Source of the DNA: Halorubrum xinjiangense
GTDB taxonomy: Archaea > Halobacteriota > Halobacteria > Halobacteriales > Haloferacaceae
Reading direction: 5' to 3'
Assembly: GCF_900102375.1 (NCBI RefSeq)
Contig: NZ_FNBO01000012.1
Coordinates: 1-64,000, forward strand
Length of the DNA stretch: 64,000 bases
Position numbers and translations under genes: made by a program. Shown here piece by piece: positions 1 to 64,000 of the stretch (the first letter of the stretch is position 1; each line of letters begins with the position of its first letter). The notes under the pieces are model-generated. The model was not told the origin of the DNA. It made no database searches and worked only from the letters and a program-made list of their open reading frames with translations.

Positions 1-356
1 GGATTCCGAACGACCTTTGGAGGCGGTCTGTCCGCCCACAGTAACGAGGCAGTATCCGAAACGCCGACGTGGTGAACACGAATCCTCGAAGGGTTCGTCT
101 CGTGCCTGTCGGCCTGAGTAAGCCCAAAGGTAACTCCAAATCCGCTAACGCACCAGCGACCTTCTGCTGGCAAAAACAACAGGAGAGGGTCAACGGCGCC
201 GAGGATAGGAGTAACGGCCATTTGGCATGGCCAGACAGCCACCGACCACGACGACTGGGTTAAACGAGCTCCCGTAAAGTGGCGGCGTCCATGGTTGCGA
301 ACCTGAAACTCCCACCGCTCGGGATTCCTCCGCCTTCAGGCGGAGGAGGATGTCAA
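1..356 (+). mobile_element. Right-end remnant of an IS200/IS605 (TnpB-type) element
   Basis: No open coding region of convincing quality is present. The stretch ends in a perfect 8-bp hairpin, CCTCCGCC-TTCA-GGCGGAGG (327-346), followed by AGGATGTCAA. From memory, this hairpin plus GGATGTCA end is the form found at the right end of haloarchaeal IS200/IS605 elements carrying tnpB, where the same region encodes the omega RNA scaffold. Any tnpB would lie to the left, outside the window. The last bases (353-356) overlap the stop codon of the neighbouring FAD oxidoreductase. It could also be a decayed solitary end. Orientation and left boundary are inferred. Confidence 0.5.
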
Positions 357-1675
357 AAATACTCAGTCGCCGCCGCGGCCGCCGTCCGCCCGCTCTTCAG
401 CGCCCCCTGGATGGACGACCACTCCGTGTAGTCACCGGCGAGGACGACCGGCCCCTCCGGATCGTCCACGTCCGGGAGATTGGCGTGGACCCCCGGCGGC
501 TGCGCGAACTGCGCGAACCGGATCCGGTGGACGTCGAGAGTCTCCAGTCCCTCGAAGTCACGCTCGGGGTACCACGCCTCCAGCGCGTCGCGGACGTCGT
601 CGCGGAGGTCCGCGTCGTCGCGTTCGAGCGCCTCCTCGCCGAGGAACGTCGCGGCGAGCAGCGCCCGGTCGTCGGGCGCGTACTCGGGCGCGACCTCCGA
701 CATCGGGACCACGGCGTTGGGGGACTCGATCGCGGCGTTTAGCAGGATCCGCTTGCCGGTCTCGAGCGACTCGCCCGCCGGGAGCGCGTACCAGCCGGTG
801 ACGTTCGGGACGCCCTCGGTCGGGACCGACTCGACGCCGGTGAGCCGCCGGGCCTCCGGCGGCGAGGTCGCGACGACGACCGCGTCCGTCTCGCGGGTCG
901 AGCCGTCCGCGTGTTCGACGGTGGCGCCGTCGGCGTCGCCGCTGCCGGTCCGGAACGGGATCCGGCCCCCTCCCGCGACGCGGACCGAATCGACGTCCTC
1001 GCCGGTCCGGATCTCGACGCCCGCCTCGCGGGCGCGGTCGGCGAGCGCGGCGGGCAGCGCGGCCATCCCCGCGGCGGGGACGCCGATCGACCCGCGGCCC
1101 ATCGCGCGGAACGTGTATTCGAAGACGTGCTTCGAGGTCGAGAGGGTGCGGTCGAGGGTGATCCCGCCGTAGAACGGCTCCACGAAGTTCGTCACGTAGT
1201 CGTCGGCGAACCCCCAGTCGCGGAGGTACTCGCCGATCGAGGCGTCCGAGCCGGCGAAGAAGTCGTCCTCCTCGCGGTTCGCGAGGTCGTACCGGAGCGC
1301 GAGCGTCCGGAGCTTGTCCGAGAAGGAGACCTCATCGTTCAAAAGCGAGGGGAGCGCGGAGCGCGGGTCGCGGAGGGGGTCCCCGAGGGTCGAGCGCGAG
1401 CCCGGCCGGCAGATGGTCGCGCCCGGGGCGAACGTCCGCATGTCGAGGTCGTCGAGTCCGTCGGCGCCCAGCTCGCGTTCGACCGCGGGGTAACTGGAGA
1501 AGAGGACCTGAAAGCCGCGGTCGAGGGTGAAGCCGTCGACCGTCTCCGTCCGCACGCGCCCGCCGACCTCGGGCCGTCGCTCGTACAGCGTCACGTCCGC
1601 GCCCGCCTCGGCGAGCCGCGTCGCCGCGACGAGCCCCGCGAGCCCGCCGCCGACGACCGTGGCGTCTCCGTTCAT
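353..1675 (-). CDS. NAD(P)/FAD-dependent oxidoreductase (phytoene desaturase/amine oxidase family)
   Basis: A 440-residue flavoprotein. The N-terminus VVGGGLAGLVAATRLAEAG is the Rossmann dinucleotide-binding motif for FAD, followed by the usual ERRPEVGGRV segment. The C-terminus GPVVLAGDYTEWSSIQGA is the second FAD-contact motif of amine oxidase/phytoene desaturase-like proteins, which also fits the length. The substrate cannot be told from sequence; haloarchaeal relatives are often annotated as phytoene dehydrogenase-like or protoporphyrinogen oxidase-like. I chose the ATG at 1673-1675 because the FAD motif begins six residues later. An in-frame extension upstream to 1774 is proline- and arginine-rich and not family-like. 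The stop codon coincides with the end of the IS remnant, so the extreme C-terminus may have been altered by that insertion. Confidence 0.85.
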   Translation of the reverse strand: MNGDATVVGGGLAGLVAATRLAEAGADVTLYERRPEVGGRVRTETVDGFTLDRGFQVLFSSYPAVERELGADGLDDLDMRTFAPGATICRPGSRSTLGDPLRDPRSALPSLLNDEVSFSDKLRTLALRYDLANREEDDFFAGSDASIGEYLRDWGFADDYVTNFVEPFYGGITLDRTLSTSKHVFEYTFRAMGRGSIGVPAAGMAALPAALADRAREAGVEIRTGEDVDSVRVAGGGRIPFRTGSGDADGATVEHADGSTRETDAVVVATSPPEARRLTGVESVPTEGVPNVTGWYALPAGESLETGKRILLNAAIESPNAVVPMSEVAPEYAPDDRALLAATFLGEEALERDDADLRDDVRDALEAWYPERDFEGLETLDVHRIRFAQFAQPPGVHANLPDVDDPEGPVVLAGDYTEWSSIQGALKSGRTAAAAATEYF

Positions 1676-2063
1676 ACGTGACGTATCGGGTCGCGGGTTT
1701 ATAAGCGGCGGCGGGATTCGCTCGCGGGTAACCGAGGGAACTGAACGCGTGGGACAGAGACTGACGTGAGGCACGCATAAATCCGCTACGACGATACGAA
1801 ACGCCTGGACGGCTCCTCCGGAATCTCGGAGGACGCGTTCGATCTGCCCCTTCTACTCAACAGATTTAATCTGTCAAAAATTCTGTGTGAGAATCATCAC
1901 TGGTTCGCAACTCAGTTATTGACGATTTTAACTGAGATTCATCCGTCAACAATGAGTGTCTCACTCTACCTCCTGTAAACCTACGCTTAGGCTGTATAAT
2001 CTAGTTATGGGTCATTACGGCGATACTCTCAAATCGATCCAGAATAGTGAGATATATAACAAG
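1676..2063 (+). promoter_or_regulatory. Intergenic region with palindromes upstream of the Bat-type gene
   Basis: This is an AT-rich gap between two divergent genes with no gene visible. It holds a hairpin TCCTCCG-N6-CGGAGGA (1814-1833), a perfect palindrome ACAGATT-T-AATCTGT (1860-1874), and an inverted repeat CTCAGTT-N12-AACTGAG (1911-1936). A TATA-like run TATAAT is at 1994-1999. The palindromes are plausible operator sites for the large sensor-regulator downstream. This is inference from symmetry and position only. Confidence 0.45.
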
Positions 2064-5000
2064 ATGAGTCCGGAACCCACGTCTCCCGACCACGGAGCCG
2101 ACGCGTTCCTCGCGCGCTTGGCGATAGAGGGTCCAGCACCGGTCCTTGCCGCGGAAGCCGCCACCGGAACCGTCGTGGCGGTAAACGAGGCTGCGACCGA
2201 GCTGTTCGGTCGCAACCGGTCTTCGCTTATCGGGATGCACCAGACCGAACTTCACCCTCCAGAGAGCGAGACGCGCCATCGAGAAGGGTTTCAGGCGGTC
2301 CAGGACGGGCGGGAAGAACACGTCCGTGCCGACGCGGAGGAGCCGGTAACGATTCTGCGTGCAGACGGGTCGACGGTGCCCGTCGACGTGCGGTCAACGA
2401 CGTTCACACACGCGGGCACCGAGTACGTCCTCGGAATCTTCCAAGACGCCAGCGAACGCACGGCGAACTTGGCTCGGCTCGAACAGCAGGCGGCCGCGAT
2501 GGACCTGACGACCTCCGGTATCGCGTTATTAGACGGTGACGGTGAGTACACGTACCTCAACGACGCCCACGTCACGATGTTCGGGTACGACGACGCCGAG
2601 GAGCTGCTCGGCGGGACTTGGCGGCAGATATACGCGGACGACGTCATCGAACGGATCGAGGCCGAAGTTCTCCCGGTCGTCGAGGAGACCGGGTCGTGGG
2701 ACGGAGAGTTAGTCGGCGTCAAACGGGACGGCACGCCGATTACACAGCGCGTGTCGCTCGCACAGCTTCCCGACGGGGGAATCACCTGCGTGAACCTCGA
2801 TCTCACCGAACAAGAACGCCGACTCCGTCGGCTTGAGGAGACACGCTCGCTCGCCGAAGAGCTGATGACTGCTGACGATTACGAGGACGTGATCGATACT
2901 GCGATCGAGGGCGTGACGGAGATTATTGATCGGCCGTTCTCCGGGTATTGGGCACACGAACCTGCTGGGACGGATACGGCGAACCCGACAGGAACCGCGG
3001 AGACCGCGGCCGACGTGCTCGTTCCGGTGTCTGTCTCCAGTAGCGGAGCGTCGATTGTCGAGGCGGTACCGCGGTTCCGCCCCGGTGAATCGCTTGCGTG
3101 GGAGACGTTCGACGCTGGGACACCGGCATACTATCCGAATGTGGCCGCCGAGGTGGGCGTTCACAACCGGGAGACACCAATCGGTACCGAATTTATCGTC
3201 CCTATCGACGACGATGGCGTGTTTCTCGTCGGATCGCCGGAAACGGACGATCTCGCCGAGGACGAACGTGAGATCATTTTGATCGTCACACAGTACCTCC
3301 AGACGGCAATCGAACTCGTCGCGCAGCGACGTCAACTACGTACTGCGCGCGACCGCATAGCGTCTGAACGCAATCAGCTCGAACGCGTCATGAATACAGT
3401 CCCGCAGCTGATATTCGCGAAGAACACCGACGGCGAATTCCTGCTCGCGAACGAAGCGGTCGCCGACGCGTACGGTACTACCGTCTCGGACCTGATCGGT
3501 TCGACTGATGCCGACTACACGGCCGAGCCCGACGAGGTGGACGCATTCACCGACGACGATAGACGGGTGATCGAGACCGGCGAGCCGCTCCATCGCACCG
3601 AGGAGACGCTGACCGACGCCGCGGGCAACGAGCGGGTCTTAGAAACGTGGAAAATACCATTCAAGCCGGCCGACAGCGATGAGGACGCGGTACTCGGCGT
3701 CGCCAACGACATCACCGATCTCACCGATGCGCGTGACGAGCTCGACCGGCAGCGCCGGTTGACGAACCTCTACGCCGTGAGCAACCGTGTATTCAAATCA
3801 ACGGATCCGGAAGACGCGTTTGACGCGTGCGTCGAGGCGGTCGCCGACGTGGTGACGGCCGATGAGATCGCGATATACGACCGCAATACGTCAGAGGGGG
3901 AGCTGGTTCGGCTCGCGACCGCGGGAGACAACTCCGAATCACGTAGCCGACGGCGAATTCTTCCGGGCGAGACGGACCTCTGGCGCGCGTTTACCGAGTC
4001 CGACACGTGCTGGCTCCCGGCCGACGCCGTTATCGACGCGGGCGGCGCGGCCGAGAAGCAGGCACTCGTCACACAGCTCGGTGATACGAGTCTGTTGAGC
4101 GTCGTCGTCGACGAACGGGACGAGACGTTGGAATCGTTTATTCGGGCGGTGAGCCAGCAAGTCTCGGCAGCACTCACACAACTCCGTCAGGAAACATCGA
4201 TAGCGGGGCTCTCGAATGATGTCACCAGAACCCAGCGGCAAGCTGACCGCTACCAGAACCTGTGGGAGGGGGTGGTCGACGCCATTGAAGCGATTGTGAC
4301 TGCGGAGACGTCGGCGGCAGTGCGTGAAGCAGTTGTCGACTTCGGCGATCGTGTGGCGGAGTACGCGTTTGTCGGGACGTATGATCCGGTCGCAGAGCGG
4401 ATCGATCCTGTCGACGTGTCCGAGGCGGGTGGACCGGCAAAGCTGTACAAAAACGACGAGCAGGTGTTCCCCGCGATTATCGCCGCATCACAAAACGAAC
4501 AACAGCATGTCGTCGACGGACAAGAGACTGAGGGAACTGACGGTGAGTGGCTCAACCGACTGCTCCATTTCGGCTACCGAGAATCGTTCGCGGTTCCGGT
4601 GAGCCATTACGAGACCGTCCATGCCGTCGCCGAGTTTATCAGTACAGATGCCGAGCGCTTCACCGAACCAGAACGCCAAGCGGTTGGTGCGGTTGCGGAC
4701 GCCGCCGGAATGCGCCTGTCAACGCTTGAGTCTGCGAACGCGTCGAACGCACCGATCGCCTTCGACCTCGAGTGTCGGGGCCCATCGCCGCTCTTTCCGG
4801 GCCTCTCGACGTCCGGTACGATTGTCGTCGAACACGTTGCGTTAACGGGTAGGGAGAACTTTCACTTAACGGGTCGCGTCGACGGCTACACCGAGACCGC
4901 GTTTCGTGATTACGTCGCGGCGACGCCGGGCCTCGAACTCGACAGTATTGACTCGATCGATAGCAGCGTCCACGAGATTGCCGTGCGGATGAGAGATACA

Positions 5001-5408
5001 CCGGACCGGTCGCTGGCCTCGGTTCGCGACGTACTCATGCGGACAGACACACAACTGAGCTGTGTCCGTTCCCGCCCGAACGCTGACGTTTTGGAGTTCT
5101 GGACCAGGGACCCGGGGGTGATCGGTCGGGTCCGCGAGGAGTTGTCTACCGTCTCCGATTCGTGTCAGCTCGTCTCGAAGCGCCATCTGTCCGGGTCATC
5201 CGGTAGACGCGACGAGTCGGCCGGGAGTACAGAGTTGACGAGAAGACAGCGGGAGATCGCCGAGACAGCGCTCCAAGAAGGATACTATGATGATCCGCGT
5301 GGTATCAACGGTGCCGATCTCGCCGACCGGTTCGACGTGTCCTCGTCGACGCTCCACCAGCATCTGCGCGCCGCGGAGTCGAAGATCATCCGCGGATTCT
5401 TCGAGTGA
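2064..5408 (+). CDS. Multi-PAS/GAF sensor regulator with bacterio-opsin-activator (Bat) HTH
   Basis: A soluble one-component signal protein of about 1114 residues. Reading from the chosen start: PAS (about 15-125), PAS (135-255), GAF-like (265-430), PAS (440-560), GAF-like (570-720), GAF-like (735-900), a Bat-type beta-rich output domain (910-1045) and a C-terminal HTH_10 (1055-1110; TRRQREIAETALQEGYY then DLADRFDVSSSTLHQHL). Members of this family activate transcription in haloarchaea in response to redox, light or small ligands; no ligand can be assigned here. The start is uncertain: ATG 2064 begins directly before the first PAS domain, but in-frame ATGs at 2007 and 1956 would lengthen it. 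It has no kinase or receiver domain. The palindromes upstream may be its own control sites. It faces a histidine kinase locus across a small gene, so the three may form one sensory island. Confidence 0.85.
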   Translation: MSPEPTSPDHGADAFLARLAIEGPAPVLAAEAATGTVVAVNEAATELFGRNRSSLIGMHQTELHPPESETRHREGFQAVQDGREEHVRADAEEPVTILRADGSTVPVDVRSTTFTHAGTEYVLGIFQDASERTANLARLEQQAAAMDLTTSGIALLDGDGEYTYLNDAHVTMFGYDDAEELLGGTWRQIYADDVIERIEAEVLPVVEETGSWDGELVGVKRDGTPITQRVSLAQLPDGGITCVNLDLTEQERRLRRLEETRSLAEELMTADDYEDVIDTAIEGVTEIIDRPFSGYWAHEPAGTDTANPTGTAETAADVLVPVSVSSSGASIVEAVPRFRPGESLAWETFDAGTPAYYPNVAAEVGVHNRETPIGTEFIVPIDDDGVFLVGSPETDDLAEDEREIILIVTQYLQTAIELVAQRRQLRTARDRIASERNQLERVMNTVPQLIFAKNTDGEFLLANEAVADAYGTTVSDLIGSTDADYTAEPDEVDAFTDDDRRVIETGEPLHRTEETLTDAAGNERVLETWKIPFKPADSDEDAVLGVANDITDLTDARDELDRQRRLTNLYAVSNRVFKSTDPEDAFDACVEAVADVVTADEIAIYDRNTSEGELVRLATAGDNSESRSRRRILPGETDLWRAFTESDTCWLPADAVIDAGGAAEKQALVTQLGDTSLLSVVVDERDETLESFIRAVSQQVSAALTQLRQETSIAGLSNDVTRTQRQADRYQNLWEGVVDAIEAIVTAETSAAVREAVVDFGDRVAEYAFVGTYDPVAERIDPVDVSEAGGPAKLYKNDEQVFPAIIAASQNEQQHVVDGQETEGTDGEWLNRLLHFGYRESFAVPVSHYETVHAVAEFISTDAERFTEPERQAVGAVADAAGMRLSTLESANASNAPIAFDLECRGPSPLFPGLSTSGTIVVEHVALTGRENFHLTGRVDGYTETAFRDYVAATPGLELDSIDSIDSSVHEIAVRMRDTPDRSLASVRDVLMRTDTQLSCVRSRPNADVLEFWTRDPGVIGRVREELSTVSDSCQLVSKRHLSGSSGRRDESAGSTELTRRQREIAETALQEGYYDDPRGINGADLADRFDVSSSTLHQHLRAAESKIIRGFFE

Positions 5409-5560
5409 CGAACGATTGTAAACGATTGCTGAGGCACGGATATATTCGGTATCTATTCTGTCTGCCACATATCTTCGGGCGTAGAAATAGTATTGACACT
5501 GAAAGAATAGAAGGTATGATTTTGGGACGGAATGACGCGCCGCAAATCCCGGTGAAGGGC

Positions 5561-5592
5561 CTTTTATACCCGATACCGACCGAAAGAGGTGA
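5561..5592 (+). promoter_or_regulatory. TATA box and Shine-Dalgarno of the 5599 gene
   Basis: CTTTTATAC (5561-5569) looks like an archaeal TATA box and would place transcription start near 5590. A purine-rich AGAGGTGAG at 5585-5593 sits about 6 nt before the ATG at 5599 and matches the 16S anti-SD. The preceding 150 bases after the Bat-type gene show no other gene. Confidence 0.5.
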
Positions 5593-5598
5593 GACAGA

Positions 5599-6504
5599 AT
5601 GAGTGCCCGGCCGTCCGAGTTGACTATGATGGTGTACGAGTATCTGAACTGGCCCACTGAAGCCGCCGCGACTGCGACGAGTGAAGACCGTTCGTCATGG
5701 GTCGACTCTTCTGTCTACGTCGACGACTACGGGAACAAGCTGGTCGACCGGCTTCTTGCAGCCGAAAGCCACCCCGGTGAGGCCTTCGAAGCCGTTTTAG
5801 ACCCGTCTCCAGAGACGATCGCACCGGCTTTCATCGCCGATGTTGCGGTCCAACACGACGATATCGTTGGATTTGCTGCGCCGAGCTCCCAACTATATGA
5901 TGACCTGTTTTACGCCATGTACGCGGCGATGACCGAGACGGGCGCAGTGTTGACTACCAAGTACCCGCGCCATGAAGTTCGCTCGCGGCTCTCAACGATG
6001 GACCCGTTCGTCATCGATTCCACCCCCGGTGCCGAGACAGACGGCGGTGTTGACGTCGCGACTACCGACTCCGGACCGGTCCGGTGCGGCGACCTCACCT
6101 CACTCGGTGTCGCCGCCGAGCGCGCGACGACGCGGCTCGCGACGGGTGACCGAACGGGAACGTTCGCGATCGCGACGCTGACGCAACTGCTGGCGCATCA
6201 CGACTCGGCTGCGCTTGACAGGTTCCTTCACGAACTGGTCGGCCAGTGGCGAAATCAGGGCGTCGGCGGACTCGTCCACCTGCCACCAGCGAGCGACACC
6301 GACGGCACCGACTGGTTCGGGTCGGCGCACTTCGATTACGTCTTAGAGATGCGAACCGCCGACAGCCAGATAGAGGCGCGAGTGGGTGGGAAGCGAGACG
6401 TTGCGCCTACATGGCAAGTGGTTGGCTCGTCGCCGTACTCGGATAGTGAAGTGTCGGTCCAAGCGGACAATCGACGAAGACGGCCGCGGTTCACCCCGGA
6501 GTAA
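5599..6504 (+). CDS. Haloarchaeal protein with degenerate RecA/KaiC-like fold (DUF7504-like)
   Basis: 301 residues. The central and C-terminal parts (GDLTSLGVAAE, then FAIATLTQLLAHHDSAALDRFLHEL and VGGLVHLPP) resemble the layout of haloarchaeal RecA-like proteins often found beside Bat-type regulators and histidine kinases (DUF7504-like). No Walker A (GxxxxGKT) is visible, so it probably does not hydrolyse ATP. The last 40 residues are basic (DNRRRRPRF). The start ATG follows a good SD. It lies between the Bat-type regulator and a convergent kinase gene, which suggests a signalling role; that is inference. The family call comes from memory of similar proteins and is moderate. Confidence 0.6.
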   Translation: MSARPSELTMMVYEYLNWPTEAAATATSEDRSSWVDSSVYVDDYGNKLVDRLLAAESHPGEAFEAVLDPSPETIAPAFIADVAVQHDDIVGFAAPSSQLYDDLFYAMYAAMTETGAVLTTKYPRHEVRSRLSTMDPFVIDSTPGAETDGGVDVATTDSGPVRCGDLTSLGVAAERATTRLATGDRTGTFAIATLTQLLAHHDSAALDRFLHELVGQWRNQGVGGLVHLPPASDTDGTDWFGSAHFDYVLEMRTADSQIEARVGGKRDVAPTWQVVGSSPYSDSEVSVQADNRRRRPRFTPE

Positions 6505-6571
6505 ATACGGTGAGACTGCGCTTTGTTTTGCCGACCCTTCCACACTCCTCGCAGTTTGTACGGTGCGCCCC

Positions 6572-9500
6572 CTAGGACATCTGCTCAGGTGCGACTAAAG
6601 CCGGATTGCGGTTTACTGACGACGTCGGAACGCGAAGCACGACTTCGGTACCTGTGTCGGTCACCTCTACGTCGATCTCCCCGCCGAGCACCGAGACTAA
6701 CATCCGAATTAGCCAGATCCCGAGCCCGGAACCGTGTTGTAACGGCGTCTCTTCGCCGGTGACGAGTACCCCCCGCTCGATATCTGGCATGCCAGGCCCG
6801 TCGTCGGCCACGACGATCTGGAGCCAGCCGTTGTCTGCCTGTTTCACCGACACGTTGACGTATGGGTCTGCTCGGTCTCCTGCGGCCACCGCGTTCTTTA
6901 TGGCCTCGGTAAGCGGGTGTGTAAGCCACCGTGAGACAGTCCCGTCGGCCGCGTCGATAGAGACAGCGATCGTTGCGTCCGGATTGTTCTCCTGTGCCGC
7001 TGTTGCGGCCGTTTCAGTGACCTCAGCGATGTTAACGGTCGACTCGTCGTGTGGTATCTCCCGTATCGCGCGATCGATCACCTGCATTTTGTTCGTAAGC
7101 CGTTCCCACCCGTCGAATATACGCGTCAGTCGGCGGAGATGATCCTGACGACAGTCGGCGTCCGGTTCCTCGGCGAGTATCGCTGTCCATCCCACGAGTT
7201 TATTTAAATCGTTTCGGACGTTGTGTCGGACGACCCGCTGGAACACCTGTAAATGCTGTCGCTGTCGCGTCTTCACGGTGATATCTTTCCCTTCAACCGC
7301 GATCAGCGTGATTTCACCAGCGGCGTTACGAATCGGCTTGAACGACACGTCGATGCGTGCGAGACCGTCTGAGCCCTGTAGTTCTCCTTCGGTCTGGACG
7401 AGTTCACCGTCACCCGCGTGGTTGACCGCCTCACAAACCGTGAGCCCGTGGCTCGGGTCAAGGTTCAGCCACGGGAATTTGTCGATCGGTTCACCAACTA
7501 TTGTCGACCGATCAACGCCGATGCGTGTAACCAGCGTATCGTTCACGTCGGTCACGATTTTGTTGGGGCGGACTAACGCAGTAAACTGGTGCGGGCTGTT
7601 AAACACTGCCTCCAGTCGCCGAGTGTACTTCTCGCGTTCAGAGATATCGATGAACAGCACATCGGTACCTACGACTTCGTCGTCGACGGTGCGCGGGATC
7701 GCCCGTAACAGACACGGGACCGTGTCGCCGTCCGTCGTCACGAGCGTGCGTTCCGCAACGGTGAGATCGCCGCTAAGCGCGCGTTCGTAGCCGTCTGTCT
7801 GGAGCGAATCGGCCGAGCTATCGTCGTAAAACTCGCTGAGCGGCTGTCCAACCACCATCTCGCGCTCGTACCCCAGCGCATCGGAAAACGACCGGTCACA
7901 GGCCTCAATGACCGCTTCGCCGCCAACGGCCCGAGTTTGAACGAACAGCAGCGGGCCCTGATCAAACAGTTTCGACGCCCATTTCACACGCTCGGAGCGC
8001 TTCGTCGCGTCTCGCCCCATCGCCAGCACACTGGCGGAGCCATTACCGGCATCGCTCGCAACGGTGTGTAGATCTATCCACGTGACTTCGCTGTCATCCG
8101 TCCCGATTCGTATCGTCTCAGCAGCCGGGTCGCCGGTCTCGATCGGGCGCCGTAAGGCGTCAGCGGCACGCTCGCGGTCCTCCGGGTACACTATTGCTTG
8201 CCACTCGTCTATCGTCGTCGGGCTCGCTCCGACCGCCTCTCGTAAAGTGGCGTCTAACGTGACTGTGTTGGTACTGAAGTCCCACTCACCGATGCCCGTC
8301 TCCGTCCCGCTAAGGACGAGTTCCAGCCGCTCAGTCTGATCTCTGAGCTCTCTGATCCGCCGCCGTTGCCCGGTGATATCGTGTTGAACCCCGATGTAGT
8401 TTGTCACGATTCCGTTCGCGTCTCGAACCGGCGTCACGGAGAGCTTCGCCCAGTACGGTTCACCCTCCGCGGTGTAGTTTCTCAGCTTAGTCGTTATCGG
8501 CTGCTCGGTTTCGATCGCCGTACGGATGCGTTTTGTCGTCTCCGAATCTGATCCGGGGCCTTGGAGGAATCTCGGGTTTCGGCCGAGAGCCGCTGACCGC
8601 TCGTATCCGGTCAGCTGTACAAACTCCTCGTTGACGTACACCAACGGGTTCCCCGGTTGGGTCGGGTCCGTAATCTGGATGCTGGTCCCTGCTTCGTCCA
8701 GCGCCCGCTCTTTTAATGAGAGCTCGCGTTCCCGCGCTTCACGGTCGGTCACGTCACGCACCGTACAGACCATTCGGGATGGAGTGACCATCGTCAGCGA
8801 AAGCTCTGCCGGGAACGTCGTTCCGTCTGGCCGACTTCCCGTTACTTGCCCCTGCCAGTGACCACCGCGTTCGAGCGCGTCGAAAGCTTCCTTCTCGATC
8901 CGTGCCGCTTCATTCGCAGCGTATAGCTCTCGCCAGCTTCGACCGAGCAGCTCCTGTTTGCTGTCGAATCCGTACATGTCGACGTGCGTCCGGTCGATAT
9001 AGACGTACGCCTCGTCGTCAAGGATGGCGACGCCATCGGCGGCGTCCTCAATCGCCTGTTGAAACGCACCGAGGCGGATCTCCGAGGCGATCTCGCCCGT
9101 CGGGTCACGGGTCTGGGAGCTGATACGGTCAAGTGCCGCGGCGAGTAACCCTGCTGCTCGCTCGAGAACGTCGCGGACACCGGACTCGTCCAACGCGGTC
9201 GCGAGATCGTGGTGATTCCACCCAACCGACAGCACACGCTCGGAATCGACCGGAACGAAAAGTTCCTGACGCGGAAGCCAGCGGTTATCGTTCGGTGAGA
9301 TTGGTCCGGCCACCCCGTCAGTTCGAACCGGCACATCAGCCGTGAAACATCGCTTGATCAGAGCTGCGTCCGGTGACGGGATTCGAGCCGACCGGCCCGT
9401 ATCGCGTTCGGAACTGAACAATGGTGGGGACAGCTGTTCGGGCGATCGGGCGTTCTCAAGGTTGCCACCATGCTTGTTGCGGCATCGCCACACGGTAATC

Positions 9501-9631
9501 GCTGTGTCCCCCAGTGTGGTACGGACCGCAGTCAGTGTCCGATCAATAGCGCCGCCTACTGTCTCTTCCCGGTTGAGGTCGACGCCGAGGTTGAACAGCG
9601 TGTCACCGATCACCTCGTCACGACTGGTCAT
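6572..9631 (-). CDS. Multi-PAS sensor histidine kinase with a cysteine-less LOV-like domain
   Basis: A soluble sensor kinase of 1019 residues. GAF-like domain 1-170; PAS 190-300; LOV-like PAS 306-420; PAS 430-545; PAS 550-665; PAS 670-785; H-box 797-815 with phospho-acceptor His803 (RHNVRNDLN); HATPase_c 865-1003 with N-box EAIKNAV (909-914), G1 DDGPGMP (943-949) and G2 GSGLGIWL (967-974). The LOV-like domain reads GRNPRFLQG at 350-358, where photoactive LOV domains have GRNCRFLQG: the adduct-forming cysteine is proline (353). The Gln of FLQ, the Asn of RNY (386) and the Gln of GVQ (415) that contact flavin are kept, but the second Asn is Ala (YWAKL, 395). There is no receiver domain and no membrane segment. 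Its start overlaps the end of the preceding HalOD1-like gene by 14 nt, so the two are probably co-translated. Confidence 0.9.
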   Translation of the reverse strand: MTSRDEVIGDTLFNLGVDLNREETVGGAIDRTLTAVRTTLGDTAITVWRCRNKHGGNLENARSPEQLSPPLFSSERDTGRSARIPSPDAALIKRCFTADVPVRTDGVAGPISPNDNRWLPRQELFVPVDSERVLSVGWNHHDLATALDESGVRDVLERAAGLLAAALDRISSQTRDPTGEIASEIRLGAFQQAIEDAADGVAILDDEAYVYIDRTHVDMYGFDSKQELLGRSWRELYAANEAARIEKEAFDALERGGHWQGQVTGSRPDGTTFPAELSLTMVTPSRMVCTVRDVTDREARERELSLKERALDEAGTSIQITDPTQPGNPLVYVNEEFVQLTGYERSAALGRNPRFLQGPGSDSETTKRIRTAIETEQPITTKLRNYTAEGEPYWAKLSVTPVRDANGIVTNYIGVQHDITGQRRRIRELRDQTERLELVLSGTETGIGEWDFSTNTVTLDATLREAVGASPTTIDEWQAIVYPEDRERAADALRRPIETGDPAAETIRIGTDDSEVTWIDLHTVASDAGNGSASVLAMGRDATKRSERVKWASKLFDQGPLLFVQTRAVGGEAVIEACDRSFSDALGYEREMVVGQPLSEFYDDSSADSLQTDGYERALSGDLTVAERTLVTTDGDTVPCLLRAIPRTVDDEVVGTDVLFIDISEREKYTRRLEAVFNSPHQFTALVRPNKIVTDVNDTLVTRIGVDRSTIVGEPIDKFPWLNLDPSHGLTVCEAVNHAGDGELVQTEGELQGSDGLARIDVSFKPIRNAAGEITLIAVEGKDITVKTRQRQHLQVFQRVVRHNVRNDLNKLVGWTAILAEEPDADCRQDHLRRLTRIFDGWERLTNKMQVIDRAIREIPHDESTVNIAEVTETAATAAQENNPDATIAVSIDAADGTVSRWLTHPLTEAIKNAVAAGDRADPYVNVSVKQADNGWLQIVVADDGPGMPDIERGVLVTGEETPLQHGSGLGIWLIRMLVSVLGGEIDVEVTDTGTEVVLRVPTSSVNRNPALVAPEQMS

Positions 9632-10163
9632 CTGTCCGTGTTGCCAGCGGTTCAGCCGAAGACGACTGGGCGGTCAGGTCGTCAATCGATGTCTGAATGG
9701 CCCAGAGCCGCTCCACCACCGCCCAGAGCGGATCAACGAGTTCAGTGTCCGACGTGTTGCTAGCGGCGGTCCAGACGTATTCTTCGGCCTCGGCGAACGC
9801 CGCTGCCGCCGCCTCGAGAGCCGCTTCGGTCGATTGCTGTGCGCGTGCGTCGGCTGACAGTCTATGGTGCGCTGGCCGTGTGCGGAACGCGTCTGCGTCG
9901 ACGACCTCGATCCATCCGTCATGTGTCACAGTCACGAATACATCGTCGTATCGAAACGAAAGAGCCCCCTCTTCAATACGCGTTGTCGAACTACCTGGAC
10001 CACCAAACAGCTGGTTGATCGTGTCGGGGTCAACGAATTCATCGAGACGTCGAAGCTTCTCCGCATCTGTGTTTTTAAATTCGGAGACAGCAGTGAATAC
10101 TGCGTCGAGTGTCGACTGAATAGCCGTCGGGTCAAAGCGAATTACTGACGATTTCGAGTTCAT
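9618..10163 (-). CDS. HalOD1-like output domain protein
   Basis: 181 residues. The first 90 residues (VIRFDPTAIQSTLDAVFTAVSEF, then RRLDEFVDPDTINQLF, then LSFRYDDVFVTVTHDGWIEVVDA) follow the pattern of the haloarchaeal HalOD1 output domain: helical first half, then a two-strand FxYxxxxVTV element. The remaining 90 residues form an alanine-rich helical tail. HalOD1 proteins are thought to be signal-output modules in haloarchaea, with no known enzymatic activity. The ATG at 10161-10163 was preferred over in-frame upstream starts because the domain starts there and an AT-rich TATA-like CTATTTATG lies about 20 nt upstream. The stop overlaps the kinase start (14 nt), implying a signal-transduction operon: kinase plus dedicated output protein. 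Confidence 0.65.
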   Translation of the reverse strand: MNSKSSVIRFDPTAIQSTLDAVFTAVSEFKNTDAEKLRRLDEFVDPDTINQLFGGPGSSTTRIEEGALSFRYDDVFVTVTHDGWIEVVDADAFRTRPAHHRLSADARAQQSTEAALEAAAAAFAEAEEYVWTAASNTSDTELVDPLWAVVERLWAIQTSIDDLTAQSSSAEPLATRTDDQS

Positions 10164-10385
10164 AGGTCTATTGACATACATAAATAGCCGATCAACATGT
10201 TTCGTTTCGCGGACCACTCCGGCTCTCACGGCCCATACCGGATATGTACGTGTGCGCGACTCTCGACGGACGTCCGCTCGCACACACCACGAGACAACTG
10301 CGACTATCGATCTGCTCGGCGTCGCCGTCAAGGCCGCGCGACTGGAGGTAGAAGCTGTCCTCGTCGCCGGAGCCCGGCTGTAAGC

Positions 10386-10537
10386 GAGAGCTCCGCTCTC
10401 CCCTAGTCAGTCGCCCTCCGCGTTGCTCCGGACGACTGACTCCCTCGCGCGTGCTGTCGCCGGCGCGACGCGCCGGCTTCCAAAGGGACCTTCGGTCCCT
10501 CGCGGCTCGACCGCAAGGCGGCCTCGCGGGCACGCGC
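10386..10537 (+). repeat. Stem-loop-rich intergenic repeat, partial copy (copy E)
   Basis: Non-coding, GC-rich. It contains a series of perfect hairpins: GAGAG-CTCCG-CTCTC (10386-10400), AGTCAGTCG-N19-CGACTGACT (10405-10441), a GCCGGCGCG/CGCGCCGGC stem (10459-10477) and AGGGACC-TTC-GGTCCCT (10484-10500). The motif ACTCCCTCGCGCGTGCTG after the second hairpin and the final GCACGCGCC match the 3' part of the copies at 28236-28491 and 51761-52053. The 5' modules of those copies are missing here. Confidence 0.6.
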
Positions 10538-10619
10538 CACCGCACGTTCGGGGAGTCAGTTCTATGGCGGTCCACCGTCGAGTGCGAAGCGATTAGTCGC
10601 CGCCGCCGCAAGGTTCGGT

Positions 10620-11867
10620 ATGGCTGACTTCGAGACCACGCCGGCGTTTCGCGGGCTGGAGAGTCGGGCGTCGGGACGCGTTCACGAGACCGCCGACGCG
10701 GCGGAAATCGACGCCGACGAGCGGGCGCGCGGCCTCGACCCCGTCTACGACTACGACGCGGTCGACCCGGACGACCTCTTCGACCCGGCGGCGCGAGGGG
10801 CGAGCGGCGACGCGCGGACGGCGCCCGCGACCGCGAGGGGCCACTGGCGCTTCGACGCGCTGTTACCCTTCCCGGCCGAGCGCGCGCTCACCGCGGGCGA
10901 GGGCGCCACGCCGCTCGTCGCCACCGAGCGGCTCGCCGACGAGTTAGACGTCGACGCGGTGTACGTCAAAGACGAGGGGCGCAACCCGACGGGGACCGTC
11001 CTCGACCGCGGCCTCTCGCTCGCCGTGACCGCGGTGGCGGGCCGGGCCGCGGACGGGGCGGACGTCGAGCCGCTCGTCTGCGCGAGCCCCGGCAACGCCG
11101 GGCAGTCGATGGCGGCGTACGCGGGCCGGGCTGACCTGCGCTCGTACGCGTTCGTCCCCTCGCGGTGCGCCTTCTCGAACAAGTCGATGACGAACGTCCA
11201 CGGCGGCGAGATGCGCGTGGTCGGCGGCCGCTTCCCGGACGCGGCCGACGCGGTCGACGAGCAGCTGGCGACCGACTACACCGACCTCGGCGAGTTCGCC
11301 ACGCCGTACCGCCACGAGGGCGCGAAGACGGTCGCGTTCGAGCTCGTCGCCGACCTGGGCGACGCCCCGGACGTCGTCGTCGTCCCGACCGGCTCCGGCG
11401 AGGTCGTCGCCGGGGTTTATAAGGGATTCTCGGAACTCGACCGGATCGGCGCGATAGACGGGACTCCGAAGGTCGTCGCCGCGCAGGCGTCCGGCTGCGC
11501 CCCGATCGCGGCCGCGGTCGAACGCGGCCTCGACGAGCCGGAGCCGTGGTCGACCCCGGACACCATCTGCGGCGAACTGGAGATCCCGGACCCAGCCGGC
11601 GGCGCCGCGGCCGTCGAGGCAGTCACCGAGAGCGGCGGGACCGCGGTCGGCGTCGACGACGACGAGATTCTCGCCAGCGCGGTCGCCGTGGCCCAAAACG
11701 AGGTCGTCGAGATGGGCGCGGCGGGCGGCGCGGCCCCCGCCGGCGCGTGGGCGCTCGCGGAGGACGACTTCTTCGACGGCGACGAGACCGTCGTGTTGCT
11801 CAACAGCGACGCCGGGCTGAAGACCCCGGACATCCTGCGCAGCCACCTGATGGGCCAGGGTATTTAA
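10620..11867 (+). CDS. Threonine-synthase-like protein lacking the PLP lysine
   Basis: 415 residues, with the fold-type II PLP layout of threonine synthase. An N-terminal segment is followed by GEGATPLV (93-100), VYVKDEGRNPTGTVLDRG (114-131), SPGNAGQSMAAYAGRA (phosphate/substrate loop), VPTGSGEVVAGVYKG, and a C-terminal LLNSDAGLKTPDIL. In true threonine synthases the segment reads NPTGSFKDR and the Lys forms the Schiff base with PLP; here it is Leu128 (codon 11001-11003). Everything around it is conserved and the frame is open, so this looks like a settled paralogue and not a decaying gene. It may be non-catalytic, use PLP differently, or bind an amino acid. It should not be assumed to make threonine. 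It converges on btuF. Confidence 0.7.
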   Translation: MADFETTPAFRGLESRASGRVHETADAAEIDADERARGLDPVYDYDAVDPDDLFDPAARGASGDARTAPATARGHWRFDALLPFPAERALTAGEGATPLVATERLADELDVDAVYVKDEGRNPTGTVLDRGLSLAVTAVAGRAADGADVEPLVCASPGNAGQSMAAYAGRADLRSYAFVPSRCAFSNKSMTNVHGGEMRVVGGRFPDAADAVDEQLATDYTDLGEFATPYRHEGAKTVAFELVADLGDAPDVVVVPTGSGEVVAGVYKGFSELDRIGAIDGTPKVVAAQASGCAPIAAAVERGLDEPEPWSTPDTICGELEIPDPAGGAAAVEAVTESGGTAVGVDDDEILASAVAVAQNEVVEMGAAGGAAPAGAWALAEDDFFDGDETVVLLNSDAGLKTPDILRSHLMGQGI

Positions 11868-11898
11868 AAGGAAACCGCCGGTTCGGACCGAATCCGAT

Positions 11899-13047
11899 TC
11901 AGTCGCGCCGCGCGAGCAGCCCGGTCGCGAGCAGCGCGAGCGCGGCCGCGACGACGCCGAAGCCGGGCGACTCCGCGCCCGTGTCTCCGGCACTCTCCTC
12001 TTCGTCCGTCTCGTTCCCGTCATCGCCGTCCGTCGGCTCGCTCCCCTCCTCCTGAAGCTCGACCACCGCGTTCGAGAGCGTGTCCGTCGACTCGATCACG
12101 CTGCGCGGCGCCGGCTGGTTGAGGTAGTTCACGTTCATCACCACGTAGCTGCCCTCGGCGCCCGCGGTCGTGCTGGCGTACGGCTCCTGCTCGAGGATGG
12201 CGGCCTCGGGGTCGGTGACGATGATCAGTTCGGGGTCCGTCTCCAATATCACCTCGTCGGAGAGCTGCGGGTACGCCTCGTACTCCGAGGCGACGTTGTC
12301 CGTCCCGCTCGCGGTCATGATCGAGTCGATGAACGTGTTGTTCGCGGCGACGTAGCCGCCGCCGAGCGGGTACAGCGCGGCGGGGCGGTCGAGGTCGGCG
12401 GTCCGCTCCTCTGCGGTCTCGACCGCGTCGTACATCTCCTCGTTGGTCTCGCTCGCGGCGTCGCACGCGCCGACGAGCCGGCCGATCGTCTCCGTCTTCT
12501 CCGCGATGTCCTCGATGGAGGTCGCCGCCGGGAAGTGGTAGACGGTCAGCCCCTGCTCGCGGAGCGGCTCGACGTCCGCCGCCGAGGAGTTCGGCGCCAG
12601 CACGAGATCGGGCTCTGTGTCGACGACGCGCTCGACGCTCGCGCCGAACTCGGCGGAGACGTTCGCGCGCTCTTCGGCCCCGTCGAGGTAGAACGCGAAC
12701 TGGCTCACGCCGACGACGCGGTCCTGCTCGCCGAGCTCCCACAGCGTCTGCGCGGCCGACGGATTGAGCGTCGTGATCCGCTCGGGACGCTCCTCAAGCG
12801 TCACCGTCTCCCCGGTGGCGTCGGTCTCGTTGAACGGGAACCCGCAGGCCCCGTCGGTCTGTGCGGGACCGCTTCCCGTTCCGCTCGCGGCCCCGACTGC
12901 CGGCCCCGCCTCCGCGTTCGGCTGCGCGCCCGCAGTCGGTCCGTCCGTCGATATCGTCGGCTGTGCGCCCGCAGCCGTCCCGGCGACGCCGCCGATCAGG
13001 GCGGTCGTCACCAGCAGGGCCATCGCGATCGCGAAGCTGTTTCGCAT
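11899..13047 (-). CDS. btuF: Cobalamin ABC transporter substrate-binding protein, PGF-CTERM anchored
   Basis: 382 residues. Signal peptide at 1-28 (MRNSFAIAMALLVTTALIGG, then an Ala-rich cleavage region), a low-complexity linker, and then a helical-backbone periplasmic-binding domain beginning TLEERPERITTLNPSAAQTLWELG, with the two lobes typical of BtuF/FhuD-type binders. The Thr/Asp/Glu-rich stalk after residue 340 leads to SPGFGVVAAALALLATGLL-RRD, a PGF-CTERM sorting signal that archaeosortase uses to anchor proteins to lipid at the cell surface. It is divergent from btuC-btuD, and the intergenic TATA sequence serves this gene at leaderless spacing. The gene context supports a vitamin B12/corrinoid role over iron siderophores, but the ligand is inferred. 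Confidence 0.82.
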   Translation of the reverse strand: MRNSFAIAMALLVTTALIGGVAGTAAGAQPTISTDGPTAGAQPNAEAGPAVGAASGTGSGPAQTDGACGFPFNETDATGETVTLEERPERITTLNPSAAQTLWELGEQDRVVGVSQFAFYLDGAEERANVSAEFGASVERVVDTEPDLVLAPNSSAADVEPLREQGLTVYHFPAATSIEDIAEKTETIGRLVGACDAASETNEEMYDAVETAEERTADLDRPAALYPLGGGYVAANNTFIDSIMTASGTDNVASEYEAYPQLSDEVILETDPELIIVTDPEAAILEQEPYASTTAGAEGSYVVMNVNYLNQPAPRSVIESTDTLSNAVVELQEEGSEPTDGDDGNETDEEESAGDTGAESPGFGVVAAALALLATGLLARRD

Positions 13048-13066
13048 CGGATCGACGACCGGCCTC

Positions 13067-13082
13067 GTCCAATAAGTATTTA
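13067..13082 (-). promoter_or_regulatory. TATA region of the btuF/btuC divergent promoter
   Basis: AATAAGTATTTA at 13071-13082 lies 28 nt from the btuF ATG (13047), ideal for a leaderless transcript on the minus strand. On the plus strand the same AT-rich patch is about 35 nt from the btuC ATG (13110), which has a short GGAG (13101-13104) as SD. The 62-bp gap leaves little room for separate operators, so the two arms of the transporter are probably controlled together. Confidence 0.5.
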
Positions 13083-13109
13083 CCTACTACAAGTTGTGTT
13101 GGAGAACGT

Positions 13110-14276
13110 ATGCGACCGTGGGTCCGCTCGGCGGCGTGGTCAGCGGCGGTAGCCGCGCTGCTGGCGGTCGTCGTCGTCGGCAGCGCCGCGATCGGGCCGG
13201 TCCGGATCCCTCCGGAGACCGTGGTGAAGTCGGTGTTGAACGCGCTTTCCGTTCCCGCCGGGATCGAGACGAGCGCGAGCGGCGTCGGCCCCCTGTCGGT
13301 CCCCGGCGTCGGCCCGCTCACGCTGCCCGGCGTCGACCTCGCGTTCGCGTCGCCGTTCGCGTTCCCCGTCGACTCCGTCCACCAGCGGATCGTCGTCGGC
13401 GTGCGGCTCCCCCGCATCCTACTGGCCGCGCTCGTCGGGTTCGCGCTCGCCGCCGCCGGCACGGTGATGCAGGGCTTCTTCCGTAACCCGATGGCGGACC
13501 CGTCGATCATCGGCGTCTCCTCCGGGGCGGCGGTCGGGGCGGTGGCGTTCATCGTCTTCCCCGCCGCGCTCTCGGCGACCCTCGCGCTCCCGCTCGTCGG
13601 CCCCGTCGAGGTCGGCCTCTCTCGCGGGGCGGGGACCAGTCTCTTCGCGTTCGTCGGCGCGCTCGTCGCGGCCTTCGGCGTGTACGCCATCGCGACGCGG
13701 GGCGGTCGGACCCCCGTCGCCACCCTCCTCCTCGCCGGCGTCGCGGTCCAAACGTTCCTCGGCGCGGTCGTCTCCTACCTCCAGCTCCAAGCCGGCGAGT
13801 CGCTCCGGCAGATCGTCGCGTGGCTGATGGGCCACCTCTCGGGCGCCGCGTGGAGCGAGGTCGCCGTCACCGCCGCCGTCGTGCCGCCGCTTTTCGCCGT
13901 GCTGCTCGCGTACGCCCGCGACCTCAACGTCCTCCTGCTCGGCGAAGAGGAGGCCCGCGGGCTGGGCATCGCGGTCGAGCGCACCAAGCGCGTGCTGCTC
14001 GCCGCCTCGGCGCTCATCACGGCCGCCGGCGTCGCGTTCGCCGGCGTGATCGGGTTCGTCGGGCTCATCGTCCCGCACATGCTCCGGCTCGTCGTCGGCC
14101 CCGACCACCGGGTGCTGCTCCCGACCGCGGCGCTCGCCGGCGGCACGTTCCTCGTCGCGGCCGACACGCTCGCGCGCTCGGCGGCGGCGGAGTATCCGGT
14201 CGGTATCGTCACCGCCGCGGTCGGCGCGCCCTTCTTTGTCTACCTGCTCGTGACGCGGGAGGTGACGGAGCTGTGA
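13110..14276 (+). CDS. btuC: Cobalamin ABC transporter permease (FecCD/BtuC family)
   Basis: 388 residues with about ten hydrophobic segments. Family motifs are visible: RLPRILLAALVGFALAAAGT, GFFRNPMADPSIIGVSSGAA, the EAA-like loop LGEEEARGLGIAVERTKR that docks on the ATPase, and FVGLIVPHMLRLVVGPDH-R. A 50-residue insertion after the first membrane segment (Gly/Pro-rich, 40-90) is longer than in bacterial BtuC. The start at ATG 13110 gives the first membrane helix immediately (RSAAWSAAVAALLAVVVV). The stop overlaps the GTG of btuD by 4 nt (GTGA). Together with BtuF and BtuD it forms a corrinoid importer in the cytoplasmic membrane. Confidence 0.85.
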   Translation: MRPWVRSAAWSAAVAALLAVVVVGSAAIGPVRIPPETVVKSVLNALSVPAGIETSASGVGPLSVPGVGPLTLPGVDLAFASPFAFPVDSVHQRIVVGVRLPRILLAALVGFALAAAGTVMQGFFRNPMADPSIIGVSSGAAVGAVAFIVFPAALSATLALPLVGPVEVGLSRGAGTSLFAFVGALVAAFGVYAIATRGGRTPVATLLLAGVAVQTFLGAVVSYLQLQAGESLRQIVAWLMGHLSGAAWSEVAVTAAVVPPLFAVLLAYARDLNVLLLGEEEARGLGIAVERTKRVLLAASALITAAGVAFAGVIGFVGLIVPHMLRLVVGPDHRVLLPTAALAGGTFLVAADTLARSAAAEYPVGIVTAAVGAPFFVYLLVTREVTEL

Positions 14277-15556
14277 GCGCGGACAGCCCCGTATCGCTCC
14301 CCGACACGGCGCTCTCGCTCGGCGACGCGCCGCTGCTGTCGGCGTCGGACGTGGCCGTCTCGTTCGGCGACCTCGACGTCGTCTCCGGCGTCGACCTCCG
14401 CGTCGAGCCCGGCTCGCTCGTCGGCCTCGTCGGCCCGAACGGCGCCGGGAAGACCACGGTGTTGCGCGCGGTGACCGGCGCGGTCGAACCGGACGCGGGG
14501 ACCGTCGAGATCGGCGGCGACCCGGCCTCGTCGCTGTCGGCCAAGGCGGTCGGGCGCCGCGTCGCGAGCGTCCCGCAGACGACGAACCTCGCGTTCGACT
14601 TCCGCGTGCGCCACGTCGTCGAGATGGGGCGGACGCCGCACCTCGGCCGCTTCGACGCGCACGGCGTCGAAGACGACGCCGCGGTCGACGCCGCGATGGC
14701 GGCCGCCGACGTCGACCGGTTCGACGACCGGTCGATCACCGCGGTCTCGGGCGGCGAACGCCAGCGCGTGCTGCTCGCGCGGGCCTTAGCGCAGGCGGCC
14801 CCGCTCCTCCTCCTCGACGAGCCGACCGCCAGCCTCGACGTGAACCACGCGGTCGAGACGCTCGAACTGGTCCGCGCGTTCGTCGACGACGGCGACCGCG
14901 GGGCGATCGCCGCGATCCACGACCTCGACGCGGCCGCGCGCTACTGCGACGAGGTCGTCGTCCTCGCGAACGGCGGGGTCCGAGCGGCCGGGCCGCCCGA
15001 ATCGGTGCTGTCGGCGTCGGCCGTCGGCGCCGCCTTCGACGCGGAGGCGTTCGTCGGCCGCAACCCGGCGACCGGGACGCCCGCGGTGACGGCGTTCCCG
15101 CACAGCGACGTCGAGAGTCGGCGCGTCCACGTGGTCGGCACGGGGCGCCCCGCCGCGCGCGTCGTCGCCCGACTGGCCGCCGCGGGCCACGAGCCCTCGG
15201 TCGGCGTGGTCCCCGCGGGCGACGCGGCCGCCGGCGCCGCCGCTGACGCGGGCGCGACCGCCGTGACGGCGCCGCCGTTCGAGGGGCCCGCCGAGGCGAC
15301 GATCGCGGCTGCGCGCGACCTTGCGGCCGACGCGGATGCGACGCTCGCGGTCGGCGTCGAGCGTTCGGGGGACGGCGCGAACGACCCGACCGGGAGCGAC
15401 CCGACCGGGAGCGGCCCGACCGTGAACGGCCCGCCCGCGAACGGCCCGAACGCCGAGGTCGCGGCGGCCGCGGACGACGTCGTTCCGGTCGCCGTGGACG
15501 TCGGTGACGAGGAACTGCTCGACGCGGTCGCGGACGCCGCTGCCGAGAAGGAGTGA
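14273..15556 (+). CDS. btuD: Cobalamin ABC transporter ATP-binding protein with C-terminal extension
   Basis: 427 residues starting at a GTG that overlaps the btuC stop. The ABC domain (about 20-260) has Walker A GPNGAGKTT, signature VSGGERQRVLLARAL, Walker B LLLLDEPTASLDV and the H-loop IHDLD. It is followed by an extension of about 160 residues: a small alpha/beta unit (VESRRVHVVGTGRPAARVV), a low-complexity stretch in which GPT/GPPANGPN-type units repeat (nucleotides 15376-15450), and a second short alpha/beta piece. The extension could be a regulatory or substrate-sensing domain; its function is unknown. Most BtuD proteins stop near 260 residues. Confidence 0.85.
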   Translation: MSADSPVSLPDTALSLGDAPLLSASDVAVSFGDLDVVSGVDLRVEPGSLVGLVGPNGAGKTTVLRAVTGAVEPDAGTVEIGGDPASSLSAKAVGRRVASVPQTTNLAFDFRVRHVVEMGRTPHLGRFDAHGVEDDAAVDAAMAAADVDRFDDRSITAVSGGERQRVLLARALAQAAPLLLLDEPTASLDVNHAVETLELVRAFVDDGDRGAIAAIHDLDAAARYCDEVVVLANGGVRAAGPPESVLSASAVGAAFDAEAFVGRNPATGTPAVTAFPHSDVESRRVHVVGTGRPAARVVARLAAAGHEPSVGVVPAGDAAAGAAADAGATAVTAPPFEGPAEATIAAARDLAADADATLAVGVERSGDGANDPTGSDPTGSGPTVNGPPANGPNAEVAAAADDVVPVAVDVGDEELLDAVADAAAEKE

Positions 15557-15620
15557 TCCCGATTTCCGCCGCCGCCCGCGAAGCGTCACCGTTTATTCGC
15601 TCGCCCGCGTCCCCCCGACG

Positions 15621-16616
15621 ATGAGCGTTCCCTGCGTCGCCGTCGACCGCGAGCGCGGCGAGACCGTCCGGAGCCGGCTCGCCGACGCCGACGCTCTCGA
15701 CGGCGACCACCGGATCGCGGTCGAGGACGACACGATCTACATCCCCGTGTCCGGTCGCGACCGGGTGCCCGCCGACCTCGCCCACCGGATCGTCGAGCGC
15801 GATCCGGAGCGACGGGACCGACCGACGGCGCCCGCGGAGATCCTCGGCTACGAGCCCTCCTTGGAGCGACTGGGCGACATCGTCATCGTCGACGAGGACG
15901 ACGACGAGCGCGCCCGCGAGATCGCGTCGGCCGTGATGGACTCCGACATCCCCTGCGAGACGGTCCTCAACCGCGCGTCGCCGATCGAGGGCGAACTGCG
16001 AGTCCGGCGGTGGGACGTGCTGGCCGGGGACGGCACGGAGACGGTCCACCGCGAGTACGGCCACGAGTTCGCGCTCGACGTGGCCGAGGTGTACTTCTCG
16101 CCGCGGCTCGCGACGGAGCGCCACCGCGTGATCGAGCAGGTCGAATCCGGGGAGTCGGCGGTCGACATGTTCGCCGGCGTTGGGCCGTACGCGGTGCCGA
16201 TGGCGTCCCGCGGCGCCGACGTGGTCGCGTGCGACCTCAACGAGCGCGCCGTCGAGTTCCTCCGCGAGAACGCCGCGCGAAACGGGGTCGCAGCGAGCGT
16301 GACCGCGGTCACGGGCGACGTGCGGGAGCTCGCCGACGAGTACGCCGACACGGCCGACCGCCTCGTGATGAACCTCCCGCACTCCGCGGACGAGTTCCTC
16401 GACACGGCGGTCGCGCTCGCTGGCGACGACTGCGTCGTCCACTACTACGACATCCAACACGAGGACGACCCGTTCGGCCCGGGGCGCCGCGCGATCGAGG
16501 CGGCCGCGGGCGACGCCTACGCGGTCGACGTCGAGACCGAGCGCGTCGTCAGGTCGTACGCCCCCCACGAGTACAACGTCTGTCTCGACGTGCGCCTGAC
16601 GCGTGCCGGCGACTGA
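15621..16616 (+). CDS. tRNA (guanine-N1)-methyltransferase, Trm5 family
   Basis: 331 residues. Archaeal Trm5-type: an N-terminal D1-like region (1-110), then a linking domain with REYGHEFALDVAEVYFSPRLATER, the Rossmann SAM site DMFAGVGPYAVPMASRGA, the acidic ribose contact CDLNERAVEFL, and the catalytic loop MNLPHSADEFL (a Trm5 NLP-type motif). Trm5 methylates G37 of tRNA to suppress frameshifting. ATG 15621 was chosen over an in-frame upstream extension running through the end of btuD. Which Trm5 subtype it is cannot be told. It lies 65 nt after btuD on the same strand but need not be in the operon. Confidence 0.85.
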   Translation: MSVPCVAVDRERGETVRSRLADADALDGDHRIAVEDDTIYIPVSGRDRVPADLAHRIVERDPERRDRPTAPAEILGYEPSLERLGDIVIVDEDDDERAREIASAVMDSDIPCETVLNRASPIEGELRVRRWDVLAGDGTETVHREYGHEFALDVAEVYFSPRLATERHRVIEQVESGESAVDMFAGVGPYAVPMASRGADVVACDLNERAVEFLRENAARNGVAASVTAVTGDVRELADEYADTADRLVMNLPHSADEFLDTAVALAGDDCVVHYYDIQHEDDPFGPGRRAIEAAAGDAYAVDVETERVVRSYAPHEYNVCLDVRLTRAGD

Positions 16617-16701
16617 CCCGGTCGCGACGCGCCGCCTCGGAACACCGGCACGACATGTCAGGGTGTCCGTTTATGAGTGTTACTCTCTAACATGTGTTCG
16701 C

Positions 16702-16923
16702 ATGAGCGACGCCGCAGACTCCGAGGAGCGCATCGACGAGACGACCACCTGGCCGGAGCTTGCGATCGGGCTGTACGACCGACTCACTGGCCGGAACGCC
16801 GAGATCCACTACCAGTTCGAAGAGATGACCGTCGAGGTGCCGAGCGGCACGGGCGACGACGCCGAGCACGCCGAGTGGCGCGTCGACGGCGGCGTTCGGA
16901 TCACGACGCGTGAGCGGGACTGA
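16702..16923 (+). CDS. Small acidic haloarchaeal protein, unknown function
   Basis: 73 residues, highly acidic, with a likely short helix (WPELAIGLYDRLTG) and beta strands (AEIHYQFEEMTVEVP, HAEWRVDGGVRIT). I do not recognise the family. ATG 16702 begins at the acidic start MSDAADSEERID; an upstream extension is basic and unlike haloarchaeal protein. The last 14 nt overlap the GTG start of the next gene, so the two are probably translated together. Confidence 0.6.
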   Translation: MSDAADSEERIDETTTWPELAIGLYDRLTGRNAEIHYQFEEMTVEVPSGTGDDAEHAEWRVDGGVRITTRERD

Positions 16924-17299
16924 CTCGCGGGACGCCCTCTCGGTCGCGACCGACGACCTGACCCTCTCGGTCGACGGGGTCGACGCCGCGGTCCACGCGA
17001 CGGACCGGCGGCTGTTCGTCGAGGTCGAGCGCGTCGGCGACGCCCTCCGAGTCGCTCGGCGGCTGCCGGGCGAGTCGGTCTCGAACCGCGCGGTTGCGGA
17101 GCTGGTGCGCGCGGGGCTCACCGCCGAGATCAGGGTCCAAGGGCGGACGGTTGCGGTCGCGGGGGCGGACGCGCGACCCGGCCCGCTCGCGCACCGTCTC
17201 GGCGTCGCGCCCGCGGAACTGCGGCTCGCGGGAGTCGTCGGCGCGGGCTACGGCGGCCTCTCCGCGACGGTCCGTCGAGCCCGGCGGCTGTTCGCGTAG
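16910..17299 (+). CDS. Conserved-looking haloarchaeal protein, unknown function
   Basis: 129 residues from a GTG that overlaps the preceding gene by 14 nt. It is mixed alpha/beta: LTLSVDGVDAAVHATDRRLFVEVE (strands), RRLPGESVSNRAVAELVRAG (helix) and TAEIRVQGRTVAVAGADARP (strands). There are no catalytic motifs, cysteines or membrane segments. The coupled translation with the 73-residue neighbour suggests that the two proteins work together; nothing more can be said. Confidence 0.55.
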   Translation: MSGTDSRDALSVATDDLTLSVDGVDAAVHATDRRLFVEVERVGDALRVARRLPGESVSNRAVAELVRAGLTAEIRVQGRTVAVAGADARPGPLAHRLGVAPAELRLAGVVGAGYGGLSATVRRARRLFA

Positions 17300-17867
17300 C
17301 GTCGGGCGGCGAGGAGCGCAGCGGCGCCGCTCGCGAGGAGCGGTCCGGACAGCGAAAAGGCCGCGGCGCCCCGAGGGGGGTGGGGCGGCGCGGCCGGGGC
17401 CCGTCACATGACAAGCGGTCGCGGCGTTGGTCGTCGGACCAGAGGCGATTTTGCGCTTGGCGCGTCGGCGACGCGTTTCACACGGTAGCCGCGACGGAAC
17501 GCTATTGGGGATGACGGCCGCGCCGAGGCGCCGTGGGGTTGACGGCCGGCGAGGCTATCGTCGCCCGGTACGGGCTTCGACCGGGCACGCACCGCCGAGG
17601 GATTCGATCCCCGCCGTCTCGGCACGCGGGCGGTGTTATCACATCTAGATTGAGGTTCGAACGCGTATTTAGTCTTTTTCCTTATACACTTGTATTGTGT
17701 TCCGTTTTCTTGTGTGTATCTGAATAGAATACGTGGGTATTCGGTACGTGCGTCCGGTTACTATCGGTGTAATTTGCCGGTTCCAGCGCGCCATTCGGCG
17801 CGTCGGATCGCCGTCCCGTCCCCGTTTCGGAACCCTTATTTTTCCGTCCGGGAATTGAAGCATGCGT
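17300..17867 (+). other. Gene-free interval before tRNA-Thr
   Basis: There is no credible gene. The first half is ordinary GC-rich DNA; short open frames here are basic and Arg-rich, unlike real halophile proteins. From about 17640 to 17760 the composition turns sharply AT-rich (for example CGTATTTAGTCTTTTTCC around 17661). This is an island unlike its surroundings, next to a tRNA gene whose 3' end is partially duplicated. That fits the remains of integrated DNA, but no gene survives. Confidence 0.5.
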
Positions 17868-17940
17868 GCCGGAGTAGCTCAGCTGGCAGAGCGATTCCTT
17901 CGTAAGGAATAGGTCGAGGGTTCAAATCCCTCCTCCGGCT
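17868..17940 (+). tRNA. tRNA-Thr (anticodon CGT)
   Basis: 73 nt. The acceptor GCCGGAG pairs with CTCCGGC, discriminator T. The D-arm is GCTCAGCTGGCAGAGC. The anticodon stem ATTCC/GGAAT encloses the loop TTCGTAA (anticodon CGT, reading ACG). The T-arm is GAGGG-TTCAAAT-CCCTC. There is no intron and CCA is not encoded. CTTATTTTTCC about 30 nt upstream can serve as TATA box. The 3' half is echoed downstream (see 17945-18041). Confidence 0.95.
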
Positions 17941-17944
17941 TCCT

Positions 17945-18041
17945 GCTGCGAACAACGTGAGCAGCGGAAGCCAAAGCGGGATTTGAATCAGAGAGTGGAG
18001 CGAAGCGAAGCGACCGTGGTTCACAATCGCCACCTCCGGCT
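17945..18041 (+). repeat. tRNA-Thr 3' tail: hairpin, reversed T-arm, diverged tRNA 3' end
   Basis: Directly after the tRNA comes a hairpin GCTGC-GAACAACGTGA-GCAGC (17945-17965), then a reverse-strand T-arm-like GGGATTTGAATC (17978-17989), a run GGAGCGAAGCGAAGCGAC, and at 18016-18041 a degraded copy of the tRNA 3' part (GTGGTTCACAATCGCCA then CCTCCGGCT). The last nine bases equal the tRNA 3' end. The same order of modules is seen after tRNA-Leu and tRNA-Gly in this window. Confidence 0.65.
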
Positions 18042-18210
18042 CTTCTGACGGCACGAAGCCGAGTCGAAGCGCTGTGGCTCACGCGCTTCGGGGTTTTCCT
18101 CTCGATAGCTCTGTTGAATCCCTCGGTAAGTGGTAGATATCGATTTGCTGCGGCTCATAGGGGTGAACTACCGACAGCAGGGTTATTCGGCGGGAAACTG
18201 TACGTGGTCT

Positions 18211-18618
18211 ATGACGAGCGCACAGCAGAACGAGTTTCTGGCCGAGTTCAACGAGCGGATAGATCGCCTCCCGGACTCCGTCGACCGAGCGGCGATCAAG
18301 CGGATACAGTTCGTCGCGTACGTTCTCGACGAGGGCGTCCGCGTGCCGGGAATCGGGTATCGCATCGGTATCGACCCGCTGCTCGGTATCCTCCCAGGGG
18401 CGGGAGACGTACTCACCGGCGGAATTTCGCTGTATATCGTGGTCGAGGCGGCCCGTCTCGGCGTGTCCTACACGACGCTGCTCAGAATGATAGCGAACAT
18501 CTCCCTGGACGTACTCGTGGGAACGGTCCCGGTCGTCGGCGACCTCTTCGACGTCGCTTGGAAGGCCAACACGCGCAACTTCGAACTGGTGATAGAAGCA
18601 CTCGCTGCGGACGCGTAG
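18211..18618 (+). CDS. DUF4112 domain membrane protein
   Basis: 135 residues. The motif IDPLLGILPGAGDVLTGGISL and the following VGTVPVVGDLFDVAWKANTRN are hallmarks of DUF4112, a small membrane-associated family of unknown function widespread in bacteria and haloarchaea. There are two hydrophobic hairpin-like segments, one around the GAGD motif and one around VGTVPVVGDLFD, each ending in an aspartate. ATG 18211 was chosen; a GTG at 18130 would add 27 residues that do not resemble the family. It stands alone on the plus strand behind the tRNA-Thr tail. Confidence 0.75.
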   Translation: MTSAQQNEFLAEFNERIDRLPDSVDRAAIKRIQFVAYVLDEGVRVPGIGYRIGIDPLLGILPGAGDVLTGGISLYIVVEAARLGVSYTTLLRMIANISLDVLVGTVPVVGDLFDVAWKANTRNFELVIEALAADA

Positions 18619-18756
18619 GAGCCCACCGAGACTCTCGCTCCGAGACTCCAAATCAGGAAACTCCGATCGTTCGGTCACCGGTACTCGTCCCCTGGTTTAT
18701 ATTATCTAAACAATATTAGGCGTGTGATTATCTACCATGGGCACGTATCGGCATAT

Positions 18757-18888
18757 ATGCGACCAGAATACGACCACGACGCCGAAGAAGTGTACGAGTG
18801 TTTCAAATGCGGCCGGCGAACAGACTCACCCGGCCAGTGTCAGTGCGGGGGAGAACTGTGTCACATCGGTCGCTCGCGGGACCTGTGA
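18757..18888 (+). CDS. 43-residue rubrerythrin-like zinc ribbon protein
   Basis: A very short gene. The product begins MRPEYDHDAEEVYECFKCG, continues RRTDSPGQCQCGGELCHIG and ends RSRDL. CxxC (15 and 18) and CxC (28 and 30) form a zinc or iron ribbon of the rubredoxin/rubrerythrin C-terminal type; an extra Cys is at 35. This matches small haloarchaeal rubrerythrin-like domain proteins that have the ribbon but no diiron domain. They are thought to be metal-binding or redox partners; their role is unknown. An AT-rich region at 18694-18720 (TTATATTATCTAAACAATAT) may be the promoter. The stop TGA is at 18886-18888. Confidence 0.8.
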   Translation: MRPEYDHDAEEVYECFKCGRRTDSPGQCQCGGELCHIGRSRDL

Positions 18889-18930
18889 CTCGGACCGAAC
18901 CGAGTCGGGCGCAGACCGCCGTCGGTTCGG

Positions 18931-20202
18931 TCAGTCGCCGCCGGTAGCGTCGCGCTCGTCGTTATCATCGTTCCTGTCGCTTTCACCGCTCCCGCCGCTT
19001 TCATCACTCCCGTCGTCGCTCTCCTCGCCCTCCGTTCCCTCGCCCGCGTCCGCCTCCGGGTCGTAGTCGGGGAGCGAGAGGACGTTCTCGCGGCCCAACC
19101 GGAAGCCGTCGAGGTCGCCCTCGTCGCGCAGCCCGGTCACCACCTGACTCGTCTTCGCGGCCGTCCAGTCGAGCTCCTCGGCCACCTGCTTCTGTTTCAT
19201 CCGCCCGCCCCGCGACTCGATGAGCCGAAGCACCTGCTCCTCGTTGCTCAGCAGGTCGCTGTCGACGGGCGGCGCCTCGCCCGACGCGCCCGCCGATTCG
19301 GTGCCGGCTTCCGCGTCGTCGCCGTCGTCGGACGCCGAGCCGTCGTTCGCGGCAGCGTCGGCGCCCGCTGCGCCCGCCGCACTCGCCGGCTCGCCCTCGG
19401 TCGCGTCGCTCTCGGTCGCGCCGGCTCCGCCGGCAGACGCGACGGCTCCCGCGTCCTCGACCGTGTCGTCGCCCCGCCGGCGGTAGGCGACGGCGCCCCC
19501 GGCGACGACGAGTGCGGCGAGGAGCGCCGCGATTCCGGCGGTCGGGAGTCCGGAGAGCGGCCCCGCGGGCGCGACCGCGACCCGCGGTTGGCCGGCCGAG
19601 AAGTCGACCGGGCCGTTCCAGACGACGGACCGCTCGCGGACCTCGCTCGGCTCCGGCGTCGTCTCGCCGAGTCGGTACCCCTCCGGCCACGAGATGATGA
19701 GCGACGAGGGGTCGTCTAAGAACAGCCCGTCGACCGCGTCGCCGACGCGCAGTCGGTCGCCGTCGACGGCGGCGAAGTTCGTCCACTCGAACCGGTAGGT
19801 CAACACGCCGTACGCCTGCGGGAGCTCGCGGCGCTCCGCGGTGACGGTCGCGTTCGAGACGGTCATGTTGCGGCCCGTCGTCGACTCCGCGGTCGCCGCG
19901 GTCGAGACCATCCGGTCGCGGAACCGGGTTGTGTACGCCTCGGTGTCGTTCTCGACGTCCGCCCGGAGCTGTTCGAACGCCTGTTCTTCCTCGTCGGTGG
20001 CGAGCCGAATCCGGTACTCGACGGTCCACTGCGCGTCGCCGTCCGGCCGGACGTCGACTTCCATCGACACGTCGTCCGGTTCGACGTCCATCTGGGCGAA
20101 GCCGCCCTCGAACGGGGCCGCGCCCGCGCCGCCCGCGCCGAGCGCGAGGCCGACGGCTCCGAGGAGGGCGACGACGGCGAGAAGGATCGGCGCTCGCTGC
20201 AC
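18931..20202 (-). CDS. Membrane-anchored winged-helix protein with extracytoplasmic domain
   Basis: 423 residues. A signal peptide/anchor (1-28) is followed by an extracellular beta-rich domain of about 200 residues (MEVDVRPDGDAQWTVEYRI and TYRFEWTNFAAVDGDRL), a transmembrane helix (LPTAGIAALLAALVVAGGAV) and a basic stop-transfer YRRRG. Next comes a long Ala/Asp/Glu/Ser-rich cytoplasmic linker, then a winged helix (NEEQVLRLIESRGGRMKQK, VAEELDWTAAKTSQVVTGL) and an acidic tail. It has the layout of haloarchaeal membrane-bound HTH proteins that may pass an external signal to DNA. Target genes are unknown. The next gene on the strand (20311-21567) is another exported protein, possibly co-transcribed. 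Confidence 0.75.
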   Translation of the reverse strand: MQRAPILLAVVALLGAVGLALGAGGAGAAPFEGGFAQMDVEPDDVSMEVDVRPDGDAQWTVEYRIRLATDEEEQAFEQLRADVENDTEAYTTRFRDRMVSTAATAESTTGRNMTVSNATVTAERRELPQAYGVLTYRFEWTNFAAVDGDRLRVGDAVDGLFLDDPSSLIISWPEGYRLGETTPEPSEVRERSVVWNGPVDFSAGQPRVAVAPAGPLSGLPTAGIAALLAALVVAGGAVAYRRRGDDTVEDAGAVASAGGAGATESDATEGEPASAAGAAGADAAANDGSASDDGDDAEAGTESAGASGEAPPVDSDLLSNEEQVLRLIESRGGRMKQKQVAEELDWTAAKTSQVVTGLRDEGDLDGFRLGRENVLSLPDYDPEADAGEGTEGEESDDGSDESGGSGESDRNDDNDERDATGGD

Positions 20203-20310
20203 AGATTACGTCACACGGACTGCCGGTAAATTCCTTCCCATCCGGGACGGATTCGGCCCGCCACCCCGACTCGCGACACCCTGGCGTGCCCGTTCACGGC
20301 GCCGCGTCGC

Positions 20311-21567
20311 TCACGCATCGAGGCGCGAGGGGCCGCTCACGACCGCGGGCGAGGCGTCCGCGACGGTTTCGACCGACGGAGCGTCCGCGCCGGGGTTCGA
20401 GCCGTTCCCGCCGGGACCGTCGTCGTCGGGACCGCCGTCGTTCGAACTGCCGTTGCTTGAAGCGCCGTCGTTGGGACCGCCGTCGTTCGAACCGCCGTTG
20501 CTTGAAGTGCCGTCGTTCGAACCGCCGTTGCTTGAAGCGCCGTCGCTCGGACTGCCGCTGTTCTCGGACCCGCTCTCGGAGCTGCCCGGCGAGCCTGACG
20601 AGGAATTGTCGGCGCCGTCGCCGGTCGCGTTACCGTCTCCTGGCGAGCCGACCGGAGAAGACCCGTTCGGGCTCTCCGCTCCGGGTGATCCGGTCGTGCC
20701 GTTCTCCGGCCCCGATCCCGGCGATCCGGTCGTGCTGTTCCCCGGTCCCGGCGATCCGGCCGTGCCGTTCCCCGGACCCGCCGTGCCGTTCCCCGGACCC
20801 GCCGTGCCGTTCCCCAGGCCCGATCCGGGCGTCCCGACTGACCCGTTTCCCGAGCTATCCCCGGGCGCCCCCCCGCCGGGCGGCCCCGCGTCTGCCGGCG
20901 GCCCGCGTTCGGTGCCGTTCCCGGGGGGCCCGCGCCGTTCGGGTCCGACCGGCCCGCCGACACCGTTGCCGGCCACGCCGCGGGCGATGGCGGCGACCTC
21001 GGGGCCGCTGAGCTTGTTCGCGCGCTCTCGTAGCGTCGCTACCCGCTCGTCGTCGACGCCCGTCTCGTTGCGGACGGACGGCGGGAGCTCGGCGGCTGCG
21101 CTCGCGCTCCGGTTCAGCCCGCGGGAGAGCGTCTCGATCCGCGCGGTCGTCGTCGCCATCCGCGCGGCGTACGCACCCTGACTCAGCTCGCCGGCATCGC
21201 GGCGCTCGCGCAGCTCCCGCTGCTGTTCTTCCAGCTCCGCGAGCCGCTCCTCGGTCCGGTTCAGCCGGTCTGCGACGACGGCGGCGCGGCTCTCGTTGGT
21301 CTCGGCTTCCCGGAGTCCGACCTCGAAGGCGCGCGACTCGACCTCGCCTTCGATCTCGGCCCCCTGAACGCCGACGACCCCGGCGAGCCGCTCGCCGGGG
21401 CTCAGGTCAGTCGTCGCGTTCGCGGCGCTCGCGTTCTCGCCGTCGCTCGCGTTGGTCGGCGAATCGGTCTGCGGCGCCACCGGCCCCGCCGGCGCGGCGG
21501 CGGCGGCCCCGGCGATCACCGCCGCGGCGACGGCCGCGACGACGAGACTGGCAATCCATCGGTTCAT
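20311..21567 (-). CDS. Secreted low-complexity Asn/Gly/Ser-rich protein (DUF7096-like)
   Basis: 418 residues. A signal peptide (1-26) leads into a helical, coiled-coil-prone domain (about 55-200; RLNRTEERLAELEEQQREL), which resembles haloarchaeal DUF7096. The second half is a long disordered stretch with tandem units: repeated GPGNGTA blocks, then repeated SSNGGSNDG-type blocks. These are visible at DNA level as repeated 15-30 nt units at 20440-20545 and 20740-20815. There are many N-x-S/T sequons, so heavy N-glycosylation is likely outside the cell. No cell-wall anchor motif is clear at the C-terminus. The repeat number is likely to vary between strains. Confidence 0.65.
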   Translation of the reverse strand: MNRWIASLVVAAVAAAVIAGAAAAAPAGPVAPQTDSPTNASDGENASAANATTDLSPGERLAGVVGVQGAEIEGEVESRAFEVGLREAETNESRAAVVADRLNRTEERLAELEEQQRELRERRDAGELSQGAYAARMATTTARIETLSRGLNRSASAAAELPPSVRNETGVDDERVATLRERANKLSGPEVAAIARGVAGNGVGGPVGPERRGPPGNGTERGPPADAGPPGGGAPGDSSGNGSVGTPGSGLGNGTAGPGNGTAGPGNGTAGSPGPGNSTTGSPGSGPENGTTGSPGAESPNGSSPVGSPGDGNATGDGADNSSSGSPGSSESGSENSGSPSDGASSNGGSNDGTSSNGGSNDGGPNDGASSNGSSNDGGPDDDGPGGNGSNPGADAPSVETVADASPAVVSGPSRLDA

Positions 21568-21702
21568 TACCAGCCCGTTCGCGCTCCGTCCCTATATATC
21601 CGAAACTCCGTTAACTCGGATCAACGCGGATTAATCGCATGACGTGACGGGGAAGGGGAGAGATCGAGAAAACGCGGTCGCGGCCGGGGACCTCGCGGCG
21701 AC

Positions 21703-23178
21703 TCAGTACGTCTTCGCGAAGTAGGCGGTCCGCTCCGCGTCGGCGTCGCACATCGCGCACGTCTCGTCGTGGCCGTCGCCGACGAGGGAGTCCTCGTCCT
21801 CGAACGGGACCATCACGATCTCCGCGGCCATCGGCTCCTTGATCGGCTCCTCGCAGGCCTCGTCGCCGCACCACGGCGCCTTCACGTAGCCGCCGTGCTG
21901 GCCGAGCGTGCCGAGGATGTCCGCGCGGTCGTCGGCCTCGCGCACGCCGTCGTCGAGGGTCTCCTCGGCGGTCGCGTACAGCTTGGCGTATATCTCGTCG
22001 AACTCGTCGCGGACGGTTTCGGCCACGCCCTCGCGGTCGACCGCGACGCTCTCCCCGTCGGGGCGGTGGACGAGCGTGAGTTCCTCGTCGTCGACCTCGT
22101 GGGGGCCGATCTCGATCCGGAGGGGAACGCCGTTCAGCTCGTGTTCGTTGAACTTGAACCCGGGGTTGCGCTCGTCGCGGTCGTCGAGCTCGACGCGGAC
22201 CCCGGCCTCATCGAGGTCGTCGGCCACGCCTTCGGCGTACTCAAGCACGTCGTCTTTCGTGTCCTCCTGCCAGATGGGGACGACGACCACTTGGGTGGGC
22301 GCGACGGTGTGTGGGAGGACGAGCCCCTGCTCGTCGGAGTGCGTCATGATCAGCGCGCCCAGCGCGCGCCACGAGAGCCCCCACGAGGTGGTGTGGGCGA
22401 CGCGCTCCTCCTCGTCCTCGTCGGAGTAGGTGATGTCGAACGCCTCCGCGAACGACTGCCCGAGGTGGTGAGAGGTGCCCGCCTGGACCGACTTCCCGTC
22501 GGGCATCAGCGCCTCGACGGTCGTCGTCGTGTCCGCGCCGGGGAACTTGTCGTGGTCCGGTTTCTGCCCCTTCAGGACCGGCAGCGCGAGCAGGTCCTCG
22601 TAGACGGACTCGTACTGGTCGAGCCGCGTCATCGTCTCCGTCCACGCGTCCTCGCTCGTCGCGTGCGCGGTGTGGCCCTCCTGCCAGAGGAACTCCTTCG
22701 TGCGGAAGAACGGCTTCGTCTCGGTGGCCTCCCACCGGACGACGGAGCACCACTGGTTCACGCGCAGCGGGAGGTCGCGGTGGCTCCGAACCCACTGCGA
22801 GATGTACGGCGTGATGATCGACTCGGAGGTCGGGCGGACCGCGAGCCGCTCTTCGAGCTCCTTGTTGCCCGCCTCGTCGACCCACGCGACCTCGGGGTCG
22901 AACCCCTCGACGATGTCCTTCTCGCGTTCGAGGTACGACTCGGGGATGAAGAGGGGGAAGTAGGCGTTCTGGACGCCGGTGTCCTTGAACTTCGCGTCGA
23001 GGAACCCCTGGAGGCGCTCCCAGATTGCGTACGCCCGCGGGCGGGTGACGATGAAGCCGCTCATCCCCTCCGGCCCGTAGTCCGCGAGGCCGGCCTTCCG
23101 TACGACCTCGGCGTACCACTCGCCGGTGTTGTGCATCTTGGACTCGGTGATCCCGAGCTCCTGGTCGTCGTCGCTCAT
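21703..23178 (-). CDS. proS: Prolyl-tRNA synthetase
   Basis: 491 residues. Archaeal/eukaryotic-type class II ProRS: motif 1 region YGPEGMSGFIVTRPRAYAIW, motif 2 VRPTSESIITPYISQWV and VNQWCSVVRWEATETKPFFR, and motif 3 VAHTTSWGLSWRALGALI. The anticodon-binding domain follows. The C-terminal zinc-type domain (APWCGDEACEEPIKE and ETCAMCDADAERT) ends in the usual tyrosine (AKTY). ATG 23178 starts the family N-terminus MSDDDQELGITESK; longer in-frame starts add basic non-family sequence. It charges tRNA-Pro. Confidence 0.93.
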   Translation of the reverse strand: MSDDDQELGITESKMHNTGEWYAEVVRKAGLADYGPEGMSGFIVTRPRAYAIWERLQGFLDAKFKDTGVQNAYFPLFIPESYLEREKDIVEGFDPEVAWVDEAGNKELEERLAVRPTSESIITPYISQWVRSHRDLPLRVNQWCSVVRWEATETKPFFRTKEFLWQEGHTAHATSEDAWTETMTRLDQYESVYEDLLALPVLKGQKPDHDKFPGADTTTTVEALMPDGKSVQAGTSHHLGQSFAEAFDITYSDEDEEERVAHTTSWGLSWRALGALIMTHSDEQGLVLPHTVAPTQVVVVPIWQEDTKDDVLEYAEGVADDLDEAGVRVELDDRDERNPGFKFNEHELNGVPLRIEIGPHEVDDEELTLVHRPDGESVAVDREGVAETVRDEFDEIYAKLYATAEETLDDGVREADDRADILGTLGQHGGYVKAPWCGDEACEEPIKEPMAAEIVMVPFEDEDSLVGDGHDETCAMCDADAERTAYFAKTY

Positions 23179-23453
23179 TACTCCCGAAAGCGGGTGTCGC
23201 GGGCTTAAAAGGTCCGAACCCGAGCGCCGCGCCGCGGTCGCCGACGCGGCCGCGACCCCGGCGACCCAAGGTCGCGCCACCGCGGTACGGACCGATTACC
23301 GCGCGAAACGGAGTAAATCTGCGCGAATTCGCGGCCGCGGTCGCGGCGCCGTCCGCGTCGAACCGAATCTGTCGGCTTCCCCGTCGAGCGTTCACGTCCC
23401 ACGCGGACGGAATTCGCGGAAACGTTAACCGCCTCGCGTCGCCTACTTCGCCC

Positions 23454-24053
23454 ATGGACCTGTCGGGGCTGCGTCGACACGCGCCGCAGTCGCTCGCCGG
23501 GCGGCGGGAGGCGGCGGTGCTGGCGCCGGTGATCGCGCGCGGCGGCGAGGCCCACCTCCTCTTCACCAAGCGCGCCGCGCACCTCGGCGAACACCCCGGG
23601 CAGATGAGCTTTCCCGGGGGCGGCCGCGAGCCGATCGACCGGACGCTGACGGACACCGCGCTGCGCGAGGCCGACGAAGAGGTCGGGATGCGGCCGACGG
23701 AGGTCGACGTGCTCGGCCGGCTCGACGACACGCGCACCTCCTCGCAGTACGCGGTCCGCCCGTTTGTCGGCGTCGCGCCCGACCGCGAGTACGTTCCGGA
23801 CGAGTCGGAGGTCGCGGAGGTCGCGGTCCTCTCGGTCGACGCGCTCACCGACCCCGCGAACTACGAGTCGGAGCGCCGCGTCGGCCACCCGGAGTACGGC
23901 GACCACCGCGTCCACTACTTCCACGTCGACGGCTACACCGTCTGGGGCGTGACGGGCCGGATGGTGGTGCAGCTACTCGAGCGGACGACCGACTGGCGCG
24001 CGCCCTCGGAGCCGGATCGGGTGGTCGGGGCGGACGCCGAACTGCCTATCTGA
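23454..24053 (+). CDS. NUDIX hydrolase, CoA pyrophosphatase type
   Basis: 199 residues. The motif LLFTKRAAHLGEHPGQMSFPGG is the signature that precedes the Nudix box in CoA pyrophosphatases (NudL/PCD1 group). The Nudix box itself contains LREADEEVGM with the metal-binding glutamates. The upstream position that is Glu in generic Nudix boxes is Arg, which is tolerated in the CoA group. It would cleave CoA or its derivatives to phosphopantetheine and 3',5'-ADP. The gene stands alone, divergent from proS. Substrate assignment is by motif only. Confidence 0.82.
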   Translation: MDLSGLRRHAPQSLAGRREAAVLAPVIARGGEAHLLFTKRAAHLGEHPGQMSFPGGGREPIDRTLTDTALREADEEVGMRPTEVDVLGRLDDTRTSSQYAVRPFVGVAPDREYVPDESEVAEVAVLSVDALTDPANYESERRVGHPEYGDHRVHYFHVDGYTVWGVTGRMVVQLLERTTDWRAPSEPDRVVGADAELPI

Positions 24054-24198
24054 CTCTTCATGCTTTCGGCGTCTTCGGCCCCGACCGCTCGCATATTTGT
24101 GCGGCTCCGGTGGACCCCTCAGCGACTGCGAGGGATTAGTTCGTCACCCATGTGTTGTAGCCTCAGCGCTGCTTTTATATTGTAAAGGTTGTAAGGAT

Positions 24199-24305
24199 GT
24201 ACAACGAGGCTCAGGCCCTATCAAGTAAGGCGGGTGGGTGGACAGAGCCTCGTACTGTACCGAATTCAGCGTCAGACGCGCCACAGGGACCTAGACCACC
24301 CCTGT
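24199..24305 (+). other. Two stem-loops in the leader of the toxin-antitoxin pair
   Basis: ACGAGGCTC (24204-24212) pairs perfectly with GAGCCTCGT (24245-24253), with GTAC repeated outside both arms (24199-24202, 24257-24260). A second stem ACAGGG/CCCTGT lies at 24283-24305. They are 26 nt or more before the antitoxin start. They may form a structured 5' leader or operators, or be the end of a lost mobile element. No gene is visible in the gap 24054-24330. Confidence 0.4.
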
Positions 24306-24330
24306 AGGTGTACAGCCATGAAGACCGACC

Positions 24331-24528
24331 ATGTCCAACGCAACAAAAAGAATACCAGTAACCGAAGAACGATGGAAAGAGCTGAACGAGCTAAAGTCCG
24401 CAGGGAAGACCTACGACGATCTGCTGGAGGAACTGATCAAAGAGCACCGACGGCGTCAGCTTGCCAACAAGGTCCGCGAGGTTCGCGAGGCGGACACGGA
24501 GGAACTGACGCCGCTTGATGAGCTATAA
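24331..24528 (+). CDS. Antitoxin of a RelE-type toxin-antitoxin pair
   Basis: 65 residues. The N-terminal TKRIPVTEERWKELNELK is a ribbon-helix-helix-like beta strand and helix, followed by SAGKTYDDLLEELIKEH (second helix) and an acidic tail that would wrap the toxin. The gene overlaps the toxin by 14 nt, the usual TA arrangement. The antitoxin would neutralise the toxin and, with it, bind the promoter; the stem-loops upstream could be the operator. It resembles small haloarchaeal VapB/RelB-like antitoxins. Confidence 0.75.
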   Translation: MSNATKRIPVTEERWKELNELKSAGKTYDDLLEELIKEHRRRQLANKVREVREADTEELTPLDEL

Positions 24529-24808
24529 CGTCCTGCTCGCAGAAGACGCACGCGAGTACGTTTCCGCGCTCGACGAGAAGAGTACACGGATAATCAAGGA
24601 GAACCTCCGGAAGCTGGCCGAAGAGCCGTATCCACGTCCCGGGGCCGGCTCTGGCGACCGTGAGAAGCTAACTGTCGACGGTGAAGAGATCTACCGGCTC
24701 CACATCGGCCGTACTCACACCGCCTTCTACGACGTGCTGGAAGAGCTGGAAGAAGTCCGGGTGGTGGAGATCGTCGACATCGACGAAGCGCACAAACGCT
24801 ACGGCTAA
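24515..24808 (+). CDS. RelE/ParE-family mRNA interferase toxin
   Basis: 97 residues (an alternative ATG at 24518 gives 96). YNVLLAEDAREYVSALDEKSTRIIKENLRKLAEEPYP is the RelE fold start, then YRLHIGRTHTAFYDVLEELEEVRVVEIVDIDEAHKRYG is the beta-sheet with the C-terminal DIDEAHKRY characteristic of archaeal RelE. Such toxins cleave mRNA at the ribosome. Catalytic Arg/Tyr candidates are in RLHIGRTH and KRY. Translation is coupled to the antitoxin. Confidence 0.85.
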   Translation: MMSYNVLLAEDAREYVSALDEKSTRIIKENLRKLAEEPYPRPGAGSGDREKLTVDGEEIYRLHIGRTHTAFYDVLEELEEVRVVEIVDIDEAHKRYG

Positions 24809-24982
24809 TCGCTACTCGCAGAACATCTGCGCCCTGTATTCAGCACGCCCGAGAGACGGTATCATCGCTTGCGAATTTCAACGCAGCCGTTTATTTACAA
24901 CCGACGTTAACAAGAGTGACATCCGGACACGCAACTGCGTAATCGTCCGTCGATGACATCGCGACAACCGGCCCCGCCGCCA

Positions 24983-25489
24983 TCACTCGGCCGGGTCGAC
25001 TTCGAGCCGCAGCGTCAGGTCTGCGCCGTCGGCCAGCGCGGCCACGAGGTCGCGGTCGAGGTCGGCCGCTGCGCCGTCGCCGTCGACGAGGATAGTGCGC
25101 TCGTCGTCGGTGTAGTCGCTCGTGCGGCCGACCATCGAGCGGTCGTCGAGCAGCGCGAGGTCGGGGTCCCCGCGGCCGGTGACCGTCTCTCGGTACTCGC
25201 CGTCGTCCGCGTCGACGACGAGCGTCGCCTCGATCGTCGCGTCCGAGTCTTGGCACGCCTCGCGGAACTCGGCCGAGAAGTCCCGGGGCGTCCGGTCGGC
25301 CTCGACGCCGACGATACAGTCGCCGGCGGGCGTGAGCCAGTCGTCGGTCGTGAGTTCGAACGTGCTCGCGTGTCCGGCGGTGACGTTCTCGTGGCCGACC
25401 GCGCGCACGACCTCAACGCGGGGGTCGTCGTCGTCGGTCCGCGAGTCGTCGGTGCCGATTCGCGGGGCGTCTGCGTCCTCGTCGCTCAT
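24983..25489 (-). CDS. DUF371 domain protein
   Basis: 168 residues. EVVRAVGHENVTAGHASTFE and TTDDWLTPAGDCIVGVEAD are the DUF371 signature, found across archaea. A beta-rich C-terminus follows (RGDPDLALLDDRSMVGRTSDY). Function is unknown. The N-terminal 25 residues are an acidic extension. It is followed by its own gap and precedes, on the same strand, nothing obvious. The call is secure at family level only. Confidence 0.85.
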   Translation of the reverse strand: MSDEDADAPRIGTDDSRTDDDDPRVEVVRAVGHENVTAGHASTFELTTDDWLTPAGDCIVGVEADRTPRDFSAEFREACQDSDATIEATLVVDADDGEYRETVTGRGDPDLALLDDRSMVGRTSDYTDDERTILVDGDGAAADLDRDLVAALADGADLTLRLEVDPAE

Positions 25490-25588
25490 TGCCGTCGGCT
25501 CGGCCGCGGCGCGACAAGTGGCCGTCGCTTCGGCGGCGGGGTCGGTTCGCGGGCGGCGAGGTCGGTTCGCGGGCGGCGGTCCCCGCCG

Positions 25589-26419
25589 TCAGACGTCGGC
25601 GCCCTCGGCGAGCGCGGGGACGAGGCGCGCGGGGTTCTTCGCCAGTACGCGGCGCATCAGGTCCTCGGAGACGTCGAGGGTGAGCACCTCCATCACACCG
25701 ACGTTGGGGTGGACGTCGGGCGCGCCGGAGCCAAAGAGCACGCGGTCTGGGTGTTCCAACACGCCACGTTCGAGCACCTCGCGGTACCGCACCGCGCTCG
25801 TGTCGACGTACAATCGGTCGTACTCGTCGAGGAGATCCAGCGTCCGGTTCATCAGTTCGGCGTCCAGCGGGTAGCCGCCGAAGCTCCCCAGCACGACCGG
25901 GAGGTCGTAACCGAGCAGCTCCGTCTCGACCGCCTCGGGCGGGAACGCCTGCCCCGCGTGGACGAAGAGCGGGAGGTCGGCGTCCTCCAACCGAGACAGC
26001 ACGTCCTCGTCGGGGAGGCCGTCGACGTGGGGCGCCAGCGTGAACCCGTGAAACCGGTCGTCGTAGGAGTACTGCTCGACGTCGTCCGGCCGGGTGTGGT
26101 GGTCGTCGCGCTCGGCGCGGAGGTTCCGGACGACCGAGACGGGGCCGGTTCCCGGGTCGCGGGGGCCGTTAAGACGGGCGAACGCGACGAACGGCCGGTC
26201 GATGGAGAGGCGGGCGACGGCGTTGTTCGCACGGAGGTAGCTCTGCCCGGCGGCGCGCTGCCCGGGGCTCGCGACCGCGCGGACGATCCCCGCCTGGAGC
26301 ATCTCGCGTTCCAGCCGCTCCGGTGAGATGTCTCGCCCGTGGGTGGCGACCGACGACTCGTCGGGGTCGAGGGTCGCGCGGGTGTCGACGATCCGGAAGT
26401 CGTGTTCGAGCCCGAGCAT
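25589..26419 (-). CDS. Amidohydrolase-family (TIM-barrel) protein
   Basis: 276 residues. It follows the amidohydrolase-2 layout: DFRIVDTRATLDPDE at the start, FHGFTLAPHVDGLPDE in the middle, DLPLFVHAGQAFPPEAV (metal His of LFVHAG), VVLGSFGGYPLDAELM, RLYVDTSAVRYREVL and ILFGSGAPDV-type DRVLFGSGAPDVHPN near the end. The first HxH of decarboxylase-type members is missing (VDTRATL in its place), so a full metal site is doubtful. The substrate is unknown. It converges with nothing and sits 92 nt from ychF on the same strand. Confidence 0.7.
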   Translation of the reverse strand: MLGLEHDFRIVDTRATLDPDESSVATHGRDISPERLEREMLQAGIVRAVASPGQRAAGQSYLRANNAVARLSIDRPFVAFARLNGPRDPGTGPVSVVRNLRAERDDHHTRPDDVEQYSYDDRFHGFTLAPHVDGLPDEDVLSRLEDADLPLFVHAGQAFPPEAVETELLGYDLPVVLGSFGGYPLDAELMNRTLDLLDEYDRLYVDTSAVRYREVLERGVLEHPDRVLFGSGAPDVHPNVGVMEVLTLDVSEDLMRRVLAKNPARLVPALAEGADV

Positions 26420-26511
26420 GGCCGCTCTCTACCGGCCCGTCTCGGGCGACCCGCATGTGCCTGTCGGTCGGTCGACGAATCCGTGGCGCGCGCTACCCCC
26501 TCCCGCGCCCG

Positions 26512-27699
26512 TCACGGCCCCGCGGTCGAGACGATCTTGATCACGTCGCCCTCGCTCAGCTCCCGGTCCTCGCCGATCCGCCGGGAGGCGCGCGCGTCGA
26601 CCGCGTGGAGGTACCCCTCCCCGATGTCCGAGTGGACCGCGTACGCGAGGTCGGGCGGGGTCGACCCCGAAGGAAGTAGGAAGGCGTCGGGGAGCACGTT
26701 GCCGGTTCCGTCGGTCCACTTGCCGGCGTCCTGGACCGGGTACGCCGTGATGCGGTCGAGTAAGTCGTAGACGGCCGCGTTCAGCGCCGCCGGGACGCCC
26801 GTCCCGTCGTACTCGGCCATCGACTCGCGGAGCGCGTCGAGGCCGGCGCGCTGGTCGTCGGAGACGTCGCCGACGATCTCGAAGGACTCGTCGCCCGGGT
26901 CGTAGTCGACGACGCCCGCCTCCGCCGCCCGGCGGAGGGCGAGTTCGCCGTCGGCGGTCGCGGGGATCACGGGTTTGTCGGTTCCCTCGCGGATGCGCTC
27001 GACCGCGCCCGCCGGCGCCGCGTCGACCTTGTTCGCGACGACGACGATGGGCTTGGTGCGGCGGCGGACCGCCCGCGCGAGCGCCTCGCGGTCGCCCTCG
27101 GTCCACGCCTTCGGGTCGTCGGGGTACTCTAAGCCGCGGAGGACCCTCGCGACGTCGTACTCGGTCGCGCCGAACCCGGTGAGCATGTCCGAGAGCGCGG
27201 CTTCGAGGTCGAAGTCCGGCGAGCGCGACTTCCGCTCGACGCTCTCCCAGTTGCGGTCGACGATGCCCGCGAGCCAGAGGTCCATCTCCTCCTCGATGAA
27301 GTCCACGTCGTCGAGGGGGTCGTGGCTCCCGACCTCGACCGGCTCGCCCTCGGCGTTCGTCGCGCCCGAGGCGTCGACGACGTTCACCACCACGTCCGCG
27401 TTCGTCAGTTCGTCGAGGAACTGGTTACCGAGCCCCTTCCCCTCGTGCGCGCCCGGCACGAGTCCGGCCACGTCGAGGAGTTCGATTGGGACGTACCGCT
27501 TCCCGTCGTGACAGTTCTCGTTGCCGCAGCGCTCCTCGCGGTCGAGGCACGGGCAGCGCGTCCGGACGTGGGTCACCCCGCGGTTGGCGTCGATGGTCGT
27601 GAACGGGTAGTTCGCGACGTCGACGTCGGCCATCGTGGCGGCGGTGTAGAAGGTGGACTTGCCGGCGTTCGGCTTGCCCGCGAGCGCGACCGTGAGCAT
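26512..27699 (-). CDS. ychF: YchF/Ola1-type ribosome-associated ATPase/GTPase
   Basis: 395 residues from ATG 27699. OBG-family G domain with G1 GKPNAGKS, switch VANYPFTTIDANRG, G3 LLDVAGLVPGAHEGKG and G4 VVVANKVDAA. The archaeal cysteine cluster (CPCLDREERCGNENCHDGK) lies between G2 and G3. A helical domain and a C-terminal TGS domain (DAFLLPSGSTPPDLAYAVHSDIG) follow. YchF relatives bind ribosomes and hydrolyse ATP. A 107-residue upstream in-frame extension runs through repeat DNA and is discarded. Confidence 0.9.
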   Translation of the reverse strand: MLTVALAGKPNAGKSTFYTAATMADVDVANYPFTTIDANRGVTHVRTRCPCLDREERCGNENCHDGKRYVPIELLDVAGLVPGAHEGKGLGNQFLDELTNADVVVNVVDASGATNAEGEPVEVGSHDPLDDVDFIEEEMDLWLAGIVDRNWESVERKSRSPDFDLEAALSDMLTGFGATEYDVARVLRGLEYPDDPKAWTEGDREALARAVRRRTKPIVVVANKVDAAPAGAVERIREGTDKPVIPATADGELALRRAAEAGVVDYDPGDESFEIVGDVSDDQRAGLDALRESMAEYDGTGVPAALNAAVYDLLDRITAYPVQDAGKWTDGTGNVLPDAFLLPSGSTPPDLAYAVHSDIGEGYLHAVDARASRRIGEDRELSEGDVIKIVSTAGP

Positions 27700-27783
27700 A
27701 CTCGACGGTCGCGGCCCCGCGAAAAGCGCCTTTCGGTCGGCCGCGGGGACGTGTTGAGAGACAGTTGTAGCAGGCGGTGCGGC

Positions 27784-28034
27784 GGCGCGTGCCTGCGAGG
27801 CCGCTTTGCGGCCGAGCAGCACCGCGCGAGGGACGCCGCGAGCGACCGGAGGAAGCGAGCGGCGAGGCTGGGGAGGCGTGAGGCTGCGGTGCTGTGCGGT
27901 GCGGGTGGGACTCAAAGGGGCAGCCGTGAGGACGAAGCACGCCGCAGTAAGCACCGCAGCGAGGGAGCGAACGAAGTGAGCGACCGAGTGAGGCGCGCAA
28001 CAAGGCGCGCGAGTCCTCACGGCTGGGGCTTTGG
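27784..28034 (-). repeat. Stem-loop-rich intergenic repeat (copy A)
   Basis: Same family as copies B-E, here in reverse orientation. Perfect 13-nt inverted arms CAGCCGTGAGGAC (27921-27933) and GTCCTCACGGCTG (28013-28025) enclose a loop with GAGCGAACGAAGTGAGCGAC. Outside the arms are GGGACTCAAAGGGG on one side and GGGGCTTTGG on the other. A GAGGCTGGGGAGGCGTGAGG module lies at about 27864-27883. The far end is a GGCGCGTGC hairpin. It is non-coding. Confidence 0.7.
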
Positions 28035-28235
28035 AGGTGTTTGTCCCCGTTTGGGCCCTGTCAAAACCCTATTTTCAGACACGTTCTCGTCTGAACAATC
28101 GGTCGCTGAAGCCTGCGACTTGATCGATAGCGAGGGTGATTGAATCAGTATAGTTGATCGGTTGTTCATAGGTCGGATTGTTGTGTTGCTGGCAGATGTT
28201 TAAACGTAGTTTGCTCAGATCGTCGATGAACACCG

Positions 28236-28491
28236 CCAAAGCCCCAGCCGCGAGGCGGGCGCACGCTCGCTGCGCGCTTCACTCGGTCGTTCACTCCGTT
28301 CACTCCCTCGTTCCAGTGCTTGCGTCGCCTGTGCCCGCCTCGCGGCTGCCCCTTTGAGTCCCACCCTACACCGCACAGCCCCGCACCTCACGCCTCCCCA
28401 GCCTCGTCGACCGTCCTCCGCTTCGCTCCGGCCGGTCGACTCCCTCGCGGGCGGTTCGCGGTCGCCTGCGGCGACCGCTCACCGGCGCGCC
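28236..28491 (+). repeat. Stem-loop-rich intergenic repeat (copy B)
   Basis: Starts CCAAAGCCCCAG. A perfect 16-nt arm CAGCCGCGAGGCGGGC (28245-28260) pairs with GCCCGCCTCGCGGCTG (28333-28348). Next come GCCCCTTTGAGTCCCACC, then CACCTCACGCCTCCCCAGCC, a GTCGACCG/CGGTCGAC hairpin, GACTCCCTCGCG, and the hairpin GCGGTCGCC-TGC-GGCGACCGC. It faces copy A head to head, 201 nt away. The sequences between (28035-28235) and after it (28492-28688) show no gene. Confidence 0.7.
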
Positions 28492-28688
28492 ACCGACATA
28501 ACTGAGCACTCCTTGCTTCGTCTGTACTGAGCGATTCGTGAGCCCCTGTACTGATCGGATACGGTTCAGAACGTATCCCCCGCTGAGGATTTCAACAGAT
28601 CTCCGTCCGTTGTCAGCCCGTCATCTGAGAACGATGAGCGCGTCAGCGGAGAGAATAACCGCTCTACCGCCGCGACCAACTCACAGAT

Positions 28689-29798
28689 CTACTTCCGAGC
28701 GACGATCCGCAACACGTCCTCGTCGGCCAACTCGTGGCCCTTCCCGACCTGCTGGTCGTCGTGTTTGGCGCTCTCACCCGAAACGCGCGCAAATTTAAAC
28801 CGCTCGTCGAACTCGCCGCCGAGCTTCGAACAGGCGTCGCCGACGGTGTCGCCCTCGAATAAGATCAGGGGCTCCTCGTAGTCGACGCCGCGGCCCGGTT
28901 TGTCCATATAAATGCGAATCACGCCCAGCTCCTCCCAGAGGCGCTCCTTGAGGCCGTCGAGGCCGAGCCCCTCCTCGGCGGAGATAAAGATGACGTCGTC
29001 GGGGTCCAGGTCGCGCTCCCGTAGTTCCTCCTTCACGGTCGGGAGGTAGCTCTTGTCGATGAGGTCCGCCTTGTTGACGGAGACCATCGAGGGGAGGTAC
29101 TCCCGGTTGTCCATCACGGCGTCGACGAGCTCGTCGATGGTGAGGTCGTGGGGGATGGTGACCTTCGCGTTGACGTAGCCGTACTCGCGGAGGACCTGCT
29201 TGACCGTCTCCTCGTCTAAGCTCACGTCGTCGCTCATCGTCACGCCGAGCCCGTCCTTGTGCGTCTTCCGAATGTTGATGTTCGGCGGCTCGGTGTCGAG
29301 CCGGATGTTCGTGTTGTACAGCTCCTCGCGGAGTCGGTCGTACTGCTCGATCTCGAAGACGGAGAGCATGAACACGACGAGGTCCGCGGTTCGAACGACC
29401 GAGAGGACCTCCTTGCCGCCCCCGCGGCCGCCCGCCGCGCCCTCGATCAGCCCCGGCACGTCGAGGATCTGGATGTTCGCGCCGCGGTACTGCAGCATGC
29501 CCGGGTTGACGTCGAGGGTGGTGAACTCGTAGGAGCCGACCTCGCTGTCTGCGTTGGTGAGGGCGTTGATGAGGGTGGACTTGCCGACGCTCGGGAACCC
29601 AACGAGCGCGACCGTGGCGTCGCCGTGCTTCTCGACCGCGTAGCCGTGGCCGCCGCCGGCGGAGGACTGGTTCTCCAGCTTCTCTTTCTTCTCCGCGAGC
29701 TTCGCCTTCAGGCGCCCGATGTGTGCCTCCGTGGACTTGTTGTAGGGCGTCTCGGCGATCTCCTCGCGGAGGTCTTCGATCTCCTCCTCCAGTCCCAT
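28689..29798 (-). CDS. DRG-family GTP-binding protein
   Basis: 369 residues. N-terminal helix-turn-helix-like coiled part (EEEIEDLREEIAETPYNKST), then a G domain with G1 GFPSVGKST, switch YEFTTLDVNPGML, G3 ILDVPGLIEGAAGGRGGGKE and G4 VNKADL, an S5D2L insertion, and a C-terminal TGS domain (IRIYMDKPGRGVDYEEPLI). It is the archaeal counterpart of eukaryotic DRG1/Rbg1, a ribosome-associated GTPase. Complete and typical in length. A second OBG-type GTPase (ychF) lies upstream, separated by the paired repeats. Confidence 0.93.
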   Translation of the reverse strand: MGLEEEIEDLREEIAETPYNKSTEAHIGRLKAKLAEKKEKLENQSSAGGGHGYAVEKHGDATVALVGFPSVGKSTLINALTNADSEVGSYEFTTLDVNPGMLQYRGANIQILDVPGLIEGAAGGRGGGKEVLSVVRTADLVVFMLSVFEIEQYDRLREELYNTNIRLDTEPPNINIRKTHKDGLGVTMSDDVSLDEETVKQVLREYGYVNAKVTIPHDLTIDELVDAVMDNREYLPSMVSVNKADLIDKSYLPTVKEELRERDLDPDDVIFISAEEGLGLDGLKERLWEELGVIRIYMDKPGRGVDYEEPLILFEGDTVGDACSKLGGEFDERFKFARVSGESAKHDDQQVGKGHELADEDVLRIVARK

Positions 29799-29977
29799 TA
29801 CCCGTTTCTCGGCCGCTCGGCTCGTTAAAGGTGTTCCTTCGAACCGCGGGCTCGGCGACGGGGACCGAATCGACCGACCGCGCTCCGCGAACCGGCGAAT
29901 CGACGCCGAGGGAGTGGTTGGACCGCCGATACTTCGACACGGTTATATTAGCGACGGATAATCCTCAATTACGCCGA

Positions 29978-30178
29978 ATGCCAGACCCGTCGAGTCTTCG
30001 CGACAGTACGCAGATCGTCCTCCCGCGGCGCGCGCTCGACGGGCACCGGGAGTGCCTCGAAAACCGGTTCACCGTCACCGTCGTCGAGACAGCCGAACAG
30101 TACCGGATCATCGGCAGCCCGGTGGAGATCAAGGCCGCGAGCGACTACCTCGCCCGCAACGGCGTCGCCGTCGCGTAG
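29978..30178 (+). CDS. Small haloarchaeal protein, VNG_1110C-like
   Basis: 66 residues from ATG 29978. LRDSTQIVLPRRALDG, FTVTVVETAEQYRIIGSPVEIKAASDYLARNGV: a strand, helix and two-strand pattern found in a small haloarchaeal family that I recall as VNG_1110C. Function is unknown; it has no metal or nucleic-acid motif. The upstream AT-rich GGTTATATTAGC (29941-29952) is at promoter distance (about 30 nt) from the start. Confidence 0.65.
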   Translation: MPDPSSLRDSTQIVLPRRALDGHRECLENRFTVTVVETAEQYRIIGSPVEIKAASDYLARNGVAVA

Positions 30179-30267
30179 CGCCGTTCCCTCCTCGCCCGTC
30201 CACCGACTCCCTCAGCCGTCCCCCCGTTCGGCGGGTTGAAGTCACCGCTCGCCGAGGCCACGTGACG

Positions 30268-31443
30268 ATGGTCACTCGTCGGTCGCTGCTCGCCTCGGGC
30301 GTCGCCGGTCTCGGCGGGGTCGCCGGCTGTGCTGCCGCCCCGTCCGGGCTCGACGCCGGAAACGGCACCGCGGACGGCAACGACGACGCGGACAGCGACG
30401 ACGCGGACAGCGACGGCGGAGACGCGGACGCGACGCGGATCGGCTTCGTCGGCGACCTGATGCTCGGCCGCAGCGTCGCCGACCGCTGGGCCGACGCCGA
30501 CGACCCGGCGGGCGTCTGGGGGACGACGCTTCCGCGGCTCCGCGAGCTCGACGCGCTCGTCGGGAACCTGGAGTGTTGCGTCTCCGACCGCGGCGAGCGC
30601 TGGCCGGACAAGGCCTACTACTTCCGGTCGCCGCCGTCGTTCGCGGTCCCCGCGCTGGAGGCGGCGGGGGCCTCCTTCGTCTCGCTCGCCAACAACCACG
30701 TCCTCGACTATCAGGAGCCCGCACTCCGTGACACGCGGACCCACCTCGCGGAGGCCGGGATCGCTCGCGCCGGCGCCGGCGAGGACGCCGACGAGGTGCT
30801 CGAACCCGCGACGTTCGAGGCCGGCGACCTCACGGTGGCCGCGTTCGGTCTCACCGACCAGTCCACGGCGTTCGCGGCGACCGACGCCGACCCGGGTACC
30901 GCGTTCGCGCGCCTCGACCCCGCCGCCCGCGAGACTCGGACCCTCGTCGACGACGCCCTCGAGCGCGTCGCCGACCTAGACCCGGACCTCGTCGTCGCCT
31001 CGCTCCACTGGGGACCGAACTGGGAGACCGAGCCGCGCGCGGTCCACGAGCGGTTCGGCCGCTGGCTCGTCGAACAGGGGGTCGACGTCGTCCACGGCCA
31101 CAGCGCGCACGTGCTCCAAGGCGTCGAGGTGTACGAGGGCCGCCCGATCATCTACGACGCGGGCGACTTCGTCGACGACTACGTCAGCTATCGCGACCGC
31201 GAGGGCGTCTACAACAAGCGGAGCGCGCTGTTCGAACTCGTCGTCCGCGACGGCGACCTCGCCGCCCTCGACGTCCTCCCGACCGAGATCGCCGACGAGA
31301 CCGCGGGGCTGGCCGACGGCGAGGTCGCCGAGTGGGTCCGGGAGACCGTCGCCGAGCGTTCCGCGGCGTTCGGCACCGCGGTCGAGGGCGTCGACGGCGA
31401 GCGCGACGGCGGACGACTGCGGATCCCGCTCGGCGACCGGTGA
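30268..31443 (+). CDS. CapA-family metallophosphoesterase-like lipoprotein
   Basis: 391 residues. Twin-arginine-like start MVTRRSLLASGVAGLGGVAGCA with a lipobox (GVAGC), so it is probably a lipid-anchored extracellular protein, followed by an acidic linker. The CapA/PgsA domain has IGFVGDLMLGRSVADR, NLECCVSDRG, FVSLANNHVLDYQ, VVASLHWGPNWE and VVHGHSAHVLQGVEVYEG-type motifs, with the Asp/Asn/His set of calcineurin-like phosphoesterases. CapA takes part in poly-gamma-glutamate or capsule formation in bacteria; a surface-polymer role here is inferred. A GTG at 30262 is an alternative start. Confidence 0.85.
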   Translation: MVTRRSLLASGVAGLGGVAGCAAAPSGLDAGNGTADGNDDADSDDADSDGGDADATRIGFVGDLMLGRSVADRWADADDPAGVWGTTLPRLRELDALVGNLECCVSDRGERWPDKAYYFRSPPSFAVPALEAAGASFVSLANNHVLDYQEPALRDTRTHLAEAGIARAGAGEDADEVLEPATFEAGDLTVAAFGLTDQSTAFAATDADPGTAFARLDPAARETRTLVDDALERVADLDPDLVVASLHWGPNWETEPRAVHERFGRWLVEQGVDVVHGHSAHVLQGVEVYEGRPIIYDAGDFVDDYVSYRDREGVYNKRSALFELVVRDGDLAALDVLPTEIADETAGLADGEVAEWVRETVAERSAAFGTAVEGVDGERDGGRLRIPLGDR

Positions 31444-31589
31444 CCGGACCCTCCGCGGGCGTCCAATCGACTTCGACCGCACGGGAACGGCGCGGCGTGT
31501 CCCGGGTATCGCCTCGGCGACGCGTCGGCCGCGGCGGTGAACTGAATTTCAGTAAGCCGCGTTACAGAAATATCATTCAGATTACTATT

Positions 31590-31877
31590 ATGGGTGTACG
31601 CCCCGTTCGAACTGATATGGTAGGACACGCAGCCGGTCCGGTGTCGACCCGCAGACGCGACGAAACGACGGCGCCGGCTCCGCGGACGGCAGCCGGAGTC
31701 ATCCCGTTCGTCCTGTTGCCCGTCGCGGTCGTCCTGGCGGCGAGCTACCCCGTCACGACGGCCGCGGTCGTCGGCGGCGTCGCGCTCGCGAAGCTCCACC
31801 GCCGAGCGCGAAGGGGTTGGAAACGGGGCGAAAACGCGCCCCTCGGCCACTCGCGGTGGACGACGCACGACGCGTGA
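31590..31877 (+). CDS. Small membrane protein, unknown
   Basis: 95 residues from ATG 31590 (86 from ATG 31617). Basic N-terminal region, one or two hydrophobic segments (VIPFVLLPVAVVLAASY, then TTAAVVGGVALAK), and a basic tail (HRRARRGWKRGENAP). The AT-rich patch just upstream (GTTACAGAAATATCATTC) is unlike the surroundings and may be its promoter. I do not recognise the family. Confidence 0.5.
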   Translation: MGVRPVRTDMVGHAAGPVSTRRRDETTAPAPRTAAGVIPFVLLPVAVVLAASYPVTTAAVVGGVALAKLHRRARRGWKRGENAPLGHSRWTTHDA

Positions 31878-31994
31878 GCCGCGCGGACCGCTCCGACCGT
31901 CGCGGCACGTCGAGGGTCCCGATCGTCCCGTGGCCCCCGCGACCGGTAGACCAATCAACCTGAAGCGCGATACGGTCCGGTACCCTTCCAGACG

Positions 31995-32867
31995 ATGACC
32001 GACTTCGATCCCGAGGCCGCGGCGTCGTTCGACGCGCTCGGTCAGGAGGTACGCATCGGTATCCTCGAGGCGCTGGTGCAAGAGCGGGTCGACGACCCCC
32101 GGAACCCAGGGGCGAGCTTCTCCGAGCTCCGGGAGCGAGTCGGCGTCACCGACTCGGGGCGGTTCAACTACCACCTCGACAAGCTCACCGGGCGGTTCGT
32201 TCAGGAGACGGACGCGGGCTACGAGCTCAACGCCGCCGGCCAGGAGGTCGTCGGCGCGGTTCTGTCCCGGAGCTTCGACTCCGAGGGGGAGTCGGGCCCC
32301 ACCGCCCTGGACGCGCCGTGCCGGGCCTGCGGCGAGACGGCTCGAGCCCGCTACGAGGACGGGAAGCTCTTCGTCGAGTGCGACAACGGCCATCTCAACC
32401 ACAGCGACTACCTCCCGGGGAGTCTCGTCGAGGAGCGACCGCTCCCGGAGGCGATGGCGCTGGCGACGCTGCTCGGGCAACAGGACCTCGACTTAGTGAC
32501 CCGCGACGTCTGCCCGAGCTGTTACCGGGAGATCGAGTCGGGCGTCGTGCTGGAGGAGGGGGCGCCGGCGCTGGATGGTCGGTGTCATGACTGCGGCCAC
32601 TTCTTCCGCGGCCCGGTCTCGCTCGCCGTGCTCACCCATCCCGTGCTCCAGGCGTTCTACCTCGAACGGGGGAGAGACGTCCGCGAGGCCTCCCTGTGGT
32701 CGCTGCCGTTCCTGACCGACTCGGACCGCGCGCGCGTCGACTCCGAGTCCCCGCTCCGGGTCACGGTCGACGCGTCGTACGACGGCGACGCGCTGCGTTT
32801 CTCGCTCGACGAGGACGCTTCCGTAATCGAGTACCACGTCGAGCGGATCCGCGCGGAGCGCGATTGA
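31995..32867 (+). CDS. ArsR-like winged-helix protein with two zinc ribbons
   Basis: 290 residues. The N-terminal winged helix (ALGQEVRIGILEALVQ, SFSELRERVGVTDSGRFNYHLDKL) is followed by two zinc knuckles (CRACGETARARYEDGKLFVEC and CPSCYREIESGVVLEEG, CHDCGH) and a C-terminal beta-rich domain (LRVTVDASYDGDALRFSLDED). It matches the layout of haloarchaeal winged-helix regulators with a DUF7351-like C-terminus. It probably binds DNA. The effector is unknown; the cysteines could bind structural zinc or sense metals or redox. It stands alone. Confidence 0.8.
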   Translation: MTDFDPEAAASFDALGQEVRIGILEALVQERVDDPRNPGASFSELRERVGVTDSGRFNYHLDKLTGRFVQETDAGYELNAAGQEVVGAVLSRSFDSEGESGPTALDAPCRACGETARARYEDGKLFVECDNGHLNHSDYLPGSLVEERPLPEAMALATLLGQQDLDLVTRDVCPSCYREIESGVVLEEGAPALDGRCHDCGHFFRGPVSLAVLTHPVLQAFYLERGRDVREASLWSLPFLTDSDRARVDSESPLRVTVDASYDGDALRFSLDEDASVIEYHVERIRAERD

Positions 32868-32981
32868 CCGCTCCCCGACCGAGCCGTCCTGTCTTCCCCA
32901 CGGCGCCGCGCGTCGGCCAGAGTCGCCCCCGCGCCCTGCTGGGGTCCAAACCCTATTGCGTTTCATCCCCCAACGGGGACC

Positions 32982-34001
32982 GTGACGAACACCAACCGCG
33001 AGTGGCTTCTCGCCGAGCGGCCGACGGGCGAGCCCGATCAGGACAGCTTCGAACTGCGCGAGACCGACGTCTCCGCCCCCGAGCCGGGCGAACTCCTCGT
33101 CCGCATCCGGTTCCTCTCGGTCGACCCGTACATGCGCGGCCGGATGCGCGACGCGGAATCGTACGCCGAGCCCTGGGACGTGGGCGACGCGCTCAGGGGC
33201 GGCGTCGTCGGCGAAGTGGTCGAAACGGAGAGCGACGCGTACGACACGGGCGACCTCGTGACCGGCGAAGGGAAATGGGCCGACTACGCGACGCTCGACG
33301 CCGACGACGTCGCGCCCGTCGACCCGACGGTCGCCGATCCCGAGGCCTACCTCGGCGTCCTCGGCATGCCCGGCCGGACGGCCTACTTCGGGCTCCTCGA
33401 AGTCGGCGAGCCGAAGCCCGGCGACACGGTCGTCGTCTCCGGCGCGGCGGGCGCGGTCGGCTCCGTCGTCGGCCAGATCGCGAAGCGCAACGGCTGCCGC
33501 GTGGTCGGCTTCGCCGGCAGCGACGAGAAGACCGACTGGCTCACCGAGGACCTCGGCTTCGACGCCGCGATCAACTACAAGACGACCGACGACTACCGCG
33601 CCGCGCTCGACGAGGCGGCGCCCGACGGCGTCGACGTCTACTTCGACAACGTCGGCGGCCCCATCACGGACGCCGTGTTCACGAAGCTCAACCTCGACGC
33701 GCGGGTCGCGGTCTGCGGCCAGATCGCCCACTACAACGACGAGGAGGTCCCGACCGGCCCCCGCAAGCTTCCGCAGATTATCCCTGTTCGAGCCCGAATC
33801 CAGGGGCTGCTCGTCGGCGACTTCGCGACCCGATTCGGCGAGGCCAGCGAGCGTCTGGGCCAGTGGGTCGCGAGCGGCGACCTGAAACACCGCGAGACGG
33901 TCGTGGAGGGGTTAGAGAACGCCCCCGACGCCTTCCTCGGACTCTTCTCCGGGGACAACATCGGTAAGCAGGTGGTACGGGTGTCAGCGGGGGAGCGGTA
34001 G
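32982..34001 (+). CDS. NADP-dependent oxidoreductase, MDR (leukotriene B4 dehydrogenase-like) family
   Basis: 339 residues from a GTG start. Zinc-free medium-chain reductase: ERPTGEPDQDSFELRE at the N-terminus, FLSVDPYMRGRM, VLGMPGRTAYFGLLEVGEPK, the nucleotide-binding VSGAAGAVGSVVGQIAKRNG with CRVVGFAGSDEK, and YFDNVGGPITDAV. It would reduce alpha,beta-unsaturated carbonyls using NADPH. The GTG is preferred because the family N-terminus (NREWLLAERP) starts right there. No clear promoter box was seen. Confidence 0.87.
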   Translation: MTNTNREWLLAERPTGEPDQDSFELRETDVSAPEPGELLVRIRFLSVDPYMRGRMRDAESYAEPWDVGDALRGGVVGEVVETESDAYDTGDLVTGEGKWADYATLDADDVAPVDPTVADPEAYLGVLGMPGRTAYFGLLEVGEPKPGDTVVVSGAAGAVGSVVGQIAKRNGCRVVGFAGSDEKTDWLTEDLGFDAAINYKTTDDYRAALDEAAPDGVDVYFDNVGGPITDAVFTKLNLDARVAVCGQIAHYNDEEVPTGPRKLPQIIPVRARIQGLLVGDFATRFGEASERLGQWVASGDLKHRETVVEGLENAPDAFLGLFSGDNIGKQVVRVSAGER

Positions 34002-34116
34002 GCGCGGCCCGCTCGAACGCGTCACTCGGGGGACGCGGCTCAGCGGTCGCTGCGGTCGCCACCGCCGCGCGGGAACCGCCGGCAGGGCTATACGACACTG
34101 AGATGTATCAATACGG

Positions 34117-35019
34117 ATGAACGTATTTCGCTGGGCCGCTGTCGCGCTCGTCGCGGCCGTCATCGTCTTCGCCGCCGCGTACGCGGTCTTCGCGGGCGTC
34201 CTGATCGGGTCCGACGTGGCGTCGTACTCGTCGGACGGCGTGACCGTGCCGGACCTCGCGTACGAAGACACCCTCACCCGAGCAAGCGCGGCCGGGTACG
34301 CGGTCGAGCGCGTCGGGTCGAGCGGGTTCCACCCGGAGGGAATCGACGAACTCGACGCCGAGCTCGGCCCGGAGTACGAGGCGTGCAGGGTCACGTTCGA
34401 CCACTCGGAGACGAAGCGGCTGTGGGCCACGTTCTACGCGGACGAGGGCGTCACCGTCGTGACCGTCTTCGCGGACGACAACCGCGGCGAGTTCACCGTC
34501 GACGACCTCCCGCCCGAGGAGTGGCTCGTCGATCGGCTCACGCTGCTGTTCGAGATGGACGAGGCGACCGCGGAGGGGTACGTCGAGGAACTGCGAGCGG
34601 ACGTCCGCGCTACCGACCCCGGCGAGCCCGGGGCGAGCACTCCGGAGATGCGGGTCGACGAGCCGGTCGCGTTCCGCGCGACGTACGAGGAGCTGACCGC
34701 TCGTGCGACGACGACCACCGAGCGCTCCGTCCCGGGCTCCGGCCAGCACGCTCGCGAGTACTACGCGGGCGAGGAGCGGCTCGGCGGGATCGACTTCGTC
34801 CTCCCGCGGGCGACCGTCACGAACGAGGCCGACGGGTACACCTACCGCGTACACCTCGATTATCACGGCGGGATCGAGGTCGACGCCCAGACGCGCGCTT
34901 CTCGATCCTTCGAGGACGACGACGTTCGCGCGGCCTTCCGGCGGATGTTCGAGGAGATGGGAATCCCGCCGGAGACCGCCGACCACCTACGGCTCGAGTA
35001 CCGGGGGAGCGTGTGGTGA
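34117..35019 (+). CDS. Membrane-anchored haloarchaeal protein, unknown function
   Basis: 300 residues. One N-terminal membrane helix (WAAVALVAAVIVFAAAYAVFAGVLIG) followed by an acidic extracellular or soluble region of 265 residues of mixed alpha/beta character (RASAAGYAVERVGSSGFHP, RLWATFYADEGVTVVTVFAD). It has one Cys and no catalytic motif that I recognise. The stop lies 28 nt from the first repeated tRNA-Leu fragment, so the 3' end may be close to an old integration site. Confidence 0.6.
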   Translation: MNVFRWAAVALVAAVIVFAAAYAVFAGVLIGSDVASYSSDGVTVPDLAYEDTLTRASAAGYAVERVGSSGFHPEGIDELDAELGPEYEACRVTFDHSETKRLWATFYADEGVTVVTVFADDNRGEFTVDDLPPEEWLVDRLTLLFEMDEATAEGYVEELRADVRATDPGEPGASTPEMRVDEPVAFRATYEELTARATTTTERSVPGSGQHAREYYAGEERLGGIDFVLPRATVTNEADGYTYRVHLDYHGGIEVDAQTRASRSFEDDDVRAAFRRMFEEMGIPPETADHLRLEYRGSVW

Positions 35020-35046
35020 ACGGGTTCGCTCCGCTCTCTCGTTCAC

Positions 35047-35277
35047 GCGCGGGACCGGATTTGAACCGGAACCAGACGTGCTCGCTTCGCTGCGCGCGTC
35101 TGGTAGGGTTCGAATCCTCCGCGCATACATGCCTCTCACGTTCGTTCGAGGCAGTATGCGCGGGACCGGATTCGAACCGAGGCGAGAAATGCTCGCTCAC
35201 TCCGTTCGCTGCGCCTTTCTCGCTGGGCTCAAATCCGCTCCTGCTCTCTCGCTCAGTCGCTACGCTCCTTTGCTCAG
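35047..35277 (-). repeat. tRNA-Leu 3' tail: two regenerated tRNA 3' ends and hairpins
   Basis: Read from the tRNA (minus strand): forward-strand T-arm-like GGGCTCAAATCC (35225-35236); hairpin GCGAGAAA/TTTCTCGC (arms 35182-35189 and 35216-35223) whose loop holds the GCGAACGGAGTGAGCGAG core; a copy of the tRNA 3' end (35157-35179, one base different); hairpin GCCTC-N12-GAGGC (35131-35152); forward T-arm GGGTTCGAATCC (35106-35117); hairpin CCAGACG/CGTCTGG; and an exact 23-nt copy of the tRNA 3' end (35047-35069). Confidence 0.75.
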
Positions 35278-35362
35278 TGCGCGGGACCGGATTTGAACCG
35301 GCGGACCCCTACGGGATAGCGTCCTAAGCGCTACGCCTTTGGCCTGGCTCGGCAACCCGCGC
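35278..35362 (-). tRNA. tRNA-Leu (anticodon TAG)
   Basis: 85 nt, type II with a long variable arm (TCCCGTAGGGGTCC). Acceptor GCGCGGG/CCCGCGC, discriminator A. Anticodon stem TAGCG/CGCTA around the loop CTTAGGA (anticodon TAG, reading CTA). T-arm GCCGG-TTCAAAT-CCGGT. No intron. The 3' 23 nt are repeated twice downstream on the same strand. Confidence 0.95.
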
Positions 35363-35435
35363 GCAAACCAGCGTACGCGAAACCGACTCAAGAACCTGAC
35401 GAACTGCCAGCTGCGAGTCTATTTATAAGTGCGGT

Positions 35436-35660
35436 GGCGCGTGCCGACGAGCGGCCACAGGCCGCGAGTCGCACGCGCGAGGGAGTCGCTGGCGCCGCGG
35501 GCGCCAGCGACGAGGCTGGGGAGGCGTGAGGCTGCGGTCCCGCGAGCAACGCGAGCGGGAGCACGGAAGTCGCAGCCCGCGCAGCGAACGAAGTGAGCGA
35601 GCAGGACCGTCTTCCGGAGGTGCGGTTGCGGTCGGGTGGGCCTCACAGCTGGGGCTTTGG
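35436..35660 (-). repeat. Stem-loop-rich intergenic repeat (copy C, internally deleted)
   Basis: Reverse orientation. It contains the GGCGCGTGC end, a GTCGCTGGCGCC/GGCGCCAGCGAC hairpin (about 35485-35511), GAGGCTGGGGAGGCGTGAGG, a CCCGC/GCGGG hairpin and the 51-nt module GGAAGTCGCAG...GTCTTCC (35565-35615). It ends CAGCTGGGGCTTTGG. The long inverted-arm module of copies A, B and D is reduced to one arm (CCTCACAGCTG). A further fragment GCGGCTGGGGCTTTG lies at 35702-35716. No gene is seen in 35363-35787. Confidence 0.65.
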
Positions 35661-35787
35661 CGGTGTTCACTGTGTTGCCGTGGTCAGTTATTTATTAGCG
35701 AGCGGCTGGGGCTTTGTACGTGTCCGTCGACGCTCCGATGTCGTGATCCACTTATAAACCGCTCCCACCAAACTACACTCCAGCCTA

Positions 35788-36486
35788 TCAGCAGTACTCG
35801 CAGTCGCAGTAGACCTCACAAACCCGGTTGTCACAGTCCGCCCCTCGCGCGGAACAGTGCTCGCGACCGTGCCGGATCAGCAACACGTGAAGCGGGTAGA
35901 TCAGCTCGTCGGGCACCCGCTCGTCTAACACCTCGTGAGCGCGCTCGTTGGACGCCGACTCCGGGACGAGCCCGAACCGCTTCGAGACGCGCTCCACGTG
36001 GGTGTCCACCGCCATCGTCGGCTTCCCGAAATGGAAGTTCAACACGACGCTGGCGGTCTTCGGGCCGACACCCTTGATCTCGGTGAGCCAGTCTTTCGCC
36101 TCGTCGGTCGGCATCGCGTCGAGGAACGCCAGCGAGTACGCGCCGCCGGTCTCCTCGCGGATCGCGGTCAGCGCGCGCTGGATCCGCGCGGCCTTCTGGT
36201 TAGCGAGCCCCGCCACGCGGATCGTCTCCTTCAGCTCCTCGTGGTCGGCGGCCTCGATCGCCGCGAAGTCGTCGTAGCGGTCGAACAGCGCCTCCGAGGC
36301 GCGCCGCGTGTTCGCGTCGGCGACGTTCTGCGAGAGAATCGTCGTCACCAGCTGGCGGACGCCCTCTCCCGGCTCGGCCGTCGGGTCCGCGCCGTGCTCG
36401 GCCACGCGATCGACCGGGTCGTACAGCGACACGAGGTCGTCGTGAAGCGCCCGGACCCGCGTCTCGTCCCACTGCTGTGTCGACAT
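35788..36486 (-). CDS. nth: Endonuclease III (DNA glycosylase/AP lyase)
   Basis: 232 residues. HhH-GPD family: TTILSQNVADANTRRASEAL, the helix-hairpin-helix LTEIKGVGPKTASVVLNF with the catalytic Lys in GPKT, and the catalytic Asp in MAVDTHVERVSKRFG. A C-terminal cysteine-rich tail (HCSARGADCDNRVCEVYCDC) supplies the ligands of the 4Fe-4S cluster, with extra cysteines at the very end. It removes oxidised pyrimidines from DNA. Complete, typical length. Confidence 0.92.
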   Translation of the reverse strand: MSTQQWDETRVRALHDDLVSLYDPVDRVAEHGADPTAEPGEGVRQLVTTILSQNVADANTRRASEALFDRYDDFAAIEAADHEELKETIRVAGLANQKAARIQRALTAIREETGGAYSLAFLDAMPTDEAKDWLTEIKGVGPKTASVVLNFHFGKPTMAVDTHVERVSKRFGLVPESASNERAHEVLDERVPDELIYPLHVLLIRHGREHCSARGADCDNRVCEVYCDCEYC

Positions 36487-36580
36487 ACGCGCGCTACGTG
36501 CGCTGCCGACTTTAGGCCGACGGCCGCGAACGATTTCAGCGCGTCGACCGGGGGCGACCCTCCGACCGCGGCCGCGGGCC

Positions 36581-36590
36581 GTTTATATAT
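36581..36590 (+). promoter_or_regulatory. TATA box of the TFB-like gene
   Basis: GTTTATATAT is centred about 27 nt before the GTG at 36612. This is the spacing expected for a leaderless archaeal transcript and supports the GTG start. Confidence 0.6.
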
Positions 36591-36611
36591 CTCCCTCGAC
36601 TACTCCGGCGC

Positions 36612-36920
36612 GTGTACCGGGCGAGCGACCGAGTCGACAACGAGGCGTGGATCGAACTGGTCGAGAAGGCGTGCGCCTCGCTCGATCTGGACGAGCAGAC
36701 GCGCTCGACCGCGGTCGACCTCTTCCTCTCCCGCGCTCCCGACGACGACCGGGGGAAGCGCGTCGCGGCCGCCGCCAGCCTCTACGCCGCCGGCCTGATC
36801 CGCGGCGAGGAGCGGTCGCAGTCCGCCGTCGCCGACGCGATGGACGTCTCGCGTCTCTCGGTCCAGAAGCGCTGGAAGCCAATCTTAGAAGACGCGGGCT
36901 TCTCGCCGCCCTCGTGGTGA
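36612..36920 (+). CDS. Single-repeat TFB-like (cyclin fold) protein
   Basis: 102 residues from GTG, supported by a TATA box at leaderless spacing. It carries one cyclin-like repeat resembling the core of archaeal TFB: RVDNEAWIELVEKACASLDL, RVAAAASLYAAGLIRGEER, QSAVADAMDVSRLSVQKRWK. It lacks the zinc ribbon, the B-finger and the second repeat of full TFB (about 320 residues). It may bind DNA or interfere with TBP/TFB. It is not a fragment by decay: the promoter and frame are intact. It is convergent with flpA-nop5. Confidence 0.75.
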   Translation: MYRASDRVDNEAWIELVEKACASLDLDEQTRSTAVDLFLSRAPDDDRGKRVAAAASLYAAGLIRGEERSQSAVADAMDVSRLSVQKRWKPILEDAGFSPPSW

Positions 36921-36962
36921 GCCGGTCCCCGGAGCCCCGCCGGGTACCACGGTCGGCGACCG

Positions 36963-37601
36963 CTACCGCGGCGTCGCCACGACGCCGAGGTGGTCCTCGT
37001 GGTACCGATCCAACCGCCGCGTCTCCAGGATCTCGTACGCCTCCCGGAGCCGGTCGAGCGCGCCCTCGAACACCGCGTCCGGCTCCGCGGTCACGTCCTC
37101 GCTTCGCGCCTTGATCGCCAGCAGCAGCCGCCCGTCGTCGGCCAGGAACCGCGCGTTGCGCACGGCGACGTCGGCCTGCCCGCGCGTGGCCACGTCCTGG
37201 ACGATCGCGTCCACGTCGCTCTCGACGACGTGCGCGTACGTCTCCGGCTTCCGCGCGTCCTTGAGCAGCGGGAACAGCCGCTTGCGGGACGCCGCGGCGT
37301 CGAGCAGGTCCCGCGCCGGTCGGGGCGCGAACTCGACGGCGTAGGTCGGCCCCGCGAAGTCGGCGACGTGGCTCACGGTGGTGCCGCTCGCGGCGCCGAG
37401 GTAGAGCACCGTCTCGCCGCCCGTCAGGCCGGTCTCGAACCCGAGTTCGAGCATGCCGCCGAGCTTCGACCGCTCGGGGTCCCACGCGCGCCAGCCGTCA
37501 GCCGTCGGCTCGCCGTACACCGGCTCGCCCCGGGTCGCCAGCCGCTCCTCGCCGTCGACCTCGCGGCGCTCGACGCCGTCCGGGAGCGCCGGCTCACTCA
37601 T
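36963..37601 (-). CDS. flpA: Fibrillarin-like rRNA/tRNA 2'-O-methyltransferase
   Basis: 212 residues. Archaeal fibrillarin: YGEPTADGWRAWDPERSKLG, the SAM loop VLYLGAASGTTVSHVADF, YAVEFAPRPARDLLDAA, LFPLLKDARKPETYAHVVE (catalytic Asp-Lys region) and LLLAIKARSED. It is the catalytic subunit of box C/D RNPs, which methylate ribose in rRNA and tRNA. The start overlaps the end of nop5 by 8 nt, so the two subunits are translationally coupled. Confidence 0.94.
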   Translation of the reverse strand: MSEPALPDGVERREVDGEERLATRGEPVYGEPTADGWRAWDPERSKLGGMLELGFETGLTGGETVLYLGAASGTTVSHVADFAGPTYAVEFAPRPARDLLDAAASRKRLFPLLKDARKPETYAHVVESDVDAIVQDVATRGQADVAVRNARFLADDGRLLLAIKARSEDVTAEPDAVFEGALDRLREAYEILETRRLDRYHEDHLGVVATPR

Positions 37602-38544
37602 CGGCGGCCCCTCCGTCGGTCGCCGCGTCGTCGCCGGCGCGGGCGCGGATCGTCGCCATCCGCTCGCGGAGGTCGTCGTGGAGCTGCGCCCGACGCTCGC
37701 CGGCGTAGTGGTCGGCGCGGGCCGCGAGCGTCAGCTTCCCGGCAAGCGCGCGCGCCGCGGAGCCGCGGTCCTCGGGCCGCGTCCCGCGGACGTACTCGTG
37801 GGTGTAGATGATCCCGTGTTTCGGTGAGGGCGCGCGTCCTGAGAGGTGCGCGAACAGCGCGTCCTCGGCGCCGAGCACCTGGACCGTCCCGGAGGGCTTC
37901 TTCGCGAGCGACTCCAGCCCGCCCGCGAGCGCGATCAGCCGCGCGGCCAGCTCCGGGCCGGCCATCTCGGCGAGGTTCGGCGCGACCGCGGGCGCGACCC
38001 GGCCGATCGTCTCGGCGAGTTCGGCCCGCTCGTCGTCGAGTTCGGCGGCGCGCGCCGCGAGGGACACCGCCCGCCGCTCCGCCTCGCTCTCGGGCTCGCG
38101 CGCCGCGACCGCCCGCGCGCCCTCGATTCCGGAGCCGACGTCGTCGAAGAGGCTCCCCGTCCACTCGACGGCGCGCTCGGCGAGCTCGTTGGCGACGCGC
38201 TCGGTATCGTCCATCGCCCGGACCGCGTGGATCAGCTGCGCGTCGTCGGCGCGCTCGCGCTCGCGGACCGCCTCGCGGGTCGCGCGCGTCGTCGCGGCTT
38301 TGAGCCGATCGTAGTACTCGTCCGTGTCGGCCGCGAACCCGGAGTCCACGGCGTGCGCCGGCCAGTCCGCGGGCGACGCGGCGGTCCCGTCGCGTACCCG
38401 CGCCGCGGCCGCCGCGGTCGCTCTGCTGTCGCTCTCCGTCTCGGTGTCGGTCTCGTCCGTCGCGTCCGACGGCAGCGCCTCGAACCAGCCGTCTCCGCCG
38501 TCGGACGCTGCGCTCGCGTCCGGTCCGGCGTCGGTGTCGCTCAT
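37594..38544 (-). CDS. Nop5 (Nop56/58) scaffold of box C/D RNP
   Basis: 316 residues. An acidic N-terminal segment, a coiled-coil region (about 85-180) and the C-terminal NOP domain with LGAEDALFAHLSGRAPSPK, HGIIYTHEYVRG, and AGKLTLAARADHYAGERR. It bridges fibrillarin to L7Ae and the guide RNA. It is first gene of the nop5-flpA operon. The N-terminal fibrillarin-binding domain (to about 80) is short and very acidic relative to other archaea. Confidence 0.92.
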   Translation of the reverse strand: MSDTDAGPDASAASDGGDGWFEALPSDATDETDTETESDSRATAAAAARVRDGTAASPADWPAHAVDSGFAADTDEYYDRLKAATTRATREAVRERERADDAQLIHAVRAMDDTERVANELAERAVEWTGSLFDDVGSGIEGARAVAAREPESEAERRAVSLAARAAELDDERAELAETIGRVAPAVAPNLAEMAGPELAARLIALAGGLESLAKKPSGTVQVLGAEDALFAHLSGRAPSPKHGIIYTHEYVRGTRPEDRGSAARALAGKLTLAARADHYAGERRAQLHDDLRERMATIRARAGDDAATDGGAADE

Positions 38545-38649
38545 TGCCGCCGGCTACTCGCCCCGGCGGTATAGACGTTCCCGATGCGGCTCGGCGGTCG
38601 TCCGCCCGCGGACGGTCGCGCGAGCGCGTCGGTTCCGTCGCCGTCTCGG

Positions 38650-38892
38650 TTACGCCGCGTCGGCCTCGGCGCCCTCGTCGCCGTCAGTATCGGCGTCGTC
38701 CTCGCCGTCGTCGGCGAACACCCCGCCGGCGCCCGACTTCAGTTCGGCGAGGGTCGCCCCCGCCAGCCCGCCGAGCGCGCCGCCGGTGCTGGCCGCGTTC
38801 CGGCTCCACACCCCGCCGACCGCGGCGCCCACCGCGGCGCCGACGGCCGCGTACTTCGCCCTGCTCAACGCTGTTCGGATTCGGGATCCCAT
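38650..38892 (-). CDS. Small glycine-zipper membrane protein
   Basis: 80 residues. The N-terminus IRTALSRAKYAAVGAAVGAAVGGVWSRNAAS and GGALGGLAGATLAELKSGAGG form glycine-zipper segments likely to insert into membranes; an acidic tail follows. Homologous small proteins are common in haloarchaea; function unknown. The ATG at 38892 starts MGSRIRTAL. It lies 105 nt upstream of the nop5 start, on the same strand, but is probably independent. Confidence 0.65.
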   Translation of the reverse strand: MGSRIRTALSRAKYAAVGAAVGAAVGGVWSRNAASTGGALGGLAGATLAELKSGAGGVFADDGEDDADTDGDEGAEADAA

Positions 38893-39022
38893 ACCTCCCT
38901 ATTTCTTGTCTGCTCATAAAAATGTGTCTGCGAAAACCACTAATTCGCGCGGTCGACGAGGGAGAGTAGGGCGCTGCCGCTCCGGAATCGGGTCAAACGA
39001 GAGAGCTTCGGCTCGCTCGCGC

Positions 39023-39805
39023 CTATTGGAGCCGCTTCGTCGTCTCGACGAGGGGGTGTCTCGCGTAGTCGACGATCTCGATGTCGCTGACGACGCTGAG
39101 CCCCTCCTTCTCGGCGGTCTTCGCCATCCCGAGATCGACCGTGGTCTGCGGGACGATGACGTACGCGTCCATCGTCTCGATGCCGGCCTCGCGCGCGGCC
39201 ATCGCCCGGTGGTGCCCGTCGGCTAGGTAGAGGGTGCCGCCATTGTCGATGACGACGAGGGGCTCGGCGAGCCCGTGTTCGAGCTCGTACTGGCGCCCTT
39301 CCAGCTCGTCGGCGTACACGCGGGCCTGCGTCGGCGTCAGCTCCGCGATCGCCACCTCGCGGCGCTCCTCGTCGAGGTCGACGCCGTGGATCTGCGAGAG
39401 GGTTCGCATTAGCTTTCCCACCTTACCGGGCGTCGCGCGCTCGATCTGCGAGCGCACGACGTCGGTGTTCGAGATGATCCCGACGAGGTTGTCGGCGTCG
39501 TCGACGACCGGGAGCCGCTGGATGCCCGATCGTAGTATCACCCGCGCGGCGTCGGTCACCTTCATGTCCGGGTGCGCGACGATCAGGTCCTCCGTCATCA
39601 CCGTGAACACGGGCGCGTCGTCGTCCGCAAGCAGGAGGTCCCCGGCCGAGACGAACCCCTCGACGGTGCGGCCCTGCGTCACCGGGAACCCGTTGTGGCC
39701 GTCGCTGTCGGCCATGCGACGCGCGACGGTCGCCACCGTCTCGTCCGGACTGACCGTCTCCACCTCGCGGGTCATGTACTCCCCGACCGTCGGTTTCCCG
39801 CTCAT
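39023..39805 (-). CDS. CBS-pair protein with ParB-like domain
   Basis: 260 residues from ATG 39805. Two CBS motifs (VGEYMTREVETVSPDETVA, VMTEDLIVAHPDMKVTDAA) with NGFPVTQGRTVEGFVS and IQRLPVVDDADNLVGIISNTD are followed by a ParB/Srx-type domain (LEHGLAEPLVVIDNGGTLYLADGHHRAMAAREAG, motif ADGHHRAMA). CBS pairs bind adenosyl ligands; the ParB fold in such proteins may act as a nucleotide-dependent enzyme or DNA-binding unit. This domain pair is conserved in haloarchaea; its function is unknown. Upstream in-frame sequence to 39916 is discarded. Confidence 0.85.
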   Translation of the reverse strand: MSGKPTVGEYMTREVETVSPDETVATVARRMADSDGHNGFPVTQGRTVEGFVSAGDLLLADDDAPVFTVMTEDLIVAHPDMKVTDAARVILRSGIQRLPVVDDADNLVGIISNTDVVRSQIERATPGKVGKLMRTLSQIHGVDLDEERREVAIAELTPTQARVYADELEGRQYELEHGLAEPLVVIDNGGTLYLADGHHRAMAAREAGIETMDAYVIVPQTTVDLGMAKTAEKEGLSVVSDIEIVDYARHPLVETTKRLQ

Positions 39806-39971
39806 CGTCCGCCGTAGAGGCTCCCGGGATAAAAAGAGGGCGGGGCGACGGAGACCCGCTCCGGCGACGCAGCGCGTCCGCCCGCCGGAGCGCCACGAGC
39901 GGACGACCTCCGCCACACGCCGGCAGCGGATGGTTCCGCGGTTTCCTGACGCCCGTCGGCCGAGGGCGGCG

Positions 39972-40337
39972 TTACCTCGCGGACGGCCCCCAAGTCACCG
40001 ATTCGTCGGGCTCGCCGTTCGGACGCTCGACCCGAGTCCTGAGTCCCCCGTGCTCGTCGACGGTGATCGAGACGCGGCTCACGTTCCGCTCGTAGCGTCG
40101 ATACCTCCCCTTTTCGGCGTCTATCGAGACGTGTTCCGTCACCAGGTCCAACTCGTTGAGTGCGTCCAAGCGCCGGTACACCGTCGACATCGGGATACCG
40201 CACTCCTCGACAACCTCGGCGACCGATGTCGGCTCGTTGAGAGCGGCGAGGATCGTCCGGTTTGTCTCCTCGCTCAGGGCGTCGAGGAGCCGCTGGACGA
40301 ACTGCGACTCGTCGCGTTTCGAGCGGGCGTCACTCAT
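39972..40337 (-). CDS. Winged-helix regulator (ArsR-like)
   Basis: 121 residues from ATG 40337; a GTG at 40424 would add 29 residues. LLDALSEETNRTILAALNEPTSVAEVVEECGIPMSTVYRRLDALNELDLV is a winged helix with a clear recognition helix; the wing and a beta hairpin follow (RYERNVSRVSITVDEHG). It resembles small ArsR/MarR-like haloarchaeal regulators. It has one Cys, in the recognition region. The palindrome at 40466-40479 lies upstream of this gene and may be its own operator. Confidence 0.75.
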   Translation of the reverse strand: MSDARSKRDESQFVQRLLDALSEETNRTILAALNEPTSVAEVVEECGIPMSTVYRRLDALNELDLVTEHVSIDAEKGRYRRYERNVSRVSITVDEHGGLRTRVERPNGEPDESVTWGPSAR

Positions 40338-40465
40338 CGCGAACGACCGGTGACGCGAGATCGCTTCGTCGGGCTCCGTCCCCGCCTCCCGTGCGCTTCG
40401 TCTCTGACTCGACGTGGGTACCACTCATTATCGGGGATTGCGCCCACAGCGGCTAGTGTGTCCGT

Positions 40466-40479
40466 TTGTCGCAGGACAA
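40466..40479. promoter_or_regulatory. Palindrome TTGTC-GCAG-GACAA (operator motif copy 1)
   Basis: A perfect 5+4+5 palindrome between the rhodanese stop (40508) and the winged-helix gene. The same pattern TTGKC-N4-GACAA recurs at 42291, 45482 and 45562, all in intergenic DNA. It is a likely binding site of one regulator. Confidence 0.5.
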
Positions 40480-40507
40480 CTCCGGGGGCGCCGCCGCTCC
40501 GGTGCGC

Positions 40508-41443
40508 CTAGCTGCCGCCGTCCGACTCACCGACTTCGATCGGGACGCCGATCATGTTCCCCCACTCGGTCCAGGAGCCGTCGTAGTGTCGCACGTGTTC
40601 GTATCCGAGCAGCTCCTCGAGGACGAACCACGTGACCGACGACCGCTCGCCGATCCGACAGTAGACGATCACGTCGTCGTTGGGGGTGACCCCTCGGGAC
40701 TCGTACACGTCCGCGAGCTCCTCGTGCGACTTGAACAGGCCGTCGGGGCGGACGTTCTCGGCCCAGAACACGTTTGTCGCTCCCGGGATGTGTCCGCCAC
40801 GCATCGCTCCTTCGTCGCTGCCGGGCGGCTTCGTGACGTCGCCGCGGAACTCCTCGGGCAGGCGCACGTCGACGAACTTCGTGTCGGTACCAATCGCCGC
40901 CCGCACGTCCGTGCGCGCGGCCCGAACCTCCGGTCTGGCCGGCGCGTCGGGCGCGTCGCCGTACGTCACGTCGGGCGGCGCGACCGGCTCCGTCGTGGTC
41001 GGGTAGCCGTGTTCCGTCCAGTACTCTCGGCCGCCGTCCATGATCTTGACGTCCGGGTGGCCGTAGTGGGCGAGCTGCCAGTACAGATGCGCCGCGAACC
41101 AGTTCCTGTTGTCCCCGTAGATGACGACGGTCGTCTCCTCGGTGATCCCACGCGATTCGAGGAAGGCGGTCATCTCCGCCGGGGAGAGGATGTCGTGTGC
41201 CTCCGCCGACCGGAGGTCGGTCCGCCAGTCGACGCCGACGGCGCCGGGCGCGTGCCCCTCCTCGTAAAACGAGGCGTTGACGTCGACTTCGAGCAGCCGC
41301 AGGTCGGTCGCGTCGGAGCCGAACCGGTCGAGCCGGGCGTTCACCCAGTCGGCGCTGACGAGCACGTCCGTCGGGTACCGGCCGCCGGTCGACGCCTCTG
41401 TCGGCTCTCGCTGATCGTCGTCCGTGGGGAGTTCGCCGGTCAT
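40508..41443 (-). CDS. Sulfurtransferase (two-domain rhodanese)
   Basis: 311 residues. The N-terminal inactive rhodanese domain (VLVSADWVNARLD, HAPGAVGVDWRTDL) and the C-terminal active domain (FVDVRLPEEFRGDV, GHIPGATNVFW) with the active-site loop VYCRIGERSS (persulfide Cys). It resembles thiosulfate sulfurtransferases (CRIGERS is typical of the thiosulfate group in archaea and actinobacteria). It moves sulfane sulfur to acceptors such as cyanide or thiols. Its ATG overlaps the stop of the upstream HTH gene (4 nt), so the regulator and enzyme are co-expressed. Confidence 0.9.
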   Translation of the reverse strand: MTGELPTDDDQREPTEASTGGRYPTDVLVSADWVNARLDRFGSDATDLRLLEVDVNASFYEEGHAPGAVGVDWRTDLRSAEAHDILSPAEMTAFLESRGITEETTVVIYGDNRNWFAAHLYWQLAHYGHPDVKIMDGGREYWTEHGYPTTTEPVAPPDVTYGDAPDAPARPEVRAARTDVRAAIGTDTKFVDVRLPEEFRGDVTKPPGSDEGAMRGGHIPGATNVFWAENVRPDGLFKSHEELADVYESRGVTPNDDVIVYCRIGERSSVTWFVLEELLGYEHVRHYDGSWTEWGNMIGVPIEVGESDGGS

Positions 41444-42159
41444 GCTTGTTGGTCCGCGAATCGTTTCGCTAACTCAGCGGTCGCGCGTCGCAGCCGGTAG
41501 GACACCGTCGAGCGGGGCTCTCCGAGCTCCGCCGCGAGCTCGTCGAGCGTCACTCCCCGCGGCGTCTCGAAGTAGCCGCGCTCGACCGCGAGCAGCAGCG
41601 TCTCGCGCTGCTCGGCGGGAACGTCCGGTCGAGAGAGCAGCTCGCTCTCCCAGTGGTCGACCTCGGTCAGGTGTTCGAACGAGAACGACAGCCCGTCGCC
41701 GAGCTTCGCGGCCAGCGTGTCGTACAACAGCCCAATCTTCGAGTCGTCCTGGACCAACACGCGCCACCGGACCGTATCGCCGGACCGCGTCTGCTCGAAG
41801 AGGACGCCCCCGTCGACGTACTTCGCCGTGATCAGCGGCACAGACTCGCAGTAGTCAACGTCGGAGACGTACGTGTACGTCACTCGCCGCCGCTGCTCGT
41901 TGGTCAACAGGCTCGTCGTGCGGTTCGATTGACACTCCCGAGCGCTGATCGACTCGCGGTCGACGGACTCGTCTAAGAGCAGCTCGTCGACGGCGTCGAG
42001 GTCGGCCGCGTCGCCGGTCACCGATTCGAGCTTCCACAGCTCCGTGGGATCGAGACACGAGTAGGTCGCCTCCGACTGGAGGGACTCGCGCTCGATGAAC
42101 AGGTCGACGTACTCGTCGGCGCCGGGTTCGTACGTTATGGTAAACGTGAAGTCGTACAT
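41440..42159 (-). CDS. Bat-type HTH_10 transcription regulator
   Basis: 239 residues from ATG 42159. The N-terminal 180 residues form the Bat-like beta-rich domain (YDFTFTITYEPGADEYVDLFIERESLQSEATYSCLDP) with three cysteines (35, 76, 104) that could sense redox or sulfur compounds. The C-terminal HTH_10 (EQRETLLLAVERGYFETPRG, TLDELAAELGEPRSTVSYRLRRA) resembles haloarchaeal sulfur- and DMSO-responsive regulators of this family. The gene overlaps the sulfurtransferase. This makes control of sulfur metabolism or respiration a good hypothesis. A long in-frame extension upstream is basic shadow sequence. Confidence 0.82.
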   Translation of the reverse strand: MYDFTFTITYEPGADEYVDLFIERESLQSEATYSCLDPTELWKLESVTGDAADLDAVDELLLDESVDRESISARECQSNRTTSLLTNEQRRRVTYTYVSDVDYCESVPLITAKYVDGGVLFEQTRSGDTVRWRVLVQDDSKIGLLYDTLAAKLGDGLSFSFEHLTEVDHWESELLSRPDVPAEQRETLLLAVERGYFETPRGVTLDELAAELGEPRSTVSYRLRRATAELAKRFADQQA

Positions 42160-42290
42160 CTGACGGTGAACTCGTTCGTTTCTTCTGTCTCGGTTCGCGG
42201 CTTCCGCCTCGCGCTCGGCCGAGCCGTCGGGTTCGGCCGAACGGCCGCAGTCGGCCGAGCGGTCGCGGTCGACCGCGCTTCGGCCGGAAG

Positions 42291-42304
42291 TTGGCCCTCG
42301 ACAA
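42291..42304. promoter_or_regulatory. Palindrome TTGGC-CCTC-GACAA (operator motif copy 2)
   Basis: One mismatch from the perfect TTGTC/GACAA palindrome. It is placed between the divergent HTH_10 gene (start 42159) and the small membrane protein gene (start 42344), so it could control both. Confidence 0.45.
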
Positions 42305-42343
42305 CGCGTCTGATATGGGTTCGACGCACTTACGTTGCCTCGT

Positions 42344-42583
42344 ATGGTGCGCTCACGTTCGACTCGTGAAACCCCGACCGCGCTCCGAAGTCGTCTCCTG
42401 ATACCCGCGTTTGTCGCGCTCGTCGCCGGAGTCGGGGGAGTCGCCTTCGGACTCACCCACGACGACGCCGTCACCGCGCTGGGCGCGCTCTTGTTCCTGC
42501 CAAGCGCCGCGCTGCTGTTCGGCATCGTCGCCAAGCGCCACGGAATCGGACCCGTCAGCCCGTCACGTCGGCGATCGAACTGA
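42344..42583 (+). CDS. Small two-helix membrane protein, unknown
   Basis: 79 residues from ATG 42344. Two hydrophobic helices (LLIPAFVALVAGVGGVAFGL and AVTALGALLFLPSAALLFGIVA) joined by an acidic loop THDD, with basic ends (RSRSTRETPTALRSR, KRHGIGPVSPSRRRSN). It is divergent from the HTH_10-rhodanese operon, with operator motif copy 2 40 nt upstream of its start. Family not recognised. Confidence 0.55.
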   Translation: MVRSRSTRETPTALRSRLLIPAFVALVAGVGGVAFGLTHDDAVTALGALLFLPSAALLFGIVAKRHGIGPVSPSRRRSN

Positions 42584-42716
42584 CGATCTACGCGTCGGCG
42601 AGCGGACTGCTGTCCGGCGCGTCGCCGCCCCGCTGCCCTCGGTCTGCGGCCCACGGCCGGGAACCGTCCGGTCCCCGCCGGCCGGTCCCGCTGGGGCCTC
42701 TCGGGAGGCGCTCGGC

Positions 42717-42962
42717 TCACGTCGCCTCCCGAACGCGGGCGGCGACGAGCCGGTCGACGTTGTACATGAACACGGCGACCGCGGCCAGGACCGTCGCGAA
42801 GTAGACGACGAGCTGCGGCGGCCCCGACGCAGCGCCGCCCGCGACGGCCCCGCCAAACCCGACGACGGTGAGCTCCGCCCACGTGATGAGTACGCGCGAG
42901 AGCAGTAGCGTTCCGACCGGCGACCGCCGACTCGGCTCGTTCGCCGCTGGATCGTCGCTCAT
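42717..42962 (-). CDS. Small membrane protein in the cyd operon
   Basis: 81 residues from ATG 42962. A short acidic start and two hydrophobic helices (LLLSRVLITWAELTVVGFGGAVAGG; PQLVVYFATVLAAVAVFMYNVDRLVAA). It starts one base after the cydB stop, in the position of the CydX/CydX-like small subunits that stabilise cytochrome bd in bacteria. It is longer than bacterial CydX (about 37 residues) and has no clear sequence match, so a role as a bd-oxidase partner is inference from position. Confidence 0.65.
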   Translation of the reverse strand: MSDDPAANEPSRRSPVGTLLLSRVLITWAELTVVGFGGAVAGGAASGPPQLVVYFATVLAAVAVFMYNVDRLVAARVREAT

Positions 42963-42963
42963 C

Positions 42964-43968
42964 TCAGTACGCCTCCTCGGCCGAGATCGGTCCACTGAAC
43001 GCCGAGTACAGGACGGCGAAGTACGTGGCGATCAGCGGCAACAGCAGCGCCGCGCCGATCGACATGAGGTTCAGCGGCAACGTCGAGACGACGGCGTCCC
43101 TCACCGTCGCCCCCGTCGCCGGGTCGATACGCGGATACATGAGGATCGCGACCACCGCGATCAGCCCGTACGTCAGTCCCGCGGCCGCCGCGAGCGCGGC
43201 GACGTTCGCCCCGCGTCGAAGCGCGACGGCGTAGCCGACGCCGAGCGCGACGGAGGCGGCGACCAGCGCGATCACCGGGGGCGACAGCAGCGCGTCGACG
43301 CCGGCCGGGAGCCGGGCCGTCAGGACGCCGAGGGTCGCGACGACGGCGAGGAGGTACGCCGCGACGGCCTCGACTCCGAGCCGGGTCACCGTTTTGGGAA
43401 GCGCGTCTCGGGCTTTCAGCCGAAGGAACGCGGCGCCGGAAACGACGGTCAGCGCCGTGACGGTGACGCCCGTGACGACGCCGACGAGCGTGAACGAACG
43501 GGGGGTCCCGACGAGCCAGTTGCCCGCGAACGCGCCGAGGAGGAACGGCGCGAGGACGCTGCCGGCGACGAACGACCGTCCCCACCACCGCTGCCAGCGC
43601 TCGTCGTGGCGCTGTTCGTACATCTCCGGCGCCAGCCCCCGGAGGATGAGGGCGCCGAGGATGCCGAACATCAGCAGGTAGTGTCGGCTGAACAGCCCCG
43701 CGTACACCGACGGGAAGGCGGCGAACAGCGCGCCGCCGAAGACGACGAGCCACACCTCGTTCCCGTCCCAGAACGGCCCGATCGCGGACAGCACCGCCTC
43801 GCGCGCCTCGTCTTCGCGAAGCGTCGCGAAGATCGCGCCGGCGCCGAAGTCGAAGCCGTCGAGGAACAGGAACGTTCCGAGGATCGCGAACACCAGCGCG
43901 AACCACAGCTCCGGGAGCGGCAGGCCGAACACCGGGCCCGCCGCGAGCGCGTCGACGGCGCTAGTCAT
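42964..43968 (-). CDS. cydB: Cytochrome bd ubiquinol/menaquinol oxidase subunit II
   Basis: 334 residues with about eight membrane helices. The N-terminus has the conserved FLFLDGFDFGAGAIF, then SAIGPFWDGNEVWLVVFGGALFAAFPSVYAGLFSRHY and ILGALILRGLAPEMYE, all typical of CydB. The C-terminus is TYFAVLYSAFSGPISAEEAY. It is the partner of CydA in a high-affinity quinol:O2 oxidase. The start overlaps the cydA stop by 8 nt. The operon order is cydA-cydB-small membrane protein. Confidence 0.94.
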   Translation of the reverse strand: MTSAVDALAAGPVFGLPLPELWFALVFAILGTFLFLDGFDFGAGAIFATLREDEAREAVLSAIGPFWDGNEVWLVVFGGALFAAFPSVYAGLFSRHYLLMFGILGALILRGLAPEMYEQRHDERWQRWWGRSFVAGSVLAPFLLGAFAGNWLVGTPRSFTLVGVVTGVTVTALTVVSGAAFLRLKARDALPKTVTRLGVEAVAAYLLAVVATLGVLTARLPAGVDALLSPPVIALVAASVALGVGYAVALRRGANVAALAAAAGLTYGLIAVVAILMYPRIDPATGATVRDAVVSTLPLNLMSIGAALLLPLIATYFAVLYSAFSGPISAEEAY

Positions 43969-45385
43969 CGCCGGGCACCTCCGCGGGCGCGGCGTCGCGC
44001 TCGGCGGGGGAGTCCGACGGGCGCACGCTCGGAGGCCCCTCCCGGATCACTCGCGCGACGACGTACGTGTACAGCGCGAGGATGCCAGCGTAGACGCCGA
44101 CGAACCCCGCGAGCGTGACCATCGCTTCCGTCCCGGTGAGGCCGGGAGAGACCCCCTCGCTCGTCTTCAACACGCCCTGGATCACCCAGGGCTGGCGGCC
44201 GACCTCCGTGACGACCCACCCGAGCTCGACCGCGACCACGCCGAGCAGGCTGGACGCCATCAGCGCCTTGTGGAGCAGTCCGTCCTCGAACAGCTCGCCC
44301 GTGTACCACCGGTAGCCGCCCCAGAACGCGAGCAGGATGAACCAAAAGCCCATCCCGACCATCGCGCGGAACGACCAGAACACGATGGCGACAGGCGGCG
44401 CCTCCGTGTCGAACGTGTTCAGGCCGCGTATCTCCGCGGTCGCGTCGCCCCCGCTGGCGAGCCACGACGCCCCGCCCGGGATGCCGATGCCGAACAGCTC
44501 CTTCGCGCGGGGGTCGGTGAACTGGCCCAGATCGGTCGGAATCGCGAAGATGTACTCCGGGACGTACGCCTCGGTGTCCCAGACCGCCTCCATGGCGGCG
44601 AACTTCTGCGGTTGCGTCTCGTAGACGTGACGCGCGTACAGGTCGCCCTGGAGCACCTGTAACGGGGCCGTGATGAGCAGCGCGACCAGCGCAATCTTGA
44701 GCGTCTTCTGCCAGAAGACGATGTTCTTCGTCTGGTGCCCCCAGACGTGGTGTCGGTAGACGTAGTACGCGGAGACGCCGGCCATGAACAGCGCCACCGA
44801 CTCGACCGCGGCGTTTTGCATGTGGACGTACATGTACCCGAACCGCGGAGTCAGGTACGCCGCGACCGGATCGACGAGGTGGACCACCTCCTGTCCGTCC
44901 TCGGTGACGAGCTCGTAGCCGCGCGGCATCTGCATCCACGAGTTCGCGATGAGGATCCAGACGGCGGAGAGCCACGTTCCGACGCCGACGGCGAGGCTTG
45001 AGACCATGTAGAGCCGGTCGGAGACGCGCTCGCGACCGAACACGAAGATGCCGAGGAACGTCGCCTCCAGCATGAACGCCATCATCCCCTCGACGGCGAG
45101 CGGGCCGCCGAACAGCTCTCCGGCGGTGGTCGAGAACGCCGCGAAGTTGGTCCCGAACTCGAACTCGAGGACGATACCGGTGACCGTCCCGACGACGAAC
45201 GAGATAGCGAAGATCTTGGTCCAGAAGCGACGCAACTGCTCGTACACCGGATCGCCGCCCCGGACATCCTTCCACGTGAAGTAGATCAGGAACGGCGCCA
45301 GCCCCATGCTCATCACCGGGAAGATGATGTGGACGATCGTCGTCAGGGCGAACTGGAATCGGCTTGCGAGTACTGGGTCGATCAT
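43961..45385 (-). CDS. cydA: Cytochrome bd oxidase subunit I
   Basis: 474 residues, nine-helix heme subunit. The N-terminus MIDPVLASRFQFALTTIVHI contains His19, the heme b595 ligand; YVHMQNAAVESVALFMAGVS contains the heme b558 His; and the Met ligand region lies in FRAMVGMGFWFILL. The GRQPW motif (VTEVGRQPWVIQG) is conserved. The Q-loop is short, as in non-enterobacterial CydA. It reduces O2 to water with quinol at very low O2. Two operator motifs (45482-45575) lie upstream of the start. Expression under low oxygen or sulfur stress is likely but not shown. Confidence 0.95.
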   Translation of the reverse strand: MIDPVLASRFQFALTTIVHIIFPVMSMGLAPFLIYFTWKDVRGGDPVYEQLRRFWTKIFAISFVVGTVTGIVLEFEFGTNFAAFSTTAGELFGGPLAVEGMMAFMLEATFLGIFVFGRERVSDRLYMVSSLAVGVGTWLSAVWILIANSWMQMPRGYELVTEDGQEVVHLVDPVAAYLTPRFGYMYVHMQNAAVESVALFMAGVSAYYVYRHHVWGHQTKNIVFWQKTLKIALVALLITAPLQVLQGDLYARHVYETQPQKFAAMEAVWDTEAYVPEYIFAIPTDLGQFTDPRAKELFGIGIPGGASWLASGGDATAEIRGLNTFDTEAPPVAIVFWSFRAMVGMGFWFILLAFWGGYRWYTGELFEDGLLHKALMASSLLGVVAVELGWVVTEVGRQPWVIQGVLKTSEGVSPGLTGTEAMVTLAGFVGVYAGILALYTYVVARVIREGPPSVRPSDSPAERDAAPAEVPGDD

Positions 45386-45481
45386 GTTGTGGTGAGTGGC
45401 TGCGTCGGAGGGTCACTCCGCCGTGCGCCGCGGTCGATCGCTGTGTCTGACGCTGAGCACTCCTCCTCCATAACCCCGGAG

Positions 45482-45575
45482 TTGGCACAGGACAAGCGTC
45501 GGTCGAGTGCCGCCGTTACCCGGCGTCGAGGCAGCGAGGCCTCGACGAGGCGCTCCGGTAGTTGTCCTGCGCCAA
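45482..45575. promoter_or_regulatory. Two inverted operator motifs between cydA and a small gene
   Basis: TTGGCACAGGACAA (45482-45495) and, in reverse, TTGTCCTGCGCCAA (45562-45575) form a 14-nt inverted repeat (13 of 14 pair) separated by 66 nt. Both fit TTGKC-N4-GACAA. They flank the divergent promoters of cydAB (start 45385) and the small membrane protein gene (45613). DNA looping between two dimers of one regulator is possible. Confidence 0.55.
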
Positions 45576-45612
45576 CCCATCTCTTTGGTGGCCGAAGCGA
45601 TTGCGTTCGCTC

Positions 45613-45792
45613 ATGGGGACACGGCACGCCGTGTTAGCGCTCGTCGCGCTCGTCACGCTGATAATGGTCGCTAGAGCGGTTCTCGCCGGCCTCGACGGTG
45701 ACTTCGGGACGGTCGGTCGGCAGGTCGGCGTCGGCGGGATCATCTTCGCGTTCGGCGTGGGGCTGTACCGGAACTGGGAGTCGGTCGGCTGA
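45613..45792 (+). CDS. Small membrane protein divergent from cydAB
   Basis: 59 residues. Two hydrophobic segments (HAVLALVALVTLIMVARAVLAGL and VGVGGIIFAFGVGLYRN). It shares the regulatory region with cydAB and its ATG lies 38 nt from the second operator motif. Family not recognised; a link to respiration is a guess from position. Confidence 0.55.
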   Translation: MGTRHAVLALVALVTLIMVARAVLAGLDGDFGTVGRQVGVGGIIFAFGVGLYRNWESVG

Positions 45793-45902
45793 GGCGGGGG
45801 ACCGGTCCGCGTCGGGGTCGGTCGCGCTCCAGTCACGGCGTCCGTTCGCCGGCTCAGCCCCCAGTCCGTCGCGGCGTCCGCAAGACGTCGTCGCGGCGGC
45901 CG

Positions 45903-46121
45903 TCAAGACTCCTCCGCGGACTCGTCACGTCCGTCTCCCTCGTCGCTCCGTTCCCCGGCGCGGAGCCGTTCGGCGACCCTGTGCCGAAGGCGATCGAAGG
46001 GCCGCGAACAGGCGCCGCACTCGGCACAGGAGACGTCCGCACAGGAGAGCGAGGCGCCACAGCGCGGACACGAGAGCCCGTTCGCCGGGTCGAACTCGTA
46101 CTCGCAGCGCGGACAGATCAC
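45903..46121 (-). CDS. Small double zinc-ribbon protein encoded after feoB
   Basis: 72 residues from a GTG that overlaps the feoB stop (GTGA). It reads ICPRCEYEFDPANGLSCPRCG, then SCADVSCAECGACSRPF: four CxxC-type pairs, enough for two zinc or iron-sulfur sites, with a helical basic-acidic tail. In bacteria a short Cys-rich protein (FeoC, or the FeoB-associated Cys-rich membrane protein) often follows feoB; this soluble ribbon takes that place here. It may bind iron or regulate FeoB. It is too short and too coupled to be a chance frame. Confidence 0.75.
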   Translation of the reverse strand: MICPRCEYEFDPANGLSCPRCGASLSCADVSCAECGACSRPFDRLRHRVAERLRAGERSDEGDGRDESAEES

Positions 46122-48043
46122 GCGATCACCTCCAGCGCGGCCGCGACGACCCCGCCGACGGTAAACGCCGTGACCCAAGAGCCGACCCACACGAGGAGCG
46201 CGCTCCGCGCGTCGCGCTCCCTGAGTATTACCGCCATCGTGAGGATACAGGGCACGAACAGCGTGACGACGATCAGCCCCACGAATGTCTGTGACGCCGA
46301 CAGCGTCGCGTCGGTCATCCCGGCGGCGGCGAAGTCGCGCCGGATCAGCCCCAAGACGAGCACCTGCCCGAACGACGCCGGTAAGCCGAGCGCCGCGGTC
46401 AGCGGCCGAAGGGCCTCGACTATCGCGTCCAGCGCTCCGACGTAGTCGAGCGTCGACACCGCGGCTGCGGTCGCCCCGAACAGGGGGACCGCCTCCCTGA
46501 GGAACGCGGCGCTCCGGTTTGCCGTCTTTCGAGCGACGTTCCCCGGGCGAGGGACGCGCAGCCGCGGCAGCTGCTCGATCAACGGGTCCTGTCGACCGGG
46601 GAGCGCCCGGTCGAGGAAGACGCCGGCGACCCCGAGGACCCCGAGCAGCACCGCAAGGTAGCCGCCCCACCAGGCAACGCCAAGCCCGGCCAGCAACCCC
46701 ATGATGACGCCGATCTGCGCCGAGCAGGGGATCGCGAGCCCCAGCAGCGCTGTTGTGATGAGCCGCTCCCGACGTGACCCCACCATTCGGGTCGAGATGA
46801 CCGCCATCGTCACACATCCTACGCCGACGATAAGCGGGACGACCGCGCGGCCGTTGAGACCGATCCGGTTGAGTCCCCTGTCAGTCAAGACGGCCAGTCG
46901 CGGCAGCAGGCCGGCGTCCTCGAGTGTCCCGATCACGAGGTAGAACGCGATCACGAGCGGGAGCAGGACACCGAGAACGTACTGGACGGTGATGGTCACC
47001 AGCCCCAAGTTGTCGTTGACGAGCAGGAACTCGACTGGAGCGGCCCACTCGCTCGCCGGGAGCAGGTCCGCGACGGCCGTCTCGACCGCGGGATTGTAGT
47101 ACCGGCCGAAGAACACCCCCTCTGCGTAACCGACGACTCGCTGCGCGACGATCACCCCCATGAGGTAGAAGACCGTGGCGAGGAGTCCGATCGCGATCGG
47201 GACCCCGGTCACCGGCCGCATCAGCAGGTCGCCGAGCCGCTGCCCGGCGGCCCGCCCGGAGCCGGTGTCCCGTTCCACCGCGTCGACGATCGATCGGACC
47301 CGATTCCGACGCTCGCGGTACACCGCCTCTCGATCTTCCACGTTGGCGAGCGGCCCGTCCCCCCCGTCGGCCACGAGGCCGCGGGCGCCGACGCGGCGGG
47401 CCGTTGGTTCGTCGCCCTCGACGAGGAGGGTCTTCTCTGCCCGGCTGGCCTCGACTGCGTCGGGAAGCGCGTCGTAGTGTGAGTCGACGGGCGTCGACGC
47501 GGGGGCGGACGCCTCTGGGAGCCGCTCCCGGAGTTCGTCGACGCCCGACCCGGTGACGGCGACGGTCGGTACGACCGGGACGCCGAGGGCCACCTCCAGG
47601 GCGTCGACGTCCACCTCGACGCCGTCCGCCTCGAGTTCGTCCATCATGTTCAACGCGACGACCGTCGGAACGCCCATGTCCAGAATCTGTAGGGTCACGA
47701 ACAGGTCCCGGTCGAGTCGCGTGGCGTCGATGACGTTTACGACTGCGTCCGCCTCGAGGACAGTTTCTCGGGTGACCCGTTCCTCCTCGGAGAACGACGA
47801 GATACCGTGAACCCCGGGAGTGTCGGTCAGGCGAGTCGGGCCGACGGTCACCGCGGTCGTCTCGACCGTGGTGCCGGGGTAGTTCGAGACGTCGGCGTAC
47901 TCGGCCGTGAGCCTGCCGAAAAGCACACTCTTGCCCGCGTTTGGGGCGCCCACTAGCGCCACCTCGGTGTGGCCGAGACCGGGTCCGCCCGCCGTCCCCT
48001 CGTTCGCCGCCTCATCGTTCACCGCCTCGCCGTTCGCCGTCAT
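46118..48043 (-). CDS. feoB: Ferrous iron transporter B
   Basis: 641 residues. N-terminal G domain with G1 ALVGAPNAGKSVLFGRLT, G2 region NYPGTTVETTA, G3 LTDTPGVHGISSFSEEE and G4 ALNMMDE (NMMD). A helical linker is followed by the membrane part with Gate motifs (VPLIVGVGCVTMAVISTRM and AIPCSAQIGVIMG with the Cys of the iron path) and FVPCILTMAVILRERD near the end. It moves Fe(II) across the cytoplasmic membrane. The start overlaps the feoA stop (ATGA), and the stop overlaps the zinc-ribbon gene. Confidence 0.94.
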   Translation of the reverse strand: MTANGEAVNDEAANEGTAGGPGLGHTEVALVGAPNAGKSVLFGRLTAEYADVSNYPGTTVETTAVTVGPTRLTDTPGVHGISSFSEEERVTRETVLEADAVVNVIDATRLDRDLFVTLQILDMGVPTVVALNMMDELEADGVEVDVDALEVALGVPVVPTVAVTGSGVDELRERLPEASAPASTPVDSHYDALPDAVEASRAEKTLLVEGDEPTARRVGARGLVADGGDGPLANVEDREAVYRERRNRVRSIVDAVERDTGSGRAAGQRLGDLLMRPVTGVPIAIGLLATVFYLMGVIVAQRVVGYAEGVFFGRYYNPAVETAVADLLPASEWAAPVEFLLVNDNLGLVTITVQYVLGVLLPLVIAFYLVIGTLEDAGLLPRLAVLTDRGLNRIGLNGRAVVPLIVGVGCVTMAVISTRMVGSRRERLITTALLGLAIPCSAQIGVIMGLLAGLGVAWWGGYLAVLLGVLGVAGVFLDRALPGRQDPLIEQLPRLRVPRPGNVARKTANRSAAFLREAVPLFGATAAAVSTLDYVGALDAIVEALRPLTAALGLPASFGQVLVLGLIRRDFAAAGMTDATLSASQTFVGLIVVTLFVPCILTMAVILRERDARSALLVWVGSWVTAFTVGGVVAAALEVIA

Positions 48044-48282
48044 CGCCGTTCGCCGTCGGGTCCCGCTCGTTTGACGGTGATCTCTCGGGCGAGCGGCCGT
48101 CCCAGCGCCACCTCCGTCCCGCGACGCCGCACGACGACCGGCCCGTTACGGATCCGCCGGTGACACTTGACGCGGCCGTCGAGGAGGCCCAGCCGCAGCA
48201 GTCGAACACGCGACTCGTCGTCCGGTACCTCGATCAGTTCTATCCACTCGTTCGTCGGGACATCGACCAGCGCGGCCACCAT
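48040..48282 (-). CDS. feoA: Ferrous iron transport protein A
   Basis: 80 residues, SH3-like fold: LIEVPDDESRVRLLRLGLLDGRVKCHRRIRNGPVVVRRRGTEVALGRPLAREITVK. It is a cytosolic partner that regulates FeoB. First gene of the operon feoA-feoB-zinc ribbon with 4-nt overlaps. Its ATG is fused to a DtxR-like palindrome (48282-48297), indicating repression by iron. Confidence 0.85.
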   Translation of the reverse strand: MVAALVDVPTNEWIELIEVPDDESRVRLLRLGLLDGRVKCHRRIRNGPVVVRRRGTEVALGRPLAREITVKRAGPDGERR

Positions 48283-48345
48283 TTAGGTGTGCCTAAAACC
48301 ACGCCCGTATTGGGCGGCATGCCGAATTATGTGGCATTATATAAG
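48282..48345 (-). promoter_or_regulatory. feo promoter with DtxR-like operator
   Basis: TTTAGG-TGTG-CCTAAA (48282-48297) is a perfect palindrome touching the feoA start, in the style of iron-dependent DtxR/SirR/Idr sites (TTAGG...CCTAA). An imperfect stem CGCCC-GTATT-GGGCG is at 48302-48316. The TATA box ATTATATAAG (48336-48345) would start transcription near 48315, so the operator lies in the leader and would block elongation or initiation. The regulator gene is not in this window. Confidence 0.65.
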
Positions 48346-48646
48346 CGTCTCGCGTCCGGCACCAGCCGTCGAGCGAGCCGTGAGTCCTGCCTCTTGTAGC
48401 CGCCGTGGTCCGTACCGCGGAGCGCTTCGAGGGGTTGACGGCCGCCGGCGCTCCCGCGACGACCGGCCCGCTGACCGATACTTCGTCGCCGTCCAGCGCG
48501 ACGGCGGCCTCGAGGACATCGTCGCCGGCGAGCCGACCGAGGTCGCCGGTACTCCCGGGAGCCGCCGCACCTGCGACCCGCTCGCAGCGCGACGGCTCTC
48601 GGGGCGGAGCGAGAGGCAAAAATCGGACGGCGAAGCGCCGAACCGA
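48346..48646. other. Gene-free interval between lonB and feoA
   Basis: About 300 bases with no gene that can be supported. A reverse-strand open frame of 108 codons (to 48293) is acidic in part but runs into the feo promoter and lacks any known pattern. No repeat of the stem-loop family is present. Confidence 0.45.
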
Positions 48647-50935
48647 TTACTGCGGGCTCGGGTTCGACGGCCCGGAGACGTTGCCGTCCTTCAGCGCCGA
48701 GCCGGTGATCGACTTCAGCCGGGAGACGAGCGAGTCCTTCTCGGCCTCGCCCTCTAAGGCGATGTCGAGGACCTCGCTGATGTGCGAGACGGGGATGACC
48801 TCGATCATCTCCTCGTACTCGTCTTCGATCATCACGTCCTGCTCGTTGGCCGCGGGGATGATCACCCGGTCGCAGCCGGCCTTCGCGGCCGCCTCGATCT
48901 TGTGGGTGACCCCGCCGACGGGGAGCACGTCGCCACGGACCGACAGCGAGCCGGTCATCGCGAGGCTCTGGTCGACGCCGACGTTCTCCAGCGCGGAGAT
49001 GACGGCGGTCGCGACCGTGATGGACGCGGAGTCGCCGTCGACGCCCTGCTGGCCCGTCTGGATGAACTGGATGTGGATGTCCTTCTCCGAGATGTTCTCG
49101 TCGGAGAACTTCTTGATGATCGCCGAGACGTTCTGGACCGACTCCTCGGCCATCTCCTTGAGCTGGCCGGTGGCGATCACCTGGCCGCCGCTCTGGGTCG
49201 GCGTCACCTCGGCCATCACCGGGAGCATGATCCCGGAGTCCTCGCCCATCACGGCGAGGCCGTTGACGCGGCCGGCGACGTAGCCGTCGGAGACCTGTAG
49301 CTCGTAGTCCTTCCGACGCTCGATGTAGTCGTCGGCGAGCTGCTGTTCGATGGACCGCGAGCGGCCCTTCGCCTGAAGGACGTGGTCGCGGGTCGTGTGT
49401 TCGGCGTCCTCGCCGCGGGCGATGTCACCCGCGACGCGGACCAGCCCGCCGAGGTTCCGGAACAGGAGGGTGAGGTGGCCCTTCCGGCCGGAGCGGCGCT
49501 TGGCCTCGAGGATGACCTCCTCGACGGCCTCGGCCGTGAACTCCGGCAGGCGGCCGTCCTTCGCGACCTCCTGGGCGATGAACCGGACGTACTTCCGGCG
49601 CATCTCCGGGGTGTCCTCGATGGTGTCTTCCATGTACACCTCGTAGCCGTACCCCTTAATGCGGCTCCGGAGCGCCGGGTGCATGTTCTCCATCGCGTCG
49701 AGGTTCCCGGCCGCGATCATGACGAAGTCCGTCGGGACGGGCTCGGTCTGGACCATCGCGCCCGAGGAGCGCTCGGACTGGCCCGTGATCGAGAACTCGC
49801 CCTCCTGGATCGCCGTCATGAGGTGCTGCTGGCTGCGGATGTCGAGCGTGTTGATCTCGTCGATGAACAGCACGCCCTTGTTCGCCTTGTGGATGGCGCC
49901 CGCCTCGACGCGGTCGTGGCTGGGCGTCTCCATCCCGCCGGACTGGAACGGGTCGTGCCGGACGTCGCCGAGCAGCGCGCCGGCGTGCGCGCCGGTCGCG
50001 TCGCGGAACGGCGCGGTCTTCGTGTCGCCGTTGTTCACCAGCAGGTTCGGGATCATCGCGTCCGACCCGCGGTTGAGGTAGCGGAAGACGAGGTAGACGA
50101 CCCCGGCGGCGATGATGCCGACGAGGATCTGGCCGACGATGATGAGCGCGTAGCCCAGCACGACGGCGATGATGATCCACATGAGGAGCGACCGCATCTG
50201 GTTGCGCTTGCGCGCCTCCTCGCGGTGCGCCTCGACGATCTGGTCGCCCTTGCCGGCCGGCACCGTCCGGACCTTCGGCTTGTTGCCGTCGTCGGGGTTG
50301 TGATACACCAGGACGTCCTGGAGCTCCTCTTTGGGGAGGAGCTCGGACATCGCTTTTGCCAGCATCGACTTCCCGGTCCCGGGCGACCCGATCATCATCA
50401 CGTGGCGGCGCTGCTTCGCCGCCTTGATGATCACGTCGCGGGCGTGTTCCTGCCCGATGACCTGGTCGACGAGCCGGTCGGGAATCTCGAGCTCGGCCGT
50501 CGTGTCGATCTTGAGCCCGCCGAGGAGGTCGTCCTCGTCCGGGTCCTCCTCTATCTCGGCGCCCTCGACCTCGACTGTGCTGCCGAGCTCGTCGATCCCC
50601 CCGTCGTCGGTCGGTTCGGGGGTATTGGCGTTCCGACTCCCGTCGGGACCCTCACCGACGACCTCGGTCTCGTCGAACCCGTCCCCGTCGTCGACGATGA
50701 CCCCGTCGTCCCAGGGCTTGTCCCCGTCGTCGGGGTCCGCGGCCGACTCCTCGCCGGAGTCGGCGGCCGGGTCTTCGTCGACGCCGGGGTCGTTCGCCGG
50801 ACCGTCGTCGGGCTCGGGGTCGCCGTGCGTGGCGTCCTTGCCGTTTCCCGCCGGACTCGAGTCGTCGACGCCGCCGTGGGGCGGTTCGTCGGGGTCGTCG
50901 GCCGTCGGGTCGTTCGTGTCCTTCTCGTTGCTCAT
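48647..50935 (-). CDS. lonB: ATP-dependent protease LonB (membrane-anchored archaeal Lon)
   Basis: 762 residues. An acidic disordered N-terminal extension of about 130 residues (unusually long) precedes the AAA+ domain: Walker A IGSPGTGKSMLAKAMSELLP and Walker B VLFIDEINTLDI. The two-helix membrane insertion (LLMWIIIAVVLGYALIIV, IIAAGVVYLVFRYL) typical of archaeal LonB interrupts the AAA+ domain. The C-terminal protease domain has the catalytic Ser in GVDGDSASITVATAVISAL and Lys in GVTHKIEAAAKAGC. It degrades membrane and regulatory proteins (bacterioruberin level in Haloferax is known). It is essential in Haloferax. Confidence 0.95.
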   Translation of the reverse strand: MSNEKDTNDPTADDPDEPPHGGVDDSSPAGNGKDATHGDPEPDDGPANDPGVDEDPAADSGEESAADPDDGDKPWDDGVIVDDGDGFDETEVVGEGPDGSRNANTPEPTDDGGIDELGSTVEVEGAEIEEDPDEDDLLGGLKIDTTAELEIPDRLVDQVIGQEHARDVIIKAAKQRRHVMMIGSPGTGKSMLAKAMSELLPKEELQDVLVYHNPDDGNKPKVRTVPAGKGDQIVEAHREEARKRNQMRSLLMWIIIAVVLGYALIIVGQILVGIIAAGVVYLVFRYLNRGSDAMIPNLLVNNGDTKTAPFRDATGAHAGALLGDVRHDPFQSGGMETPSHDRVEAGAIHKANKGVLFIDEINTLDIRSQQHLMTAIQEGEFSITGQSERSSGAMVQTEPVPTDFVMIAAGNLDAMENMHPALRSRIKGYGYEVYMEDTIEDTPEMRRKYVRFIAQEVAKDGRLPEFTAEAVEEVILEAKRRSGRKGHLTLLFRNLGGLVRVAGDIARGEDAEHTTRDHVLQAKGRSRSIEQQLADDYIERRKDYELQVSDGYVAGRVNGLAVMGEDSGIMLPVMAEVTPTQSGGQVIATGQLKEMAEESVQNVSAIIKKFSDENISEKDIHIQFIQTGQQGVDGDSASITVATAVISALENVGVDQSLAMTGSLSVRGDVLPVGGVTHKIEAAAKAGCDRVIIPAANEQDVMIEDEYEEMIEVIPVSHISEVLDIALEGEAEKDSLVSRLKSITGSALKDGNVSGPSNPSPQ

Positions 50936-51073
50936 AGAATCGGGTGTCGCTACCGAAAACGACGGGTCCGCTACTGATATACTTTCTCCCCCCGGAGGTG
51001 CCGGTTCGGAGGCAGTAAACGCCGCCTTGAAGCCGTGTATCTACCGATATCTCCCTCCAGCCGTTCCCACCGG

Positions 51074-51081
51074 GTTTATAA
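51074..51081 (+). promoter_or_regulatory. TATA box of nadM
   Basis: GGTTTATAAA centred near 51078 lies 28 nt before the ATG at 51106, the leaderless spacing. It supports that start over an in-frame ATG at 51082 inside the box. Confidence 0.6.
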
Positions 51082-51105
51082 ATGACGCCCACAGTACGTA
51101 GATTC

Positions 51106-51636
51106 ATGCGGGGGTTTTACATCGGCCGGTATCAGCCGTTTCACGACGGCCACCGACACATGGTGGAAGAGATCGCGGCGGATGTCGACGAGCTCGTCTT
51201 GGGAATCGGCTCCGCCGGCGACTCCCACACCACGCGGAACCCCTTTACCGCCGGCGAGCGCGTGATGATGGTGACGAAGGCGGTCGCGGAGCTGGACGCC
51301 ACCACCTACGTCGTCCCCATCGAGGACCTCGACCGGAACTCCGTCTGGGTGAGCCACGTCCAGAGCATGACCCCGCGGTTCGACGTCGCGTACTCGAACA
51401 ATCCGCTCGTGGTCCGCCTCTTCGAGGAGGCCGGCGTCGAGGTACGCCAGTCGCCGATGTTCCGCCGCGACGTGCTGGAGGGGACGGAACTCCGCGAGCG
51501 CATGATCCGCGGCCGCGACTGGGAGGACCTCGTCCCCGACGCCGTCGTCGACGTGATCCGCGAGGTCGACGGCGTCGAGCGCATCCGCCGGATCGCCGAG
51601 ACCGACTCGCTGGGCGAGGAGCCCTCGGACGAGTAG
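51106..51636 (+). CDS. nadM: Nicotinamide-nucleotide adenylyltransferase
   Basis: 176 residues. Archaeal NadM: RGFYIGRYQPFHDGHRHMVE contains the HxGH-type nucleotidyltransferase motif (FHDGH), then LVLGIGSAGDSHTTRNPFTAGERVMM (ISTxxPFT/RxNPFT-like loop), IEDLDRNSVWVSHV and YSNNPLVVRLFEEAGVEV. It joins NMN and ATP to give NAD. The start at 51106 places FYIGRYQPFH three residues in, as in relatives, and fits the TATA box. Complete, typical length. Confidence 0.95.
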   Translation: MRGFYIGRYQPFHDGHRHMVEEIAADVDELVLGIGSAGDSHTTRNPFTAGERVMMVTKAVAELDATTYVVPIEDLDRNSVWVSHVQSMTPRFDVAYSNNPLVVRLFEEAGVEVRQSPMFRRDVLEGTELRERMIRGRDWEDLVPDAVVDVIREVDGVERIRRIAETDSLGEEPSDE

Positions 51637-51760
51637 GGCGGTGAGTACTACTGTGAGAGTACCCGTTTGCCGCGAACCGTCGAACGCGAACTGACGGAGA
51701 ACAGCTTCGACGGCCTCGGTCGCTTATAAATAACTACCAGTTGATCGGCGGTGACCACCT

Positions 51761-52053
51761 CCAAAGCCCCAGCCGGGAGGCGGGCGCAGGCGTTCACGAG
51801 AGCAAAGCTCTCGTGAGCCAATCAGAACGCAGAGCGTTCTGATGACGACGCAAGCACCGCAGGGAGCGAACGGAGTGAGCGACCGAGGAGCGCAGCGAGC
51901 GTGCGCCCGCCTCCCGGCTGCCCCTTTGAGTCCCACCCGCCCGCACCGCAACCGCACCTCACACCTCCCCAGCCTCGTCGCTCCCTACGGTCGCGACTCC
52001 CTCGCGCGTGCTGTCTCGCGGCCGCCGAGGGCGGCCGCTCGCAGGCACGCGCC
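51761..52053 (+). repeat. Stem-loop-rich intergenic repeat (copy D)
   Basis: Starts CCAAAGCCCCAG. A perfect 19-nt arm CAGCCGGGAGGCGGGCGCA (51770-51788) pairs with TGCGCCCGCCTCCCGGCTG (51902-51920). Inside are hairpins CACGAGAG/CTCTCGTG and ATCAGAACG/CGTTCTGAT, and GAGCGAACGGAGTGAGCGAC. After the arm come GCCCCTTTGAGTCCCACC, CACCTCACACCTCCCCAGCC, and a last CGCGTGC...GCACGCG hairpin. No gene is seen in 51637-52121. Confidence 0.75.
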
Positions 52054-52090
52054 CCGCGGTTGTCGGGCGAGCGGCGCGGCCGCCCGTTCC

Positions 52091-52098
52091 TTTTAAAT
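52091..52098 (+). promoter_or_regulatory. TATA box of the SAM hydrolase gene
   Basis: TTTTAAAT is centred about 27 nt before the ATG at 52122, fitting a leaderless transcript. It follows directly on repeat copy D. Confidence 0.55.
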
Positions 52099-52121
52099 CT
52101 GCGCCGGCCGCGGATTCGAAT

Positions 52122-52991
52122 ATGATCACGCTCACCTCGGACTTCGGCTCGCCGTACCCGGCCGCGATGAAGGGAGTGATCCGCCGGCACACGGACGCCG
52201 AGCTGATCGACGTCGCGCACGACCTGCCGCGTGGGGACCCGCGCGCGGCCGCCTTCTGGCTCCGGTTCGTCCTCCCGGAGTTCCCGCCCGCGGTCCACTG
52301 CGCCGTGATCGACCCCGGCGTCGGCACCGACCGCGACGCCCTCGTCGTCCGCGCCGGCGCGCACGTCATCGTGGCTCCGGACAACGGCCTCGCGATGCCG
52401 CCGGCCCGGGCGCTGGCGGGCGACGAGTCGGACGTCGAGGCCTGGACCGTCGCGGTCGAAGACCCCGCGAGCAAGACGTTCCACGGCCGCGACGTGTTCG
52501 CCCCGACCGCGGCCCGCGTCCGGACGGCGCTCGACGACGCGACGGGGGAATCGGGGGCCGATTCGCTCGACGCCGACCTCGTCGCCGAGACGCTCGCAGG
52601 AATGGACGACCTCACCCCCGCGAGCGACCCGGTCGACGTCCGCTTCCCGGAGCCGACAGTCGAACGTGCCGAGGAGAGCGAGGAGGGCGGGGATGCCGAG
52701 GACGGCGAGGTGCTCGCGGTCGACGGCGAGGTGCTCGCGATCGACCGGTTCGGGAACGTGATCACGAACGTCCCCGGCGAACTGGTCCGCGGCCGCGACT
52801 GGGTCCGCGTGAACGGCGACCTCACACCCGTCGCGGAGACGTTCGGCGCAGTCGACCCCGGCGAGCGCCTCGTCACCGTCGGGAGCCACGGCTACGCGGA
52901 GTGCGACGTCAACGACGGCCGCGGCGACGGCGCGTTCGACCTCCGGCCGGGCGACTCGGTGCGGTTCGTCCCCGACAGCGTCAGCCTGTGA
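52122..52991 (+). CDS. SAM hydrolase (SAM hydroxide adenosyltransferase, DUF62)
   Basis: 289 residues. Fluorinase-related fold: MITLTSDFGSPYPAAMKGVI at the start, ELIDVAHDLPRGDPRAAAFWL, VIDPGVGTDRDALVVRAG, APDNGLAMP and the C-terminal beta-barrel (IDRFGNVITNVPGE). These proteins cleave S-adenosylmethionine to adenosine and methionine with hydroxide as nucleophile; the Asp-Arg-His triad region is present (DFG, R, H of HGRDVFAP). Acidic insert at 180-205. Start fixed by the TATA box and the family N-terminus. Confidence 0.9.
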   Translation: MITLTSDFGSPYPAAMKGVIRRHTDAELIDVAHDLPRGDPRAAAFWLRFVLPEFPPAVHCAVIDPGVGTDRDALVVRAGAHVIVAPDNGLAMPPARALAGDESDVEAWTVAVEDPASKTFHGRDVFAPTAARVRTALDDATGESGADSLDADLVAETLAGMDDLTPASDPVDVRFPEPTVERAEESEEGGDAEDGEVLAVDGEVLAIDRFGNVITNVPGELVRGRDWVRVNGDLTPVAETFGAVDPGERLVTVGSHGYAECDVNDGRGDGAFDLRPGDSVRFVPDSVSL

Positions 52992-53010
52992 GCTTCGAAA
53001 AGGGTCGGTC

Positions 53011-53511
53011 CTACAGTTCGACGCCGGAGGGGATCAGGCTCTCGCTGCGGAGGAGGTTCCCCTCGTGGTCGTACACGAGGAACGTGTCCTTATCGTAGGC
53101 GACGAGCCGGTCGCCGTCGACGTCGATCTCGACGCGGTACCGGGCGTCGCCGTCGTCGGTCGCGTCGCGCGCGGCGTGGATGAAGGGGAGGACGTCGGTC
53201 GCGGTCTCGTTGAGTTCGAGAACGAAGTCGCCGGTGTACCGGTTGGTGACGCCGACGACGCCCTCCGGGTCGTTCGCCTCGCCCAGCGGCTCGCGGAGCC
53301 GGAAGGCGACGTCGATCTGGTCGGCCGCGAGCAGGTCGCTGTCGCTGTCGTCATCGGCACTGTCGTCGGCGCCGTCGCTCTCGCCCCCGGAGAGCCGATC
53401 GCGGAGCAATTCCTCCGGCCCGTGGAAGTCGATCCGGACCAGCGGGGGCGACCGGGAGCCGGCGCCGTCGTCGACGCCCTCGACGGTCAGATCGAAGTAG
53501 TCACGCCGCAT
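53011..53511 (-). CDS. Haloarchaeal DUF5793-like protein
   Basis: 166 residues. MRRDYFDLTVEGVDD and RIDFHGPEELLRDRL at the start, an acidic insertion (DDSADDDSDSD), then DVAFRLREPLGEANDPEGVVGVTNRYTGDFVLELN, RYRVEIDVDGDRLVAYDKDTFLVYDHEGNLLRSESLIPSG. It is beta-rich, soluble, without catalytic motifs. I recall the family as DUF5793, restricted to haloarchaea; function unknown. It converges with the SAM hydrolase gene, 19 nt between stops. Confidence 0.7.
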   Translation of the reverse strand: MRRDYFDLTVEGVDDGAGSRSPPLVRIDFHGPEELLRDRLSGGESDGADDSADDDSDSDLLAADQIDVAFRLREPLGEANDPEGVVGVTNRYTGDFVLELNETATDVLPFIHAARDATDDGDARYRVEIDVDGDRLVAYDKDTFLVYDHEGNLLRSESLIPSGVEL

Positions 53512-53715
53512 TTCCTACCGACTGCTTTGCGGTCCGGCCGTATCAACGTAACGGGCGGATCGGCGTCGCGGGGCCGACGACGACCCGGTACCGCGGAGCT
53601 GACGGCGCCCCAGAGGTCCGCGCTGTGTCGGAACCGCAGCGGATCGACCCCGGTGTCGGTCCTGATAATTGTCGGGGGTAGTTTAACTTCCCCCCGCCAT
53701 TACGTCCCCGTATCC

Positions 53716-55449
53716 ATGGCGAGTGACGCCGGCAGGAGCGACCTCGGCGACCGGATCGAGGATCTCCAGCGGCGCCTCTCGCGTGCGTGGGAGTTGTTTC
53801 AGGGATCTACGCTCGACGTCCGCCCGTTCCGCCCGGGCGAGGACGGCCCGCTCGCGTCGTTCGTCGTTCCCCCGGAGGAGCGCGAGGTCGACCGGTACTG
53901 GGTGAACGCACCGTACGCGTACGTCGTGATCACCTACGACGAGGCCGAGAGCGAACACCGCTACTACGCGGTCGAGCCCGAGCTCGACGCGTTCGAGCGC
54001 GAGCTCCTCGACCGCGTCGTCGACGACATCCGCGACCCGCTCCTCTACCGCGAGGGGAGCGGCAAGACGGACGAGGCGACGCTCAAAGCTGAGCTGGAGA
54101 CGTTACTGGAGGGGTACGGCGTCGAGGTCGGGATGGACACGTTCCACGCGCTCGCCTACTACCTCTACCGCGACTTCCGCGGCTACGGGAAGGTCGACCC
54201 CCTCCTGAACGACCGCCACATCGAGGACGTCTCCTGTGACGGCTACGACCTCCCGATCTTCGTCTACCACGACGAGTACACCGACGTCGAGACGAACGTC
54301 TCGTTCGGGCAGGAGGCGCTCGACAGCTACGTGATCCGCCTCGCCCAGCAGTCCGGGCGCCACGTCTCCGTCGGCGACCCTATCGTCGAGACCACCCTCC
54401 CCGACGGCTCGCGCGCGGAGCTCGCGCTCGGCGAGGAGGTGACCCCGCGCGGCTCGGCGTTCACCATCCGCCAGTACGCGGAGGACCCGTTCACCCCCGT
54501 CGACCTCGTGGAGTACGGCACCTTCTCGGTCGAGCAGATGGCGTACTTCTGGCTCTGTATCGAGCACAACAAGAGCCTCATCTTCGCCGGCGGCACCGCC
54601 TCCGGGAAGACCACCTCGATGAACGCGGTGTCGATGTTCGTGCCGCCGCGCGCGAAGGTGCTCACCATCGAGGACACCCGCGAGCTCTCCTTGTACCACG
54701 ACAACTGGCTCTCCGCGGTCACCCGCGAGCGCCGGTACGAGGGCACCGACATCGACATGTACGACCTGCTGCGCTCGGCGCTGCGTCACCGCCCCGAGTA
54801 CATCATCGTCGGCGAGGTCCGCGGCGACGAGGCGATCACCCTGTTCCAGGCGATGAACACGGGCCACACCACGTTCTCGACGATGCACGCCGACTCGATC
54901 GAGACGGTGATAAACCGGCTGGAGAACGAGCCGATCAACGTCCCGCGGGCGATGGTCCAGTCGTTGGACATGCTCTCGGTGCAGACGCTCACGCGCTCGG
55001 ACGACGAGCGGGTGCGCCGCGCGAAGACGATCGGCGAGATCGGTGGCATCGACCAGCGGACCGGCGAGCTCGACTACTCCTCCGCGTTCGAGTGGGTGCC
55101 CGACTCCGACACGTTCCGGCGGAACGACTCCTCGCTTTTAGCGGAGATCGCCGACGAGCGCGGCTGGTCCCGGGCGGAGCTGCTCCGCGAGGTCCGGCGC
55201 CGCGAGCGCTTCCTCGAACTGCTCTCCGCGCTCGGCATCGACGACTACCGCACGTTCACCGCCCTCGTCAACGAGTACTACGCCGACCCGGAGCGCGTGA
55301 TGGAGAAGCTCGACGAGCGCGCCGCCGCGACAGACGGCGTCGACCCCGACGACCTCGCCGACGAGACCGACGCGGTCGCGGCGGGCGACGGGACCGAACG
55401 AGGGCCCGGGACCGCCGACGGCGGCGACCCGGACGCCGCGGACCGATGA
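53716..55449 (+). CDS. Type II/IV secretion (type IV pilus) assembly ATPase
   Basis: 577 residues from ATG 53716. GspE/PilB/FlaI family: an N-terminal domain (about 1-210), then KTDEATLKAELETLLEGYG, DRHIEDVSCDGYDLPIFVYH, Walker A LIFAGGTASGKTTSMNA, Asp box VLTIEDTREL, Walker B EYIIVGEVRGDEAI and the His box HTTFSTMHADS. It powers assembly or secretion through the pilus platform. Coupled to the membrane gene downstream (ATGA overlap). Likely PilB of an archaeal pilus. The C-terminus ends in an acidic Asp/Gly tail. Confidence 0.92.
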   Translation: MASDAGRSDLGDRIEDLQRRLSRAWELFQGSTLDVRPFRPGEDGPLASFVVPPEEREVDRYWVNAPYAYVVITYDEAESEHRYYAVEPELDAFERELLDRVVDDIRDPLLYREGSGKTDEATLKAELETLLEGYGVEVGMDTFHALAYYLYRDFRGYGKVDPLLNDRHIEDVSCDGYDLPIFVYHDEYTDVETNVSFGQEALDSYVIRLAQQSGRHVSVGDPIVETTLPDGSRAELALGEEVTPRGSAFTIRQYAEDPFTPVDLVEYGTFSVEQMAYFWLCIEHNKSLIFAGGTASGKTTSMNAVSMFVPPRAKVLTIEDTRELSLYHDNWLSAVTRERRYEGTDIDMYDLLRSALRHRPEYIIVGEVRGDEAITLFQAMNTGHTTFSTMHADSIETVINRLENEPINVPRAMVQSLDMLSVQTLTRSDDERVRRAKTIGEIGGIDQRTGELDYSSAFEWVPDSDTFRRNDSSLLAEIADERGWSRAELLREVRRRERFLELLSALGIDDYRTFTALVNEYYADPERVMEKLDERAAATDGVDPDDLADETDAVAAGDGTERGPGTADGGDPDAADR

Positions 55450-57644
55450 TCGAGTACCTCCCCCTCGCCGCCGCGGTCGCGGCCTGCCTCGCGCTCGCGC
55501 TGCCGCTCGTCGACGACCGCGCCGACCTGTTCGTCACCCGCGTCGCGCTGTCGTCGTTCGGCGACTACGTCAGCGAGAACGAGGCGCGCCGGCGGGCCCA
55601 GCGCGACCGGATGCGCGCGGCCCACGTCGCCGGCACGACGCACCGCGTGTACGCCTCGCGAACCCTGCTGTACGCCGCGGTCCTCGGGGTCGCCGGCAGC
55701 GTCATCGGCGTGTACGCTGCCGGCGCCCTGCTCGCCGCCCTCGACGTCGGCGAGGCGGCGCTCCGCGAGGCGCTCCCGAGCGCGTTCGAGTTCGTCGCGG
55801 TCGTCGCGCGGCTCGCCGACCTCGGGCTCGCCCGGCTCTTCGTCCTGCTCGCGGTCGTCTCCGCGACTGTCGGGGCGGGGCTGGCCCTCGGCGCGTACGT
55901 GGCTCGCTGGCGGCTGCTCGACCAGCGGGCCTACGCCCGCGCGGCCGAGATCGACGCCACCCTCCCCCGGACGGTCGCGTTCATGTACGCGCTCTCGCGC
56001 TCGGGGATGGCGTTCCCCCGCGTGATGAACACGCTCGCGGAGAACGAGTCGGTGTACGGCGAGGCCGCGGCGGAGCTGTCGGTCGCGGTCCGCGACATGA
56101 ACGCGTTCGGCACCGACGCGCTCACCGCGCTCCAGCGCATCTCCCGGCGGACGCCGAGCGACGACCTGGCGGACTTCTCGGAGAACCTCGCCTCGGTCCT
56201 CGGCACCGGGCAGTCGGTGTCGACGTTCCTCAACGACCAGTACGAGCGCTACCAGGCGGAGGCAGAGGCGAAACAGGAGCAGTACCTCGAGCTGCTCTCG
56301 ACGTTCGCCGAGGCGTACGTGACGGCGCTGGTCGCGGGCCCGCTCTTTTTCATCACCATCCTCGTCGTCATCGGCCTCGTCTTACAGGACACGCTCCCGC
56401 TCCTCCGGGTCGTCGTCTACCTCGGCGTGCCGCTCGCCACATTCGGCTTCGTCGTCTACGTCGACAGCGTGACGCAGGGCGTCGGCGGCACCGAGACAGT
56501 CGCGGAGTCGTCGCTCGCGGACCCGAACACACCCTCCGTCTCCGGCGTGCGCCACGCGACGGACGAGTCCGGAGACCGGGGCGACTCGCCGCGGTTCGAC
56601 GGCGGGGCGGCGACCGGCCGGGACGCGGACGGGAGTGCCGCGGACGGGGCCGGCGCGGACCGCTGGGCGGAGAGCCGCGAGCGGCTCCAAATCTACGACC
56701 GGCTCCGCGGGGTGCGGCGGTTGGTCGCGTCGCCGGTCGAGACGGTGTTGGCCTCGCCGCGGACGGTGCTTCTCGTCGCGGTCCCGGTCGCGATCGCCGG
56801 GTTGCTCCTCTTCGCGTTCCCGATCACGCTCGGGACTCCTGTGGAGATGGCCGGGCAGATCGACGGGCCGATCGTCCTCGCGACCGCGTTCGTCCTCGCG
56901 GCGTACGCGGTCGCCTACGAGTTCGGCAAGCGCCGGGTCCGGCGCATCGAGTCGGCGGTGCCCGACTTCCTCGACCGGCTCGCCAGCGTCAACGAGGCGG
57001 GGACAGCCGTGGTCGGCAGCGTCCGCCGCGTCGCCGACTCGAACCTGGAGGCGTTGACGGAGGACCTCCGCCGGACCCGCCGCGACATCGACTGGGGCGC
57101 GGACGTCTCCACCGCGCTGCGTCGGCTGGAGCGCCGGGTCCGGTCGCCGATGACCTCGCGGGCCGTCGCGCTCGTCACCAACGCGATCCGGGCGAGCGGC
57201 GACGTCGGGCCCGTCCTCCGGATCGCGGCCGACGAGTCGCGCGCGACCTGGTCGCTCCGGCGCGAACGCAGACAGGTAATGTTAACGTACCTCATCGTCA
57301 TCTACATCTCCTTTCTCGTCTTCCTCGGGATCATCGCGGCGCTGTCGGTGTCGTTCATCCCCGCCATCGAGGCCGCCGGCGTCCCGGGAACGGGCGGGAG
57401 CCTTCCGGAGACCGGGAGCGGGACCGGCGTTCCCGGCGGGCCGGGCGGGATCGGAGACGGAATCGGCGACATCGACGTCGACGCCTACGAGCAGCTGTTC
57501 TTCCACGCCGCGGCGATTCAGGCCGTCTGCTCCGGGCTCGTCGCCGGACAGCTCGGGGAGGGCTCGGTGCGCGACGGCGTGAAACACGTCGTGGTGCTGC
57601 TCGCGCTCACGCTCGTCGCGTTCGTCGCGATCGGCGCGGTGTGA
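55446..57644 (+). CDS. Type II secretion/type IV pilus membrane platform protein (PilC/TadC-like)
   Basis: 732 residues. Two T2SSF modules: one at about 150-340 (helix bundle YALSRSGMAFPRVMNTLAENE, LSTFAEAYVTALVAGPLFFITILVVIGLVL) and one at about 500-680 (VPDFLDRLASVNEAGTAVVGSV, YLIVIYISFLVFLGIIAALS). About ten membrane segments. It is the inner-membrane partner of the ATPase. There is a long Gly/Asp/Ser linker between modules (about 350-410). No prepilin genes are near, so pilins are encoded elsewhere. Confidence 0.88.
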   Translation: MIEYLPLAAAVAACLALALPLVDDRADLFVTRVALSSFGDYVSENEARRRAQRDRMRAAHVAGTTHRVYASRTLLYAAVLGVAGSVIGVYAAGALLAALDVGEAALREALPSAFEFVAVVARLADLGLARLFVLLAVVSATVGAGLALGAYVARWRLLDQRAYARAAEIDATLPRTVAFMYALSRSGMAFPRVMNTLAENESVYGEAAAELSVAVRDMNAFGTDALTALQRISRRTPSDDLADFSENLASVLGTGQSVSTFLNDQYERYQAEAEAKQEQYLELLSTFAEAYVTALVAGPLFFITILVVIGLVLQDTLPLLRVVVYLGVPLATFGFVVYVDSVTQGVGGTETVAESSLADPNTPSVSGVRHATDESGDRGDSPRFDGGAATGRDADGSAADGAGADRWAESRERLQIYDRLRGVRRLVASPVETVLASPRTVLLVAVPVAIAGLLLFAFPITLGTPVEMAGQIDGPIVLATAFVLAAYAVAYEFGKRRVRRIESAVPDFLDRLASVNEAGTAVVGSVRRVADSNLEALTEDLRRTRRDIDWGADVSTALRRLERRVRSPMTSRAVALVTNAIRASGDVGPVLRIAADESRATWSLRRERRQVMLTYLIVIYISFLVFLGIIAALSVSFIPAIEAAGVPGTGGSLPETGSGTGVPGGPGGIGDGIGDIDVDAYEQLFFHAAAIQAVCSGLVAGQLGEGSVRDGVKHVVVLLALTLVAFVAIGAV

Positions 57645-57685
57645 CGGTCCGGTCGCCATATGTCCGTCGCGACCGAGACCCCGGT

Positions 57686-58345
57686 ATGGACCCGCAGCCG
57701 ACCGGCGATCCGCAGTCGACCTACGACCGCATCGCGAGCCACTTCTCGAAGACGCGGGAGTACGCGTGGCCCGAGGTCGAGTCGTTCCTGGAGGACCGGT
57801 CGGGAACCGTCGCGCTCGACGTCGGCTGCGGGAACGGCCGGCACACGGAGGCGCTCGCGACGCGCGCCGACGTCGCGGTCGGGGTCGACCTCAGTCGCGG
57901 CCTGCTCGACGAGGCGGTCGCGCGCGCTCGCGACCGGGGCTTCGCGGACGCGACCGCGTTCGTCCACGGTGACGCGGCGGCGCTGCCGGTCCGCGACGAC
58001 GTGGTCGACCTCGCGGTCTACGTCGCCACGCTCCACCACCTCTCGCCTCGGGACGCCCGCGTCGAGAGCCTGAACGAGTTGGCGCGCGTCCTCGCGCCCG
58101 ATGGGGTCGCGCTCGTCAGCGCGTGGAGCACGGCGCACGACCGGTTCGACCGCGACGAGGGGTTCGACACGACCGTCGACTGGACGCTGCCGGGCGGCGA
58201 GACGGTGCCCCGCTACTATCACATCTACTCGCCTTCGGAGTTCGAGGCGGACCTCGCGGCGAGCGACCTCGAAACGCGACACGCGGCGGTTTCGAGCGGG
58301 AACTGTTACGCGGAAGTCACGCCCCCGACCGGCAATTATCACTAG
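57686..58345 (+). CDS. Class I SAM methyltransferase, Trm9-like
   Basis: 219 residues. It reads TYDRIASHFSKTREYAWPEVESFL, then VALDVGCGNGRHTEALATR (SAM loop) and VVDLAVYVATLHHLSPRDARVESLNELARVLAPDG. The first block closely resembles the start of eukaryotic Trm9/ABH8 (IAxHFSxTRxxxWPxV), tRNA wobble-uridine methyltransferases. In the same class, haloarchaeal cmnm/mcm-type wobble U34 modification is plausible. Assignment by motif only; other methylations are possible. It is on the same strand after the pilus genes. Confidence 0.75.
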   Translation: MDPQPTGDPQSTYDRIASHFSKTREYAWPEVESFLEDRSGTVALDVGCGNGRHTEALATRADVAVGVDLSRGLLDEAVARARDRGFADATAFVHGDAAALPVRDDVVDLAVYVATLHHLSPRDARVESLNELARVLAPDGVALVSAWSTAHDRFDRDEGFDTTVDWTLPGGETVPRYYHIYSPSEFEADLAASDLETRHAAVSSGNCYAEVTPPTGNYH

Positions 58346-58395
58346 CGATATCGAAGGGGGTGAATTAAAGGACCCCAGCCGAGCCCGTGAGTGTA

Positions 58396-60840
58396 ATGGC
58401 TGACACCTTCCTCGAACGGGTCCTGCGCCGGGTCACGCCCGGCGTGCTCGCCCGGAGCTACCTCGCGAAGTTCCTCGTCGCCCTCGTCGTCGTCGTCGTC
58501 GCGATCGGCGCCGTGGGGGCGGTCACGTACGCGGAGACGACCGACCAGCTGGAGTCGAGCGCGCAGGAGGACTACACGGCCGTCGCGGAGCTGAGCGCCA
58601 CGGAGCTCGACGGCTGGGCGAGTGACCGCCGCGCGCTGCTCACGGACATCGCCGACAACGACGCGTTCTCGCGGGATCCGGACCGGGTCGACGGCTACCT
58701 TGCCTCCCACCTCTCGCGCACCTCCGAGGCCGTCGTCGCTTTCCACTTCGTCGACCGGGAGGAGGGGACTGTCATCGCGAGCACCGACGAGGACGACGGC
58801 GGCGAGACGGTGACAGCCGAGCCCTGGTTCGGAAACGACCTGCTGTTCGCCGAGAGCGTGTTCACGAGCCCCACCTACATGGTCGACGGCGAGCGCCGGG
58901 TGGCGTACGTGACGGCCACCCCGATGCGCGACTACCTCGTGATGGAGATCTCGCTCGGTCCCGTCACCGACGACTTCCGCCAGCCGACCGAGGGGACGTT
59001 CACGACCATCGTCGACTCCGACGGCCGGATCGCGGCGAGCAACGCCGACTACGTCGCCGGGATCCGCTACGACAGCGACGTCCGGTCGGCGCTGTTCGGC
59101 GAGACGCGGTCGGTCGGGTTCATCCCGTCGGCCACGTTCAGCTTCGCCGACGGCGGCGAGTACCTCGTCGCCTACGCGCCGATGGAGACCGAGGAGTGGG
59201 CCGTCGCGGTCCACGTCCCGCTCTCGGAGGCGTACGCGCTCTCCGGGATGATCGGGCGGAACCTGCTCCTCATCGTCGGGGTCGCGATCGTCGGACTCGG
59301 GCTGCTCGGCGCGACGCTCGGCCGCGGCACCGTCGTCGAGCTGAACCGCCTCCGGGGGCGGGCGTCGGCGCTGGCCGACGGCGACCTCGACGTCGACTTC
59401 GACACGGAGCGGCGCGACGAGTTCGGCGACCTCTCCGGCGCGTTCGCGACGATGCGCGACTCGCTGCGCGAGCAGATCCGGTCGGCGGAGGAACAGCGGG
59501 AGCGCGCCGAGGCGGCGCAGGCGGAGAGCGAGGCGTTCGCCGAGCGCCTGGAGTCGCGGGCGGGCGACTTCGGCGACACGATGGCGGCCTGCGCCGACGG
59601 CGACCTCACCGCGCGGCTCCGCGCCGACCCTGACGACCCCGAGGCGCTCCGGTCGATCGCCGCGGAGTTCAACGACGCGATGGACGAGTTAGAGGCCGCG
59701 ATCGCCGAGGTCGACGCATTCGCGGTCGAGGTGGCCGAGCGGAGCGACGCGGTCACCGACGGCACCGACGAGGCCGCGGCCGCGGGCCGGGAGACGAGCG
59801 ACGCGGTCGACGAGATATCCGCCGGCGCGGAGCGGCAGAGCCGCCAGCTGGCCGAGGTCGCCGGCGAGATGGAGGACATGTCCGCGACCGTCGAGGAGGT
59901 CGCCGCCTCCGCGGACGAGGTCGCGACCACCTCCCGCCAGGCCGACGCGCTCACCGAGGAGGGCCGCGAGGCCGCGGCCGACGCCGTCGAGGAGCTTCAC
60001 GGGATCGAGGCGCGCTCCGAGTCCGCCGCGGAGACGATCGAGCGGCTGGAAGCCGAGATGGCGGAGGTCGACGCGATCGTCGAGACGATCTCGGAGATCG
60101 CCGACCAGACGAACCTGCTCGCGTTGAACGCCTCGATCGAGGCAGCCCGCGCGGGCGAGGCCGGGTCCGGCTTCGCGGTCGTCGCCGAGGAGGTGAAGTC
60201 GCTCGCCGAGGAGACGCAGGAGTCCGCCGCCGAGGTGGAGGCGCTGATCTCGGGCCTCCGCGAGCGCACCGACGAGAGCGTCGACGAGATGGCGGCGATC
60301 CGCGACGGCGTTGACGACGGCGTCGAGGTCGTCGAGGACGCCGAGGACGCGCTCGCCGAGGTCGCCGCCCGCGTGAGCGAGGCCGACGACGGTGTCCAGG
60401 AGATCTCCGGCGCCATGGACGCGCAGGCGGCGTCGGTCAGCGAGGTCACCGGCGCGGTCGACGACCTCGCGGGCGTGAGCCAGCAGACCACCGCCGAGGC
60501 GACCACCGTCGCCTCCGCCGCCGAGGAGCAGGCCGCCACGCTCGGCGCGGTCTCCGAGCAGGCGCACGATCTCCACGAGCGCGCCCGCGACCTGCGGGCG
60601 ATGACCGAGGACTTCGAGGTCAACGTCGACGAGGTCAGAGGCAACGTCGGCGAGGTCGGCGATCGGGACGGTAATTCCGCGGTCGACGAGCCTGACGCCG
60701 GCGGCTCGGTTGAGGCGGACGAGACGGCGTTTTCGTTCGGCGCAGACGCGGAACCGTCGGACGCCGTCCCCGCCAGTACGGACGGCGGCACCGCCGACGG
60801 TGACGGCGCGAAAGAGTCGGAGCCGTCGCTCGACGAGTAA
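58396..60840 (+). CDS. Methyl-accepting chemotaxis transducer (Htr)
   Basis: 814 residues from ATG 58396 (GTG 58387 also possible). Membrane helix (about 25-45), an extracellular sensor domain (45-285; PAS/Cache-like, [36 protein letters not shown]), second helix ([20 protein letters not shown]), a HAMP region and a further HAMP-like segment, then the long coiled-coil signalling domain with the hairpin tip ([37 protein letters not shown] split by the conserved turn). It detects an outside ligand and signals to CheA. Ligand unknown. No che genes nearby. Confidence 0.92.
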
Positions 60841-60918
60841 GCGCTCGAACAGAAAGTGGTCGTCGTCCGCGACGACGCTTCCCGCCGGTCGCGTCGCGGT
60901 CGGTTGTTCCCGGGCGGT

Positions 60919-61203
60919 TCAGTCCGCCATCGTCTCGTGGCGGACGTCGCTGTCCTCCGGCATCGGTGTCACGAGCCGGTACGCCGCGTAGAGGCCGAGC
61001 ACCGCGATGCCCGCCAGGACGAACGCCGTGCGAATCTCCGGGGAGATCAGCGGCGTCGCGACCACGTCGCCCGCCTCGTTCGTTATCGGGACCGGGCTGT
61101 ACGGCTCGCCGGCCAGGATCTCGACGATCCCGAGGACGACGATGCCGAACAGCATCAGTCCCGCGCTCAGCGCCCGCGCCGCCGTGTCGATGATGTCTGT
61201 CAT
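60919..61203 (-). CDS. Small membrane protein after DoxX
   Basis: 94 residues. Two hydrophobic helices (ALSAGLMLFGIVVLGIVEILAG, FVLAGIAVLGLYAAYRLVTPM) with a short loop between them (SPVPITNEAGDVVATPLISPE). It starts 13 nt after the doxX stop on the same strand, so the two are probably one operon. Family not recognised; it may be a partner of the DoxX protein. Confidence 0.6.
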   Translation of the reverse strand: MTDIIDTAARALSAGLMLFGIVVLGIVEILAGEPYSPVPITNEAGDVVATPLISPEIRTAFVLAGIAVLGLYAAYRLVTPMPEDSDVRHETMAD

Positions 61204-61216
61204 TTGTGGTCACCTC

Positions 61217-61741
61217 TTAACCGAGCAGGTACCGCAGCTTGGGGTGTTGCTTGACGAATGCCGTCTCCTCGATGAGCGCGTCGAGGCCGTAGTACCGCCC
61301 GGCCGCGAGCACGATCACCGTCAGGAACAGGAGCAGGCCCATCAGGTCGCCGTTGACGACGCCGTTGCCGAACCCGGCGTTGCCGATCCAGAACAGGACC
61401 ATGAAGATGACCCCGCCGAACGCGGCCAACCGGGTCAGGGCTCCGGCGATCAGCGCGAGCCCGATGAGCGTCTCGAACAGGGGGACCCCCGGCTCGATGA
61501 GCCACGCGAGGTTGTTCCCCATCCAGACCGGGATGCCGCCGAGGGCGGTCCCGCTCATCTCCGACATGTACATCGGGCCGTAGCTGTACGCGAGCCCGTC
61601 CTCGATGATCTTCGTGATCCCGGCGTGGAAGAACCACCAGCCGGTGACGACGCGCAGGAACGCGATCCAGTACGTCGCCCAGGGGCCGTCCAGCGCGAAC
61701 TCGGTCTCGCCGACCAGCGGATTGCTAGATTGGTATGACAT
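61217..61741 (-). CDS. DoxX/DoxD-family membrane protein
   Basis: 174 residues from ATG 61741. Four membrane segments: TYWIAFLRVVTGWWFFHAGITKI, GVPLFETLIGLALIAGALTRLAAFGGVIFMVLFWIGN, LMGLLLFLTVIVLAAGRYYGLD. The pattern RxxxGWWFFHAGxxK and PLFExLIGLALIAGxLTRLAA is that of DoxX/DoxD (thiosulfate:quinone oxidoreductase large subunit relatives). The function in haloarchaea is unproven. It could link to sulfur metabolism like the rhodanese at 40508. An upstream ATG at 61780 would add 13 residues. Confidence 0.82.
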   Translation of the reverse strand: MSYQSSNPLVGETEFALDGPWATYWIAFLRVVTGWWFFHAGITKIIEDGLAYSYGPMYMSEMSGTALGGIPVWMGNNLAWLIEPGVPLFETLIGLALIAGALTRLAAFGGVIFMVLFWIGNAGFGNGVVNGDLMGLLLFLTVIVLAAGRYYGLDALIEETAFVKQHPKLRYLLG

Positions 61742-61967
61742 CGGTGTCACCTCACGGGTGTACGTTGGGTGGGTAGACACATATGTACCGAACAGGTTTC
61801 TAAGCGGCTGAAAAGCGTTCTAGCGCGCTGGGAGGGGTCCGCAGTATCGGGGCTCTTTAATTGTATAGCTCTAACCTGTCGACGTTTCGCCGGCGGGTTC
61901 CACGCGAACACGGAACGCTTATGAAACACGTTGTGCCTACGTGTAGGTGCGTCATCGACGGACGCGA

Positions 61968-62038
61968 GCGCCGGTGGTCTAGTGGTAGGACCTGAGCCTT
62001 CCAAGCTCATGGCCCGGGTTCAAATCCCGGCCGGCGCA
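61968..62038 (+). tRNA. tRNA-Gly (anticodon TCC)
   Basis: 71 nt. Acceptor GCGCCGG/CCGGCGC, discriminator A. Anticodon stem TGAGC/GCTCA around the loop CTTCCAA (anticodon TCC, reading GGA). T-arm CCGGG-TTCAAAT-CCCGG. No intron. The 3' end is repeated twice downstream. Confidence 0.95.
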
Positions 62039-62233
62039 TTTCTCGAACGAAGTGAGAGAAATCGCCGAGAGGGATTTGAACCCTGGAAGTCGCAGCCCGC
62101 ACAGCGAGCGAAGCGAGCGAGCAGGACCGTCTTCCTCTGGTTCAAATCCCGGCCGGCGCACTCCCTGCGGTCGTGCGCCGCCCGTACTCCCGCTCGCTCG
62201 CTGCGCTCGCTCACGGGAGTCCCGGCCGGCGCA
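62038..62233 (+). repeat. tRNA-Gly 3' tail: hairpins and two regenerated tRNA 3' ends
   Basis: Begins with a perfect hairpin ATTTCTC-GAACGAAGTGA-GAGAAAT (62038-62062), then a reverse T-arm GGGATTTGAACCC (62071-62083), the 51-nt module GGAAGTCGCAG...GTCTTCC (62085-62135) that differs at only three sites from the one in intergenic copy C, a 22-nt copy of the tRNA 3' end (62139-62160), a hairpin ACTCCCG/CGGGAGT (62186-62220) and a second copy CCCGGCCGGCGCA (62221-62233). Confidence 0.78.
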
Positions 62234-62282
62234 TTTTCTGACTGATTTGTCAGTCAACGTCCGCTTCGCTCGACGAATACTG

Positions 62283-63056
62283 TTAGAGGCTCGCACCGCC
62301 GTCGACCCACACCGTCTCGCCGGTCACGTAGCTCGCGCCCTCGGAGGCGAGATAGAGGTAGGCGTCACGTAGGTCCGCGGGCGTGCCGGCTCGGGACGGG
62401 AGCCCATCGGATCCCTCGACGGAGTCTCTCGCTTCGTCGGCCCACCCCTCCCGGATCTCGGTGGCGATCGGTCCCGGCGCGACCGCGTTCACCCTGATCC
62501 CGTAGTCGTCGAGTTCGAGCGCCGCGCTTCGGGTGAGCATCTGGATGCCGCCCTTCGTCGCCGCGTAGTGGGAGTGGTCCCACTCGGCGCGCTCGGCCGT
62601 CGTCGACGAGGTGTTCAGGATCGCTCCCTCCACGCCGCGGTCGATCATGTCTTTCGCGGCGAGTTGGGTGCCGAAGAACGCGCCTCTGAGGTTGACGCCG
62701 TGGACGAAGTCGAAGTCCTCGGGGTCGACCTCGAGGAACTCGAGGCTGCGGTGGACGCCAGCGTTGTTCACCATCACGTCGACCCCGCCGAACTCGCGGG
62801 CCGCCGCGATCACCGACTCGATCTGGCTCGGCTCTGAGACGTCGGTCTCGACGAACGCGGCGGTTCCCCCGCGCTCCTCGATGGCCTCGTGCGTGGGCGC
62901 CTTAGCGTCGACGTCTTTCGGCGCCGCGCGAACGTCGGCGTTGATCACGGTCGCCCCTGCGTCGCCGAAGCCGGTCGCGACCGCGCGACCGATCCCGCTC
63001 GATCCGCCCGTGACCACGACCGTCTCGCCGGCGAAGTCCGCGCTGATGGCTCCCAT
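62283..63056 (-). CDS. Short-chain dehydrogenase/reductase (SDR)
   Basis: 257 residues from ATG 63056. Classical SDR: TVVVTGGSSGIGRAVATGFG (TGxxxGxG), NNAG in VDVMVNNAGVHRSL, the catalytic Ser in LNTSSTTAERAEW, YxxxK in HYAATKGGIQML, and a C-terminal GASYVTGETVWVDGGASL. NAD(P)-dependent alcohol/ketone redox enzyme; Asp-rich after the glycine loop (INADVRAAP) suggests NAD preference. The substrate is unknown. It starts 120 nt upstream (minus strand) of the next gene's stop, no overlap. Confidence 0.9.
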   Translation of the reverse strand: MGAISADFAGETVVVTGGSSGIGRAVATGFGDAGATVINADVRAAPKDVDAKAPTHEAIEERGGTAAFVETDVSEPSQIESVIAAAREFGGVDVMVNNAGVHRSLEFLEVDPEDFDFVHGVNLRGAFFGTQLAAKDMIDRGVEGAILNTSSTTAERAEWDHSHYAATKGGIQMLTRSAALELDDYGIRVNAVAPGPIATEIREGWADEARDSVEGSDGLPSRAGTPADLRDAYLYLASEGASYVTGETVWVDGGASL

Positions 63057-63168
63057 ACGACTGATCGGAGAGGCCGGATCAAAAAGGTCGGTGTCGCGGT
63101 TCCGTACGCCGATCGCGAGACCGCTTCGAGAGCGTCCGGCCCGCGGCGACCGCCGGGATCGGGCCGCC

Positions 63169-64000
63169 TCAGTCGTCGTCCGCGGCCGGCGCCTCGGTGT
63201 TATCGACCTCGGCGGACTCGCGCGGGCCGCCCGCGTGGCCCTCGTGGGAGATGGCGGTCGCCATGAGGTGTGGCGGAATGGCCGGCACCTCGTCGTCACC
63301 GACGGGGCCGTCGCGCGCGATATCCTCGGTCGAGCGCGGGAACTCGCGGATCTCCTTGTGGATCGCGATGCCCGCCTTCGCGCCCTGACCCATCGCGACC
63401 GGGACCTGGTTGTGGCCGGGCGTGATGTCGCCGACCGCGAACACGCCATCCTCGCTGGTGCGGCCGTGGTCGTCGACGTCGATCTCGCCGCCGTCGGTCA
63501 GGTCGCAGCCGAGCCCCTCGGCGAGGGCGGTGTTGTAGTCGGAGCCGTACATCGGGAAGCCCCCGCGGTACTCGCGGCGGGTGCCGTCCTCGAACTCCAT
63601 CGCCTCCAGCCAGCCGGAGTCGGGGTCGTTCTCGACGCCGGCGACGTCCTCGTGGATCACGTCGATCGGATGCGCGTCCAGCTGCGCGGCCGTCTCGTCG
63701 CTCCACGTCGGCTCCGCGCCGCGGGTCAGGAGGTCCACGTCGTCGGTCATGTTCAGCATGATCATCGCGACGTGCGCGGCGGCCTCCCCGTGGCCCATCA
63801 CGTACACCGGCTCGTCGACGAACATGTAGGCGTCGCAGTGGAGACACCAGTGAAGCCCTTTTGCGTTCCGCGGCAGGGGCGGATCGGGACGCTCGTCGGA
63901 GAACCCGGTGGCGAGGACGACGCGGTCCGCGAGGATCTCGGCGTCGTTCGTGGAGAGGCGGAACCGGTCGTCGTCGGTGCGCACGACGTCGGTGACGAAC
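63169..64000 (-). CDS. FAD-dependent pyridine nucleotide reductase (thioredoxin reductase-like), 5' truncated by window
   Basis: The C-terminal 277 or so residues are visible; the start lies beyond 64000. It contains ILADRVVLATGFSDERPDPP (the ATG motif of these reductases), a NAD-domain part (VYVMGHGEAAAHVAMIMLNM) and the FAD motif FAVGDITPGHNQVPVAMGQGAKAGIAI. The segment RNAKGLHWCLHCDAYMF at the place of the CxxC of thioredoxin reductase has CLHC, so a redox-active disulfide may be present. The C-terminus (DEVPAIPPHLMATAISHEGHAGGPRE) is an extension. Likely reduces a disulfide or other acceptor with NAD(P)H. Confidence 0.8.
   Translation of the reverse strand, partial: FVTDVVRTDDDRFRLSTNDAEILADRVVLATGFSDERPDPPLPRNAKGLHWCLHCDAYMFVDEPVYVMGHGEAAAHVAMIMLNMTDDVDLLTRGAEPTWSDETAAQLDAHPIDVIHEDVAGVENDPDSGWLEAMEFEDGTRREYRGGFPMYGSDYNTALAEGLGCDLTDGGEIDVDDHGRTSEDGVFAVGDITPGHNQVPVAMGQGAKAGIAIHKEIREFPRSTEDIARDGPVGDDEVPAIPPHLMATAISHEGHAGGPRESAEVDNTEAPAADDD

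Follow-up and report, generated by a model that had tools for sequence, protein, structure and literature searches.

A candidate operator palindrome near cydAB, small membrane protein genes and an HTH_10 regulator gene in Halorubrum xinjiangense and other haloarchaea

Related regulators and operators

HTH_10 proteins form an abundant haloarchaeal regulator family, most members of which are uncharacterised. The candidate regulator considered here shares the HTH_10 DNA-binding domain with Bat and DmsR, the activators of bop and of DMSO respiration, respectively, and, like NarO and DmsR (PMC11218638) but unlike Bat, it lacks PAS and GAF domains (no Pfam match). It differs from Bat and DmsR in its targets and in an HVO_2928_N domain, which is not described in the cited Bat and DmsR literature. 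For the haloarchaeal denitrification motif CGAA-N4-TTCG (CGAAYATDKTYG), mutation lowers the activity of the nor and nosZ promoters (PMC10062603), and its regulator is not settled in the cited literature (PMC10062603; PMC11218638). The palindrome TTGKC-N4-GACAA resembles the denitrification motif and NarO system in being an inverted repeat with a 4-base spacer upstream of the promoter, and it likewise occurs in several copies in one cluster, in which a Bat-like HTH_10 regulator is encoded as well (PMC10062603; PMC11218638). However, the half-site is TTGKC rather than CGAA, so that only the 4-base spacing is common to both, and cyd and sulfur genes take the place of the denitrification genes of the NarO-type regulon. 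The system appears to resemble the Bat, NarO and DmsR regulators in its way of working, but with an operator and a regulon of its own.

SqrR is a bacterial repressor of the ArsR family. With SqrR/BigR, FisR and CstR, all bacterial persulfide sensors, the system would share the control of SQR and rhodanese genes, and the two conserved cysteines of SqrR (PMC9995734) have a counterpart in Cys76 and Cys104 of most proteins with a serine in the recognition helix (Ser-type, see below). The predicted regulon has a SqrR-like content in relatives (SQR, sulfurtransferases), and in the H. xinjiangense genome the rhodanese only. Unlike SqrR/BigR, the candidate belongs to the archaeal HTH_10 proteins, and its Pfam hits include no ArsR (HTH_5) domain; with its predicted sulfur sensing, the system would parallel SqrR functionally and not be a member of the SqrR family. 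No haloarchaeal regulator of sulfide or reactive sulfur was found described in the open-access full-text literature searched, which makes the HTH_10 protein a candidate for such a sensor in archaea. For one HTH_10 subfamily, the analysis moreover supplies a candidate operator together with its promoter geometry and predicted regulon, and a protein-DNA specificity code open to testing.

The palindrome and its gene cluster

The window, a 64-kb stretch of the H. xinjiangense genome, was scanned for exact matches to TTGKC-N4-GACAA, and these occurred solely at the four sites listed in Table 1. The scan thereby reproduced all four palindromes that the first-pass annotation had reported, and agreed with its impression by eye that the window holds no further site. 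Dinucleotide shuffles gave an expectation of 0.09 matches in the window, with a largest value of 2. In the whole genome (3,261,379 bases), the exact pattern had 5 places, 4 of them in the cluster and the fifth (C5:135198) within a coding frame, compared to 11 places for a reversed control pattern. The looser pattern TTGNC-N4-GNCAA had 11 genomic places, again with 4 in the cluster. Isolated single matches, several of them intragenic, occur in other haloarchaeal genomes, as would be expected if the palindromes were chance or non-regulatory repeats. This explanation has a negligible probability, as about 0.007 sites are expected in the 5.1-kb span (Poisson P for at least four, about 1e-10) and as all conservation controls described below contradict it.

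Table 1. Features of the cyd-rhodanese cluster (coordinates refer to the window)
Feature	Coordinates	Strand	Details
Candidate operator site 1	40466..40479	-	TTGTCCTGCGACAA read towards the winged-helix gene
Candidate operator site 2	42291..42304	+	TTGGCCCTCGACAA, between HTH_10 and smp1; smp1 start codon 39 nt downstream
Candidate operator site 3	45482..45495	-	TTGTCCTGTGCCAA read towards cydA
Candidate operator site 4	45562..45575	+	TTGTCCTGCGCCAA read towards smp3; smp3 start codon 37 nt downstream
TATA-like position, site 1	40454..40457	-	+9 to +12 after site
TATA-like position, site 2	42313..42316	+	+9 to +12 after site, gATATgg
TATA-like position, site 3	45470..45473	-	+9 to +12 after site, ggTTATgg
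TATA-like position, site 4	45584..45587	+	+9 to +12 after site, cTTTGg
Winged-helix (HTH_20) protein, 121 aa	39972..40337	-	Pfam and relatives; probable target and secondary regulator
Possible leaderless leader ORF, 32 aa	40330..40428	-	begins 37 nt downstream of site 1
Two-domain rhodanese, thiosulfate/3-mercaptopyruvate sulfurtransferase family	40508..41443	-	operon with HTH_10; 1uar, E 8e-83
Candidate regulator, HVO_2928_N + HTH_10, 239 aa	41440..42159	-	Pfam, alignments, tree, model pLDDT 80
smp1, small membrane protein, 79 aa	42344..42583	+	ORF, kept in relatives
Third cydAB-operon gene, membrane protein, 81 aa	42717..42962	-	ORF, relatives
cydB	42964..43968	-	family profile match
cydA	43961..45385	-	family profile match
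smp3, small membrane protein, 59 aa	45613..45792	+	ORF, kept in relatives

The gene context given earlier was correct: the HTH_10 gene overlaps the rhodanese gene, cydA overlaps cydB and the small genes are divergent, and the HTH_10 protein indeed carries cysteines at positions 35, 76 and 104. Neither smp1 nor smp3 had a Pfam or NCBIfam match. When each of the four sites is read towards its gene, the TATA-like elements at +9 to +12 are weak, and no clear TATA was found reading site 2 towards the rhodanese operon. Site 1 is conserved in L006, L053, L069, L116-L119 and others; the stop codon of the possible leader ORF following it overlaps the start of the winged-helix gene (ATGAGTGA), and the spacing between site and leader ORF is kept in most relatives that have the winged-helix gene.

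Two further conserved neighbourhoods were observed. The winged-helix gene is followed by a CBS-domain/ParB-like gene (39023-39805), which shows 96-98% conservation in those Halorubrum relatives that have the cluster. On the other side, smp3 is adjoined by a small zinc-ribbon gene (45903-46121) and a gene for a FeoB-type ferrous iron transporter (46118-48043), an arrangement kept in several Halorubrum relatives (L006, L008, L009, L053).

Conservation, promoter geometry and the probable binding protein

Conservation was assessed in 16-kb stretches around HTH_10 homologs of other haloarchaea and in named cyd loci. Together, these stretches and loci contained 156 sites, of which 154 were located outside called genes; a simple gene caller left 25% of these loci uncalled, so that the intergenic excess, although large, is not calibrated with precision. 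A frequency in coding DNA as high as in promoters, named earlier as an argument against regulation, was thus not observed. The reversed control pattern had 5 matches in the same stretches, any spacer other than N4 gave 0-4 instead of 156 matches, and exact TTGTC palindromes occurred 81 times, whereas no permuted arm exceeded 4. The operator pattern, its geometry and conservation and its linkage to an HTH_10 subfamily are directly computed, and the predicted regulon, as judged from these genomes, extends well beyond that of H. xinjiangense.

Far from HTH_10 genes, many perfect sites in other genomes were intragenic or beside unrelated genes; two plausible ones, both in G011, precede a peroxiredoxin gene and a TusA/SQR unit. 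A search with the composite pattern TTGTC-N4-GACAAC-N{0,12}-CTA, which was badly chosen, yielded background sites beside unrelated genes. One contig of G011 carries two copies of the complete HTH_10/cyd cluster, sites included (L123 and L155; C2:23000-39000 and 431500-447500), possibly due to a duplication or an assembly effect.

The distance from site to start codon peaked at 36-41 nt. In the leaderless class, whose start codons lie 34-42 nt beyond the site (n=47), position +11 was invariably A or T, and a second A/T peak appeared at +27/+28. In L013 and L075, the divergent cydA and smp3 promoters share one palindrome. A fixed site position upstream of a TATA-like element is typical of archaeal activators. 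By this promoter logic, the placement of the site immediately before the BRE/TATA region is more readily reconciled with activation than with repression. An HTH_10 protein acting as a SqrR-like repressor that is released by the signal would have precedent in bacterial persulfide sensors such as SqrR, which repress (PMC9995734). We nevertheless regard such a repressor as improbable, as the fixed spacing upstream of BRE/TATA together with weak TATA boxes is the arrangement of an activator, and as site and HTH_10 gene are lost together.

This joint loss was apparent in a set of 80 cydA loci, in which an HTH_10 homolog was counted at an identity of at least 38% and a site when it lay no more than 300 nt upstream of cydA. 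The site was found at 9 of the 11 loci with the HTH_10 gene vs 3 of the 69 without. Of these three, L009 and L013 are short contigs whose ends fall close to the cluster. For the third, L075, an HTH_10 homolog (L176) is located on a contig as long as the L075 plasmid (247,600 bases) with matching coordinates, suggesting that the HTH_10 gene probably lies near the L075 cluster on the same plasmid. In cyd/smp1/smp3 clusters lacking both HTH_10 and rhodanese genes (several Halorubrum and Halonotius relatives), the site was absent.

Since cydAB clusters without the HTH_10 gene have no site, and since many genomes with HTH_10 gene and sites have no winged-helix gene, the HTH_10 protein is the likely binder of the palindromes. 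Of the two regulator candidates named in the first-pass annotation, the HTH_10 protein is therefore favoured and the winged-helix protein is not. Binding by the latter, possibly as a repressor, would agree with the presence of a site at the winged-helix gene and with the confinement of close winged-helix orthologs to HTH_10-positive genomes; an unlinked protein could also be the binder. However, G127, G011, G086, G088 and G089, which have both HTH_10 genes and sites, encode only remote paralogs of the winged-helix protein, and the sites precede the TATA element instead of covering it, making binding by the winged-helix protein very improbable. Given the many site-bearing, HTH_10-positive genomes that lack an ortholog, the winged-helix gene rather looks like a target.

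In the candidate HTH_10 regulator, residues 3-170 match HVO_2928_N (PF24281, E 1.3e-62) and the C-terminus matches HTH_10 (PF04967, 52.2 bits at a cutoff of 23.1). A fold search showed a resemblance of the C-terminal part to sigma region 4 and returned no informative relative for the N-terminal domain (best 5m86, TM 0.45 on the query). Homologs of 40-65% identity have sites nearby, and those of 35-40% mostly have none. The recognition helix reads PRSTVSYRLRR and includes Ser220; this serine (PRST[V/L]SYRLR) is present in 53 of 55 motif-positive HTH_10 proteins, and 12 of 17 motif-negative relatives have a glutamine (ST[V/L]QYRL). The Ser-type homologs L134, L174, L197, L200 and L212 had no strict site nearby. 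At 6 of 14 Gln-type loci, 10 sites of the form TTGGT-N4-ACCAA were detected and none with other spacers, whereas the Ser-type loci, with four times the amount of DNA, had 1 such site. In the reciprocal search, however, an HTH_10 gene was near only 2 of 30 TTGGT-N4-ACCAA sites, one of them Ser-type, so that a TTGGT code for the Gln-type is only suggestive. In addition, the Gln group is nearly one clade on the tree, and the correlation between residue and site therefore represents one correlated change rather than many independent trials. That the proteins constitute an archaeal family of sulfide/persulfide activators on the Bat-type HTH_10 fold, in which Ser220 pairs with TTGKC and glutamine with TTGGT half-sites, is accordingly put forward tentatively, at slightly below even confidence. 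Six Gln-type relatives (L148, L187, L192, L204, L205, L209) carry TTGGT-N4-ACCAA at or near their own promoters, and mostly have five cysteines (34, 67, 70, 76, 104).

Predicted target genes, probable inducing signal and proposed mechanism

In relatives, the site precedes SQR units (matched by phmmer to structures of human SQOR at E 5e-55) and further sulfur-related genes, encoding TusA, rhodanese, rhodanese-metallo-beta-lactamase, CoA-disulfide-reductase-like and SBP56 proteins, the last belonging to the methanethiol oxidase family (PMC5739008). Other targets are YeiH-like, heme-copper oxidase, ferritin-like and NosL genes. The sole obvious sulfur enzyme under the sites in the H. xinjiangense genome is the rhodanese; an SQR homolog (36% identity) is encoded elsewhere (G000:C10:51091-52176, L233) without an exact site. 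From the targets conserved across relatives, our best guess for the inducing signal is sulfide or reactive sulfur (persulfide, polysulfide, thiols).

The main rival is a low-oxygen or redox signal acting through the same operator and HTH_10 activator, with the sulfur genes being passengers of microoxic life. NarO and DmsR, family members for which such a signal is reported, are activators of anaerobic respiration (PMC11218638). The targets often include cyd and heme-copper oxidase genes, and the oxidase, ferritin-like and NosL genes would also fit low-oxygen or metal signals. Nevertheless, the presence of SQR, TusA, rhodanese-metallo-beta-lactamase, CoA-disulfide reductase and SBP56 among the targets argues against low oxygen, as does the lack, in Ser-type proteins, of the extra Cys34/67/70 set of the Gln-type relatives, and we consider this signal unlikely, if less so than the other alternatives.

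Cys76 and Cys104 occur together in 49 of 58 Ser-type proteins. In an SBP56-linked group of regulators (n=7), Cys76 is kept and Cys104 lost in 6, and L154 lacks both; a two-cysteine switch is therefore not universal, and the loss of Cys104 suggests that sensing chemistry may differ in this subfamily. Its members (L145-L147, L149, L151, L153, L154; 37-43% identity) are encoded divergently from the SBP56 gene, with one shared site.

Taken together, the palindromes are probably operators of the HTH_10 protein, which would be an activator of the cyd, small membrane protein and winged-helix genes and probably respond to sulfide or reactive sulfur. The earlier proposal of one control circuit is upheld by the rarity and conservation of the site, the spacer and arm controls, the promoter geometry and the loss of sites where HTH_10 is missing. 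Binding, dimer formation, activation rather than repression and the signal are what we infer in the following model. The HTH_10 protein would bind TTGKC-N4-GMCAA as a symmetric dimer, whose two subunits each contact one of the half-sites, spaced about 10 bp from each other, and, bound just upstream of a weak TATA/BRE, may recruit TBP/TFB. It would sense sulfide or reactive sulfur via Cys76 and Cys104 and activate cydABX along with the genes for the small membrane proteins and the winged-helix protein, and perhaps the rhodanese operon to which its own gene belongs. Escherichia coli cytochrome bd is insensitive to sulfide and sustains sulfide-resistant respiration (PMC4815019); a sulfide-tolerant bd oxidase may similarly maintain respiration, and sulfurtransferases, in relatives also SQR, TusA and the rhodanese-metallo-beta-lactamase protein, would dispose of the sulfur.
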